A stretch of DNA of 32,982 bases. Source: Candidatus Peregrinibacteria bacterium. Lineage in GTDB: Bacteria; Patescibacteriota; Gracilibacteria; CAIRYL01. Below the pieces are notes generated by a model that saw only the letters and a list, made by a program, of their open reading frames with translations, searched no databases and was not told the origin of the DNA. The translations under genes were made by a program, and so were the position numbers. Positions within the stretch are counted from its first letter, which is position 1, and each line of letters begins with the position of its first letter. The stretch spans positions 1 through 32,982 of the forward strand of contig JACRHZ010000048.1 of assembly GCA_016220175.1 (NCBI GenBank), given 5' to 3'. Shown here in pieces: positions 1 through 32,982 of this stretch.

Positions 1-111
1 AACGCTTCTGCAGAATCATTCAATGCCAAAATCAAAGGATTCCGTGCCCTTGTTCGTGGTGTTACCGATAAAAGATTCTTCCTCTTCCGTATCTCTAAAA
101 TCTATGCCTGA
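1..111 (+). CDS. Transposase, C-terminal fragment (ISAon1/ISL3-like DDE type)
   Basis: Reading from base 1 in frame gives 36 residues and a TGA stop at 109-111. The segment begins NASAESFNAKIKGFR and ends FFLFRISKIYA. It matches, from memory, the very C-terminus of DDE transposases annotated as ISAon1 family, common in Bacteroidetes and also seen in CPR genomes; the N-A-E-SFNAKIK and FFLFR-KI motifs are the recognisable parts. The catalytic residues lie outside the window. Whether the full gene is intact is unknown. Confidence 0.7.
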   Translation, partial: NASAESFNAKIKGFRALVRGVTDKRFFLFRISKIYA

Positions 112-157
112 TATTTTCTCCAGCAAATTATTGCCTGATCCACAATTTCGAATCAGG
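1..157 (+). mobile_element. Right-hand end of an insertion sequence, cut by the window edge
   Basis: The window opens inside an insertion sequence. A transposase C-terminus ends at 111 and is followed by a short non-coding tail. The tail holds an imperfect hairpin with arms CCTGAT (134-139) and ATCAGG (152-157), which could be part of the terminal inverted repeat. The other end lies outside the window, so the true boundary and target duplication cannot be read. The boundary at 157 is an estimate. The promoter of the downstream tRNA-Leu starts 20 bases further on, so the element landed just outside it. Confidence 0.6.
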
Positions 158-176
158 AAAAGTGAGTTACATTCAA

Positions 177-205
177 TTGCCCCCGCCTCATATCTTCGCT
201 ATCAT
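177..205 (+). promoter_or_regulatory. Promoter of tRNA-Leu
   Basis: A -35 hexamer TTGCCC (177-182) and a -10 hexamer TATCAT (200-205) are separated by 17 bases. Transcription would begin around 212, about ten bases before the tRNA at 223. Confidence 0.55.
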
Positions 206-222
206 TCGCCTGATCTTTTTGT

Positions 223-307
223 GCCGTGGTGGTGGAATTGGCAGACACGCCGGCCTTAGAAGCCGGTGGGGCAACCCGTGAGAGTTCGAGTCTCTCCCAC
301 GGCACCA
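223..307 (+). tRNA. tRNA-Leu (anticodon UAG), CCA encoded
   Basis: The acceptor arm GCCGTGG (223-229) pairs with CCACGGC (297-303), followed by discriminator A and an encoded CCA (305-307). The anticodon loop CTTAGAA sits on a CCGGC/GCCGG stem and shows anticodon TAG. The long variable arm (TGGGG-CAA-CCC) is the class II mark of tRNA-Leu. The T arm GAGAG-TTCGAGT-CTCTC is complete. It reads CUN leucine codons. It has its own promoter and a strong hairpin begins within its CCA. Confidence 0.97.
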
Positions 308-338
308 GCCTTCGTCCGCTTTAGCGGACTTCGGCTGG
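305..338. repeat. Nested palindromic repeat (TCCGCTTTAGCGGA core) after tRNA-Leu
   Basis: CCAGCC (305-310) pairs with GGCTGG (333-338), and inside it GTCCGC-TTTA-GCGGAC (314-329) forms a perfect 6-bp stem with a 4-base loop. The 14-base core TCCGCTTTAGCGGA (315-328) recurs exactly at 8839-8852, 21962-21975 and 22020-22033. Here it may also stop tRNA transcription, although no T tract follows. Confidence 0.75.
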
Positions 339-369
339 CACGCCGAAAGCGAGAAGTTTAGCGAAGTGC

Positions 370-400
370 TGCCCTTCGTAGCTTCATGCGGAGAAGGGCA
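370..400. repeat. Palindromic repeat, GCCCTTCGTAGCTT family, copy 1
   Basis: TGCCCTTC (370-377) pairs with GAAGGGCA (393-400) around a loop beginning GTAGCTTCATGCG. Read on the opposite strand, the hairpin at 8971-8998 has nearly the same arms and loop, so this is a dispersed repeat and not a chance hairpin. It lies in the non-coding gap 308-470, which otherwise shows only the neighbouring palindrome and a possible -10 TATTAT at 447-452. Confidence 0.65.
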
Positions 401-470
401 AAATTGAATTGAGAATTCAGAAAAGGACTACGCTCTCGAGGATTGATATTATGTGTCTTATCTGAAATGC

Positions 471-1031
471 ATGTCTCTCTCAGATATTATTTCACTTCTT
501 CTTATATCCATCGCCCTTGCCATGGATTCCTTCACGGTTTCTTTGACGATTGGAGCAGCTCAAAAAAAGTTTCCCCTGAAAAACGCCGTTATTCTCGCTC
601 TTATTTTTGGAGGAGGACAGTGTGTCTTCCCATGGATTGGGTGGATTTTGGGAGTGTCGATGTATGAGCTTATCAACACCTTTGATCACTGGATCGCTTT
701 TTTCCTCCTATTTTTTGTCGGAATCAAAATGATACGAGAATCTTTTCACGCCGATGCCAAACAAAAATTTTCTCTGGAAATTCCCCTTCTCATTCTTCTC
801 GGAACAAGTGTCAGTATTGACGCTCTCGCAATTGGACTTAGTTTTGCACTGCTTCGCCAAAATATTCTCCTCCTTTCCATTTTCGCTGGAATAATTTCAT
901 TCATTTTTTCACTTGTAGGAATTTTTCTTGGGAAAAAAGTAGGATTTCTTTTCGGAAAACGAGCAGAATTTTTTGGAGGACTTATCCTCATCGGCATTGG
1001 GCTTAATATTCTGAGAGAACATTTAGCGTAG
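471..1031 (+). CDS. mntP: MntP-like manganese efflux pump
   Basis: The protein (187 residues from this ATG) is a small six-helix membrane protein of the MntP/DUF204 family, which exports Mn2+ across the cytoplasmic membrane. Two internally repeated halves are visible. The first has ALAMDSFTVSLTIGA near residue 15 and the second has SIDALAIGLSFALL near residue 120. Each carries the acidic residue in a helix that is the family's signature. An in-frame GTG at 453 would add six residues, but the ATG at 471 puts the first helix where the family has it. No Shine-Dalgarno site is seen with either start. No mntS/MntR site or yybP riboswitch was recognised upstream. The gene is monocistronic and precedes the pilus operon. 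Confidence 0.88.
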   Translation: MSLSDIISLLLISIALAMDSFTVSLTIGAAQKKFPLKNAVILALIFGGGQCVFPWIGWILGVSMYELINTFDHWIAFFLLFFVGIKMIRESFHADAKQKFSLEIPLLILLGTSVSIDALAIGLSFALLRQNILLLSIFAGIISFIFSLVGIFLGKKVGFLFGKRAEFFGGLILIGIGLNILREHLA

Positions 1032-1054
1032 ACTTCCTAAAGCAGATGGGCGCC

Positions 1055-1083
1055 TTGTTTTTTTCGTGTTTTTGCGGTACAAT
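1055..1083 (+). promoter_or_regulatory. Promoter of the type IV pilus operon
   Basis: TTGTTT (1055-1060) and TACAAT (1078-1083) are 17 bases apart. The expected start of transcription is near 1090, about 20 bases before the ATG at 1111. Confidence 0.7.
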
Positions 1084-1110
1084 ACAAGGAAACATATTAA
1101 ATACATACAC

Positions 1111-2436
1111 ATGGACGATTCTTCTCAGGAAAAAATTCCATCTTCGGCTGAAGGAACAGAAAAAACTCCCGAATCTTCAGGTGCACCGAATCTTGAACAA
1201 CTCGTAGCTTCAAGCGAAGAAAAAATAAAACACATGGAGAATTCACAAATTACTCAGGCGGATATAGAGCATACTCATGAATCCACAGCCATTCCAAAGA
1301 TTCTTCAAGATGACGATGATGAAATTATTCCGGGAGTAAAGTTTGCACTTCCGTCTGTTTCCATCGCCAAACAGAGACCAGATGGGGAGAGTGGACTTCA
1401 AAAAATCACGAAATTTTTTGGAAAAGGGGTGACATTCATGAAACAAAAGATCAATGCCGTAAGCACATCTCTTGAGCAAACAAAAAAAAGTCATGAAGAG
1501 AAAGGAAATATGTTTACAAAGATTTTCTCGGAAAATAAATCATCCACCGAAGTCACAGGAGGATCAGAGCTTATTGAAAACATAATCGCACAAAGTCATG
1601 GAACTGAGGCAGTTCCGGATGTAAAGGTGCCCCCCTCAGAAGTCGCATCACCAGAAGAAATGGAGAACCAAAAAGAAGGAAAACTCAAATCACACGAACG
1701 AAGAATTTTAGATCTCCAGAGTAAAAAAGAAGCAGAAAAAGTGCTTCTTGATGAACAAGTGAAAGAAAAAAAAGGGGAAAACATGTTGCAAATTGCAAAA
1801 ATTTTTGCGGGGATAAGTATTCTTCTCCCCATCACCTCCTTCCTTTTTAGTGGGCTTTTTTTGAGCACAGAAGGATTCCTTTCGGGACTTCTTGGTGAGA
1901 AAAATTATGGACTTACTCTTAAAAATAAAACGGAAGAACTCACCCGTATTGAAGCCGATATTGCAAAGGCGAATAGTGAAATGGCCACACTCGACCAAAA
2001 AGTTAATGGAATTCAGAATAATGAGGTGCTTGCGGAAATTGCACAAAAAAGAATTCATTGGAATCGTGTTTTTGAAAAAATACTTACTCTCACCGACACA
2101 ACATTTGAAGGGAATTCTGTAGGGCGTTACGTTACTTACCAATCATATTCAGGAGACACCGCTACACAAACATTAAAAATTTCAGGAGAAGTGCGGGCGC
2201 CAACGGGAAAAAGTTTTGAGGCCCTCATTAAGCTGAAAAATGCTCTCAACGAGCATCCTAATTTTGGCGGAGTAGAACTTCGCCAATTTTCCAAAAGATC
2301 ATGTGCTGAGAAAAGTAAAATATCCGCAGCGTTGTCGTGTGCGCCATTTTTCTTTAGTCTGAAGTACACATCAGATTCGGAGCTCACTCTTAAAGCAGCG
2401 CCTCCTGAATCTGACCCAAATAAAAAACCAGAATAA
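1111..2436 (+). CDS. PilN-like type IV pilus assembly protein with long cytoplasmic N-terminus
   Basis: The 441-residue protein has a charged, low-complexity N-terminal part of about 220 residues. One membrane helix follows near 228-250 (IFAGISILLPITSFLFSGLF). Then comes a coiled coil (LTRIEADIAKANSEMATLDQKV) and a C-terminal domain of about 150 residues. Apart from the extra N-terminus this is the layout of PilN, the inner-membrane partner of PilO that links the pilus motor to the envelope. Sequence motifs are weak, so the call leans on topology and on the pilO-like, pilB and pilC genes behind it. The frame is open back to 1066, but that start would overlap the promoter, so ATG 1111 is chosen. 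No PilM gene precedes it. The long N-terminus could stand in for PilM contacts, which is speculation. Confidence 0.65.
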   Translation: MDDSSQEKIPSSAEGTEKTPESSGAPNLEQLVASSEEKIKHMENSQITQADIEHTHESTAIPKILQDDDDEIIPGVKFALPSVSIAKQRPDGESGLQKITKFFGKGVTFMKQKINAVSTSLEQTKKSHEEKGNMFTKIFSENKSSTEVTGGSELIENIIAQSHGTEAVPDVKVPPSEVASPEEMENQKEGKLKSHERRILDLQSKKEAEKVLLDEQVKEKKGENMLQIAKIFAGISILLPITSFLFSGLFLSTEGFLSGLLGEKNYGLTLKNKTEELTRIEADIAKANSEMATLDQKVNGIQNNEVLAEIAQKRIHWNRVFEKILTLTDTTFEGNSVGRYVTYQSYSGDTATQTLKISGEVRAPTGKSFEALIKLKNALNEHPNFGGVELRQFSKRSCAEKSKISAALSCAPFFFSLKYTSDSELTLKAAPPESDPNKKPE

Positions 2437-2472
2437 TTTAAAATTTATAATTTACAATTTAAAATTTCCCCC

Positions 2473-3189
2473 ATGCTCCCCAGTCAAAAAAAACAATTCG
2501 AAGAAATTCTTCACAAACTCAAATCAATTCGCCAGAATTTTATAATTCTTATGACAATCGGTACTGTCACAGTCGCGGGAACAATATTTTTTCACTCGTA
2601 TCCAAAATACACGGAAGCACAAAAAGATAAAATTGAAATTCAACAAATAGATGCAAAGATAAAAGAAAAAAAGACAGGAGCAGATGATATAAAAACTGAA
2701 CTCGCGGAAAAGGAAAAGAAATTCAATGAAGATATTAAGGATTTGAAGCCCATTCTCGAGAGAGCGCTTCCTACTTCTGATCCAACAGATGAAATCGCCG
2801 AATTTTTGGAAGATTTTGCACTCTATACAAACTCGGAAACACACCCTATGTCCATGGAAAACATTGCCTTTACGGAACCAAAGAAAGAAGGGGGCTATTT
2901 TGTTGTCCCATTTCGAATGAGCATTGAAGCTGATCAGGAAAATTTTTCTCGATTTATGAAACAGGTAGAAATTTCCGGGTCACTCAAACGTGAGGATTTC
3001 TATCGACAAAATTCGGTTCCCATCATGAGCATTGAAAGCATCAATGTGAATATTCCACAGGAAAAAGATGAGGATCCTGCACTAAAAAAATCGGAGTCAT
3101 CAGGTGAAAAAAAAATAGAAACTTTTTCCTTTAGCGTTAATCTGCAGGCGTATTACAAGCCAGAAGCAGAAACGGTGGAAGGGAAATGA
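2473..3189 (+). CDS. PilO-like type IV pilus assembly protein
   Basis: The 238-residue protein has a short cytoplasmic N-terminus and one membrane helix near residues 20-40 (FIILMTIGTVTVAGTIFF). A strongly charged coiled coil follows near 50-85 and then an extracytoplasmic domain. The phrase YFVVPFRMSIEADQENFSRF matches the ferredoxin-like core of PilO, which usually reads '...v...l.G.y..l..Fl..le.l.R'. PilO pairs with PilN to form the alignment subcomplex of the pilus machine. It lies 36 bases after the PilN-like gene, and that gap is filled with an AT-rich word repeat. The start is preceded by a pyrimidine tract (tttccccc) and no Shine-Dalgarno site. Confidence 0.68.
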   Translation: MLPSQKKQFEEILHKLKSIRQNFIILMTIGTVTVAGTIFFHSYPKYTEAQKDKIEIQQIDAKIKEKKTGADDIKTELAEKEKKFNEDIKDLKPILERALPTSDPTDEIAEFLEDFALYTNSETHPMSMENIAFTEPKKEGGYFVVPFRMSIEADQENFSRFMKQVEISGSLKREDFYRQNSVPIMSIESINVNIPQEKDEDPALKKSESSGEKKIETFSFSVNLQAYYKPEAETVEGK

Positions 3190-3199
3190 ACTGAGCGGA

Positions 3200-3233
3200 G
3201 AATTTTAAATTTTAAATTCTAGATTTTAGATTA
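3200..3233. repeat. AT-rich word repeat between pilO-like and pilB-like genes
   Basis: The stretch has the same short words (TTTTAAA, TTCTAGA, TTTTAGA) as the larger palindromes at 4524, 24201, 26400 and 31048, but only one arm is seen. A similar single arm lies at 2437-2466, between the pilN- and pilO-like genes. They sit directly after stop codons. Confidence 0.5.
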
Positions 3234-3281
3234 TATACAGCACCCTGAAAGACTCTTCAATTCCTAATTCCTACTTTTGCC

Positions 3282-4523
3282 ATGCCAGATAAAAATACAA
3301 AAGAAAAATTAACGGACGCTATTATCGCGGGAAACATTCCGCAAATTGTGCTCTATACACTCGAACACGCTTTCGAACTTGGATCTTCAGATCTTCATTT
3401 TGAGCCAGGAGAACACACCGTTCGTATAAGGTTTCGTGTGGATGGAATACTTAGAGAAATTATTGAATATCCAAAGAACATTCATAGTGCTGTTACTTCT
3501 CGCATAAAAATCATGTCTGGGCTCAAAATTGATGAACAGAGAAAGCCGCAAGATGGACGCATGCTGACTTCTACGGAAGATCGAAAACAGCTCGAACTTC
3601 GTGTTTCAACGCTCCCCACAATTCATGGAGAAAAAACAGTAATGCGTCTTCAGGACAAAACACGAGATATTCCGACGTTTGAAGAACTCGGACTTACGGG
3701 AAACAATTATAAATATATGATGAATACCATTCGCAATCCGAATGGGATTACGCTGGTAACGGGGCCAACCGGATCAGGAAAAACAACGACGCTCTATTCA
3801 GCGATGAGTCTTCTCAACAAAGTGGATGTGAATATCATGACCATTGAAGATCCGGTGGAATATGAAATGGCAGGGCTTTCGCAGAGCCAAGTGCATCCTG
3901 ATATCGGATATGATTTTGCTTATGGTCTTCGTACTGCGCTTCGTCAGGATCCAGACATCATCATGGTGGGAGAGATTCGTGACCAGGAAACGATTGAAAT
4001 TGCCATCAAGGCTGCACTTACCGGACACATGGTGCTCAGCACCATTCATACGAATTCTGCTGTTTCGACAATTACCCGTATTTTGGATATGGGAGTACAG
4101 CCATATAAGATCACGTCTTCACTTCGAACGATTGAGGCACAGAGACTTCTCAGAAGAATTTGTCAGCACTGTAAAGAATCATATGTGGCAGAGCCAGCGG
4201 TTGTTCAGGAAATTCATAAAAAACTCGATACTCTCAGTGCGGACGAAGATTTTGACAGATCTCTTCTCCAGAATATTCAACTCTATCGTGGAAAGGGATG
4301 TGAAAAATGTGGAGGAACAGGAATGAAAGGACGAGTGGCAATTTATGAAGTAATGCCGATGAACCGAGAAATAGAAAAACTCGTACTCGAAGGAAGCCGC
4401 GAAGCAGAAATTGAGAAACTCGCACAGTTACAAGGAATGACGACGCTTCTTCAGGATGGCTACATGAAGGCGCTGAACGGAATTACGACGCTGGAGGAAG
4501 TGTATAAAGTAGCAATTAGTTAA
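3282..4523 (+). CDS. pilB: Type IV pilus assembly ATPase, PilB/GspE type
   Basis: The 413-residue protein is a hexameric secretion ATPase that powers pilus extension at the inner membrane. Motifs in order are SSDLHFEP near residue 35, Walker A GPTGSGKTT near 161, the Asp box TIEDPVEY near 188, and Walker B IIMVGEIRDQET near 225. The His box TGHMVLSTIHTN follows near 247. A zinc site comes last: CQHC near 293 and CEKC near 340. The tetracysteine insert marks PilB/GspE extension ATPases and is absent from PilT. PilB usually has 550-570 residues. The N-terminal MshEN/N1 part is missing here and the protein begins at the N2 domain. No separate pilT is in the window. Confidence 0.93.
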   Translation: MPDKNTKEKLTDAIIAGNIPQIVLYTLEHAFELGSSDLHFEPGEHTVRIRFRVDGILREIIEYPKNIHSAVTSRIKIMSGLKIDEQRKPQDGRMLTSTEDRKQLELRVSTLPTIHGEKTVMRLQDKTRDIPTFEELGLTGNNYKYMMNTIRNPNGITLVTGPTGSGKTTTLYSAMSLLNKVDVNIMTIEDPVEYEMAGLSQSQVHPDIGYDFAYGLRTALRQDPDIIMVGEIRDQETIEIAIKAALTGHMVLSTIHTNSAVSTITRILDMGVQPYKITSSLRTIEAQRLLRRICQHCKESYVAEPAVVQEIHKKLDTLSADEDFDRSLLQNIQLYRGKGCEKCGGTGMKGRVAIYEVMPMNREIEKLVLEGSREAEIEKLAQLQGMTTLLQDGYMKALNGITTLEEVYKVAIS

Positions 4524-4676
4524 TTTTAAATTTTGAAATTTAAAATTTCTAAATAAATCCTAATTTCTAATTTTTAAAACCCATACATCAATTTGAACAT
4601 TTTCCCCTTAGACATTGAAACTTAAAAATTATTTAGAAATTTCAAAATTTAAAATTAAAAATTCTCCTCAATTACT
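4524..4676. repeat. AT-rich word palindrome between pilB and pilC
   Basis: The gap after the pilB stop is filled by a near-palindrome. The left side has TAATTTTAAATTTTGAAATT and the right side its complement, ending in TTAGAAATTTC...TTAAAAATTCTCCTCA. The left arm carries one extra AAAATTT unit, so the arms vary by whole 7-base words. The right arm ends in the same TTAAAAATTCTCCTCA as the element at 31048-31204, so the two are members of one family. Confidence 0.7.
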
Positions 4677-4690
4677 TTTTTTTCTCACCT

Positions 4691-5890
4691 ATGCCAGATC
4701 AACTCATCTCTCCATCAATTCATATTAGTAAAGACGAATTCCGAAAGGTAAATGTCAACGAAGTCGGAATGGGCTCTCCGAAGGGAAATCTTTTTGAGCG
4801 CCTCAATGAATGGGTGGTGAACATCTCTCCGCTCAATATTAAGGAAAAAGTATCCTTTTTTCGCCTCATGGCGACGATGATTAATGCCGGAGTTTCCCTC
4901 ATGAAATCACTCGCAATTATGGAAGAACAGACGAAAGATCATAAAATGAAACGAATTTGTGAAAGGCTTATTCAATATGTGGAAATGGGACAAACACTTT
5001 CCCAAGGAGTTGCCGCTTTTCCAGACGTATTTTCCACATCTGAAATTGGTATGATTCGTTCCGGAGAAGCATCCGGACGGCTGAATCATGTACTTCTGAG
5101 TCTTGCAGATCAAGTCGAGAAAGGCGCGAAACTCAGGGGGAAAATTAAGGGAGCAATGATGTACCCAATGGTAATTATTATTGTGATCATTGGTGTATTT
5201 ATTACGATTACCGTCATGGTAATTCCAAAACTTAAAGAGACATTTGAGGCATCACATGCCGAACTTCCCGCAACAACACAACTCATGATTAATATTAATA
5301 CACTTTTACAAGGAAGTACTCTCGGCATTCCCAACGTCATTTTTATTCTTTTGGGGCTCGGAGGACTTATAGCGCTTATTATATTTTGGAAAAAAACTGA
5401 TTCTGGAAAATATTATTGGGACAGCATCATGCTTCAAATTCCTGTCTTTGGCATGCTCCGAAGAAAGCTCGTGCTTGCTTCATTCTCTCGCAGTGTTTCC
5501 ACGCTTACAGACAGCGGACTTTCCATCGTAAAAACACTTCGAATTACCGCAGAAGTTGTGGGAAATGAAGTCTACAGGCGCCGAATTATTCTTCTTGCGG
5601 AAGACGTGAAACAGGGAATTACCATGGGAGAAAACCTGCAGGGAAATTCAAAGATGTTTCCCGTGATGCTCGTTTCTATGATTTCCGTGGGAGAACAAAC
5701 AGCGCAAATTGCAGATGTTACGGCAAAAGTTGCGGAATTTTATGAAGATGAAGTCGACACAATGGTAAAGACACTTTCTTCTCTCATGGAACCGATTATT
5801 ATTGTGGTCATTGGGAGCGTTGTGGGATTCATGGTTGCGGCCATTATGACGCCGATTATGAATATGAGTGAGGTGGTGACGAAAGGGTAG
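4691..5890 (+). CDS. pilC: Type IV pilus inner-membrane platform protein PilC
   Basis: The 399-residue protein has the two T2SSF domains of PilC/GspF, the membrane platform on which the PilB motor acts. Domain 1 starts near residue 55 (FFRLMATMINAGVSLMKSLAIM) and is followed by helices near 155-180 (MYPMVIIIVIIGVFITITVMV) and 220-235. Domain 2 starts near 262 (SFSRSVSTLTDSGLSIVKTLRI), with a final helix near 365-390 (MEPIIIVVIGSVVGFMVAAIM). Length and layout are normal for the family. It ends the operon, with a strong hairpin behind it. The start is preceded by tttttctcacct, again pyrimidine-rich with no Shine-Dalgarno site. Confidence 0.93.
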   Translation: MPDQLISPSIHISKDEFRKVNVNEVGMGSPKGNLFERLNEWVVNISPLNIKEKVSFFRLMATMINAGVSLMKSLAIMEEQTKDHKMKRICERLIQYVEMGQTLSQGVAAFPDVFSTSEIGMIRSGEASGRLNHVLLSLADQVEKGAKLRGKIKGAMMYPMVIIIVIIGVFITITVMVIPKLKETFEASHAELPATTQLMININTLLQGSTLGIPNVIFILLGLGGLIALIIFWKKTDSGKYYWDSIMLQIPVFGMLRRKLVLASFSRSVSTLTDSGLSIVKTLRITAEVVGNEVYRRRIILLAEDVKQGITMGENLQGNSKMFPVMLVSMISVGEQTAQIADVTAKVAEFYEDEVDTMVKTLSSLMEPIIIVVIGSVVGFMVAAIMTPIMNMSEVVTKG

Positions 5891-5896
5891 GGGAGA

Positions 5897-5930
5897 ATGT
5901 AAAATGCAGAATGTAAAATGTAAAATGTAT
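5897..5930. repeat. Tandem 8-base word repeat (AATGTAAA) after pilC
   Basis: AATGTAAA-like words occur four times in a row just after the pilC stop. No opposite arm is seen. It resembles the intergenic word repeats elsewhere in the window but uses a different word. Confidence 0.5.
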
Positions 5931-5933
5931 TTC

Positions 5934-5968
5934 CTTCGTGCGAGGCACCTCTCCAGAGGTGCCCGAAG
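5934..5968 (+). terminator. Hairpin at the end of the pil operon
   Basis: GGCACCTCT (5944-5952) pairs perfectly with AGAGGTGCC (5955-5963), and an outer stem CTTCG/CGAAG extends it to 5934-5968. No clean T tract follows, so its action as a terminator is inferred from strength and position. Confidence 0.6.
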
Positions 5969-6063
5969 AGGAATAAGAAGGACATACTTTATATACAACA
6001 ATACAAAAAAAATATTTTGCAAATAAAAATAGAAGGAAATAGCAGAAAAAAGACGAAAAACGC

Positions 6064-6092
6064 TTGGATTTTGCCAAAATATTTGCTATAAT
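6064..6092 (+). promoter_or_regulatory. Extended -10 promoter of the first pilin gene
   Basis: TTGGAT (6064-6069) and TATAAT (6087-6092) are 17 bases apart, with TG at 6084-6085 forming an extended -10 element. It is the best consensus promoter in the left half and gives a leader of about 70 bases before the pilin ATG, in keeping with a highly expressed major pilin. Confidence 0.8.
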
Positions 6093-6172
6093 AGCTCTAA
6101 GAAATAAATACATTTCCTTACTTCTGAAACAATTTTTTCCTCTTCTTTTTTTATTATTTCATCTCCCTCAAT

Positions 6173-6724
6173 ATGAAAAGGACGCAAGGTTTTACCCTTA
6201 TTGAGTTGCTTGTAGTGATTACCATCATTGGTATTCTTGCGGTAACGTCGATAACTCTCTTTACGAACTCTCAAGAGAAAGCAAAAGATGCGGCAAGGCA
6301 AGCAGATCTTTCTTCTATGGAATCTGCAGTGAATTTATACTATGCAAATGCTTCTCTTTATCCGGGAGCAGCAACTGTGGCCGATTTTGCGAAGTTAACA
6401 AAAGCGGATTTAACAACCGCAATAGTTGGAAATTATATCAATAAGCTTTCTATTGATCCCTCAAGTCCGACAAATAAGTATGACTATGCGGTGGAGTATG
6501 AAACAGCTGGTGACCCAACTAAACCAGTAAAATATTGGGAGTTTTCTGTTGAATTAGAATCAAGTACCAATGACGCAAAAGAGGATGCAGATGGTGGAAA
6601 TAATGGTGATCAACTTGAGGCAGGTAAAGGTACCTTAAGTGTAGGGGGAGCTACTGCTACTAATGATTATGTAGAAGATGGTAGTGGTGTTAATGGCGCA
6701 ATACAAACGTCATGGTCGTCATAA
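6173..6724 (+). CDS. Type IV pilin, probable major subunit
   Basis: The 183-residue protein has a short class III leader, MKRTQG, cut before F in G-FTLIELLVVITIIGILA. Glu5 and the hydrophobic N-terminal helix that packs in the pilus core are present. The polar remainder is rich in Asp, Asn, Gly, Thr and Ser. No cysteine pair is present for a D-loop. The protein would be processed by a prepilin peptidase (not in the window) and assembled by the PilB/PilC machinery encoded just upstream. It has its own strong promoter and its own terminator, so it is transcribed apart from the operon. It is probably the abundant pilin, but that is inference. Confidence 0.9.
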   Translation: MKRTQGFTLIELLVVITIIGILAVTSITLFTNSQEKAKDAARQADLSSMESAVNLYYANASLYPGAATVADFAKLTKADLTTAIVGNYINKLSIDPSSPTNKYDYAVEYETAGDPTKPVKYWEFSVELESSTNDAKEDADGGNNGDQLEAGKGTLSVGGATATNDYVEDGSGVNGAIQTSWSS

Positions 6725-6753
6725 TGTGATTTAGGCGGTTTATATAACGTATG

Positions 6754-6792
6754 AAAAAGGAGTCAGATGATAAACAACTGGCTCCTTTTTAA
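6754..6792 (+). terminator. Intrinsic terminator after the first pilin
   Basis: AAAAAGGAGTCAG (6754-6766) pairs with CTGGCTCCTTTTT (6778-6790) with one G-U pair, and the stem ends in a T run. This is a standard rho-independent terminator. Its 5' A run also lets it work on the other strand. Confidence 0.9.
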
Positions 6793-6880
6793 ATTCTGTG
6801 GAAAATTTATTCCCTTCTTCTTTTTATATTTTTTGTGTATATTTTGAATAATGAAACTATTTCCTTTTGTAAATATTATT

Positions 6881-7414
6881 ATGTTTTTGCAAAAGAAAAA
6901 ACTTGAAAGCAGAGGGTTTACACTTATTGAACTTCTTGTGGTGATTACAATTATTGGAATTCTCGCCGTGGTGAGCATAACAAATTATCAAAGTGCACAA
7001 GAAAAAGCACTTGATACTGCACGGATTGCTGACATGAATACATTACTCAATTCAACCCAACTTTACCTTCATACAAATTCAGTAGTACCCCATGAAGACT
7101 CTGGAGATCTTTCCAAACAAACCCTTGAAGATGCGATGAATGGCGTGTTTTTAACGAGTGTTCCTGTAGATCCCGCCACGAATCAATATGTATATGCCAT
7201 TGGAAATGGCCGCGATGGTGAAGAATATGGCGCATTTGAATACAACTCCCAACTCGCTTCCTCCCTTAACGATATTCAAGAACAATCCGATGGTGGCGAT
7301 GTCCCGGAACTCTATGAGAATGGAAATGACACGCTTGAACTCGCGCCAACAGATTTTCCGCTTGGTGTTGGAGATATCTCCGAGACAGTGACGTATTGGG
7401 TAAGGACGGAATAA
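6881..7414 (+). CDS. Second type IV pilin-like protein
   Basis: The protein has 177 residues from this ATG. A 12-residue charged leader MFLQKKKLESRG is cut before FTLIELLVVITIIGILA, which is almost identical to the first pilin's N-terminal helix. The C-terminal domain differs and ends YWVRTE. An in-frame ATG at 6851 would give a 22-residue leader with a hydrophobic start, less typical of a pilin. A possible -10 TATATT lies at 6838-6843. The identical N-terminal helix with a divergent head suggests gene duplication and co-assembly, as a minor pilin or an alternative major one. Confidence 0.87.
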   Translation: MFLQKKKLESRGFTLIELLVVITIIGILAVVSITNYQSAQEKALDTARIADMNTLLNSTQLYLHTNSVVPHEDSGDLSKQTLEDAMNGVFLTSVPVDPATNQYVYAIGNGRDGEEYGAFEYNSQLASSLNDIQEQSDGGDVPELYENGNDTLELAPTDFPLGVGDISETVTYWVRTE

Positions 7415-7511
7415 AAATCTCATTTTCTCTTCTGTCTATTGCGAACTCGCCAACCGTGGCAGTGTGGTGAGGGGAAATGGCTCGACAATATTCTCCCAAG
7501 GTATAAAATGG

Positions 7512-7539
7512 TTGCAAAAATTTTATACTTCGGTATAAT
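7512..7539 (+). promoter_or_regulatory. Promoter giving an essentially leaderless ATPase mRNA
   Basis: TTGCAA (7512-7517) and TATAAT (7534-7539) are 16 bases apart. Seven bases separate the end of the -10 from the ATG at 7547, so transcription should begin at or within a base of the start codon. Confidence 0.7.
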
Positions 7540-7546
7540 ATTCACG

Positions 7547-8725
7547 ATGATAAAGCCTCGTTATCTTCGGCAGTCTATAACTCAAGATCTTAAAGAGAAA
7601 ATGGTCTTTATTGCTGGACCGAGACAGGTGGGGAAGACAACTCTTGCAAAAATAATAGCGGAACAAAATTTTTCACATTCCACGTATTTTAATTGGGACC
7701 ATCGAGGAGATCGAAAAAATATTTTGGATGGGACATTTCCCGCTGCGAGCAAAATCGTAATTTTTGATGAACTTCATAAATATCGAGGATGGAAAAATTA
7801 CATAAAAGGTATTTTTGATACATACAAAGATCAATTTTCTATTCTTGTTACTGGCAGTGCGCGCCTGGATATATATCGAAAAGGCGGAGATTCTCTTCTT
7901 GGACGATATCATTCCTATCGTCTTCATCCATTTTCACTCGCTGAAATAGTTTCAAAAGAAACGCTCCATGATGAAATATTTCGCGAACTCTCATTCCCAA
8001 AATCAAAAAAAACGAAAGAAGCATTTGATGCTCTCTTTAAATTTGGAGGATTTCCAGAGCCCCTTTTCCATCAAACAGAAAAAGCATTGAGACGTTGGCA
8101 AAATGAACGAGTCGATCGGCTCATTAAAGAAGATATTCGGGACATTGAGTTCGTTCGGGATATGTCCGCATTGCAGGTTCTTGTGGAGCTTCTTTTGGAA
8201 CGAGCAGGGGGAAGATTGTCTTTAAATTCCATAAGCACTGACCTCAATGTAAACCATAAAACAGCCTCTCTCTGGGTGGATATTTTAGAACGTTTTTATT
8301 ATCATTTTCGCATCTATCCGTTTTCATTTCACACGATTAAATCACTCCGAAAAGAGCCAAAACTGTATCTCTGGGATTGGTCACCAATTGGTGATGAAGG
8401 GCATAAATTTGAAAATATGGTCGCTTCTCATCTTCTCAAATTCATTCATTTTTTGTGTGATGCAGAAGGACACAAGGCAGAGCTTTTTTATCTTCGAGAT
8501 AGAGAAGGAAGGGAAGTTGATTTTTTGGTTACAATCAATAAAAAACCTTGGTTTGCAGTAGAGGCAAAACTTTCTGAAAAAACTCCTTCAAAACACCTGC
8601 ATTATTTTAAAGAACGCCTCAAAATTCCTTTTGTATACCAAGTTGTCGCGCTCCCACATATAGATATTCTCCAAAGCGGGATTCGAGTGATGAGCGCCAA
8701 TCAATTTTTTATGGGTCTTATTTGA
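7547..8725 (+). CDS. AAA_14/DUF4143-family ATPase
   Basis: The 392-residue protein carries Walker A GPRQVGKTTLAK near residue 24 and Walker B VIFDELHKY near 68. A sensor-like VTGSARLD follows near 100. A winged-helix-like middle part comes next, and the C-terminal DUF4143 domain ends in EVDFLV...WFAVEAKLS. That last D...ExK pattern is the core of a PD-(D/E)xK nuclease-like fold, although in this family nuclease activity is not established. Such ATPases are widespread, often single-gene and mobile, and their role is unknown. The frame is open back to 7439, but the promoter lies inside that stretch, so ATG 7547 is the start. It has no partner gene on its strand. Confidence 0.9.
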   Translation: MIKPRYLRQSITQDLKEKMVFIAGPRQVGKTTLAKIIAEQNFSHSTYFNWDHRGDRKNILDGTFPAASKIVIFDELHKYRGWKNYIKGIFDTYKDQFSILVTGSARLDIYRKGGDSLLGRYHSYRLHPFSLAEIVSKETLHDEIFRELSFPKSKKTKEAFDALFKFGGFPEPLFHQTEKALRRWQNERVDRLIKEDIRDIEFVRDMSALQVLVELLLERAGGRLSLNSISTDLNVNHKTASLWVDILERFYYHFRIYPFSFHTIKSLRKEPKLYLWDWSPIGDEGHKFENMVASHLLKFIHFLCDAEGHKAELFYLRDREGREVDFLVTINKKPWFAVEAKLSEKTPSKHLHYFKERLKIPFVYQVVALPHIDILQSGIRVMSANQFFMGLI

Positions 8726-8793
8726 GAAAAAAAGAAGAGAATTTACGGGATATCAATTACAAAAGTGTGAGTGTGAGAATTGAGTAGTCAGGG

Positions 8794-8819
8794 AAAAAAT
8801 TTGCGTTAGCAAATTTTTT
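8794..8819. terminator. Perfect AT-rich hairpin after the ATPase gene
   Basis: AAAAAATTTGC (8794-8804) pairs perfectly with GCAAATTTTTT (8809-8819) around loop GTTA. With a run of A on one side and T on the other it could terminate transcription from both directions: the ATPase on plus and tmRNA read-through on minus. Confidence 0.75.
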
Positions 8820-8830
8820 CAAGAGGTCCT

Positions 8831-9011
8831 TCGACTCCTCCGCTAAAGCGGAGGCGCTGAGGACACGCAGTGTCTTTCCTCCTCGACTCGCCCGCCTTCG
8901 CTGGCTCGCTCGGAGCAAATTTAACTGTGGCGTGCCATTCGAAGCGTCAGCAGTAAATTGCTTAACGATTGCCCTTCTTCGCTAAAGCTACGAAGGGCAT
9001 TCTTCGCTGAC
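8831..9011. repeat. Cluster of GC-rich palindromic repeats downstream of tmRNA
   Basis: The gap between the ATPase and tmRNA has no gene but several hairpins. The TCCGCTAAAGCGGA core lies at 8839-8852, extended to CTCCTCCGC/GCGGAG. GACAC-GCA-GTGTC lies near 8862-8874. GCCCTTC (8971-8977) pairs with GAAGGGC (8992-8998) and is, on the other strand, the same unit as 371-399. The first two families also occur beside tRNA-Leu. This looks like a small array of dispersed palindromes of REP/BIME type. Confidence 0.65.
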
Positions 9012-9021
9012 GCGAAGAATG
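8998..9021 (-). terminator. Hairpin at the tmRNA 3' end
   Basis: CATTCTTCGC (8998-9007) pairs perfectly with GCGAAGAATG (9012-9021) around TGAC. It overlaps the encoded CCA of tmRNA by two bases. It may act in termination or 3' processing. No T tract follows on the minus strand. Confidence 0.55.
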
Positions 9022-9510
9022 GTGGAGATGGGGGGAATTGAACCCCCGTCCAGAAAGGCGAACCCAAAACTTCTACCAAATCATAGTTCCTTTTGATTTT
9101 CCTTTTCCATAATAGAAAAAGAACAAAAATTTATGAAAAAGTCATATTTGATCGTACAAAAAGGCTTTCAAATAGGGAAACCAAGACTTTTTGTTCTGGA
9201 GAAATGACACTTCATTCTCCGTTTCCAGAAGAACAAAAGACGAAGCGTCTCCGGAGCAGAGCTCAACGGAGATAAATTGGAAACTAAAAAAGTTACTTTA
9301 GGCAGCTACAGGAATTGAAGCGTAAGCTTCACTCTGCATTGCGAATCGCTCCCCAAGGGAAGCGACAGCTCTTTTTGCAGTTTGTCCAATTTTTGAAAGT
9401 GACGTAGCACTTATGGTACCACTTTTCGGATCTGCGGGGAGAAAAATGGTGAATCCCCGGATGGCAGTTTTGAACTCGGCTAATCTTCCTGTCGAATGCC
9501 GGTCATCCCC
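9020..9510 (-). ncRNA. ssrA: tmRNA (SsrA), unusually long, with a 36-codon tag
   Basis: tmRNA frees stalled ribosomes and adds a degradation tag. The 5' end GGGGATG (9510-9504) pairs with CATCTCC near the 3' end, followed by A and an encoded CCA (9020-9022). The T arm GGGGG-TTCAATT-CCCCC is present. Pseudoknot 1 is clear: CGGGGA/TCCCCG plus ACCATTTTTC/GAAAAGTGGT, within 9418-9459. A tag frame starts nine bases after it at GCT (9408-9406) and runs 36 codons to TAA (9298-9300). It begins ATSLSKIGQT and ends YASIPVAA. Tags are usually 8-35 residues, so this one is at or just above the top of the range. Total length, 491 bases, is also above the usual 350-400. No split (two-piece) form is indicated. 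Confidence 0.93.
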
Positions 9511-9557
9511 ATGATATTAATGAGCGCATGTTTTATTTTCTCATATTTTTGGGATTT

Positions 9558-9590
9558 ATGGAAGAGACGCGATTAATCGCGTCTTTCCAT
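9558..9590 (-). terminator. Palindromic terminator after the small membrane protein gene
   Basis: AGACGCGATTAATCGCGTCT (9565-9584) is a perfect palindrome. Outer arms ATGGAA (9558-9563) and TTCCAT (9585-9590) extend the stem around one bulged base. It lies just after the stop at 9597 on the minus strand and just upstream of tmRNA. Confidence 0.65.
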
Positions 9591-9596
9591 GAATAT

Positions 9597-9989
9597 TTAC
9601 ACCTGTGCGACAAATCCAAAATATCCGAGAACACATCCGAGAACGATAACAAAAATTCCTCCAACCGTCAGAATATGTTTTATTTTCAGGAAAATTTTCA
9701 TAATTTTCATCATATCCTGTGGAGCAAGAAGAAGCATGAGTCCCTTCACAAGAGATCCCCATCCAAGAAGAGTAATTATGACTTCCCAGCGCATTTCCCA
9801 CACGTTATGGTATGTAGCAATAAGGAATCCGATAATGAGCGCCATCATGCCGCCCAAAAACATCCCTACTATACTTTCAGAAAGTTCTTCTAAAAGCTTA
9901 CGATAGTGATTTTTATTGAATAAAAAACCAACGCCGATGACAACATATACGAGCGAAAGAAGCTTCGCAATAAAAATGGATAAGCTCAT
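9597..9989 (-). CDS. Small four-helix membrane protein, unknown function
   Basis: The 130-residue protein is almost entirely hydrophobic with about four membrane helices: residues 4-24, 41-60, 70-88 and 105-126. Short polar links such as NKNHYRKLLEEL and APQDMMKIMK separate them. No catalytic motif or named domain is recognised. Proteins of this size and pattern (a Y-RK-E segment after the first helix, then GG-ALIIG and a WGSL-KG turn) are common in CPR genomes as orphans. It follows another membrane protein gene on the same strand after 49 bases and probably shares its transcript. The ATG at 9989 is preceded by a pyrimidine-rich tract. Confidence 0.72.
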   Translation of the reverse strand: MSLSIFIAKLLSLVYVVIGVGFLFNKNHYRKLLEELSESIVGMFLGGMMALIIGFLIATYHNVWEMRWEVIITLLGWGSLVKGLMLLLAPQDMMKIMKIFLKIKHILTVGGIFVIVLGCVLGYFGFVAQV

Positions 9990-10038
9990 AAGGTTTGGGA
10001 AAAGAGAAAAAAATCAAAAAGAACGCGGAGAGAGGCGA

Positions 10039-10509
10039 TCATTTTTGCTTCTTTCGAAAGAGCAGCGTCTTGACCTCAGAAAATTTCTTTTCGGTAAAAA
10101 CAAGGTAAGAAAAAAATCCAGAAAGAACGAGGTCCACCCAAAATCCAAAACCGATGATGCTGAAATAAAAATTCGAACTGAGAAGCCATAAAACTGGTCC
10201 CGCAAAAATAGCTCCTGCCAATATCTTCTCCATCATTTTTTGCTCCATTCCCATGTCTGGGATTTTTATTCCCGCCATCGGCAGTATCTTCACGGCAAGA
10301 TAGAGAATGCTCCCCAAAAAAGTGAGATTTCCATATGACCTGAGACCATTTCTTGAGAAGTACACTATGCTTCCATACTGTCCATATGAATACGATTCCC
10401 AGGGAAAAAACAAAAACATGAGAATCCCAAAAACCAGAATGAGCAAATACTTCTCATCAGAAGTTGATTTTTTCCAAGATTCTTTGAGTTTCTGTACTTC
10501 AGCAGGCAT
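10039..10509 (-). CDS. Hypothetical membrane protein
   Basis: The 156-residue protein (from ATG 10509) starts with a charged segment, MPAEVQKLKESWKKS. Helices follow near 22-38 (LLILVFGILMFLFF), 62-80, 100-118 (AGAIFAGPVLWLLSS) and 120-140, and the tail is basic (LLFRKKQK). The frame is open to a TTG at 10551, which gives an unlikely basic extension. No family is recognised. It lies divergent to ruvX, with 86 bases between, and upstream of the other small membrane protein on the same strand. Confidence 0.7.
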   Translation of the reverse strand: MPAEVQKLKESWKKSTSDEKYLLILVFGILMFLFFPWESYSYGQYGSIVYFSRNGLRSYGNLTFLGSILYLAVKILPMAGIKIPDMGMEQKMMEKILAGAIFAGPVLWLLSSNFYFSIIGFGFWVDLVLSGFFSYLVFTEKKFSEVKTLLFRKKQK

Positions 10510-10595
10510 ATGTGTGGGAAAAATCCCTTTTTTTATACTCTTTCTTCTCAAATTTGTAAATCATAATACAATGGTACTGCATTCTTTTTCTTTTC

Positions 10596-11036
10596 ATGAA
10601 AATTCTCGCCCTCGATATCGGTCATAAACGTATTGGAACGGCAATTGGAGATTCAAAAATCGGAATTGCATTTCCGCAAGAAATCCTCGTGACTTCCGAC
10701 TCAAAAAACAATATATTTTCTGAAATTTTTAAAATGGTTGAAAAAAATGCCATCACAAAAATACTCGTGGGGTATCCTAAAAATTTTTCAAATGAAGGCG
10801 ATGAGCAGTGTGAACGCTGCCGAGATTTTGCTGATAATTTTGAAGACTATCTTCAATCGCTCGGAAAAAAAATTCCAGTCGATTTTATTTCAGAAGGAAT
10901 TTCTACCCAAATTGCTACCAAAAAATTGAGAGGAATTGGATTTTCGGAAAAAGATCAGCGTGGACAGAAGGATTCCATCGCTGCCGCCGTATTTTTACAG
11001 GAATATTTGGATCAGAAAATTATCAGTGATGAGTAG
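10596..11036 (+). CDS. ruvX: RuvX/YqgF-type Holliday junction resolvase
   Basis: The 146-residue protein has the RNase H-like fold of YqgF. The first acidic residue lies in LALDIGHKRIGTAIGD (residues 4-19). KILVGYPKNF follows near 54, then SEGISTQIA near 98 and the final acid in QKDSIAAAVFLQEYL near 127. The family acts in 16S rRNA end processing in E. coli and as a putative junction resolvase. Length is normal (about 140). A possible -10 TACAAT lies at 10567-10572. The ATG is preceded by ttctttttcttttc with no Shine-Dalgarno site. It converges on the antiporter gene with 14 bases between the stops. Confidence 0.9.
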   Translation: MKILALDIGHKRIGTAIGDSKIGIAFPQEILVTSDSKNNIFSEIFKMVEKNAITKILVGYPKNFSNEGDEQCERCRDFADNFEDYLQSLGKKIPVDFISEGISTQIATKKLRGIGFSEKDQRGQKDSIAAAVFLQEYLDQKIISDE

Positions 11037-11050
11037 TCAGTCGTGAGGAA

Positions 11051-12850
11051 TCAAAGTCTTTTTTTTGAACTCATGACGATTTTTTTCGCCTCAATTTTCT
11101 CTATTATTTCTTTCAAGCGAAGTTTGTTGAGGTTGTGAAGAAAAAGGGCGATTTCATTATCGCTCAGGTGTTTGTCGAAAGAAATTTGTTCGGAAAGGGG
11201 AACATGCTGAAATTCTTTTTCAAGTTCATAAATCTCCTTATTAATATGATGGATATGGCTCGCTCCAAGATATGGTTTTAAAATAACGTAATCAACTCCT
11301 TTGTTAAAAATTTCAATTCCATCTCGACCAGAATCAGCAGTCGCGATAATAATGGGTTTTTGTTTGAGCTTTAATCTTTCTATATATCGAAGAATGAAGA
11401 AATTATCTTCAATATTTGGAAGAGTGCTGATAATGACCTCGGCATCTTCTAAGTTCAAATTTTCGAGAAGCTCCGCATCTTCAGCGTCTCCGAACATACA
11501 ATTTATTTTCTTCGTAATGAGTTTTCGGATCACATGATTGTCGTGGTCAACTACAATATAATCATCTTTAAAGCCCAAAATTTGTTCCAAAACCTGCTCT
11601 CCCACCTGACCACATCCGAAAAGAATAATATGATGCGCAAGAGCTTTTTTCATTTTTCCCACATTTTTTGGTTTTCTGAATTCGAAATAAGAAAGCACGG
11701 GTTTCAAAAAATTATAGAGAGCATTGTTATATGTCATCATGTACGATGAAAGCACCATTGTTCCCATTCCAATAAGCGCGATCATCGAAGTAATTTCTTC
11801 GGAAAGATGTCCGAGTCTATTTCCCAGGGCAATAATAACGAGTGAAAATTCGCTGATATTTGCCAGAATAAGTCCCGTAAAAAATGCAGTTCGTTTGTCA
11901 TAGCCCATAACGCCCATAAGAAGAACGACCAGAAGAGGTTTTCCGATGAGAACAAAAATCGAAAGAACGATGAGCGGAAAAAGAAGATTTGTAGCACCAC
12001 TAAAGATCATTTTCGCTCCGAGTGCTGCAAAGAAAATAGTGATGAAAAAATCTCTGAGCACTTTTGTCTTCGCATTAATTTCAAAGGTGTACGGAAGATT
12101 TGCGAGACTGATCCCCGCGATGAATGCGCCAATTTCCATAGAAAATCCGATTTTCAGAGAAAGAAGAGAAATCACAAAACACCAGCTCAGGCTAAAAAGC
12201 ACGAGGAGTTCATGCGATGAAGCAATAACATTGTAGAGATATTTGAGAATTTTTTTCGAAATAAGCATTGTCATAATAGCAAGGAGAATTCCCCTCACAA
12301 ATATTCCGCTAAAATGCCATATATCGAATCCAAATCCTCCTTCTTGAAATCCCGCGAGAAGAAGAAGTGCCAAGATAGCAAGAACGTCCTGTATAATTAA
12401 AATTCCAATGGAAATTTGTCCATAAAGAGAGTGAGTATCACGCTTATCTGACAAGATTTTTACGGCAATAACAGTACTCGAAAATGTCAGAGCAACAGAA
12501 ATATAAAGACTCTGAATTGTGCGAAAACCAAATATTTTCACCAAAAGAATTCCAATAATTCCAGTGAGAACAACTTGTCCAATCCCTCCAAGAAGCGATA
12601 CAAAACCTAATTCTTTGAGCCTCGGAACGCTCATTTCGAGTCCGACGAGAAAGAGCATCAGAATAATTCCGATATTTGCAGTCCCCTGAATAAATTCGGG
12701 ATCTTGTATGAGTCCAAATCCAAATGGTCCAATTGCAACTCCTGCGATGAGATAAGCAAGGATGAGTGGCTGCTTCAAGGAATATGAAATTACCGCCACC
12801 ACCGCAGAAGAAACAATAACGAGCCCGATATCAAACGTAACCTGCTCCAT
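11051..12850 (-). CDS. Kef/CPA2-type cation:proton antiporter with RCK domain
   Basis: The 599-residue protein has 12-13 membrane helices over about 385 residues. Within them are the CPA2 motifs GVAIGPFGFGL, LFLVGLEM, and LTFSSTVIAVKIL with GQISIGILIIQDV. An RCK_N (TrkA-N) domain begins near residue 405 (HHIILFGCGQVGEQVL), with a GxGxxG nucleotide site and VVDHD. No clear RCK_C domain follows. Such proteins exchange K+ or Na+ for protons and are gated by bound nucleotide. The gene starts 12 bases after the dehydrogenase gene and is probably its operon partner. KefC in enteric bacteria is gated by glutathione adducts, but nothing here shows that. Confidence 0.92.
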   Translation of the reverse strand: MEQVTFDIGLVIVSSAVVAVISYSLKQPLILAYLIAGVAIGPFGFGLIQDPEFIQGTANIGIILMLFLVGLEMSVPRLKELGFVSLLGGIGQVVLTGIIGILLVKIFGFRTIQSLYISVALTFSSTVIAVKILSDKRDTHSLYGQISIGILIIQDVLAILALLLLAGFQEGGFGFDIWHFSGIFVRGILLAIMTMLISKKILKYLYNVIASSHELLVLFSLSWCFVISLLSLKIGFSMEIGAFIAGISLANLPYTFEINAKTKVLRDFFITIFFAALGAKMIFSGATNLLFPLIVLSIFVLIGKPLLVVLLMGVMGYDKRTAFFTGLILANISEFSLVIIALGNRLGHLSEEITSMIALIGMGTMVLSSYMMTYNNALYNFLKPVLSYFEFRKPKNVGKMKKALAHHIILFGCGQVGEQVLEQILGFKDDYIVVDHDNHVIRKLITKKINCMFGDAEDAELLENLNLEDAEVIISTLPNIEDNFFILRYIERLKLKQKPIIIATADSGRDGIEIFNKGVDYVILKPYLGASHIHHINKEIYELEKEFQHVPLSEQISFDKHLSDNEIALFLHNLNKLRLKEIIEKIEAKKIVMSSKKRL

Positions 12851-12862
12851 GAATAATAAAAA

Positions 12863-13840
12863 TTAGAGACCCCGAACTTGATGAAAAAGCTTTCCCTGAC
12901 CTAGAAATACGTGAATGGACATAATTCCTTCAGCGTACATTTTTTGCATGGAATCATCGGCATAAAAAGCGATATGAGGTGTGATGATGACTCTTGGATG
13001 GTGAATAAGATTCTGATCTTTCTCAATATTTTGTTCGTGTTCCAAAACATCAAGAGCAGCATACGCAATTTTTCCAGAGATAAGCCCATTCAGAAGAGCT
13101 TTTGTATCAATAATGCCACCTCTCGCCGTATTTACGAGAATAACGCCGTCTTTCATTTTTTTGATAGTTTTCGCATTCACTATGTGTTTTGTATTTTTGA
13201 GAAGGGGAACATGAAAGGAAATGATATCGCTCTTTCTCCATATTTTTTCCAAAGAAACATATTCAAAATGACTTTCCCGCGCAAGACTCTCATCCGGATT
13301 CGGGTCATACGCAATGACATTCATAAGGAATCCGAGCGAGGCAATACGTGCAACATTTTTCCCGATTTTTCCCATTCCGACAATTCCCAGAGTTTTTCCT
13401 TGGAGGGCAATTCCGCGAAGACCGTGGTAGTCAAAGTTTTTCTGCCCCACGCGAATTTCGCCAGCGCCTATTTGTCTTATAGAAGAGAGCAATATTGCGA
13501 AAACATGCTCAGCGATAACATGTGATCCATAATCAGGGACATTACAGACCGGAATACTTCGTTCCTGAGCAGCACGGAGGTCAATGTGGTTATATCCAAC
13601 AGATCTCGTCACAACGAGTTTGAGATTTTTGAGTCCATAGATAACTTTTTTCGTAATGGGAGAATAGATGAAGATGCAGAGCACCTCAGCATTGGGATAT
13701 TTTTTGATAATTTGTTCATCCGTAAGAACCGTATTCTCAATTTTTGCTTGAGGAAAAGCCTTGAGAATAGTTTTTTCATCTTCTGTATCTACCTCGAGAA
13801 ATACAATATTTTCAGGAGAAATTTTTTGTTTTTTGGACAT
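12863..13840 (-). CDS. D-2-hydroxyacid dehydrogenase, NAD-dependent
   Basis: The 325-residue protein belongs to the D-isomer-specific 2-hydroxyacid dehydrogenase family (D-lactate or D-glycerate type). The Rossmann motif GIVGMGKIGKN lies near residue 150. The catalytic Arg sits in NTARGG near 237, Glu in LDVLEHE near 265 and His in ITPHIAFYADD near 290. The N-terminus has TRSVGYNHIDL, also typical. The likely reaction is reduction of pyruvate to D-lactate with NADH, which would regenerate NAD in a fermenting cell, but substrate cannot be read from motifs. It has its own promoter and runs into the antiporter gene. Confidence 0.9.
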   Translation of the reverse strand: MSKKQKISPENIVFLEVDTEDEKTILKAFPQAKIENTVLTDEQIIKKYPNAEVLCIFIYSPITKKVIYGLKNLKLVVTRSVGYNHIDLRAAQERSIPVCNVPDYGSHVIAEHVFAILLSSIRQIGAGEIRVGQKNFDYHGLRGIALQGKTLGIVGMGKIGKNVARIASLGFLMNVIAYDPNPDESLARESHFEYVSLEKIWRKSDIISFHVPLLKNTKHIVNAKTIKKMKDGVILVNTARGGIIDTKALLNGLISGKIAYAALDVLEHEQNIEKDQNLIHHPRVIITPHIAFYADDSMQKMYAEGIMSIHVFLGQGKLFHQVRGL

Positions 13841-13866
13841 CTGGGAAGGGAAAATGTATTCCCTCC

Positions 13867-13895
13867 ATTATATCATAAAAATGACGAAGAATGAA
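13867..13895 (-). promoter_or_regulatory. Promoter of the dehydrogenase-antiporter pair
   Basis: On the minus strand TATAAT (13872-13867) is preceded by TGA, an extended -10, and by a weak -35 TTCATT (13895-13890) with 17 bases between. Transcription should begin near 13860, about 20 bases before the ATG. Confidence 0.65.
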
Positions 13896-13904
13896 GGCAA
13901 ATTT

Positions 13905-15170
13905 CTATGAAAACGTCAAGACCTCTGGAGCAAAAATAAGAAGTGTCCCGAGAATAAGCATCAGGATTCCTCCGATTATGTTTGAAGCTCGTGCATACTT
14001 GTGAGTAATTCCAATTTTCTCAATGGAATACAGCGCAATTCCAAAAACAATAAAGTCATCGAACATATACGCAAAAATATAAATAACGATGTACCAAATT
14101 TTTTCCAAGATAGGAAGAACGGAAAGATGGAGAATTTGCGTAAATGTTTGAGGAATTCCAATAGAGCATGCAAATTCGATAATGTTTACAGAAAAAGCGA
14201 GCGCAAGAATTCCAAAAAAGGTCACAATAGTGAGTGGAGAATGCGCAATAGCCTGAATTTTGTTCGTAATTTTTTTCTTCTGTTCAGAGCTCGTTACTTT
14301 ACAGGTTCCATCAGAGAAGGTTCCTTCGTACAGGAAAAAGAATCCCGATCCAAGAGCAACAAAGCCAACAATTGGGGTGATCCATGCATCAAGTCCTACA
14401 AAATTCCAAGTGGAAAACCACAGTGTTAAAATCATCGCGTACATAATGGCTTCTGCGAGAAGAAAAATTCCCGCGACCACAAACATTTTGAATCGATCTC
14501 CAATTTGAATAAGTGCGAGGAGAAAAACAATAAGTACCCACATCGCACATGGATTGAATCCATCGATAAGCCCGAGGATAAAAGAAAGCGCTGAGGGACT
14601 TTTTAACTCGGCAAGATCGAGAGGTCCCCACAGTGGAACATTGACAATGAGCGAAGTAGCTGCGCATTCTGTGCTATTTGCATCACATACTGATGCTTCA
14701 TAATCGTAGACGCGAAGATTGTCTTTTTGTGCCCATGCTTCGCGGAAAGTGAGCAATGAACTTTTGGAATTATACGCTTTCTTGATCTTTGCCCCCATAT
14801 TTTCTGCAGAATCAAATCCTACGAAAATTTCATCGCCAACAATGGTAATCGGTGTACTCTTTGAAAGATTATATTTTTTGGTGAGTTCTAGGAACATTTT
14901 TCCGGCTTCTTTACTTTTTTCAATATCGAGTATTTGAATGGAAAAATTTGGATTTTCCTTTTTCCACTCAGCTAAAAATTTCTTTTCATCTCGGCAATGT
15001 CCGCACTTTTCCCTCGAAAACATCGAAATCACCGCAGTATCATTTTGTACATCTTCAAGAGCAGGGGAAAAACTTTGGTATATATACGATCCGATAGTTC
15101 CCAACAGGAAAATTCCGGCAAATATGTAAAACAAAATTTCTCTCTTTGAAGAAAACGAAAAAAATTTCAT
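13905..15170 (-). CDS. Membrane thioredoxin-like / CcdA-DsbD-type fusion
   Basis: From ATG 15170 the protein has 421 residues. An N-terminal membrane anchor (11-32) is followed by a thioredoxin/glutaredoxin-like domain with the redox motif CGHC at 56-59 and KSTPITIVGDE as the cis-Pro region. A linker with two more cysteines (SVCDANSTEC) follows. Then comes a six-helix domain from about 185, with FNPCAMW near 205 and ACSIGIPQ near 335, cysteines placed as in CcdA/DsbD. The domain order suggests electrons pass through the membrane domain to the outside redox domain. The frame is open to a TTG at 15197, which would add nine residues. A flavin reductase gene is divergent to it and could supply electrons; that link is inferred. 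Confidence 0.85.
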   Translation of the reverse strand: MKFFSFSSKREILFYIFAGIFLLGTIGSYIYQSFSPALEDVQNDTAVISMFSREKCGHCRDEKKFLAEWKKENPNFSIQILDIEKSKEAGKMFLELTKKYNLSKSTPITIVGDEIFVGFDSAENMGAKIKKAYNSKSSLLTFREAWAQKDNLRVYDYEASVCDANSTECAATSLIVNVPLWGPLDLAELKSPSALSFILGLIDGFNPCAMWVLIVFLLALIQIGDRFKMFVVAGIFLLAEAIMYAMILTLWFSTWNFVGLDAWITPIVGFVALGSGFFFLYEGTFSDGTCKVTSSEQKKKITNKIQAIAHSPLTIVTFFGILALAFSVNIIEFACSIGIPQTFTQILHLSVLPILEKIWYIVIYIFAYMFDDFIVFGIALYSIEKIGITHKYARASNIIGGILMLILGTLLIFAPEVLTFS

Positions 15171-15211
15171 AGGAGATGAAGAGAAAATCCAGAACAAAAA
15201 CAGACCGCATC

Positions 15212-15240
15212 ATGGTATCAGAAAGAATCCAGAAATCCAA
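15212..15240 (-). promoter_or_regulatory. Promoter of the thioredoxin/CcdA-like gene
   Basis: TTGGAT (15240-15235) and TACCAT (15217-15212) are 17 bases apart on the minus strand, with TGA before the -10. Its -35 box directly abuts the -35 box of the plus-strand promoter at 15241. Confidence 0.65.
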
Positions 15241-15269
15241 TGTTCAAATTCAGTAAAATTCAGTATTAT
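15241..15269 (+). promoter_or_regulatory. Divergent promoter of the flavin oxidoreductase, leaderless
   Basis: A weak -35 TGTTCA (15241-15246) and -10 TATTAT (15264-15269) are 17 bases apart. The ATG at 15276 falls exactly where transcription would begin. The back-to-back layout with the minus-strand promoter suggests joint control of the two redox genes. Confidence 0.5.
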
Positions 15270-15275
15270 TTCGGC

Positions 15276-15980
15276 ATGGGCACTATTCCTGAATATTCGG
15301 CTACGGTAATAGAAGTTATATCCGCCGCGAAGGAAACAAAACTCTTTCGCCTTAAACTATCTGAATCTTCACCACCATTTCATTTTACAGTTGGACAGTT
15401 TATTTCCATTTTTATTGAGGAAAAAGTATTTCGCGCCTATTCCATTGCGTCGTCTTCGAAGAAACTTCCTCTCATCGAACTCTGTGTCAAGATTATTCCA
15501 GGAGGAAAGGGAAGTGAGCATCTTGATCATCTTGCCCCGGGAGATGTGATAACATTTCGAGGACCGTTTGGATCATGCGTTCTCAAAGATCTTCAAAAAA
15601 GTAAGATATTTATTGCCGGAGGAACCGGAATTGCACCAATAAAAGCTTTTGTTGACGAGCTCAAAGAAGAAAGATTTGGCGGAGAAGAGGAACTTCTCTA
15701 CGGAGTCAGAACACCGGAATATGCGGTGTACACTGATGAATTTAAAAATCTCTCATCAGATCATTTTCGATGGATTCTCTGCGCGAGTGACATGGAGAAG
15801 AATGACTCTGAAAAATATCCTCGGTATCCCACTGACGTTCTTCAGAAATATCCGCCGGAATATTTTAGAGATAAAGAAGTGTATGTGTGTGGTCCTCCAC
15901 CACTTGTAAAGGAAACAATCCACATTCTCACAGAAGAAAAAAATTTCCCGAAAGAATACATCTTTACAGAAGCATATTAG
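15276..15980 (+). CDS. Ferredoxin-NADP reductase-like flavoprotein
   Basis: The 234-residue protein has the two-domain FNR fold. The FAD-binding motif RAYSIASS lies at 53-60 and the loop GGKGSEHLDHLAPGD follows near 77-91. The NAD(P) motif AGGTGIAP lies at 114-121 and the C-terminal CGPPPLVKE near 213. No iron-sulphur domain is attached, so it resembles simple flavodoxin/ferredoxin reductases or the reductase half of larger systems. It moves electrons between NAD(P)H and a carrier. ATG 15276 is chosen because the possible promoter fits it; an in-frame ATG at 15240 would lie inside the promoter. A hairpin follows the stop. Confidence 0.88.
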   Translation: MGTIPEYSATVIEVISAAKETKLFRLKLSESSPPFHFTVGQFISIFIEEKVFRAYSIASSSKKLPLIELCVKIIPGGKGSEHLDHLAPGDVITFRGPFGSCVLKDLQKSKIFIAGGTGIAPIKAFVDELKEERFGGEEELLYGVRTPEYAVYTDEFKNLSSDHFRWILCASDMEKNDSEKYPRYPTDVLQKYPPEYFRDKEVYVCGPPPLVKETIHILTEEKNFPKEYIFTEAY

Positions 15981-15992
15981 CGAAGAATTCAG

Positions 15993-16036
15993 AATTTCCT
16001 CGTCAGCGCTTCTCTGACAAGAAATTTTATTTTTTG
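15993..16036 (+). terminator. Terminator after the flavin oxidoreductase
   Basis: AATTTC...GTCAG (15993-16006) pairs with CTGAC...GAAATT (16014-16026) around CGCTTCT, and a T-rich run follows. The 3' arm also carries the -35 region of the prfA promoter. Confidence 0.7.
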
Positions 16037-16043
16037 CTATTTA
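16014..16043 (+). promoter_or_regulatory. Promoter of prfA, overlapping the terminator
   Basis: CTGACA (16014-16019) and TATTTA (16038-16043) are 18 bases apart, with TGC forming an extended -10. The start of transcription would be about five bases before the prfA ATG. Confidence 0.5.
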
Positions 16044-16054
16044 TCAAAGTTTCC

Positions 16055-17128
16055 ATGATTCCTGAAAAATTACAAAACATTATTACTGAATTCGAATCGA
16101 TCGAACAAAAAATGAGCGATCCTTCTGTATTCGGCGATCCAATCCAGATGAAAGTTCTCGGGAAAAAAAGAGCGGGAATGGCGAGCCTCATGCAAATTGC
16201 CAAAAAATATTTGGGAAAACAAAAAGAAATAACAAACCTTTTAGAAATGGAAAAAGACACTGATCCTGAAATTTCCAAAATGGCGAAAATGGAACTGGAA
16301 AGCACAGAAAAAGAATTCAAAATTCTGGAAGAAGAAGCGAAAAAGGCACTCATTCCAAAAAATCCAAATGATGAGAAAGATGTGATTATGGAAATCAGGC
16401 CAGCTGCAGGAGGAGAAGAATCTTCGCTGTTTGGCTATGAATATGCACGAGCAATTTTTCGATATTGCGAAAACAAGAAATTTACTGTGGAGCTTTTTTC
16501 CAAAAGTGATTCGGATTCTGGAGGAGTGAAAGAGCTTATTTTTGCAGTTCGAGGAGATGGCGCATATTCGAAACTCAAGTATGAAAGTGGGGTTCACCGC
16601 GTTCAACGTATTCCAAAAACAGAATCCCAAGGACGAGTTCACACTTCCACAATTACCGTTGTTGTCATGCCAGAAGTCGAGGAAATAGAATTTGAAATTC
16701 ATCCATCTGACGTACGTGTCGATGTATTTCGTTCATCGGGTCCGGGTGGACAATCAGTAAACACCACCGATTCCGCAGTCAGACTCACGCATATTCCCAC
16801 AGGCGTGACGGTAAGTTGCCAAGATGAGAAATCTCAGCTCAAGAATAAAACGAAAGCATTTCGCATTCTTCGTGCGCGCCTTCATCAAGCGGCAGAAGAG
16901 AAGCGGATGAAGGAAGAAGGAGAGAAGCGTCTTGCGCAAATTGGTTCTGGAGATCGAAGCGAAAAAATCCGTACCTATAATTTCCCGCAAGATCGCGTGA
17001 CGGATCATCGCATTCATGAGAATTTCTCAAACATTCCCGCGATTATGGATGGAGATTTTGACGATATTGTTCATGCGCTTACCGAGGCGGAAAACTTGGA
17101 GAGGCTGAAGGGAAGCGGGGGAAAGTGA
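16055..17128 (+). CDS. prfA: Peptide chain release factor 1
   Basis: The 357-residue protein is a class I release factor that ends translation at UAA and UAG. The GGQ motif in SSGPGGQSVNT lies near residue 231. The stop-recognition motif is PKT in RIPKTESQGR near 186; the P-x-T form is that of RF1, while RF2 has SPF. The upstream coiled N-terminus and the MEIRPAAGGEES segment are normal. The frame is open to 15887, but homology begins at MIPEKLQNI. The gene itself ends in TGA, so UGA must be read as stop by another factor (RF2, not in this window). Confidence 0.95.
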   Translation: MIPEKLQNIITEFESIEQKMSDPSVFGDPIQMKVLGKKRAGMASLMQIAKKYLGKQKEITNLLEMEKDTDPEISKMAKMELESTEKEFKILEEEAKKALIPKNPNDEKDVIMEIRPAAGGEESSLFGYEYARAIFRYCENKKFTVELFSKSDSDSGGVKELIFAVRGDGAYSKLKYESGVHRVQRIPKTESQGRVHTSTITVVVMPEVEEIEFEIHPSDVRVDVFRSSGPGGQSVNTTDSAVRLTHIPTGVTVSCQDEKSQLKNKTKAFRILRARLHQAAEEKRMKEEGEKRLAQIGSGDRSEKIRTYNFPQDRVTDHRIHENFSNIPAIMDGDFDDIVHALTEAENLERLKGSGGK

Positions 17129-17161
17129 ATGGTCGATGTGAAAATTCAGTGTATTCACCAA

Positions 17162-17197
17162 AAACAGGAATACATTTTTTAGAAGGTACTCCTGTTT
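17162..17197. terminator. Bidirectional hairpin between prfA and the lipoprotein gene
   Basis: AAACAGGA (17162-17169) pairs with TCCTGTTT (17190-17197), with an inner TAC/GTA pairing as well. It lies between two convergent genes. Confidence 0.65.
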
Positions 17198-17218
17198 CAT
17201 GGTAATAAACTCTTTTTC

Positions 17219-18406
17219 TTAATAACAATTATTTAAGTATCGTACAAATTCAGAATTGGCAATGTCTTTTTCTGTTGATGTATTACAGATAGAAAAGCTT
17301 TCGGTTTTACCGTTAGTAAATGTAATCACAGCAGTGTTCCCTTTCGGTGCCTCAAAACTTACAACTTTTGTATTGTTGTCTTTCATATACGTAGTTATTC
17401 CTTTAAAAGCTTCTTCTCCAAGAGCTTTTTTAATTACAGACATAAAATAGTTTTGATGCCCCGACTCTCTTCTTTCTACAGCGCCACCAAAGTAAGAAAG
17501 TACTTTATTGTTTATAAATGCTTTTATTTGTGTCGGAGTGAAAGAACTTAAAGACCTTTTCTGGGTGGTGGAAGCATCTCGAGGGGATTCAGGAAAATAC
17601 TTTCGTTCCATAACACCAGGACCTTCCTGCATATCTCTGAAAAGAATTCTTAATATTGGCACTTGCCTACCGTCTTCAACTTCAACTCCAAGACTAACTC
17701 CGAAAGGATCTCCTGTAAACATTCCAGCTTCGCTCAATCTGTCTTCTAAAAGACCAAGTCGTTCTTGTCCGATTGCCACTTTTATTTTTGCAGCTGTCTC
17801 ATCATCAATAGTTCCTGATTTTTCCTTTAAACTCGCGATTATTTCTGGAGAATCGTTTCCTGTTGTCATTTCGAGCATTGCTTGCAAAAGATTTTTTTGT
17901 ATTTCCTCTTCACGAAGACTTGGTTGATTGCAATAGGAAGAACCGTAAGAAATCCAATTTGAATCGCAAGGATTTACAGCTGTCGCAGTGGCAGAAGGAG
18001 GATTGTTATTTTCTGTGTTTTCTTGATGAGTACAAGCAGTAACTAAAGACGCAATCATAAGGAGAAGGGCTATTCGAGAACTCAGCATCGCTCTTGGAAG
18101 TTGTACAGAAGCGGCGGAAAAGAACTGGTCTGCCTCCTGAGGAGAAGCTTGAACCTTCGTTGCTCGAGGCATTGCACTTGGAGATTGCAGAGGGACAGAG
18201 AAGACCTGGGAGGCATTCGGAGTCGAACTCCATGCCAAGTTTGCTCCTCTGGAGTTCGCTTGTGCTGCACGATCACGATAAGGATCTTTGTTATTATCAA
18301 GAGACGCTCTAGCGTTATATGGCGACGTATGCGGAATTTTTGGAGTATTTTCCGAAGGTCGAGAGTAGGAATGAGTAGGAAATTGTCTGTAGTTCTGGTT
18401 TCTCAT
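17219..18406 (-). CDS. Lipoprotein-like protein with 106-residue N-terminal extension, unknown
   Basis: The 395-residue protein is not recognised. Residues 1-106 are polar and rich in Ser, Pro, Asn and Ala. At Met107 a perfect lipoprotein signal begins: MLSSRIALLLMIASL followed by lipobox VTAC at 122-125. The rest is a soluble domain with a few cysteines (NPCD, SYCNQ, SICN, NNCY) and no known motif. Either translation can also start at 18088, giving an ordinary lipoprotein, or the extension lies on the cytoplasmic side of a signal anchor. The promoter maps to the longer form. Its codon use and Ser/Thr-rich content differ from its neighbours. Confidence 0.7.
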   Translation of the reverse strand: MRNQNYRQFPTHSYSRPSENTPKIPHTSPYNARASLDNNKDPYRDRAAQANSRGANLAWSSTPNASQVFSVPLQSPSAMPRATKVQASPQEADQFFSAASVQLPRAMLSSRIALLLMIASLVTACTHQENTENNNPPSATATAVNPCDSNWISYGSSYCNQPSLREEEIQKNLLQAMLEMTTGNDSPEIIASLKEKSGTIDDETAAKIKVAIGQERLGLLEDRLSEAGMFTGDPFGVSLGVEVEDGRQVPILRILFRDMQEGPGVMERKYFPESPRDASTTQKRSLSSFTPTQIKAFINNKVLSYFGGAVERRESGHQNYFMSVIKKALGEEAFKGITTYMKDNNTKVVSFEAPKGNTAVITFTNGKTESFSICNTSTEKDIANSEFVRYLNNCY

Positions 18407-18431
18407 AAATTTACACTATAAAAAGTACGGC

Positions 18432-18460
18432 ATAATAGAATACAAATTTTATCTTGTCAA
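18432..18460 (-). promoter_or_regulatory. Consensus promoter of the lipoprotein-like gene
   Basis: On the minus strand a perfect -35 TTGACA (18460-18455) and a -10 TATTAT (18437-18432) are 17 bases apart. Transcription would begin near 18425, about 20 bases before the ATG at 18406. Confidence 0.8.
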
Positions 18461-18530
18461 TAGAAAATAATTGTTTTTCTCATACTTTATTGTGGAAATG
18501 GGAGATTTTCTGAAAAAATACATCCAGAAA

Positions 18531-18566
18531 ATAATCTAAAATCTAGAATCCAAAATTTAAAATTAA
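18531..18566. repeat. AT-rich word repeat before tmk
   Basis: The words ATCTAAAATC, TAGAATCC and AAAATTTAAAATTA follow each other. They are the same words as at 24201-24256 and 3200-3233. Only one arm is present, and it ends eight bases before the tmk start. Confidence 0.5.
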
Positions 18567-18571
18567 TTCCC

Positions 18572-19171
18572 ATGTTTCTCGTTTTTGAAGGTCTCGACGG
18601 CAGCGGCTCTACCACGCAAGCAAAACTTCTTGCAGAAAAATTGCGAGCACTCGGAAAAAAAGTCATCCATACGTCCGAACCGACGGATAACGCCGCTGGA
18701 AAACTCATTCGTGATGCACTTCAGGGAAAGTGGAAAATTTCGCCAGAAGGCTTGCAACTCCTTTTTTGTGCAGACAGGGCACATCATCTCGAACAAGAAA
18801 TTCTGCCAGCGTTGAATTCGGACAATATCGTCATTTGTGATCGATATATTTGGAGTACTCTTGCTTATGGTTCCCTGAACACTGATTCTAAATGGCTTCA
18901 GGAGCTCAACAAACATTTTCTCAAGCCAGATTTTACGTTTCTTCTTCAGGTTCCTCCCAAAATTTGCCTCGAACGCATTCACAAAAGAGGTCTTCCAAAT
19001 GAGCTTTTTGAAGAAGAACAGAAACTCAAGAAGGTTTGGGAAACTTATGAAGAACTCGTAATCTTTGAAAAAAACTCGATTGCTCTTGATGGCGAAAGAA
19101 AAGAAGAAGAAATTTTAGATGAAGCCTTGGCAATTCTTCGGAAAAAATTTCCTGATGAGTTTTCGGGATAA
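18572..19171 (+). CDS. tmk: Thymidylate kinase, P-loop lysine replaced
   Basis: The 199-residue protein phosphorylates dTMP to dTDP. It has the P-loop region FEGLDGSGSTTQ at residues 5-16, the DR motif CDRYIWSTLAYG near 90 and the lid HKRGLPNE near 143. In nearly all dTMP kinases the P-loop ends GKT/GKS, with the lysine touching the phosphates; here serine stands in its place (GSGSTT). The rest of the protein is normal in length and order, so it is probably active by another contact rather than dead. The start is preceded by taattccc. A strong palindrome follows the stop. Confidence 0.88.
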   Translation: MFLVFEGLDGSGSTTQAKLLAEKLRALGKKVIHTSEPTDNAAGKLIRDALQGKWKISPEGLQLLFCADRAHHLEQEILPALNSDNIVICDRYIWSTLAYGSLNTDSKWLQELNKHFLKPDFTFLLQVPPKICLERIHKRGLPNELFEEEQKLKKVWETYEELVIFEKNSIALDGERKEEEILDEALAILRKKFPDEFSG

Positions 19172-19183
19172 TTTGTGTTTTAA

Positions 19184-19209
19184 AAGGCGCGACGGCGCCG
19201 TCGCGCCTT
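19184..19209. terminator. Perfect 26-base palindrome after tmk
   Basis: AAGGCGCGACGGC (19184-19196) is followed at once by its exact complement (19197-19209). The flanks are TTTTA and CTTCTG. A perfect stem this GC-rich will stop or pause polymerase. It shares the GCGCGAC/GTCGCGC style of the palindrome at 9565-9584. Confidence 0.7.
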
Positions 19210-19283
19210 CTGTCGTTTTCAATAACAAATGGTCATTTCTCTCAAAATCGTATAAACTCTCTGCGCCATGTTATCTTCATCTC

Positions 19284-20132
19284 ATGACCGCCATTCTTCT
19301 CGACGGGAAAAAAACTTCGGAAAAACTCCTTGTGGAAGCTGCAAAAAAAATAAAAACGTTTCCAAAAAAATTAAAACTCGTGGTTGTTATGGTTGGGGCT
19401 GATCCGGCAAGTCGTGTATATGTACGAAAAAAGCTTGAGGCGTGTCAAAATGTGGGAATTATTTCTGAAAAAGTAGAGTATCCCGAAAGCGTTTCTGAGA
19501 AGGAACTTCTCGGGAAAATTCGCGAACTTAATTCGGATGACTCTGTAACAGGGATGATTGTCCAACTCCCATTGCCAAAACACATTTCCACACCGCAGGT
19601 TATTCGGGAGATTAATCCCCACAAAGATGTGGATGGATTTCATGCCTATAATCTCGGAAAAATGTTTCTGTCTCCTGAATTCGAGGATCTTCCGCCTGCA
19701 ACGCCGGGAGGAATCATTCTTTTTCTGGAGGAATATAACATTTCTGTATCAGGAATGAATGTGGTGGTTATTGGCAAATCAAATATTGTGGGAAAACCGA
19801 TTGCAATTATGCTTCTCAACCGTGAGGCAACGGTGACCGTTTGCCATCGTCATACAAAAAATTTGGCAGAACATACGAAAAATGCAGATATCGTTATCGT
19901 TGCCGCTGGAAAGCCAAATTTACTTACAGCTGATATGATTCGAGAAGGGGCAATCGTCATAGATGTGGGGACGAATCATCTTGAAAATGGAAAACTTGTG
20001 GGAGATGTCGATTTTGAAAATGTTGCCAAAAAGGCAAAATATATCACTCCAGTTCCCGGTGGAGTTGGTCCGATGACGGTGGCAAAGTTGATACTAAATA
20101 CCATTCGGGCGTACGAGAGAAGTACAAAGTAA
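19284..20132 (+). CDS. folD: FolD, methylenetetrahydrofolate dehydrogenase/cyclohydrolase
   Basis: The 282-residue protein interconverts 5,10-methylene-, methenyl- and 10-formyl-THF with NADP. Motifs in order are YVRKKLEAC near residue 40 (catalytic Lys), IVQLPLPKH near 92, KDVDGFHAYN near 115, IGKSNIVGKP near 158 and TPVPGGVGPMT near 257. Length is standard. The frame is open to 19119, but that stretch overlaps tmk and the palindrome. The final codons S-T-K-stop are part of the repeat arm that begins at 20121. It gives one-carbon units, but note that the PurP-type genes further on use free formate instead of formyl-THF. Confidence 0.95.
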   Translation: MTAILLDGKKTSEKLLVEAAKKIKTFPKKLKLVVVMVGADPASRVYVRKKLEACQNVGIISEKVEYPESVSEKELLGKIRELNSDDSVTGMIVQLPLPKHISTPQVIREINPHKDVDGFHAYNLGKMFLSPEFEDLPPATPGGIILFLEEYNISVSGMNVVVIGKSNIVGKPIAIMLLNREATVTVCHRHTKNLAEHTKNADIVIVAAGKPNLLTADMIREGAIVIDVGTNHLENGKLVGDVDFENVAKKAKYITPVPGGVGPMTVAKLILNTIRAYERSTK

Positions 20133-20211
20133 AAAGTACAAAACACAAAATAAAAAGCAATTTTTGAATATTCTATGTTTTTTGTACTTTGTATTTTGTA
20201 CTTTGTACTCG
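20121..20211. repeat. Inverted repeat of GTACAAA words after folD
   Basis: The left arm has AGTACAAAGT AAAAAGTACA and the right arm TTTTTTGTACTTTGTATTTT then GTACTTTGTAC. They are complementary with small gaps. The left arm includes the folD stop and the right arm ends two bases before the tRNA-Gly promoter. It is another word family of the intergenic palindromes. Confidence 0.7.
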
Positions 20212-20212
20212 C

Positions 20213-20241
20213 TTGACTCCTTCCTCACACTTTCCTACAAT
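20213..20241 (+). promoter_or_regulatory. Promoter of tRNA-Gly
   Basis: TTGACT (20213-20218) and TACAAT (20236-20241) are 17 bases apart; transcription would begin near 20248, 15 bases before the tRNA. Confidence 0.75.
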
Positions 20242-20262
20242 TCCTCCGCTCATTACGACCTT

Positions 20263-20337
20263 GCGGGCATAGCTTAGTTGGTAAAGTCTCGGCCTTCCAA
20301 GCCGATTACACGGGTTCGAATCCCGTTGCCCGCTCCA
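20263..20337 (+). tRNA. tRNA-Gly (anticodon UCC), CCA encoded
   Basis: The acceptor GCGGGCA pairs with TGCCCGC (20327-20333), followed by T and CCA. The anticodon stem TCGGC/GCCGA carries loop CTTCCAA, so the anticodon is TCC. The T arm CGGG-TTCGAAT-CCCG is complete. Confidence 0.97.
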
Positions 20338-20407
20338 TCTTTTTGAAAAAGAGGTTTTTTGAGCGAAGAAGACTAGTACCTCAGGTTTAGAACTTGGCAT
20401 AGAAAAA

Positions 20408-20484
20408 TGGTGTTCCCGGTGCGACTCGAACGCGCGACCTTCAGGTCCGCAACCTGACGCTCTATCCAACTGAGCTACGGGAAC
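20408..20484 (-). tRNA. tRNA-Arg (anticodon GCG), CCA encoded
   Basis: On the minus strand the acceptor GTTCCCG (20484-20478) pairs with CGGGAAC, followed by A and CCA (20410-20408). The anticodon stem TCAGG/CCTGA carries loop TTGCGGA, giving GCG. Most bacteria read CGU/CGC/CGA with A34-to-inosine tRNA-Arg(ACG); a genomic GCG reads CGC and CGU only and needs no TadA editing. The T arm GCGCG-TTCGAGT-CGCAC has one weak pair. Confidence 0.95.
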
Positions 20485-20570
20485 AAAATCAATTACGAAT
20501 TCCAAATTAATTCTGGCGTATAATACTAAATTTCACAAAAAGCACAATTTATTTCATCGGAATAAGCCAA

Positions 20571-20855
20571 TTATTCCTGTTTTTTCTTTATGTCCTGAAG
20601 GAGTTCTAAAGTTGCCTGAACAGAAGGATTTTCCGTATTGTCGAGTGTTACTCGGTCTTTATATTTTTCTAGGATAGGAGTCAAAAATTCATCCGCCCAA
20701 GAAGGACCAAGTACCAAAACTTCATCAAAATCTATTCTGATACGTGTATCGAGATTTATATTCCTCAAAATTGGCTGAAAAGCTGCAAAAGCTTCTTTTC
20801 CTGCGGGTCTTGAAGTAAGAGTAGTCCCAAATTTTTTTAATTGTATGATCAGCAT
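20571..20855 (-). CDS. STAS-like DUF4325 protein
   Basis: The 94-residue protein starts MLIIQLKKFGTTLTSRPAG and has the core RIRIDFDEVLVLGPSWADEF, matching the DUF4325 'STAS-like' pattern: a beta strand with a conserved Asp, then a P-S-x-x-D-E turn. A repeated helix end (NPSVQATLELLQ) also fits. In STAS proteins this region binds a HATPase kinase and is phosphorylated on Ser. Here Ser in GPSW could be that site, which is inference. The ATG lies two bases after the stop of the MerR-HATPase gene (TAA-at-ATG), so the two are translationally coupled. The frame is open to 20891, but that would overlap the upstream gene more. Confidence 0.75.
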   Translation of the reverse strand: MLIIQLKKFGTTLTSRPAGKEAFAAFQPILRNINLDTRIRIDFDEVLVLGPSWADEFLTPILEKYKDRVTLDNTENPSVQATLELLQDIKKKQE

Positions 20856-20857
20856 AT

Positions 20858-21589
20858 TTATGAAGTATGAAATTGTATCAGCGCTATACATCCATGAACT
20901 CCGGGGATTTTTTCTGAAATGGAGAGTTCTTGATCTCCCTGCTGGAGAAAGACCTGAGCATCCCCTGTTTCGAGTATGAGTGAAAGAGCCTGAGCGCTAA
21001 CAACTTTCCGCACATATTTGAGTCCGATTCCTCTTGATTCAGGCGCACGTCCTGAGATTATCTCCGTAAAAGCTACTTGAAGTGCTTCAGTATGAGTTTG
21101 AAGCTCAGGTTTTACTCTTTGCAGTGTTTTTAATATGCCCTGTCCTCTATCGGCGAGAACAATATATCCCTTTTTGAGATTATAACCAAAAAAAATACCC
21201 GGAAGATCTCTCCAGTTTCCCAAATTATGATCGAAAGAATTATTTCCTATTTCTCCCGCAATAGCGACAATGAGGGAAAAAGGAGAAGAAAGATTTTCAG
21301 TTTTAATAAGCGCATTTTGCATGTGAACAAGTCTGCTTTGAAAAATATCACTTGTGGGACAGTATAACGAAGATTCTGGCTCTACACCTTTTTTTCTCTG
21401 AACCCATTTTTCAGCAAGAGGGAATAAGTCTTTTCCAAATAGGTCGATATCCTGTTCAAAATAATACCGATGACTTTTTTCTGAAACTCGAAATGAAGGA
21501 AAAATTCCGTTCTTGTCCCATCTGCGGAGTGTCTTGATAGATACTCCAAGCCTCCTTGAGGCTTCGCTAATAGTGATAACTTTTTTCAT
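20858..21589 (-). CDS. MerR-type HTH fused to a HATPase_c domain
   Basis: The 243-residue protein begins with a MerR-like helix-turn-helix, ITISEASRRLGVSIKTLRRWDKNGIFPS (about 5-52, with RYYFEQDID as the wing). A linker follows, then a GHKL ATPase domain. The N box EIGNNSFDH (113-121) has Glu and the Asn pair, the G1 box is LADRGQGI (145-152) and the G2 box is SRGIGLKYV (185-193). There is no H-box or dimerisation domain, so it is not a histidine kinase; it resembles anti-sigma kinases such as SpoIIAB/RsbW. A STAS-like gene follows at once. This suggests a partner-switch in which ATP and the STAS protein set DNA binding directly. The mechanism is inferred. Confidence 0.8.
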   Translation of the reverse strand: MKKVITISEASRRLGVSIKTLRRWDKNGIFPSFRVSEKSHRYYFEQDIDLFGKDLFPLAEKWVQRKKGVEPESSLYCPTSDIFQSRLVHMQNALIKTENLSSPFSLIVAIAGEIGNNSFDHNLGNWRDLPGIFFGYNLKKGYIVLADRGQGILKTLQRVKPELQTHTEALQVAFTEIISGRAPESRGIGLKYVRKVVSAQALSLILETGDAQVFLQQGDQELSISEKIPGVHGCIALIQFHTS

Positions 21590-21617
21590 AATTTAAGCTT
21601 CGTAAAAACTTGTCTAT

Positions 21618-21649
21618 AATCTGCCCAAATTTTATTAAATCTACCCAAA
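21618..21649 (-). promoter_or_regulatory. Direct-repeat operator candidate before the MerR-HATPase gene
   Basis: On the minus strand TTTGGGTAGATT (21649-21638) and TTTGGGCAGATT (21629-21618) are copies with one difference, 20 bases apart, close to two helix turns. They lie 29-60 bases before the ATG at 21589, next to a possible -10 (TTATAG). Autoregulation by the MerR-HTH is the natural reading. Confidence 0.5.
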
Positions 21650-21738
21650 AAAGTAAATGAAATTTAGAAACCTTTTCAAATAAATCAACAAATATTAGAA
21701 GAATGAAATTCCACTTCTAATTATACGAATAATACATC

Positions 21739-21813
21739 TGGTAGCGCCAAGGGGAATCGAACCCCTGTTACCAGGATGAAAACCTAGCGTCCTAACCACT
21801 AGACGATGGCGCC
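21739..21813 (-). tRNA. tRNA-Glu (anticodon UUC), CCA encoded
   Basis: On the minus strand the acceptor GGCGCCA (21813-21807) pairs with TGGCGCT, with one G-U, followed by A and CCA (21741-21739). The anticodon stem CTAGG/CCTGG carries loop TTTTCAT, giving TTC. The T arm AGGGG-TTCGATT-CCCCT is complete. Confidence 0.96.
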
Positions 21814-21888
21814 ATGCGAGAGAAAAGTTAATAGGAAAAGAGCTGATTATGCAAGAAGGATTTGAAAGAATAAAGAGAATGGTCTTTG

Positions 21889-21986
21889 CCCCTCGACAAG
21901 CTCGGGGCATTCGACTCGTATATTTTTCTGAAAGAAAAACTGGCCGAAGGCCATGAGCGAGTCCGCTTTAGCGGACGAGTCGAATG
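21889..21986. repeat. Composite palindromic element upstream of the tRNA-Lys fragment
   Basis: ATTCGACTCGT (from 21909) and its complement ACGAGTCGAAT (to 21985) frame a segment of about 75 bases. Inside are GGCC-GAA-GGCC and the TCCGCTTTAGCGGA core (21962-21975). Before it lies GCCCC...GGGGC (about 21889-21909). The right end touches the CCA of the tRNA-Lys pseudogene, so the element and the fragment may have moved together. Confidence 0.6.
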
Positions 21987-22045
21987 GTGGGTGAGGCGGG
22001 GATTGAACCCGCGGCCAACTCCGCTAAAGCGGAGCTGCTCTACCA
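21985..22045 (-). pseudogene. Broken tRNA-Lys copy with a palindromic repeat as anticodon arm
   Basis: The 3' CCA, discriminator, acceptor 3' strand, full T arm and the second half of the D arm match tRNA-Lys at 22180-22254 base for base: 37 bases at one end and 11 at the other. Between them the anticodon arm of the real gene is replaced by CTCCGCTTTAGCGGAG, the dispersed repeat core. The 5' acceptor strand and first half of the D arm are gone (GGATACACTTATATCA instead), so the acceptor stem cannot form. The loop contains TTT but has the wrong size. It is not a working tRNA; it could be a relic, or a structured RNA in its own right. Confidence 0.8.
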
Positions 22046-22179
22046 TGATATAAGTGTATCCATCTTTCAATATGCCCCCCTTTCTTGGTATTCCTTTCAA
22101 GAGTTCTGGCTTCCTCGAGAGTTTTTATTTCTTGAACATATTAGGATATATACAAATGGCATGTAAATGAACAAAATTT

Positions 22180-22254
22180 TGGTGGGTGAGGCGGGGATTG
22201 AACCCGCGGCCAATAGCTTAAAAGGCTACTGCTCTACCACTGAGCTACTCACCC
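22180..22254 (-). tRNA. tRNA-Lys (anticodon UUU), CCA encoded
   Basis: On the minus strand the acceptor GGGTGAG (22254-22248) pairs with CTCACCC, followed by A and CCA (22182-22180). The anticodon stem GTAGC/GCTAT carries loop CTTTTAA, giving TTT. The T arm GCGGG-TTCAATC-CCCGC is complete. A partial copy lies 134 bases downstream. Confidence 0.97.
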
Positions 22255-22310
22255 ACAAAAAAGCCATGAGAGTGTATACGAATTCTGAGTCCATCGCAAT
22301 TTTTTTTGAG

Positions 22311-22874
22311 CTATTCCTCCCCTCTTGCAAAAAGACTTGAAAAAGTAAAAACAACTGCTGGGAGCGCGAACCATAAACTATAGTTCTCGACCATAGTTCT
22401 CACAAGAGACGATTGCTCGGCTATGGAAACAATGGGGCTTTCTGCAAGTACTGCTGATGCTCCCAAAATACTCACTCCTGATATGTATACGAGAATAGTG
22501 CTGATCGTAAGAGCGGCACTCATGATTCCATATGCTCCCGTGAGAAAGAGAGAAATAAATTTTGACTGATCTTGATGCAATTCAATGTGAAATGCTCCGC
22601 GAGTAGTTAAGAGAACGGTAAGAAAGACGAAAATCGAAATTTTGAGGAGAATAAATCCAGTGCTATCCGTTTGGACCACAAGAACCTTAAGAACTGGATC
22701 TGCGCCAAAAAAGTACGTTTGGAGAAGATTCCCAGCTCCATCTGCCGCAAGTATGGCCATGTAAGAACTGAGTATTACCTTCATGGTCTGGCTTTTTCCA
22801 ATTACAAAACTGTACGCGACAATGATGAGGAAAAAGACACCAATAAAGAGATTCCAGGAGAGAGTGACGTCCAT
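22311..22874 (-). CDS. Hypothetical membrane protein
   Basis: The 187-residue protein has about five helices: residues 7-26, 33-52, 76-94, 108-132 and 165-182. Features are VIGKSQTMK after the first helix and MAILAADGAGNLLQTYFF. The N-terminal pattern (a helix, a short basic turn, then a helix with a small-residue motif) recalls CvpA-type proteins but is not close enough to name. It is preceded by a good promoter and lies alone between tRNA-Lys and the end of the lysine operon. Confidence 0.72.
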   Translation of the reverse strand: MDVTLSWNLFIGVFFLIIVAYSFVIGKSQTMKVILSSYMAILAADGAGNLLQTYFFGADPVLKVLVVQTDSTGFILLKISIFVFLTVLLTTRGAFHIELHQDQSKFISLFLTGAYGIMSAALTISTILVYISGVSILGASAVLAESPIVSIAEQSSLVRTMVENYSLWFALPAVVFTFSSLFARGEE

Positions 22875-22913
22875 GTGAGCAGAGGAAAAGAACCTTTTCT
22901 TTTTCTGGGCGAA

Positions 22914-22943
22914 ATTGTATCACTCATGTCGAGAAGAGAACAA
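22914..22943 (-). promoter_or_regulatory. Promoter of the hypothetical membrane protein
   Basis: On the minus strand TTGTTC (22943-22938) and TACAAT (22919-22914) are 18 bases apart, with TGA as an extended -10. Confidence 0.6.
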
Positions 22944-23004
22944 CAGGTTTTCTGCGAAGCATTTTTCTGCGAAACATATGCGCAATTTTTTATAAATGTG
23001 AGAA

Positions 23005-24195
23005 TCACAGTACCTTCAGTCTCTCCGTTGCTTCTTCTATTTCTTCCATGGTGGGCATCAGGGCAAAACGGACATATCCATTCCCTGGATTAACGCCACC
23101 AGTGCATTCATCAGAAATCAGGCTTCCGGGAGTAACCACAATCGCAATATTTGGATCGAGGAGTTTTTCTGCAAATTCCACATCGCTCATCCCGCTCGGA
23201 ACTTTTTGCCAAATGTAAAATGTTGCATCAGGTTCAGCAACATCAAGTCTCATATTTCGAAGTGCTTTCGTGAGGATATTTCGTTTTTTGAAATACATTT
23301 TTCTCATACTCTCAACATGATCATCATCTTTCAGCGCGAGAATTCCGGCTTCCTGCATAATTGATGGCGTTCCAGAATCAATGTGAGTTTTCAGGTTTTT
23401 ATAGATGCTGATAATACGTGCATCGCCACACATAAATCCGACACGATAACCGGTCATATTATTTCTTTTGCTGAGTGAATAAAACGCCACGATTCCCTCA
23501 CGCGCCACTTCTAAAATCGAAATTGGTTTTTTTTCAAAATAAATGTCGATATAGCATCCTTCATCTGCCGCAATGATGATGTCGTGTTTTTTTGCCCAAG
23601 CAATAAGTGCTTGATAATAAGTTCTCTCGGCAATAGCGCCCGTGGGAGAATTCGGATAATTGATCCAAATGATTTTCGCTTTCTGACAGATTTCTTCTGG
23701 GATCGATTCATAATTGATAAGAAATTTATTGTGTGCGAGCAGCGGAACAAAATACGGCTCTCCTCCAGCAAGAATTGTCCCCGTTTTGTATGGAGGATAT
23801 CCAGGGGAAGGGCAAATCACGATATCACCGGGATTCAAAAATGCGAGTGGGAAATTAAAAACTGACTCTTTGGAACCAATACTGGAGCAAATTTCTGTTT
23901 CTGGATCGAGCTCGACTTGAAAACGCCTCTTCATATATTCCACTGCTGCTTCACGAAAATTTTGATTTCCGGTATAAAATGGATATCCAGTTCGAGCATG
24001 TTTTTCTCCAAACTTTTGAAGATTTTGAATCACAAAGTCGGGAGTTGGTTCTGTCGGGTCTCCAACTCCAAAATCTATCGGAGACTTCGCTGTGCCTTTT
24101 TGTGCAGCTTTTTTCAGTGCAGCAACTTTTTTATTGATCTCCGCGAAAGCGTAGGGCTTAATATTTTGCAGACGATCAGAACGAGCTAGAAGCAT
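23005..24195 (-). CDS. dapL: LL-diaminopimelate aminotransferase-like enzyme
   Basis: The 396-residue protein is a fold-type I PLP aminotransferase. Key pieces are DFGVGDPTEPTPDF near residue 41, the Y-P-YTGN segment near 75, WINYPNSPTGA near 173, ADEGCYIDIYF near 210, the PLP lysine in SLSKRNNMTGYRVG near 243, and YVRFALMP near the end. It closes an operon for lysine that has no dapD/dapC/dapE genes, so direct amination of tetrahydrodipicolinate by a DapL-type enzyme is the simplest route. That role is inferred from context; the family also contains aspartate and alanine aminotransferases. A word-repeat gap of 66 bases separates it from lysA. Confidence 0.8.
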   Translation of the reverse strand: MLLARSDRLQNIKPYAFAEINKKVAALKKAAQKGTAKSPIDFGVGDPTEPTPDFVIQNLQKFGEKHARTGYPFYTGNQNFREAAVEYMKRRFQVELDPETEICSSIGSKESVFNFPLAFLNPGDIVICPSPGYPPYKTGTILAGGEPYFVPLLAHNKFLINYESIPEEICQKAKIIWINYPNSPTGAIAERTYYQALIAWAKKHDIIIAADEGCYIDIYFEKKPISILEVAREGIVAFYSLSKRNNMTGYRVGFMCGDARIISIYKNLKTHIDSGTPSIMQEAGILALKDDDHVESMRKMYFKKRNILTKALRNMRLDVAEPDATFYIWQKVPSGMSDVEFAEKLLDPNIAIVVTPGSLISDECTGGVNPGNGYVRFALMPTMEEIEEATERLKVL

Positions 24196-24200
24196 AAGAA

Positions 24201-24256
24201 GATTTTAGATTTTAAATTTTGGATTTTAGATTCATGGAAAATAAGAATCTAAAATT
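24201..24256. repeat. AT-rich word palindrome between lysA and dapL
   Basis: GATTTTAGATTTTAAATTTT then GGATTTTAGATTC on the left faces GAATCTAAAATTTCG on the right, around CATGGAAAATAA. The words match those at 18531-18566. It fills the gap between the two genes. Confidence 0.65.
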
Positions 24257-24261
24257 TCGAA

Positions 24262-25494
24262 TCATTCGAAGTTCAAAGTCGCAAATAAATCTTCAATTGT
24301 TTCCGATCTCCTAATCTGGCGAAATTTTCCGTCAGTTTGGAGAAGATATTCAGCATGTTTCATCCGACCATTATAATTGTGTCCCATAGCATAAGCGTGT
24401 GCTCCACAATTATGAATTACGACAACATCTCCAATATTTGAAATTGGAAGAATACGATCTTGAGCGAATTGATCATTATTTTCACAAATTCTTCCGACCA
24501 CGGAAACTTTTTCTTCCGAAGACGTAGAATTCAAGACAGAAATATGATGATATGCTCCATAAATCGATGGTCTTGGCATATCGTTGCTACTCGCATCAAT
24601 TCCCACAAAGGTCTTGTAACTTTCCTTGCGAAGAAGTATTCGAGAAATGAGCCACCCCGCATCAGCGGTAATGTACCTCCCCGGTTCTGCCATAAGCCGT
24701 GGCTGTTTCAGCGAATATTTTTCACAAGAATCCGTAATAACCTTGTGAATTTCTTTTGCGATTGCATTCATATCAAGACTTTTTTCCTCAGGCGCATAAG
24801 GAACTCCAAATCCTCCGCCAATATTCATAAATTCTATTTCGATCCCAGTTTGTGAATGTATTTCTGCCACGACTTCAAACAATTTTTGTACGACTTTTGG
24901 AAAATGTGAGGCATCAAGAATATTACTTCCCGTCATCATATGAATTCCGAATTTCTGAATTCCTAATTTTTTGGCTGCAGAATAAGCCTCTGCCGCTTTT
25001 TCAAATGGCATTCCAAATTTTGCATCTGGACCAGCCACTACAAGACTTTTCATTCCCCCATTTCCAATTCCTGGATTTATTCGAAATGAAAGCGTTTCTG
25101 GAACGCCGATTTTTTCAAGAAATGGAATCATGCTGATATCATCGAGATTGAGCACAAGTCCCTGTTTTTTCGCATATTCCAATTCTTCAGGAGGAGTATA
25201 ATTTCCGGTGTACATTCCGTGAGCATTCAGTTTTTTAGCGAGAAACACTTCCGATGGACTTGAAGTATCAAGATAAAATCCTTCTTCGAGAATAATTTTG
25301 AGAATTTCAGGATTTGGATTCGCTTTTACCGCATAAAAAGGCTGAAAATCTGGGAAATATTCACGAAATGCTTCTCTGTACCTTCGACAATTTTCCCGGA
25401 TTTTCGCTTCTGAATAGAGAAAAAATGGTGTTTTAAACTGCTCAGCAGCGGTCAGAATTTCATTTTTTGGAAGGCGAAGAACATGAGGGTTCAT
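24262..25494 (-). CDS. lysA: Diaminopimelate decarboxylase
   Basis: The 410-residue protein is a fold-type III PLP enzyme that turns meso-diaminopimelate into lysine. The PLP lysine is K57 in FYAVKANPNP. HMMTGSNI near 185 and MNIGGGFGVPY near 223 bind the phosphate, MAEPGRYIT near 275 follows, and VVIHNCGAHAYAMGHNYN near 358 is the substrate-binding C-terminal motif, with Cys and the adjacent residues as expected. Length is normal. It starts four bases after the dapA stop. Confidence 0.94.
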   Translation of the reverse strand: MNPHVLRLPKNEILTAAEQFKTPFFLYSEAKIRENCRRYREAFREYFPDFQPFYAVKANPNPEILKIILEEGFYLDTSSPSEVFLAKKLNAHGMYTGNYTPPEELEYAKKQGLVLNLDDISMIPFLEKIGVPETLSFRINPGIGNGGMKSLVVAGPDAKFGMPFEKAAEAYSAAKKLGIQKFGIHMMTGSNILDASHFPKVVQKLFEVVAEIHSQTGIEIEFMNIGGGFGVPYAPEEKSLDMNAIAKEIHKVITDSCEKYSLKQPRLMAEPGRYITADAGWLISRILLRKESYKTFVGIDASSNDMPRPSIYGAYHHISVLNSTSSEEKVSVVGRICENNDQFAQDRILPISNIGDVVVIHNCGAHAYAMGHNYNGRMKHAEYLLQTDGKFRQIRRSETIEDLFATLNFE

Positions 25495-25498
25495 ATGA

Positions 25499-26386
25499 TC
25501 AAATGAGGGAATAAGAATGCATCATTGTATCAAGAATTTTTTGAGATTCTTCACTTGGTTCACACATCGGCAGTCGGTATTGTAATTCACAAAGCCCTAT
25601 TTTTGATACTACATATTTCACGGGAATCGGATTTGTCTCAAGAAAGAGTTTTCCGAACATATCTCGCAAATACGTATCGATTTTTTCCGCTTCTTCGAAG
25701 TTTCCCGAAAGAGCACAGTTCACCATTTCTGAAATTTCTTTTGGAACAATGTTACTCGCAACAGAAATAACACCATCGCCGCCCATTTTCATGACTTCAA
25801 GAGTGAGTCCATCATCACCAGAAAGAACGGTAAAATCGTCCGGACGGTTTTTAATCACTTCGCGAATTTGGTCGAGATCTCCGCTCGCTTCTTTTACTCC
25901 TTGGATCATTTCGTGCTCAGCAATCACCATCAGTGTTTCGGTCGACATATTCACTCCAGTTCTTCCTTTGATATTGTAGACAATAATGGGAAGTCCAACA
26001 TTTGCGACTTCCAAAAAATGTCTTCGGAGTCCTTCTTGAGTCGGTTTATTATAATATGGACACACGACGAGACAGCAATCCGCTCCGGCTTTTTTGGCAA
26101 ATTCTGTGTGGAGAATGGCTTCGTGAGTTGAGTTGCTCCCAGTTCCCGCCATTACCAGGACTTTTCCATGGGCTTCTTCCTCACAGATTTCGAAGACATT
26201 TGGATCTTCATGAATGCCATTCGTGGTAGGAGATTCTCCAGTGGTACCAAGCGGAACAATTCCAGTGACACCATTTGCAATTTGTCTTTTTACGAGCTTT
26301 CGAAGAGCTTCTTCATCAATACTTCCGTTCTTTTGGAAAGGAGTGATAAGAGCAGTCCATGTGCCGGCGTATGTTCGTGTGTTCAT
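25499..26386 (-). CDS. dapA: 4-Hydroxy-tetrahydrodipicolinate synthase
   Basis: The 295-residue protein condenses pyruvate with aspartate semialdehyde. The Schiff-base lysine is K165 in GVKEASGDL. The Thr pair of the proton relay is in PLGTTGESPT (45-54), and the catalytic Tyr is Y137 in VYNIKGRTGVN. The usual motif there is YNxPxRTG; this protein has K where Pro is expected. ALITPF and the tail are normal. Length matches the family (about 290). The gene is separated from dapB by a word-palindrome gap and nearly touches lysA. Confidence 0.94.
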   Translation of the reverse strand: MNTRTYAGTWTALITPFQKNGSIDEEALRKLVKRQIANGVTGIVPLGTTGESPTTNGIHEDPNVFEICEEEAHGKVLVMAGTGSNSTHEAILHTEFAKKAGADCCLVVCPYYNKPTQEGLRRHFLEVANVGLPIIVYNIKGRTGVNMSTETLMVIAEHEMIQGVKEASGDLDQIREVIKNRPDDFTVLSGDDGLTLEVMKMGGDGVISVASNIVPKEISEMVNCALSGNFEEAEKIDTYLRDMFGKLFLETNPIPVKYVVSKIGLCELQYRLPMCEPSEESQKILDTMMHSYSLI

Positions 26387-26399
26387 GGGAAGAGATAAA

Positions 26400-26537
26400 A
26401 AAATTTTAAATTTTGAATTCTGAATTTTGAATTACATTTGAAATTATAAAGAGTTCACGGGTGAAATAAGGCTGGAGTGAAGGAGAAAAATCCTCTCTAA
26501 AAAATTTAAAATTTATAATTTAAAATTCAAAATTTCT
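26400..26537. repeat. AT-rich word palindrome spanning the dapB stop
   Basis: AAATTTTAAATTTTGAATTC and TGAATTTTGAATTAC lie on one side, AAATTTAAAATTTATAATTT and AAAATTCAAAATTTC on the other; they are complementary with one-word offsets. The core holds GAGAAAAATCCTCTC and GGCTGGAGTGAAGG. The arm runs into dapB, so the last six residues of DapB (ILNFKL) are encoded by the repeat. Confidence 0.7.
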
Positions 26538-27268
26538 CTGAGGTAGTCCTCCATCTCAAAATATCCCTTCTTTCCCTGAAGCCATTCAGCAGCTTTCACG
26601 GCGCCGAGTGCATATCCATCACGGTTTCGCGCTTCATGAGTAATGAGAATTTTATCCGCGGCAGAATCGAATCCAATTGTGTGTGCAAAATTCACCACTC
26701 CTCCACGAACAGAAGAGAAATGAATTTCGTCATCTTCACGGCGACGATCGAGTTTTTCCTCCACAATAGATTTTTTTCTGGGAATATTTTCCAAGAGAAT
26801 TTTTTCCAAAGTTTTTGTTGTTCCAGAAGGCGAATCCGATTTATTACAATGATGAATTTCATGTCCCCAAATATCATACTCATCAAAAGCACCTATTAGT
26901 TTTGCAGTCTCAGCAATGATGCGAAAATAGAGATGTATTCCAAGAGAAAAGTTCGAAGACCAGAGAAATCCTATTTTTCCAGATTCAATTTGTTTTCGAA
27001 TTTCTGGAAGTTTTTCATACCACCCCGTGGTTCCTACAAGAAGGCTTACTTCTGACTTAAGGCAGATTTTAATATTTTTCTGAACTGCAAAACCGTGAGA
27101 AAAATCGAGTACGAGGTTAATTCCCAAAAGTGCTTCGGGGATAATTTCCCGAAAATTTGCTTCCGGCGCATTTGGATCTATAATCGCTGAAACAATGTGT
27201 CCTCTCTCAAGAGCAATCCGATGAATCGATTTTCCCATTGAGCCGTAACCAAGAAGTGCAATGTTCAT
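26513..27268 (-). CDS. dapB: 4-Hydroxy-tetrahydrodipicolinate reductase
   Basis: The 251-residue protein reduces the DapA product with NAD(P)H. The Rossmann start is MNIALLGYGSMGKSIHR. VLDFSHGFAV near 79 and GTTGWYE near 98 follow, then the catalytic EIHHCNKSDSPSGTTKTLE near 140, with the His pair and Lys, and FAHTIGFDSA near 200. The enzyme is a little shorter than the usual 265-275. The frame is open six codons further to 27286, but homology begins at MNIALLGYG. The C-terminal residues come from an AT-rich repeat arm. The gene follows asd after 40 bases. Confidence 0.93.
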   Translation of the reverse strand: MNIALLGYGSMGKSIHRIALERGHIVSAIIDPNAPEANFREIIPEALLGINLVLDFSHGFAVQKNIKICLKSEVSLLVGTTGWYEKLPEIRKQIESGKIGFLWSSNFSLGIHLYFRIIAETAKLIGAFDEYDIWGHEIHHCNKSDSPSGTTKTLEKILLENIPRKKSIVEEKLDRRREDDEIHFSSVRGGVVNFAHTIGFDSAADKILITHEARNRDGYALGAVKAAEWLQGKKGYFEMEDYLREILNFKL

Positions 27269-27308
27269 AGAAAAATAAAAAATCAAAAAAAAGAAAAATT
27301 TAAGTTTT

Positions 27309-28343
27309 TTATTTCAAAAATAATTCTGCAATTTTTACCGCATTGAGAGCGGCTCCTCTGAGAAGCTGATCTCCAGAAATAAAAAATTCGAGTCCATGAT
27401 CGCCAAATATGAGATTTTGCCGAATTCGTCCAACTTCCACATCATGTTTTCCGGAAGCATGAATTGGCATCGGATAGATATTCTGTTTCGGATCGTCACG
27501 AAGAACGACTCCAGGAGTTTTCTCAAGAATTTTCCGAGCGGAATTGGGATCAATTTGATGTTCAGTTTCAATGACGATGGATTCACTGTGAGCGCGAAGA
27601 GTAGGAATACGAACTGCAGTACAGGAAATTTTCAAGGATTCATCTCCAAAAATTTTGCAAAGTTCCCATGCAACTTTCATTTCTTCTTTCGTGTAGCCAT
27701 TTTCCTGAAAACTATCAATGTGAGGAATGATATTAAATGCAATTTGATGTGAAAAATATCTACCCTGAACAGGATTTTCTTGAATTTTTTCAAAATCACC
27801 TTTGCAATGATCGAGCACGGTCTTTGTTTGATCAATAAGTTCCTGCATTCCTTTTGCTCCAGCTCCAGACGTTGCTTGATATGTACTCATAAGAATTTTT
27901 TTGAGTCCAAATTTTTGATGAAGTGGCCAAAGGACCATTGCGGCAATTGCAGTCGTACAATTCGGATTGCTGATGACTCCAGAGTGATGTTTTGCGAATT
28001 TTGAGTTAATTTCGGGAATTACGAGTGGAACATCATTTTCGTATCGAAATGCAGAAGAGTTGTCGATCATGAGGCAATTCTTTTGAATGACTTTTTCTCT
28101 CCACATTTTACTCACGTCGTTTCCAGCGGAAAAAAGAGCGATATCGCTCTCCTCGAAAATTTCTTCTGAAAGTGTCTCGAGTGGCAATCCTCCAAATGGA
28201 GTTTCTATCATTTTCCCCACAGATTTTTCCGAAGCTATGAGTCGGAGTTTCCCCACCGGAAAATGAAGTTGGTGAAGGCAGGAAATCATTTCATGTCCAA
28301 CTGCTCCCGTGGCGCCAACAATAACTATATTTTTTGAATTCAT
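27309..28343 (-). CDS. asd: Aspartate-semialdehyde dehydrogenase
   Basis: The 344-residue protein reduces aspartyl phosphate to the semialdehyde with NADPH. The nucleotide motif VGATGAVGHEM lies at 9-19, and the active cysteine is C129 in SNPNCTTAIAA. QATSGAGAKGM lies near 165 and the catalytic His is in TLRAHSESIVIE near 251. Length is normal. Its ATG overlaps the lysC stop in ATGA, so the two are translationally coupled. Confidence 0.95.
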   Translation of the reverse strand: MNSKNIVIVGATGAVGHEMISCLHQLHFPVGKLRLIASEKSVGKMIETPFGGLPLETLSEEIFEESDIALFSAGNDVSKMWREKVIQKNCLMIDNSSAFRYENDVPLVIPEINSKFAKHHSGVISNPNCTTAIAAMVLWPLHQKFGLKKILMSTYQATSGAGAKGMQELIDQTKTVLDHCKGDFEKIQENPVQGRYFSHQIAFNIIPHIDSFQENGYTKEEMKVAWELCKIFGDESLKISCTAVRIPTLRAHSESIVIETEHQIDPNSARKILEKTPGVVLRDDPKQNIYPMPIHASGKHDVEVGRIRQNLIFGDHGLEFFISGDQLLRGAALNAVKIAELFLK

Positions 28344-29659
28344 GATTTTGTAAAAAATGCAGAAAAAACTTTTTTTGCAACTTCGGACGCTTCAGATTCA
28401 TTCACGAGAAATGTTACGTTTCTCTGAGATGCTCCTTGAGAGACCATGCGAATAACGTGGTCCGAAACGACAGAAAATAGGCGCGATAAAATTCCCTTCC
28501 CAGTGCCAATGCCATTTCCCACAAGACAAACAATCGCCATATTTGGAAGAATATCCACGCTCGAAAATTTTGCCAGATCTTTCAGAATGTCATCTGGGAG
28601 AGAACTGTCTACAGTTAAAGACACGCTTACTTCAGAAGTCGCAACTACGTCGACAATTACTTCATATTCTGCGAATACCTCAAATATTTTGGCTAAAAAT
28701 CCATGGGCATTGAGCATTCCCGCAGAACAAATCGTAATAATAGAAATTCCTTTTTTGTACGTAACTGATTTTATGGAATCAATTTTTTTGTGAGTAATGA
28801 TTGTTCCCGCTGCTTCTGGATGAAATGTATTCAAAATTCGAACAGGAATATTTTTTTGAATTGCAGGAATAATAGTTTTTGGATGAAGCACTTTTGCTCC
28901 GAAATATGCAAGTTCTCCCGCTTCTTCAAAAGAAAGACTTTGAAGCGGATGGGCTTTTGGGATATTTCTCGGATCTGCATTAAAAATTCCATCCACATCT
29001 GTCCAAATCTGGAGCTCATCTGCGTTCATTGCTGCGGCGAGAATTGCACCAGAGTAGTCACTTCCGCCACGTCCGAGAGTGCTCCGTTGCCCACTTCGTG
29101 ATTGTCCAAGAAAACCAGTGACCACAGGAAGTATCTCCTCAGAAAGTATCGGGTTTATAACAGCTTCAATTGTGGAATTCGTTTTCAAAAAATCTACATT
29201 CGCTTCGCCAAAATTGTCATCAGTAAAAATAATGTCAAAACTGTCTATAGGTTTCGACAAAATTCCGCGTTTTTCGAGGAGAGCCGAAAGAATGATACTG
29301 CTCATTCTCTCCCCAAAGGACAATAATTTATCTTTAGAACTCAGAGACAATTCTCCAAGCATGTGAATTCCCTGAAGGAGTTTTTGCATTTCCGTAAACA
29401 TTGCCTCGAAATTCACCGAAACACCCAAATCCCCGACTATTTTTTCATGGCGATCTCGTATTTCTCGGAATTTTTCCAGAAAAGTACCATGCTGCAACGC
29501 AGCATTTCCAAGCTCAATGAGAACATCGGTTGTTCCTGATGATGCCGAAACTACAGCAATTTTTTCAGCATGTATTTTTTGAAGAATATCAGCAACCGCA
29601 GAAATGGATTTTGCTGTTCCCATGGAAGTGCCTCCGAATTTTGCGACAATACGATTCAT
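28340..29659 (-). CDS. lysC: Monofunctional aspartokinase
   Basis: The 439-residue protein phosphorylates aspartate, the first step to lysine, methionine and threonine. The kinase domain begins VAKFGGTSMGTAKSI and has TLGRGGSDYSGAILAAAMNADELQIWTD near 205-230, with VDGIFNADPR. Two ACT domains follow, one near 300-365 (ITICSAGMLNAHGFLAKIF) and one near 375-439 (AIVCLVGNGIGTGKGILSRLF). The enzyme is therefore probably also under feedback control by an amino acid. The frame is open to 29728, but that stretch overlaps the attenuator terminator, so ATG 29659 (or 29662) is the start. It is the first gene after the Lys-codon leader. Confidence 0.94.
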   Translation of the reverse strand: MNRIVAKFGGTSMGTAKSISAVADILQKIHAEKIAVVSASSGTTDVLIELGNAALQHGTFLEKFREIRDRHEKIVGDLGVSVNFEAMFTEMQKLLQGIHMLGELSLSSKDKLLSFGERMSSIILSALLEKRGILSKPIDSFDIIFTDDNFGEANVDFLKTNSTIEAVINPILSEEILPVVTGFLGQSRSGQRSTLGRGGSDYSGAILAAAMNADELQIWTDVDGIFNADPRNIPKAHPLQSLSFEEAGELAYFGAKVLHPKTIIPAIQKNIPVRILNTFHPEAAGTIITHKKIDSIKSVTYKKGISIITICSAGMLNAHGFLAKIFEVFAEYEVIVDVVATSEVSVSLTVDSSLPDDILKDLAKFSSVDILPNMAIVCLVGNGIGTGKGILSRLFSVVSDHVIRMVSQGASQRNVTFLVNESEASEVAKKVFSAFFTKS

Positions 29660-29672
29660 CATAAGTACAAAT

Positions 29673-29702
29673 AAAAAAATCCGCTCTGAACTCAAAGCGG
29701 AT
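29673..29702 (-). terminator. Intrinsic terminator in the lysC leader (attenuator)
   Basis: On the minus strand ATCCGCTTTGA (29702-29692) pairs with TCAGAGCGGAT (29689-29679), one G-U pair included, and seven T residues follow (29679-29673). It lies between the leader peptide and the lysC start, so it can only act as a conditional terminator. Its 5' arm TCCGCT (29701-29696) can instead pair with AGCGGA at 29745-29740, directly at the leader stop codon. Confidence 0.9.
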
Positions 29703-29743
29703 AGAATATTCAAAAAGTGACAAGGCACAAAGAATTCTCTCCG

Positions 29744-29791
29744 CTAGGAGGTGGACTTCTTTGCCTTCTTTATTTGAGAAACGACGTGCAT
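29744..29791 (-). CDS. Lysine-rich leader peptide of the lysine operon
   Basis: The 15-codon frame reads MHVVSQIKKAKKSTS and stops at TAG. Four of its residues are Lys, arranged KK-A-KK. The frame lies between a consensus promoter (29813-29841) and an intrinsic terminator. Its Lys codons fall in an RNA segment (AAGGCAAAGAA) that can pair with TTCTTTGTGCCTT further on. A ribosome stopped at TAG would cover AGCGGA and let the terminator form; a ribosome starved of Lys-tRNA would stall upstream and leave AGCGGA free to pair with the terminator arm. The design matches classical attenuation (trp, his, thr leaders). Expression has not been shown. Confidence 0.78.
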   Translation of the reverse strand: MHVVSQIKKAKKSTS

Positions 29792-29812
29792 ATGAGAATG
29801 AATACGCGGGAA

Positions 29813-29841
29813 TTATTATTGCATCTCAGAAATAATGTCAA
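29813..29841 (-). promoter_or_regulatory. Promoter of the lysine operon
   Basis: A perfect -35 TTGACA (29841-29836) and a -10 TAATAA (29818-29813) are 17 bases apart on the minus strand. Transcription should begin near 29806, about 15 bases before the leader peptide ATG. Confidence 0.82.
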
Positions 29842-29874
29842 GAAAAAAGATTTTTTTAAGAGCATTCTTAATGT

Positions 29875-31044
29875 TCACGTCAGCAGTTCTTCGAATTTAT
29901 TTTCTGTCGCTGCATCTCGTATCTCCATCGCAATCCGCTCTCCATAGCTGATGCTTTCTCCATACAAATATCCAGAATACGGAGTAAATCTTGTCCCCGG
30001 AGAACCGGGAATACGCATGCTCACATCAAAAACCACCATTTCTTCTTTTCCCTGTTCAGAAATATACGCTCCCTGAAGTGCAAAAGGACCAATAATTCCG
30101 GGAGAACACTCTTTTTTGCTGACGGTCACAAATCTTTCCCCAAGTTCAAACATTTTTTCGACAATTGATTCTTTCGTGGTACAAGCAATGTGACCATTTT
30201 CTACCATTGTTGGCTGAAATCCATTATGAATGAGCGTGAGTTGCTCCTGAGCATTTAAACGGAGAAATCCATCCATATTCGTTTGTCTTCGCATATCGGT
30301 TCCCATGATTTCAAGTTCTTTTGAGAGCGGAGAATAAAAATAATTAAAATTTATTTGTGGTCCAATAATAAATTCTTCAATTACCGCACGATCGATATCT
30401 TCTTTTTTCGCACCTCGATTCACGCGTTTTTTTCGCTCCTCCACATAATCTTCGTATGTAAAAATAAAAAAGAAATCCCGTTCATATCCACGTTCAAGTT
30501 CAGAAGCTTTAACGAGAAGTGGGCTGTGCGCGTTTTTTCTCCACGTCGTAATATTATTTTTGAGCTCCTGTTCGGTCATCTTTGATCCTCCCGGACGAAT
30601 AAGAAGCGGCATGCGAATCCCTGCTTTCCGAAGAAGTTCATACTGATTCCCGGGCTGATCGCGTTCTTCTCTTCTCAGCATTTCACGATTTCCAAAAATG
30701 GGAACCCTGAATTCATTTTCAATTTTTGTGTAATCTGAGTAGACCCAGAAATATCGATTCTGGACCATGATGGCACTTGATTTTCTGAGCTCTTCCTGAA
30801 TATCACTTCGCACTATATCTGAGAATTTATCTACAAGGATTACTTGATCAATGCACCCTTTTTTTCCTCGAGTTTTATAATATTCTGAATATGTCTTGGC
30901 ACGATTTTTCTGACACACAGCAAGTGTTTTGAACCCATATTTTTTTGCGCCATGACAAACGTCAAGCGCAGAATGACCGCCAAGAACGGCGATGGTGAGT
31001 TGCTTGGTGTCGTACGTCTTTGTGATTTCGGAGATATTGACCAT
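29875..31044 (-). CDS. PurP-like formate-dependent ligase, second paralogue
   Basis: The 389-residue protein is related over its length to the neighbouring PurP gene. The start has VLGGHSALDVCHGAKKYGFKTL, equivalent to the GSHxALQ motif with the conserved His. LLVKASE and AVIEEFIIGPQINFNYFYSPLSKELEIMGTDMR form the ATP-grasp part, and FDVSMRIPGSPGT is the metal-binding strand with its Arg. It is about 50 residues longer than the neighbour, with a charged insert (EERKKRVNRGAKKEDID). Archaea often have two PurP paralogues, of which one has uncertain function. It may be a true AICAR formyl ligase, a subunit, or a related ATP-grasp enzyme. Confidence 0.82.
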   Translation of the reverse strand: MVNISEITKTYDTKQLTIAVLGGHSALDVCHGAKKYGFKTLAVCQKNRAKTYSEYYKTRGKKGCIDQVILVDKFSDIVRSDIQEELRKSSAIMVQNRYFWVYSDYTKIENEFRVPIFGNREMLRREERDQPGNQYELLRKAGIRMPLLIRPGGSKMTEQELKNNITTWRKNAHSPLLVKASELERGYERDFFFIFTYEDYVEERKKRVNRGAKKEDIDRAVIEEFIIGPQINFNYFYSPLSKELEIMGTDMRRQTNMDGFLRLNAQEQLTLIHNGFQPTMVENGHIACTTKESIVEKMFELGERFVTVSKKECSPGIIGPFALQGAYISEQGKEEMVVFDVSMRIPGSPGTRFTPYSGYLYGESISYGERIAMEIRDAATENKFEELLT

Positions 31045-31047
31045 GCG

Positions 31048-31204
31048 GGAGAATTTTTAATTTTGAAATTTTAAATTTCTAAATAAATTCTAAGTCTTAA
31101 TTTTTAAACAAGAAGAATTCAAACACATCTCTTAACCTTAAAAATTAGAAATTGAACATTAAGATTTATTTAGAAATTTAAAATTTCAAAATTAAAAATT
31201 CTCC
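31048..31204. repeat. 157-bp palindrome with 41-bp perfect arms between the purP genes
   Basis: The arm at 31048-31088 (GGAGAATTTTTAATTTTGAA onward, to CTAAATAAAT) is exactly complementary to 31164-31204. A further imperfect inverted match continues inward (AATTTTTAA/TTAAAAATT). The element fills the gap exactly: four bases after one gene's ATG on one side and directly at the other gene's stop codon. The outer ends match the element at 4524-4676. It could fold into one long hairpin RNA or be a MITE-like insertion. Confidence 0.9.
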
Positions 31205-32221
31205 TCACCCCAGTACCTCCTCCAGCCTTCCCTGCTCAATCGCAAGTTTAATCTCTCTCGCAATTCTTCTTCCTGTGCTCATCGGTTCATTATACTTCAG
31301 CCAACTGTAGGGAGATCCGTTAATGTACGGATTTGTCCCCGCGACAATTCTGGCAGAAATTTCAAAAACAAAAAATCGAATATTCGGATCCATAATTGTT
31401 TCGATGCAAAATGGACCAAACAGACCTTTTCCGGCGAGTTTTTTAGAAGCTTCGACTACCTGTCGTCCCATTTTAAACACATAGGGAAGAAGTGATTCTC
31501 GTATGACGAGCGGAATGTTTCCCGTGATCGTATAACTCGTTTTAATGTCTGTTTCAAGCTGATCACTCGCGCTAATTCTTCCAATAGAATCCGCATTAGA
31601 CTCATATCTTTTATCAAATCCGAGCACCTCGAGTTCTCCGGTGAGAGGGGAAGAGAAGTAGTGAATATACATCGGAACACCAACAACATATTCCTGAATG
31701 ACATATTCTTTTTCCGGTGGATATTCTCGGATGCGTTTTTCAAATTCTTTTGTATTTTTTGCGACAAAATACCCAAGCCCTCCTCTTGCTCCATGAAATT
31801 TTACAATAACCGGGCGATCTATATCATTCGGATTTGTATAAATTTTTGGAAGATTAAGACCCGCATCGAGAAGCCATTCTCGCTCTTTTGTTCGATCCGA
31901 TTCATATTCCAAAATTCCCTTTGTGCCAAAATGCATCGTTCGGAGTTTCATCATATTTTCGGGTCCCACATAACTCACAAAAGATCCATGAGGAATAACA
32001 ATTGCATTTTTTTTGATGAGATCATCTTCAACACTGAAAAAATCAGCAAAACTATTCACCTCAAGAATTTCATCTGCAACACCGAAGTACTCATACGGTT
32101 CGCGAGTTTTTGGCGTACAGATGCAGATGGTTCTGAATCCCTCATCTTTCGCGCCCTTCAGAATTTGAAGAGCAGTGTGACTCCCAAGCGTAGCGATTGA
32201 ATACTCAGAAATATGTGCCAT
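31205..32221 (-). CDS. purP: Archaeal-type PurP, FAICAR synthetase
   Basis: The 338-residue protein matches PurP, which makes FAICAR from AICAR with formate and ATP, step nine of purine synthesis. The signature start is IATLGSHTALQILKGAKDEGFRTI (8-31), with the His of GSH. The ATP-grasp part has PVIVKFHGARGGLGYFVAK near 145 and YVIQEYVVGVPMYIHYF near 180. FGPFCIETI and FFVFEISARIVAGTNPYI near 290 supply the metal and phosphate ligands. Most bacteria use PurH with 10-formyl-THF instead; PurP is typical of archaea. It probably shares a transcript with the second paralogue. Confidence 0.9.
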   Translation of the reverse strand: MAHISEYSIATLGSHTALQILKGAKDEGFRTICICTPKTREPYEYFGVADEILEVNSFADFFSVEDDLIKKNAIVIPHGSFVSYVGPENMMKLRTMHFGTKGILEYESDRTKEREWLLDAGLNLPKIYTNPNDIDRPVIVKFHGARGGLGYFVAKNTKEFEKRIREYPPEKEYVIQEYVVGVPMYIHYFSSPLTGELEVLGFDKRYESNADSIGRISASDQLETDIKTSYTITGNIPLVIRESLLPYVFKMGRQVVEASKKLAGKGLFGPFCIETIMDPNIRFFVFEISARIVAGTNPYINGSPYSWLKYNEPMSTGRRIAREIKLAIEQGRLEEVLG

Positions 32222-32286
32222 CAGAATACAAGAGGAATTTTCTAGACTCTAGTAAATATCACGAGGTTTGTCTAGTGCGGGAATGT

Positions 32287-32879
32287 TTACTCATATCTCA
32301 GCGCCTCAATCGGACTCTTTTTTGCTGCTTGCCGAGCGGGATAGAGTCCAAAAATAAGACCAACTCCTCCAGAAACGCCAACTCCTAAGAAAACAGCAGA
32401 AATCGGAAAGATAAATTGCCAACTCACTCCGGCAAACTCGGTAATTCCAATTGCAGTAAGCCAAGAAAGTGCGCCTCCAAGAGATGCTCCTAAGAAACCG
32501 CCACCCGTTGTCAAAAGAATTGCCTCCAGGAGAAATTGGGAAAGGATATCTTTTTTTGTAGCACCAAGTGCTTTTCTGAGACCAATTTCCCGAGTTCTTT
32601 CGGTTACCGAAACAAGCATAATATTCATAATGCCAATTCCTCCTACTACAAGTGATATTGCAGCAACTGAAGTGAGGAGGAGAGTAAGAACAGAAGTGAT
32701 AATTTTCACTCGATCTACAGCATCTTGCATGGTGTTTACATGGAAATCATCCTTTTCCGGATCGGTAATATTGTGAAGTTCTCGAAGCGTTGATTTAATA
32801 TCCCGCACAACTTCGGGCACAATTTCGTCAGATTCTGCCTGTACTAGTATTATTTCCAATAAATAATTTCGTGTGATAT
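32287..32879 (-). pseudogene. MacB/FtsX-type ABC permease, C-terminal part, cut by an IS
   Basis: The reading frame gives the end of a MacB-type permease. The end of the periplasmic domain (LEIILVQAESDEIVPEVVRDI and the DDFHVNTMQDAVDRV segment) is followed by three helices with SVTERTREIGLRKALGATKKDI and YPARQAAKKSPIEALRYE, the standard FtsX signatures. The first helix and most of the periplasmic domain are missing. On the minus strand the frame meets a TAA at 32967, inside a segment that on the plus strand encodes a transposase. The permease has thus been split at about 32880, and the remainder would lie beyond the element. Confidence 0.75.
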
Positions 32880-32982
32880 ACTTGGGACGATATTTTTCTT
32901 GATACGCATGAAAAAATATATCGTTCATCTTTCTCAAAAGGAAAAAATACAAATACAGAAAATATTACAAAAAGGAAAGCAT
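32880..32982 (+). mobile_element. Left end of an IS630-like element, cut by the window edge
   Basis: A transposase start lies 28 bases in from the inferred end, which is placed in GATATACTTGGGACG. IS630 elements insert at TA, and TATA occurs at 32877-32880. The exact boundary and inverted repeat cannot be fixed without the other end. Confidence 0.6.
32908..32982 (+). CDS. IS630-family transposase, N-terminal fragment
   Basis: The frame from ATG 32908 runs 25 codons to the window edge. It begins MKKYIVHLSQKEKIQIQKIL and ends QKGKH. This is the usual opening of IS630-type transposases, of form 'MKKY.V.Lt.eE...L..ii.kGk.sar..rRa', where an HTH domain follows. The catalytic DDE part is outside the window. 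It runs opposite to the permease fragment it interrupts. Confidence 0.7.
   Translation, partial: MKKYIVHLSQKEKIQIQKILQKGKH

Follow-up and report, generated by a model that had tools for sequence, protein, structure and literature searches.

The leader of the lysC operon in the 32,982-nucleotide stretch of DNA analysed here (the window) is very probably a ribosome-mediated transcription attenuator that senses charged tRNA-Lys, a reading built on its sequence and modelled folds and supported by conservation in ten leaders, by the fold models and by the lack of a riboswitch match. A short frame with clustered Lys codons lies ahead of a lysine operon, an intrinsic terminator stands between that frame and lysC, and the antiterminator has one arm in common with the terminator; a ribosome at the control codons is predicted to free the antiterminator arm near the leader stop codon (arm 2), and a ribosome at the stop codon to hide it.

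All parts of the leader are encoded on the minus strand, in the interval that separates a purP-like gene (ending at 29875) from the lysC ATG (29662). A sigma-70-type promoter (TTGACA-18-AATAAT; TTGACA 29841-29836, TAATAAT 29818-29812; 11/12 matches, the best promoter match of the region scan) precedes a 15-codon leader peptide frame, MHVVSQIKKAKKSTS, which runs from ATG 29791 to TAG 29744 without a Shine-Dalgarno sequence and contains the control codons AAG AAG GCA AAG AAG (Lys Lys Ala Lys Lys; 29756..29770; from sequence and fold model). Inside the Lys codons lies arm 1 of a protector hairpin (AAGGCAAAGAA, 29767-29757), whose 3' side, TTCTTTGTGCCTT, occupies 29734-29722; both were located by folding and in an alignment of related leaders (A4, described below), and a small inner hairpin (CTCC-TAGC-GGAG, 29739..29750) ties up part of arm 2 while the protector is formed. 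Arm 2 itself, the antiterminator arm AGCGGA (29745-29740; alignment, with the arms registered by hand), overlaps the leader stop TAG, and its partner, arm 3 (TCCGCT, 29701-29696; covariation and fold model), is common to antiterminator and terminator. The intrinsic terminator, listed first in the region terminator scan, has a 10 bp stem (ATCCGCT-TTGAGTTC-AGAGCGGAT, 29702-29679), with arm 4, AGCGGA, at 29685-29680 and a U-tract of seven T at 29679-29673. An earlier sequence-only reading of this DNA had proposed the promoter, the Lys-codon frame, the hairpin, the terminator, the pairing of the Lys codons with their 3' partner and a rival arm for TCCGCT at the leader stop; every base stood where it had placed it and both pairings were found. 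The antiterminator is longer than that reading saw, with a second, upper stem in the fold model (AGAAT 29738-29734 with ATTCT 29703..29707) extending AGCGGA/TCCGCT, and equivalents of this stem in relatives have different sequences (TAGTT/AACTA in L118, GTTCTT/AAGAAC in L038).

From these parts we infer how the leader would work in the cell. Transcription would start a few bases after 29812, and a ribosome would begin the 15-codon leader without a Shine-Dalgarno sequence. With lysyl-tRNA in short supply, the ribosome would pause on any one of the four AAG codons, with its 3' side just short of AGCGGA 29745-29740; stalled there, it would break the protector hairpin, the freed AGCGGAGAGAAT would pair with ATTCTATCCGCT, and, with the 5' arm of the terminator occupied, polymerase would continue into lysC-asd-dapB-dapA-lysA-aminotransferase. 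With lysyl-tRNA plentiful, the ribosome would reach the UAG and cover AGCGGA, TCCGCT would pair with the downstream AGCGGA, and transcription would stop at 29673. Were the leader left untranslated, the protector hairpin would hold AGCGGA and the terminator would form too.

The operon, all of it on the minus strand, opens with lysC (28340..29662), a lysine-sensitive aspartate kinase above the cut-off of NF006570, and continues with profile matches to asd (aspartate-semialdehyde dehydrogenase, 27309..28343), dapB (26513..27268), dapA (25499..26386) and lysA (diaminopimelate decarboxylase, 24262..25494). A DapL/DapC-type aminotransferase follows (23005..24195; Pfam PF00155); its best models are LL-diaminopimelate aminotransferases, all below cut-off (428 vs 507 and 414 vs 593 bits for the DapL equivalog models), and, judged by sequence, it is probably the last lysine gene of the operon. 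Five lysine genes beyond lysC had been claimed; asd, dapB, dapA and lysA stand, and the fifth counts only if this below-cut-off aminotransferase is DapL.

Orthologues of lysC with 52-60% identity occur in a family of the same class (f18), and nine of these relatives carry the same arrangement directly upstream of lysC, making ten leaders with that of the window, or about eight independent lineages because three of the leaders (L038, L040 and L043) share one genus. A TTGACA-type promoter stands at the equivalent place in the nine related leaders, whose peptides (MQASVTKKGKKTKLSAE, MHFQIVDKKSKKLIS, MDFSRTTKKIKKPCSWRS, MFHSVDKKKAKKLYLLAE, MINIVSENKKLKKIQF, MNFIVNTKKAKKFISKVE, MIRKEFKKTKKMLPAG, MERKELKKTKKMLPAE and MARKELKKTKKMLPAG) all contain KKxKK, a motif thus kept in frame in 10/10. 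Arm 2 lies at the stop codon in every leader (stop codon between -2 and +7 nt relative to the GCGG core), and arms 2 and 3 have changed in matched fashion (AGCGGA/TCCGCT, GGCGGA/TCCGCC, GCGGGA/TCCTGC, TGCGGG/CCCGCA, GCGGAG/CTCCGC and AGGTGG/CCGCCT). The sequence-only reading would have been undermined by homologous leaders that kept the terminator while lacking the Lys codons or the alternative pairing; all ten keep the three together, and one further orthologue (L037/G107) has retained the promoter and lost frame, arms and terminator all at once.

Pairing was scored on alignment A4, which was fitted to protector and terminator; plain MAFFT alignments (A2 and A3), which misaligned the Lys codons, were discarded. 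Across protector, inner hairpin and terminator, 93.3% of cells are paired vs 81.3% in shuffles, which ignore kinship (0/500), with 8 pairs changed on both sides and a covariation score of 0.41 vs 0.19 in shuffles. The protector helix (columns 37-43 with 68-74) is 91% paired, with 2/7 pairs changed on both sides; the inner hairpin (helix 2) has 97.5% of cells paired and mostly one-sided changes; and the terminator (helix 3) is 93% paired, with 6/7 pairs changed on both sides. The antiterminator core, two rows of which are out of register, is 75.7% paired vs 71.2% in shuffles that likewise ignore kinship (4/500). When a covariance model built from the ten leaders was searched against 353 genomes of the class, strong matches (E < 1e-10) came up at those ten only, and the next match lay at 4e-4. 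The weak matches L138, L139 and most others were not accepted as relatives; L133, which has a Lys leader with matching arms and no recognisable gene downstream, was left out as well, and lysC genes of the same order as the window (L003-L010, 37-42% identity) belong to other operons without a leader and were not treated as orthologous in the conservation test. Our scan found no Lys leader at the lysine operons of genomes G159 and G034.

These data bear on the extremely improbable reading that the hairpin simply ends transcription of the purP-like gene upstream (29875-31044), with the Lys-rich frame a product of chance. The terminator does lie between two same-strand genes, 170 bases past the end of the purP-like gene; however, a near-consensus promoter stands between that gene and the hairpin, the hairpin stays with lysC beside different upstream genes in the nine relatives, and several relatives (e.g. 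L016 and L038) have a separate terminator ahead of the promoter. Against a chance frame, the complete genome (1.49 Mb, 79 contigs) was scanned on both strands for short frames that have the same residue four times within seven codons and are followed by a terminator and T-run, with an arm close to the stop codon able to pair with the terminator's 5' arm; the lysC leader was the only Lys match. The free leader RNA also folds more stably than its dinucleotide shuffles (z = -2.9, 1/200).

The geometry of the leaders suits a ribosome-operated switch. In 10/10 leaders, 9-12 nt separate the last base of the fourth Lys codon from the GCGG core of arm 2, about as much mRNA as a ribosome covers ahead of its A-site. 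When nascent RNA was folded with the ribosome footprint masked, an A-site at Lys 1-3 left all core antiterminator pairs formed in 10/10 leaders and an A-site at the stop codon left none in any of them, while free RNA folded into protector plus terminator in all ten; folding with and without a ribosome, which had been put forward as a check on the attenuator reading, thus predicts switching between Lys codons and stop codon throughout. With the ribosome at Lys 3, between 0 and 5 of 200 shuffles match the arm pairing of the real leaders. In L038, L040 and L043, all of one genus, one or two bases of arm 2 are already covered when the ribosome sits at the fourth Lys codon. Even with a ribosome at Lys 1-4, the finished terminator of the window exceeds the antiterminator in stability by 2-6 kcal/mol, and the window leader always favours the terminator when folded without a ribosome or with the finished terminator included; the switch must therefore rest on the antiterminator forming first, that is, on the order of synthesis, which decides in other ribosome-mediated attenuators too.

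A terminator with a rival pairing is riboswitch anatomy as well, and lysine operons elsewhere use the L-box riboswitch (PMC1262725). We nevertheless consider it very unlikely that the leader is a lysine-binding or other riboswitch, or a terminator operated by a protein or small RNA, with the short frame incidental. Nothing in the leader matches Rfam at gathering score, and the only matches at E <= 1, anti-hemB and WsnRNA59, are sRNA families far below their cut-offs. The covariance model of the lysine riboswitch (RF00168) has no match in the leader or in any of 341 genomes of the class (0/341), although it was detected in 4 control genomes, E. coli and B. subtilis among them; a match to a known riboswitch model, which would have spoken against the sequence-only reading, is thus lacking here. 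Conservation in the ten leaders, moreover, falls on the in-frame Lys codons and on their ribosome-sized spacing from arm 2, and not on an unpaired aptamer core. The T-box (RF00230) has no match in the window or its genome and none above cut-off in 192 genomes of the class, 21 of which have weak matches. At one locus elsewhere (L266, G141:C33) a divergent T-box match of 81 bits, below cut-off, is accompanied by an Arg-rich leader, MHNLFSRRNRRRRKKPQKFR, that has a 13-bp rival arm.

If the leader is an attenuator, its signal need not be lysine charging itself; it could be a general slowing of translation, or the tRNA-Lys(CUU) isoacceptor or its modification, with lysine as only one cause. The codon usage gives this idea some footing. 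AAG makes up 37/40 control codons across the ten leaders and 4/4 in the window leader, in a genome with 20% AAG (18957 AAA vs 4892 AAG among all Lys codons; 214 AAA vs 51 AAG in lysC of the nine relatives), and tRNA-Lys(CUU) has a gene of its own beside that for tRNA-Lys(UUU). The preference may, however, follow in part from pairing with the CTT-rich protector strand. We think non-lysine sensing unlikely: the operon makes lysine, its first enzyme is of the lysine-sensitive type, and the sibling leaders of this genome each feature the amino acid that belongs to the pathway behind them, which fits amino-acid sensing.

The scan of the same genome brought up these siblings ahead of arginine, cysteine, aromatic and leuS genes. 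Two Arg leaders lie on the minus strand of one contig (L185, G000:C34), with downstream genes at L185:6931-7863 and L185:9320-10204 (both minus): MNISHLSTLRRLIRRYWKLQELRRC, with the codons CGA CGA TTG ATT CGA CGA, precedes argF-argG (ornithine carbamoyltransferase and argininosuccinate synthase), and MFLPLLHVRRQIRRFWFLEKLRRC, with RRQIRR, precedes an arginine-deiminase-like gene; both have CGA CGA control codons and antiterminators of 7-10 bp, and we know of no Arg-codon transcription attenuator from bacteria. A Cys leader (MKIDTMIPTASCICCCTIEHCSRAT, with CICCC; L168:15321-15398, plus strand, G000:C17) and its terminator stand directly before genes for a cysteine synthase and a cystathionine synthase-like protein. 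Aromatic leaders precede prephenate dehydrogenase/dehydratase (FFFYFFW; L253:2918-2998, plus, G000:C59) and DAHP synthase (FWAFYFF; L177:3426-3482, plus, G000:C26). A Leu leader (LLLLL) ending in ISLLLLLRIQRG is followed by a terminator (L155:3685-3798, plus, G000:C4), and leuS starts about 590 bases past its stop codon. In five siblings that we folded, the antiterminator persists to the last control codon or slightly past it and is lost before the stop. Translation in this genome (G000) starts without Shine-Dalgarno sequences, judging from motifs of that kind being rarer upstream of its ORFs (3/509) than in a control stretch (18/509). Beyond this genome, Lys leaders with other arm sequences stand before lysC in L022 and L030. 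We consider it likely that the class controls its amino-acid pathways largely by an attenuation regulon with leaders that have no Shine-Dalgarno sequence, not by riboswitches or repressors, a regulon that would span Lys, Arg, Met, Cys, Thr, aromatic amino acids and leuS; the Lys leaders with unrelated arms (L022, L030 and L151) may have several origins.

Several further leaders were seen in passing. A Thr leader (TTTTTT) with a matching terminator is followed by a transposase-like gene (L213:5469-5549, plus, G000:C63), where an insertion has perhaps separated a Thr attenuator from its operon. Before a homocysteine S-methyltransferase gene (Pfam PF02574, 307 aa) lies a Met leader, MYQSTQMMMAMMMRTMRRLMCCM, with a CTCCGCA/TGCGGAG switch (L134, G085:C1, minus), and before asd another Thr leader, MQINLTTKTKTAHLLRG (L140, G140:C39, minus), in a genome where TGA apparently encodes Gly. 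Genus g137 has two tandem Lys leaders before an aspartate-kinase-like gene (L151, G333:C11, minus; Pfam AA_kinase at E = 0.002, below cut-off); in its loci L132 (G199:C78) and L135 (G253:C63), one Lys leader each stands before a small protein with no Pfam match. In Myxococcus, Corallococcus and relatives (L063, L065-L067, L069, L075, L076, L078 and L081), Thr-rich, mostly poly-Thr leaders with strong terminators lie upstream of lysC, and these are probably Thr attenuators.

The window's genome belongs to a different order of the class from family f18, and the lysC genes of its own family are only 37-42% identical and have no leader. Either operon and attenuator were lost in the relatives of the window's genome, or the two were transferred jointly between lineages. 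The named relatives in family f18 are Candidatus Peribacteria and Peregrinibacteria, and as the nearest named relatives by sequence they support placing the window in the CPR.

In textbooks, attenuation is described for a handful of amino acids and a few phyla, with lysine usually left to riboswitches or T-boxes; to our knowledge, no classical transcription attenuator has been described for lysine, arginine or methionine. That a Lys-codon leader would be a rarity, as the sequence-only reading held, agrees with our literature search, which found no lysine attenuator in an incomplete coverage that left most subscription journals outside, a result to be read as 'not found' and not as 'never reported'. 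It returned only the L-box statement for lysine operons (PMC1262725) and a Thr/Lys-rich ORF of S. meliloti (PMC10117765). The attenuation mechanism would be classical, and lysine as the sensed amino acid appears to be undescribed. Reduced, mostly uncultured CPR bacteria probably still sense single amino acids through the coupling of transcription and translation, without Shine-Dalgarno sequences, and such leaders give sequence-based evidence on which amino acids an organism makes and regulates itself.

Among known systems, the attenuators of the proteobacterial trp, his, thr, leu, ilv, phe operons likewise have a promoter, a leader peptide rich in the end product, mutually exclusive protector, antiterminator and terminator, and the terminator before the first gene; in them, as is predicted for the lysC leader, a stalled ribosome leads to read-through and a terminating ribosome to termination. 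Unlike them, the lysC leader concerns lysine, resides in a CPR host, has no Shine-Dalgarno sequence and has its antiterminator arm placed at the leader stop, with part of that arm in a small hairpin within the protector loop. The T-box (RF00230) also senses tRNA charging and controls a terminator, but binds the tRNA itself; the lysine riboswitch (L-box, RF00168) also controls lysC-type genes through a 5' leader terminator, but binds lysine directly and needs no leader peptide. The SEP5 small ORF of S. meliloti, with three Lys and six Thr codons upstream of aspartate dehydrogenase, is a possible leader peptide (PMC10117765) and resembles the lysC leader as a short Lys-containing frame before an aspartate-pathway gene; it differs in having no reported attenuator structure, in being mainly Thr and in not preceding a lysine operon (PMC10117765). 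In Actinobacteria, where a survey lists no RNA regulatory structure in front of lysine or arginine operons, attenuators or leader peptides occur at trp, leuS, ilvB and cys (PMC1262725), and the leaders described there with Leu codons before leuS and with Cys codons before cysteine genes (PMC1262725) are like the sibling attenuators in the window's genome.
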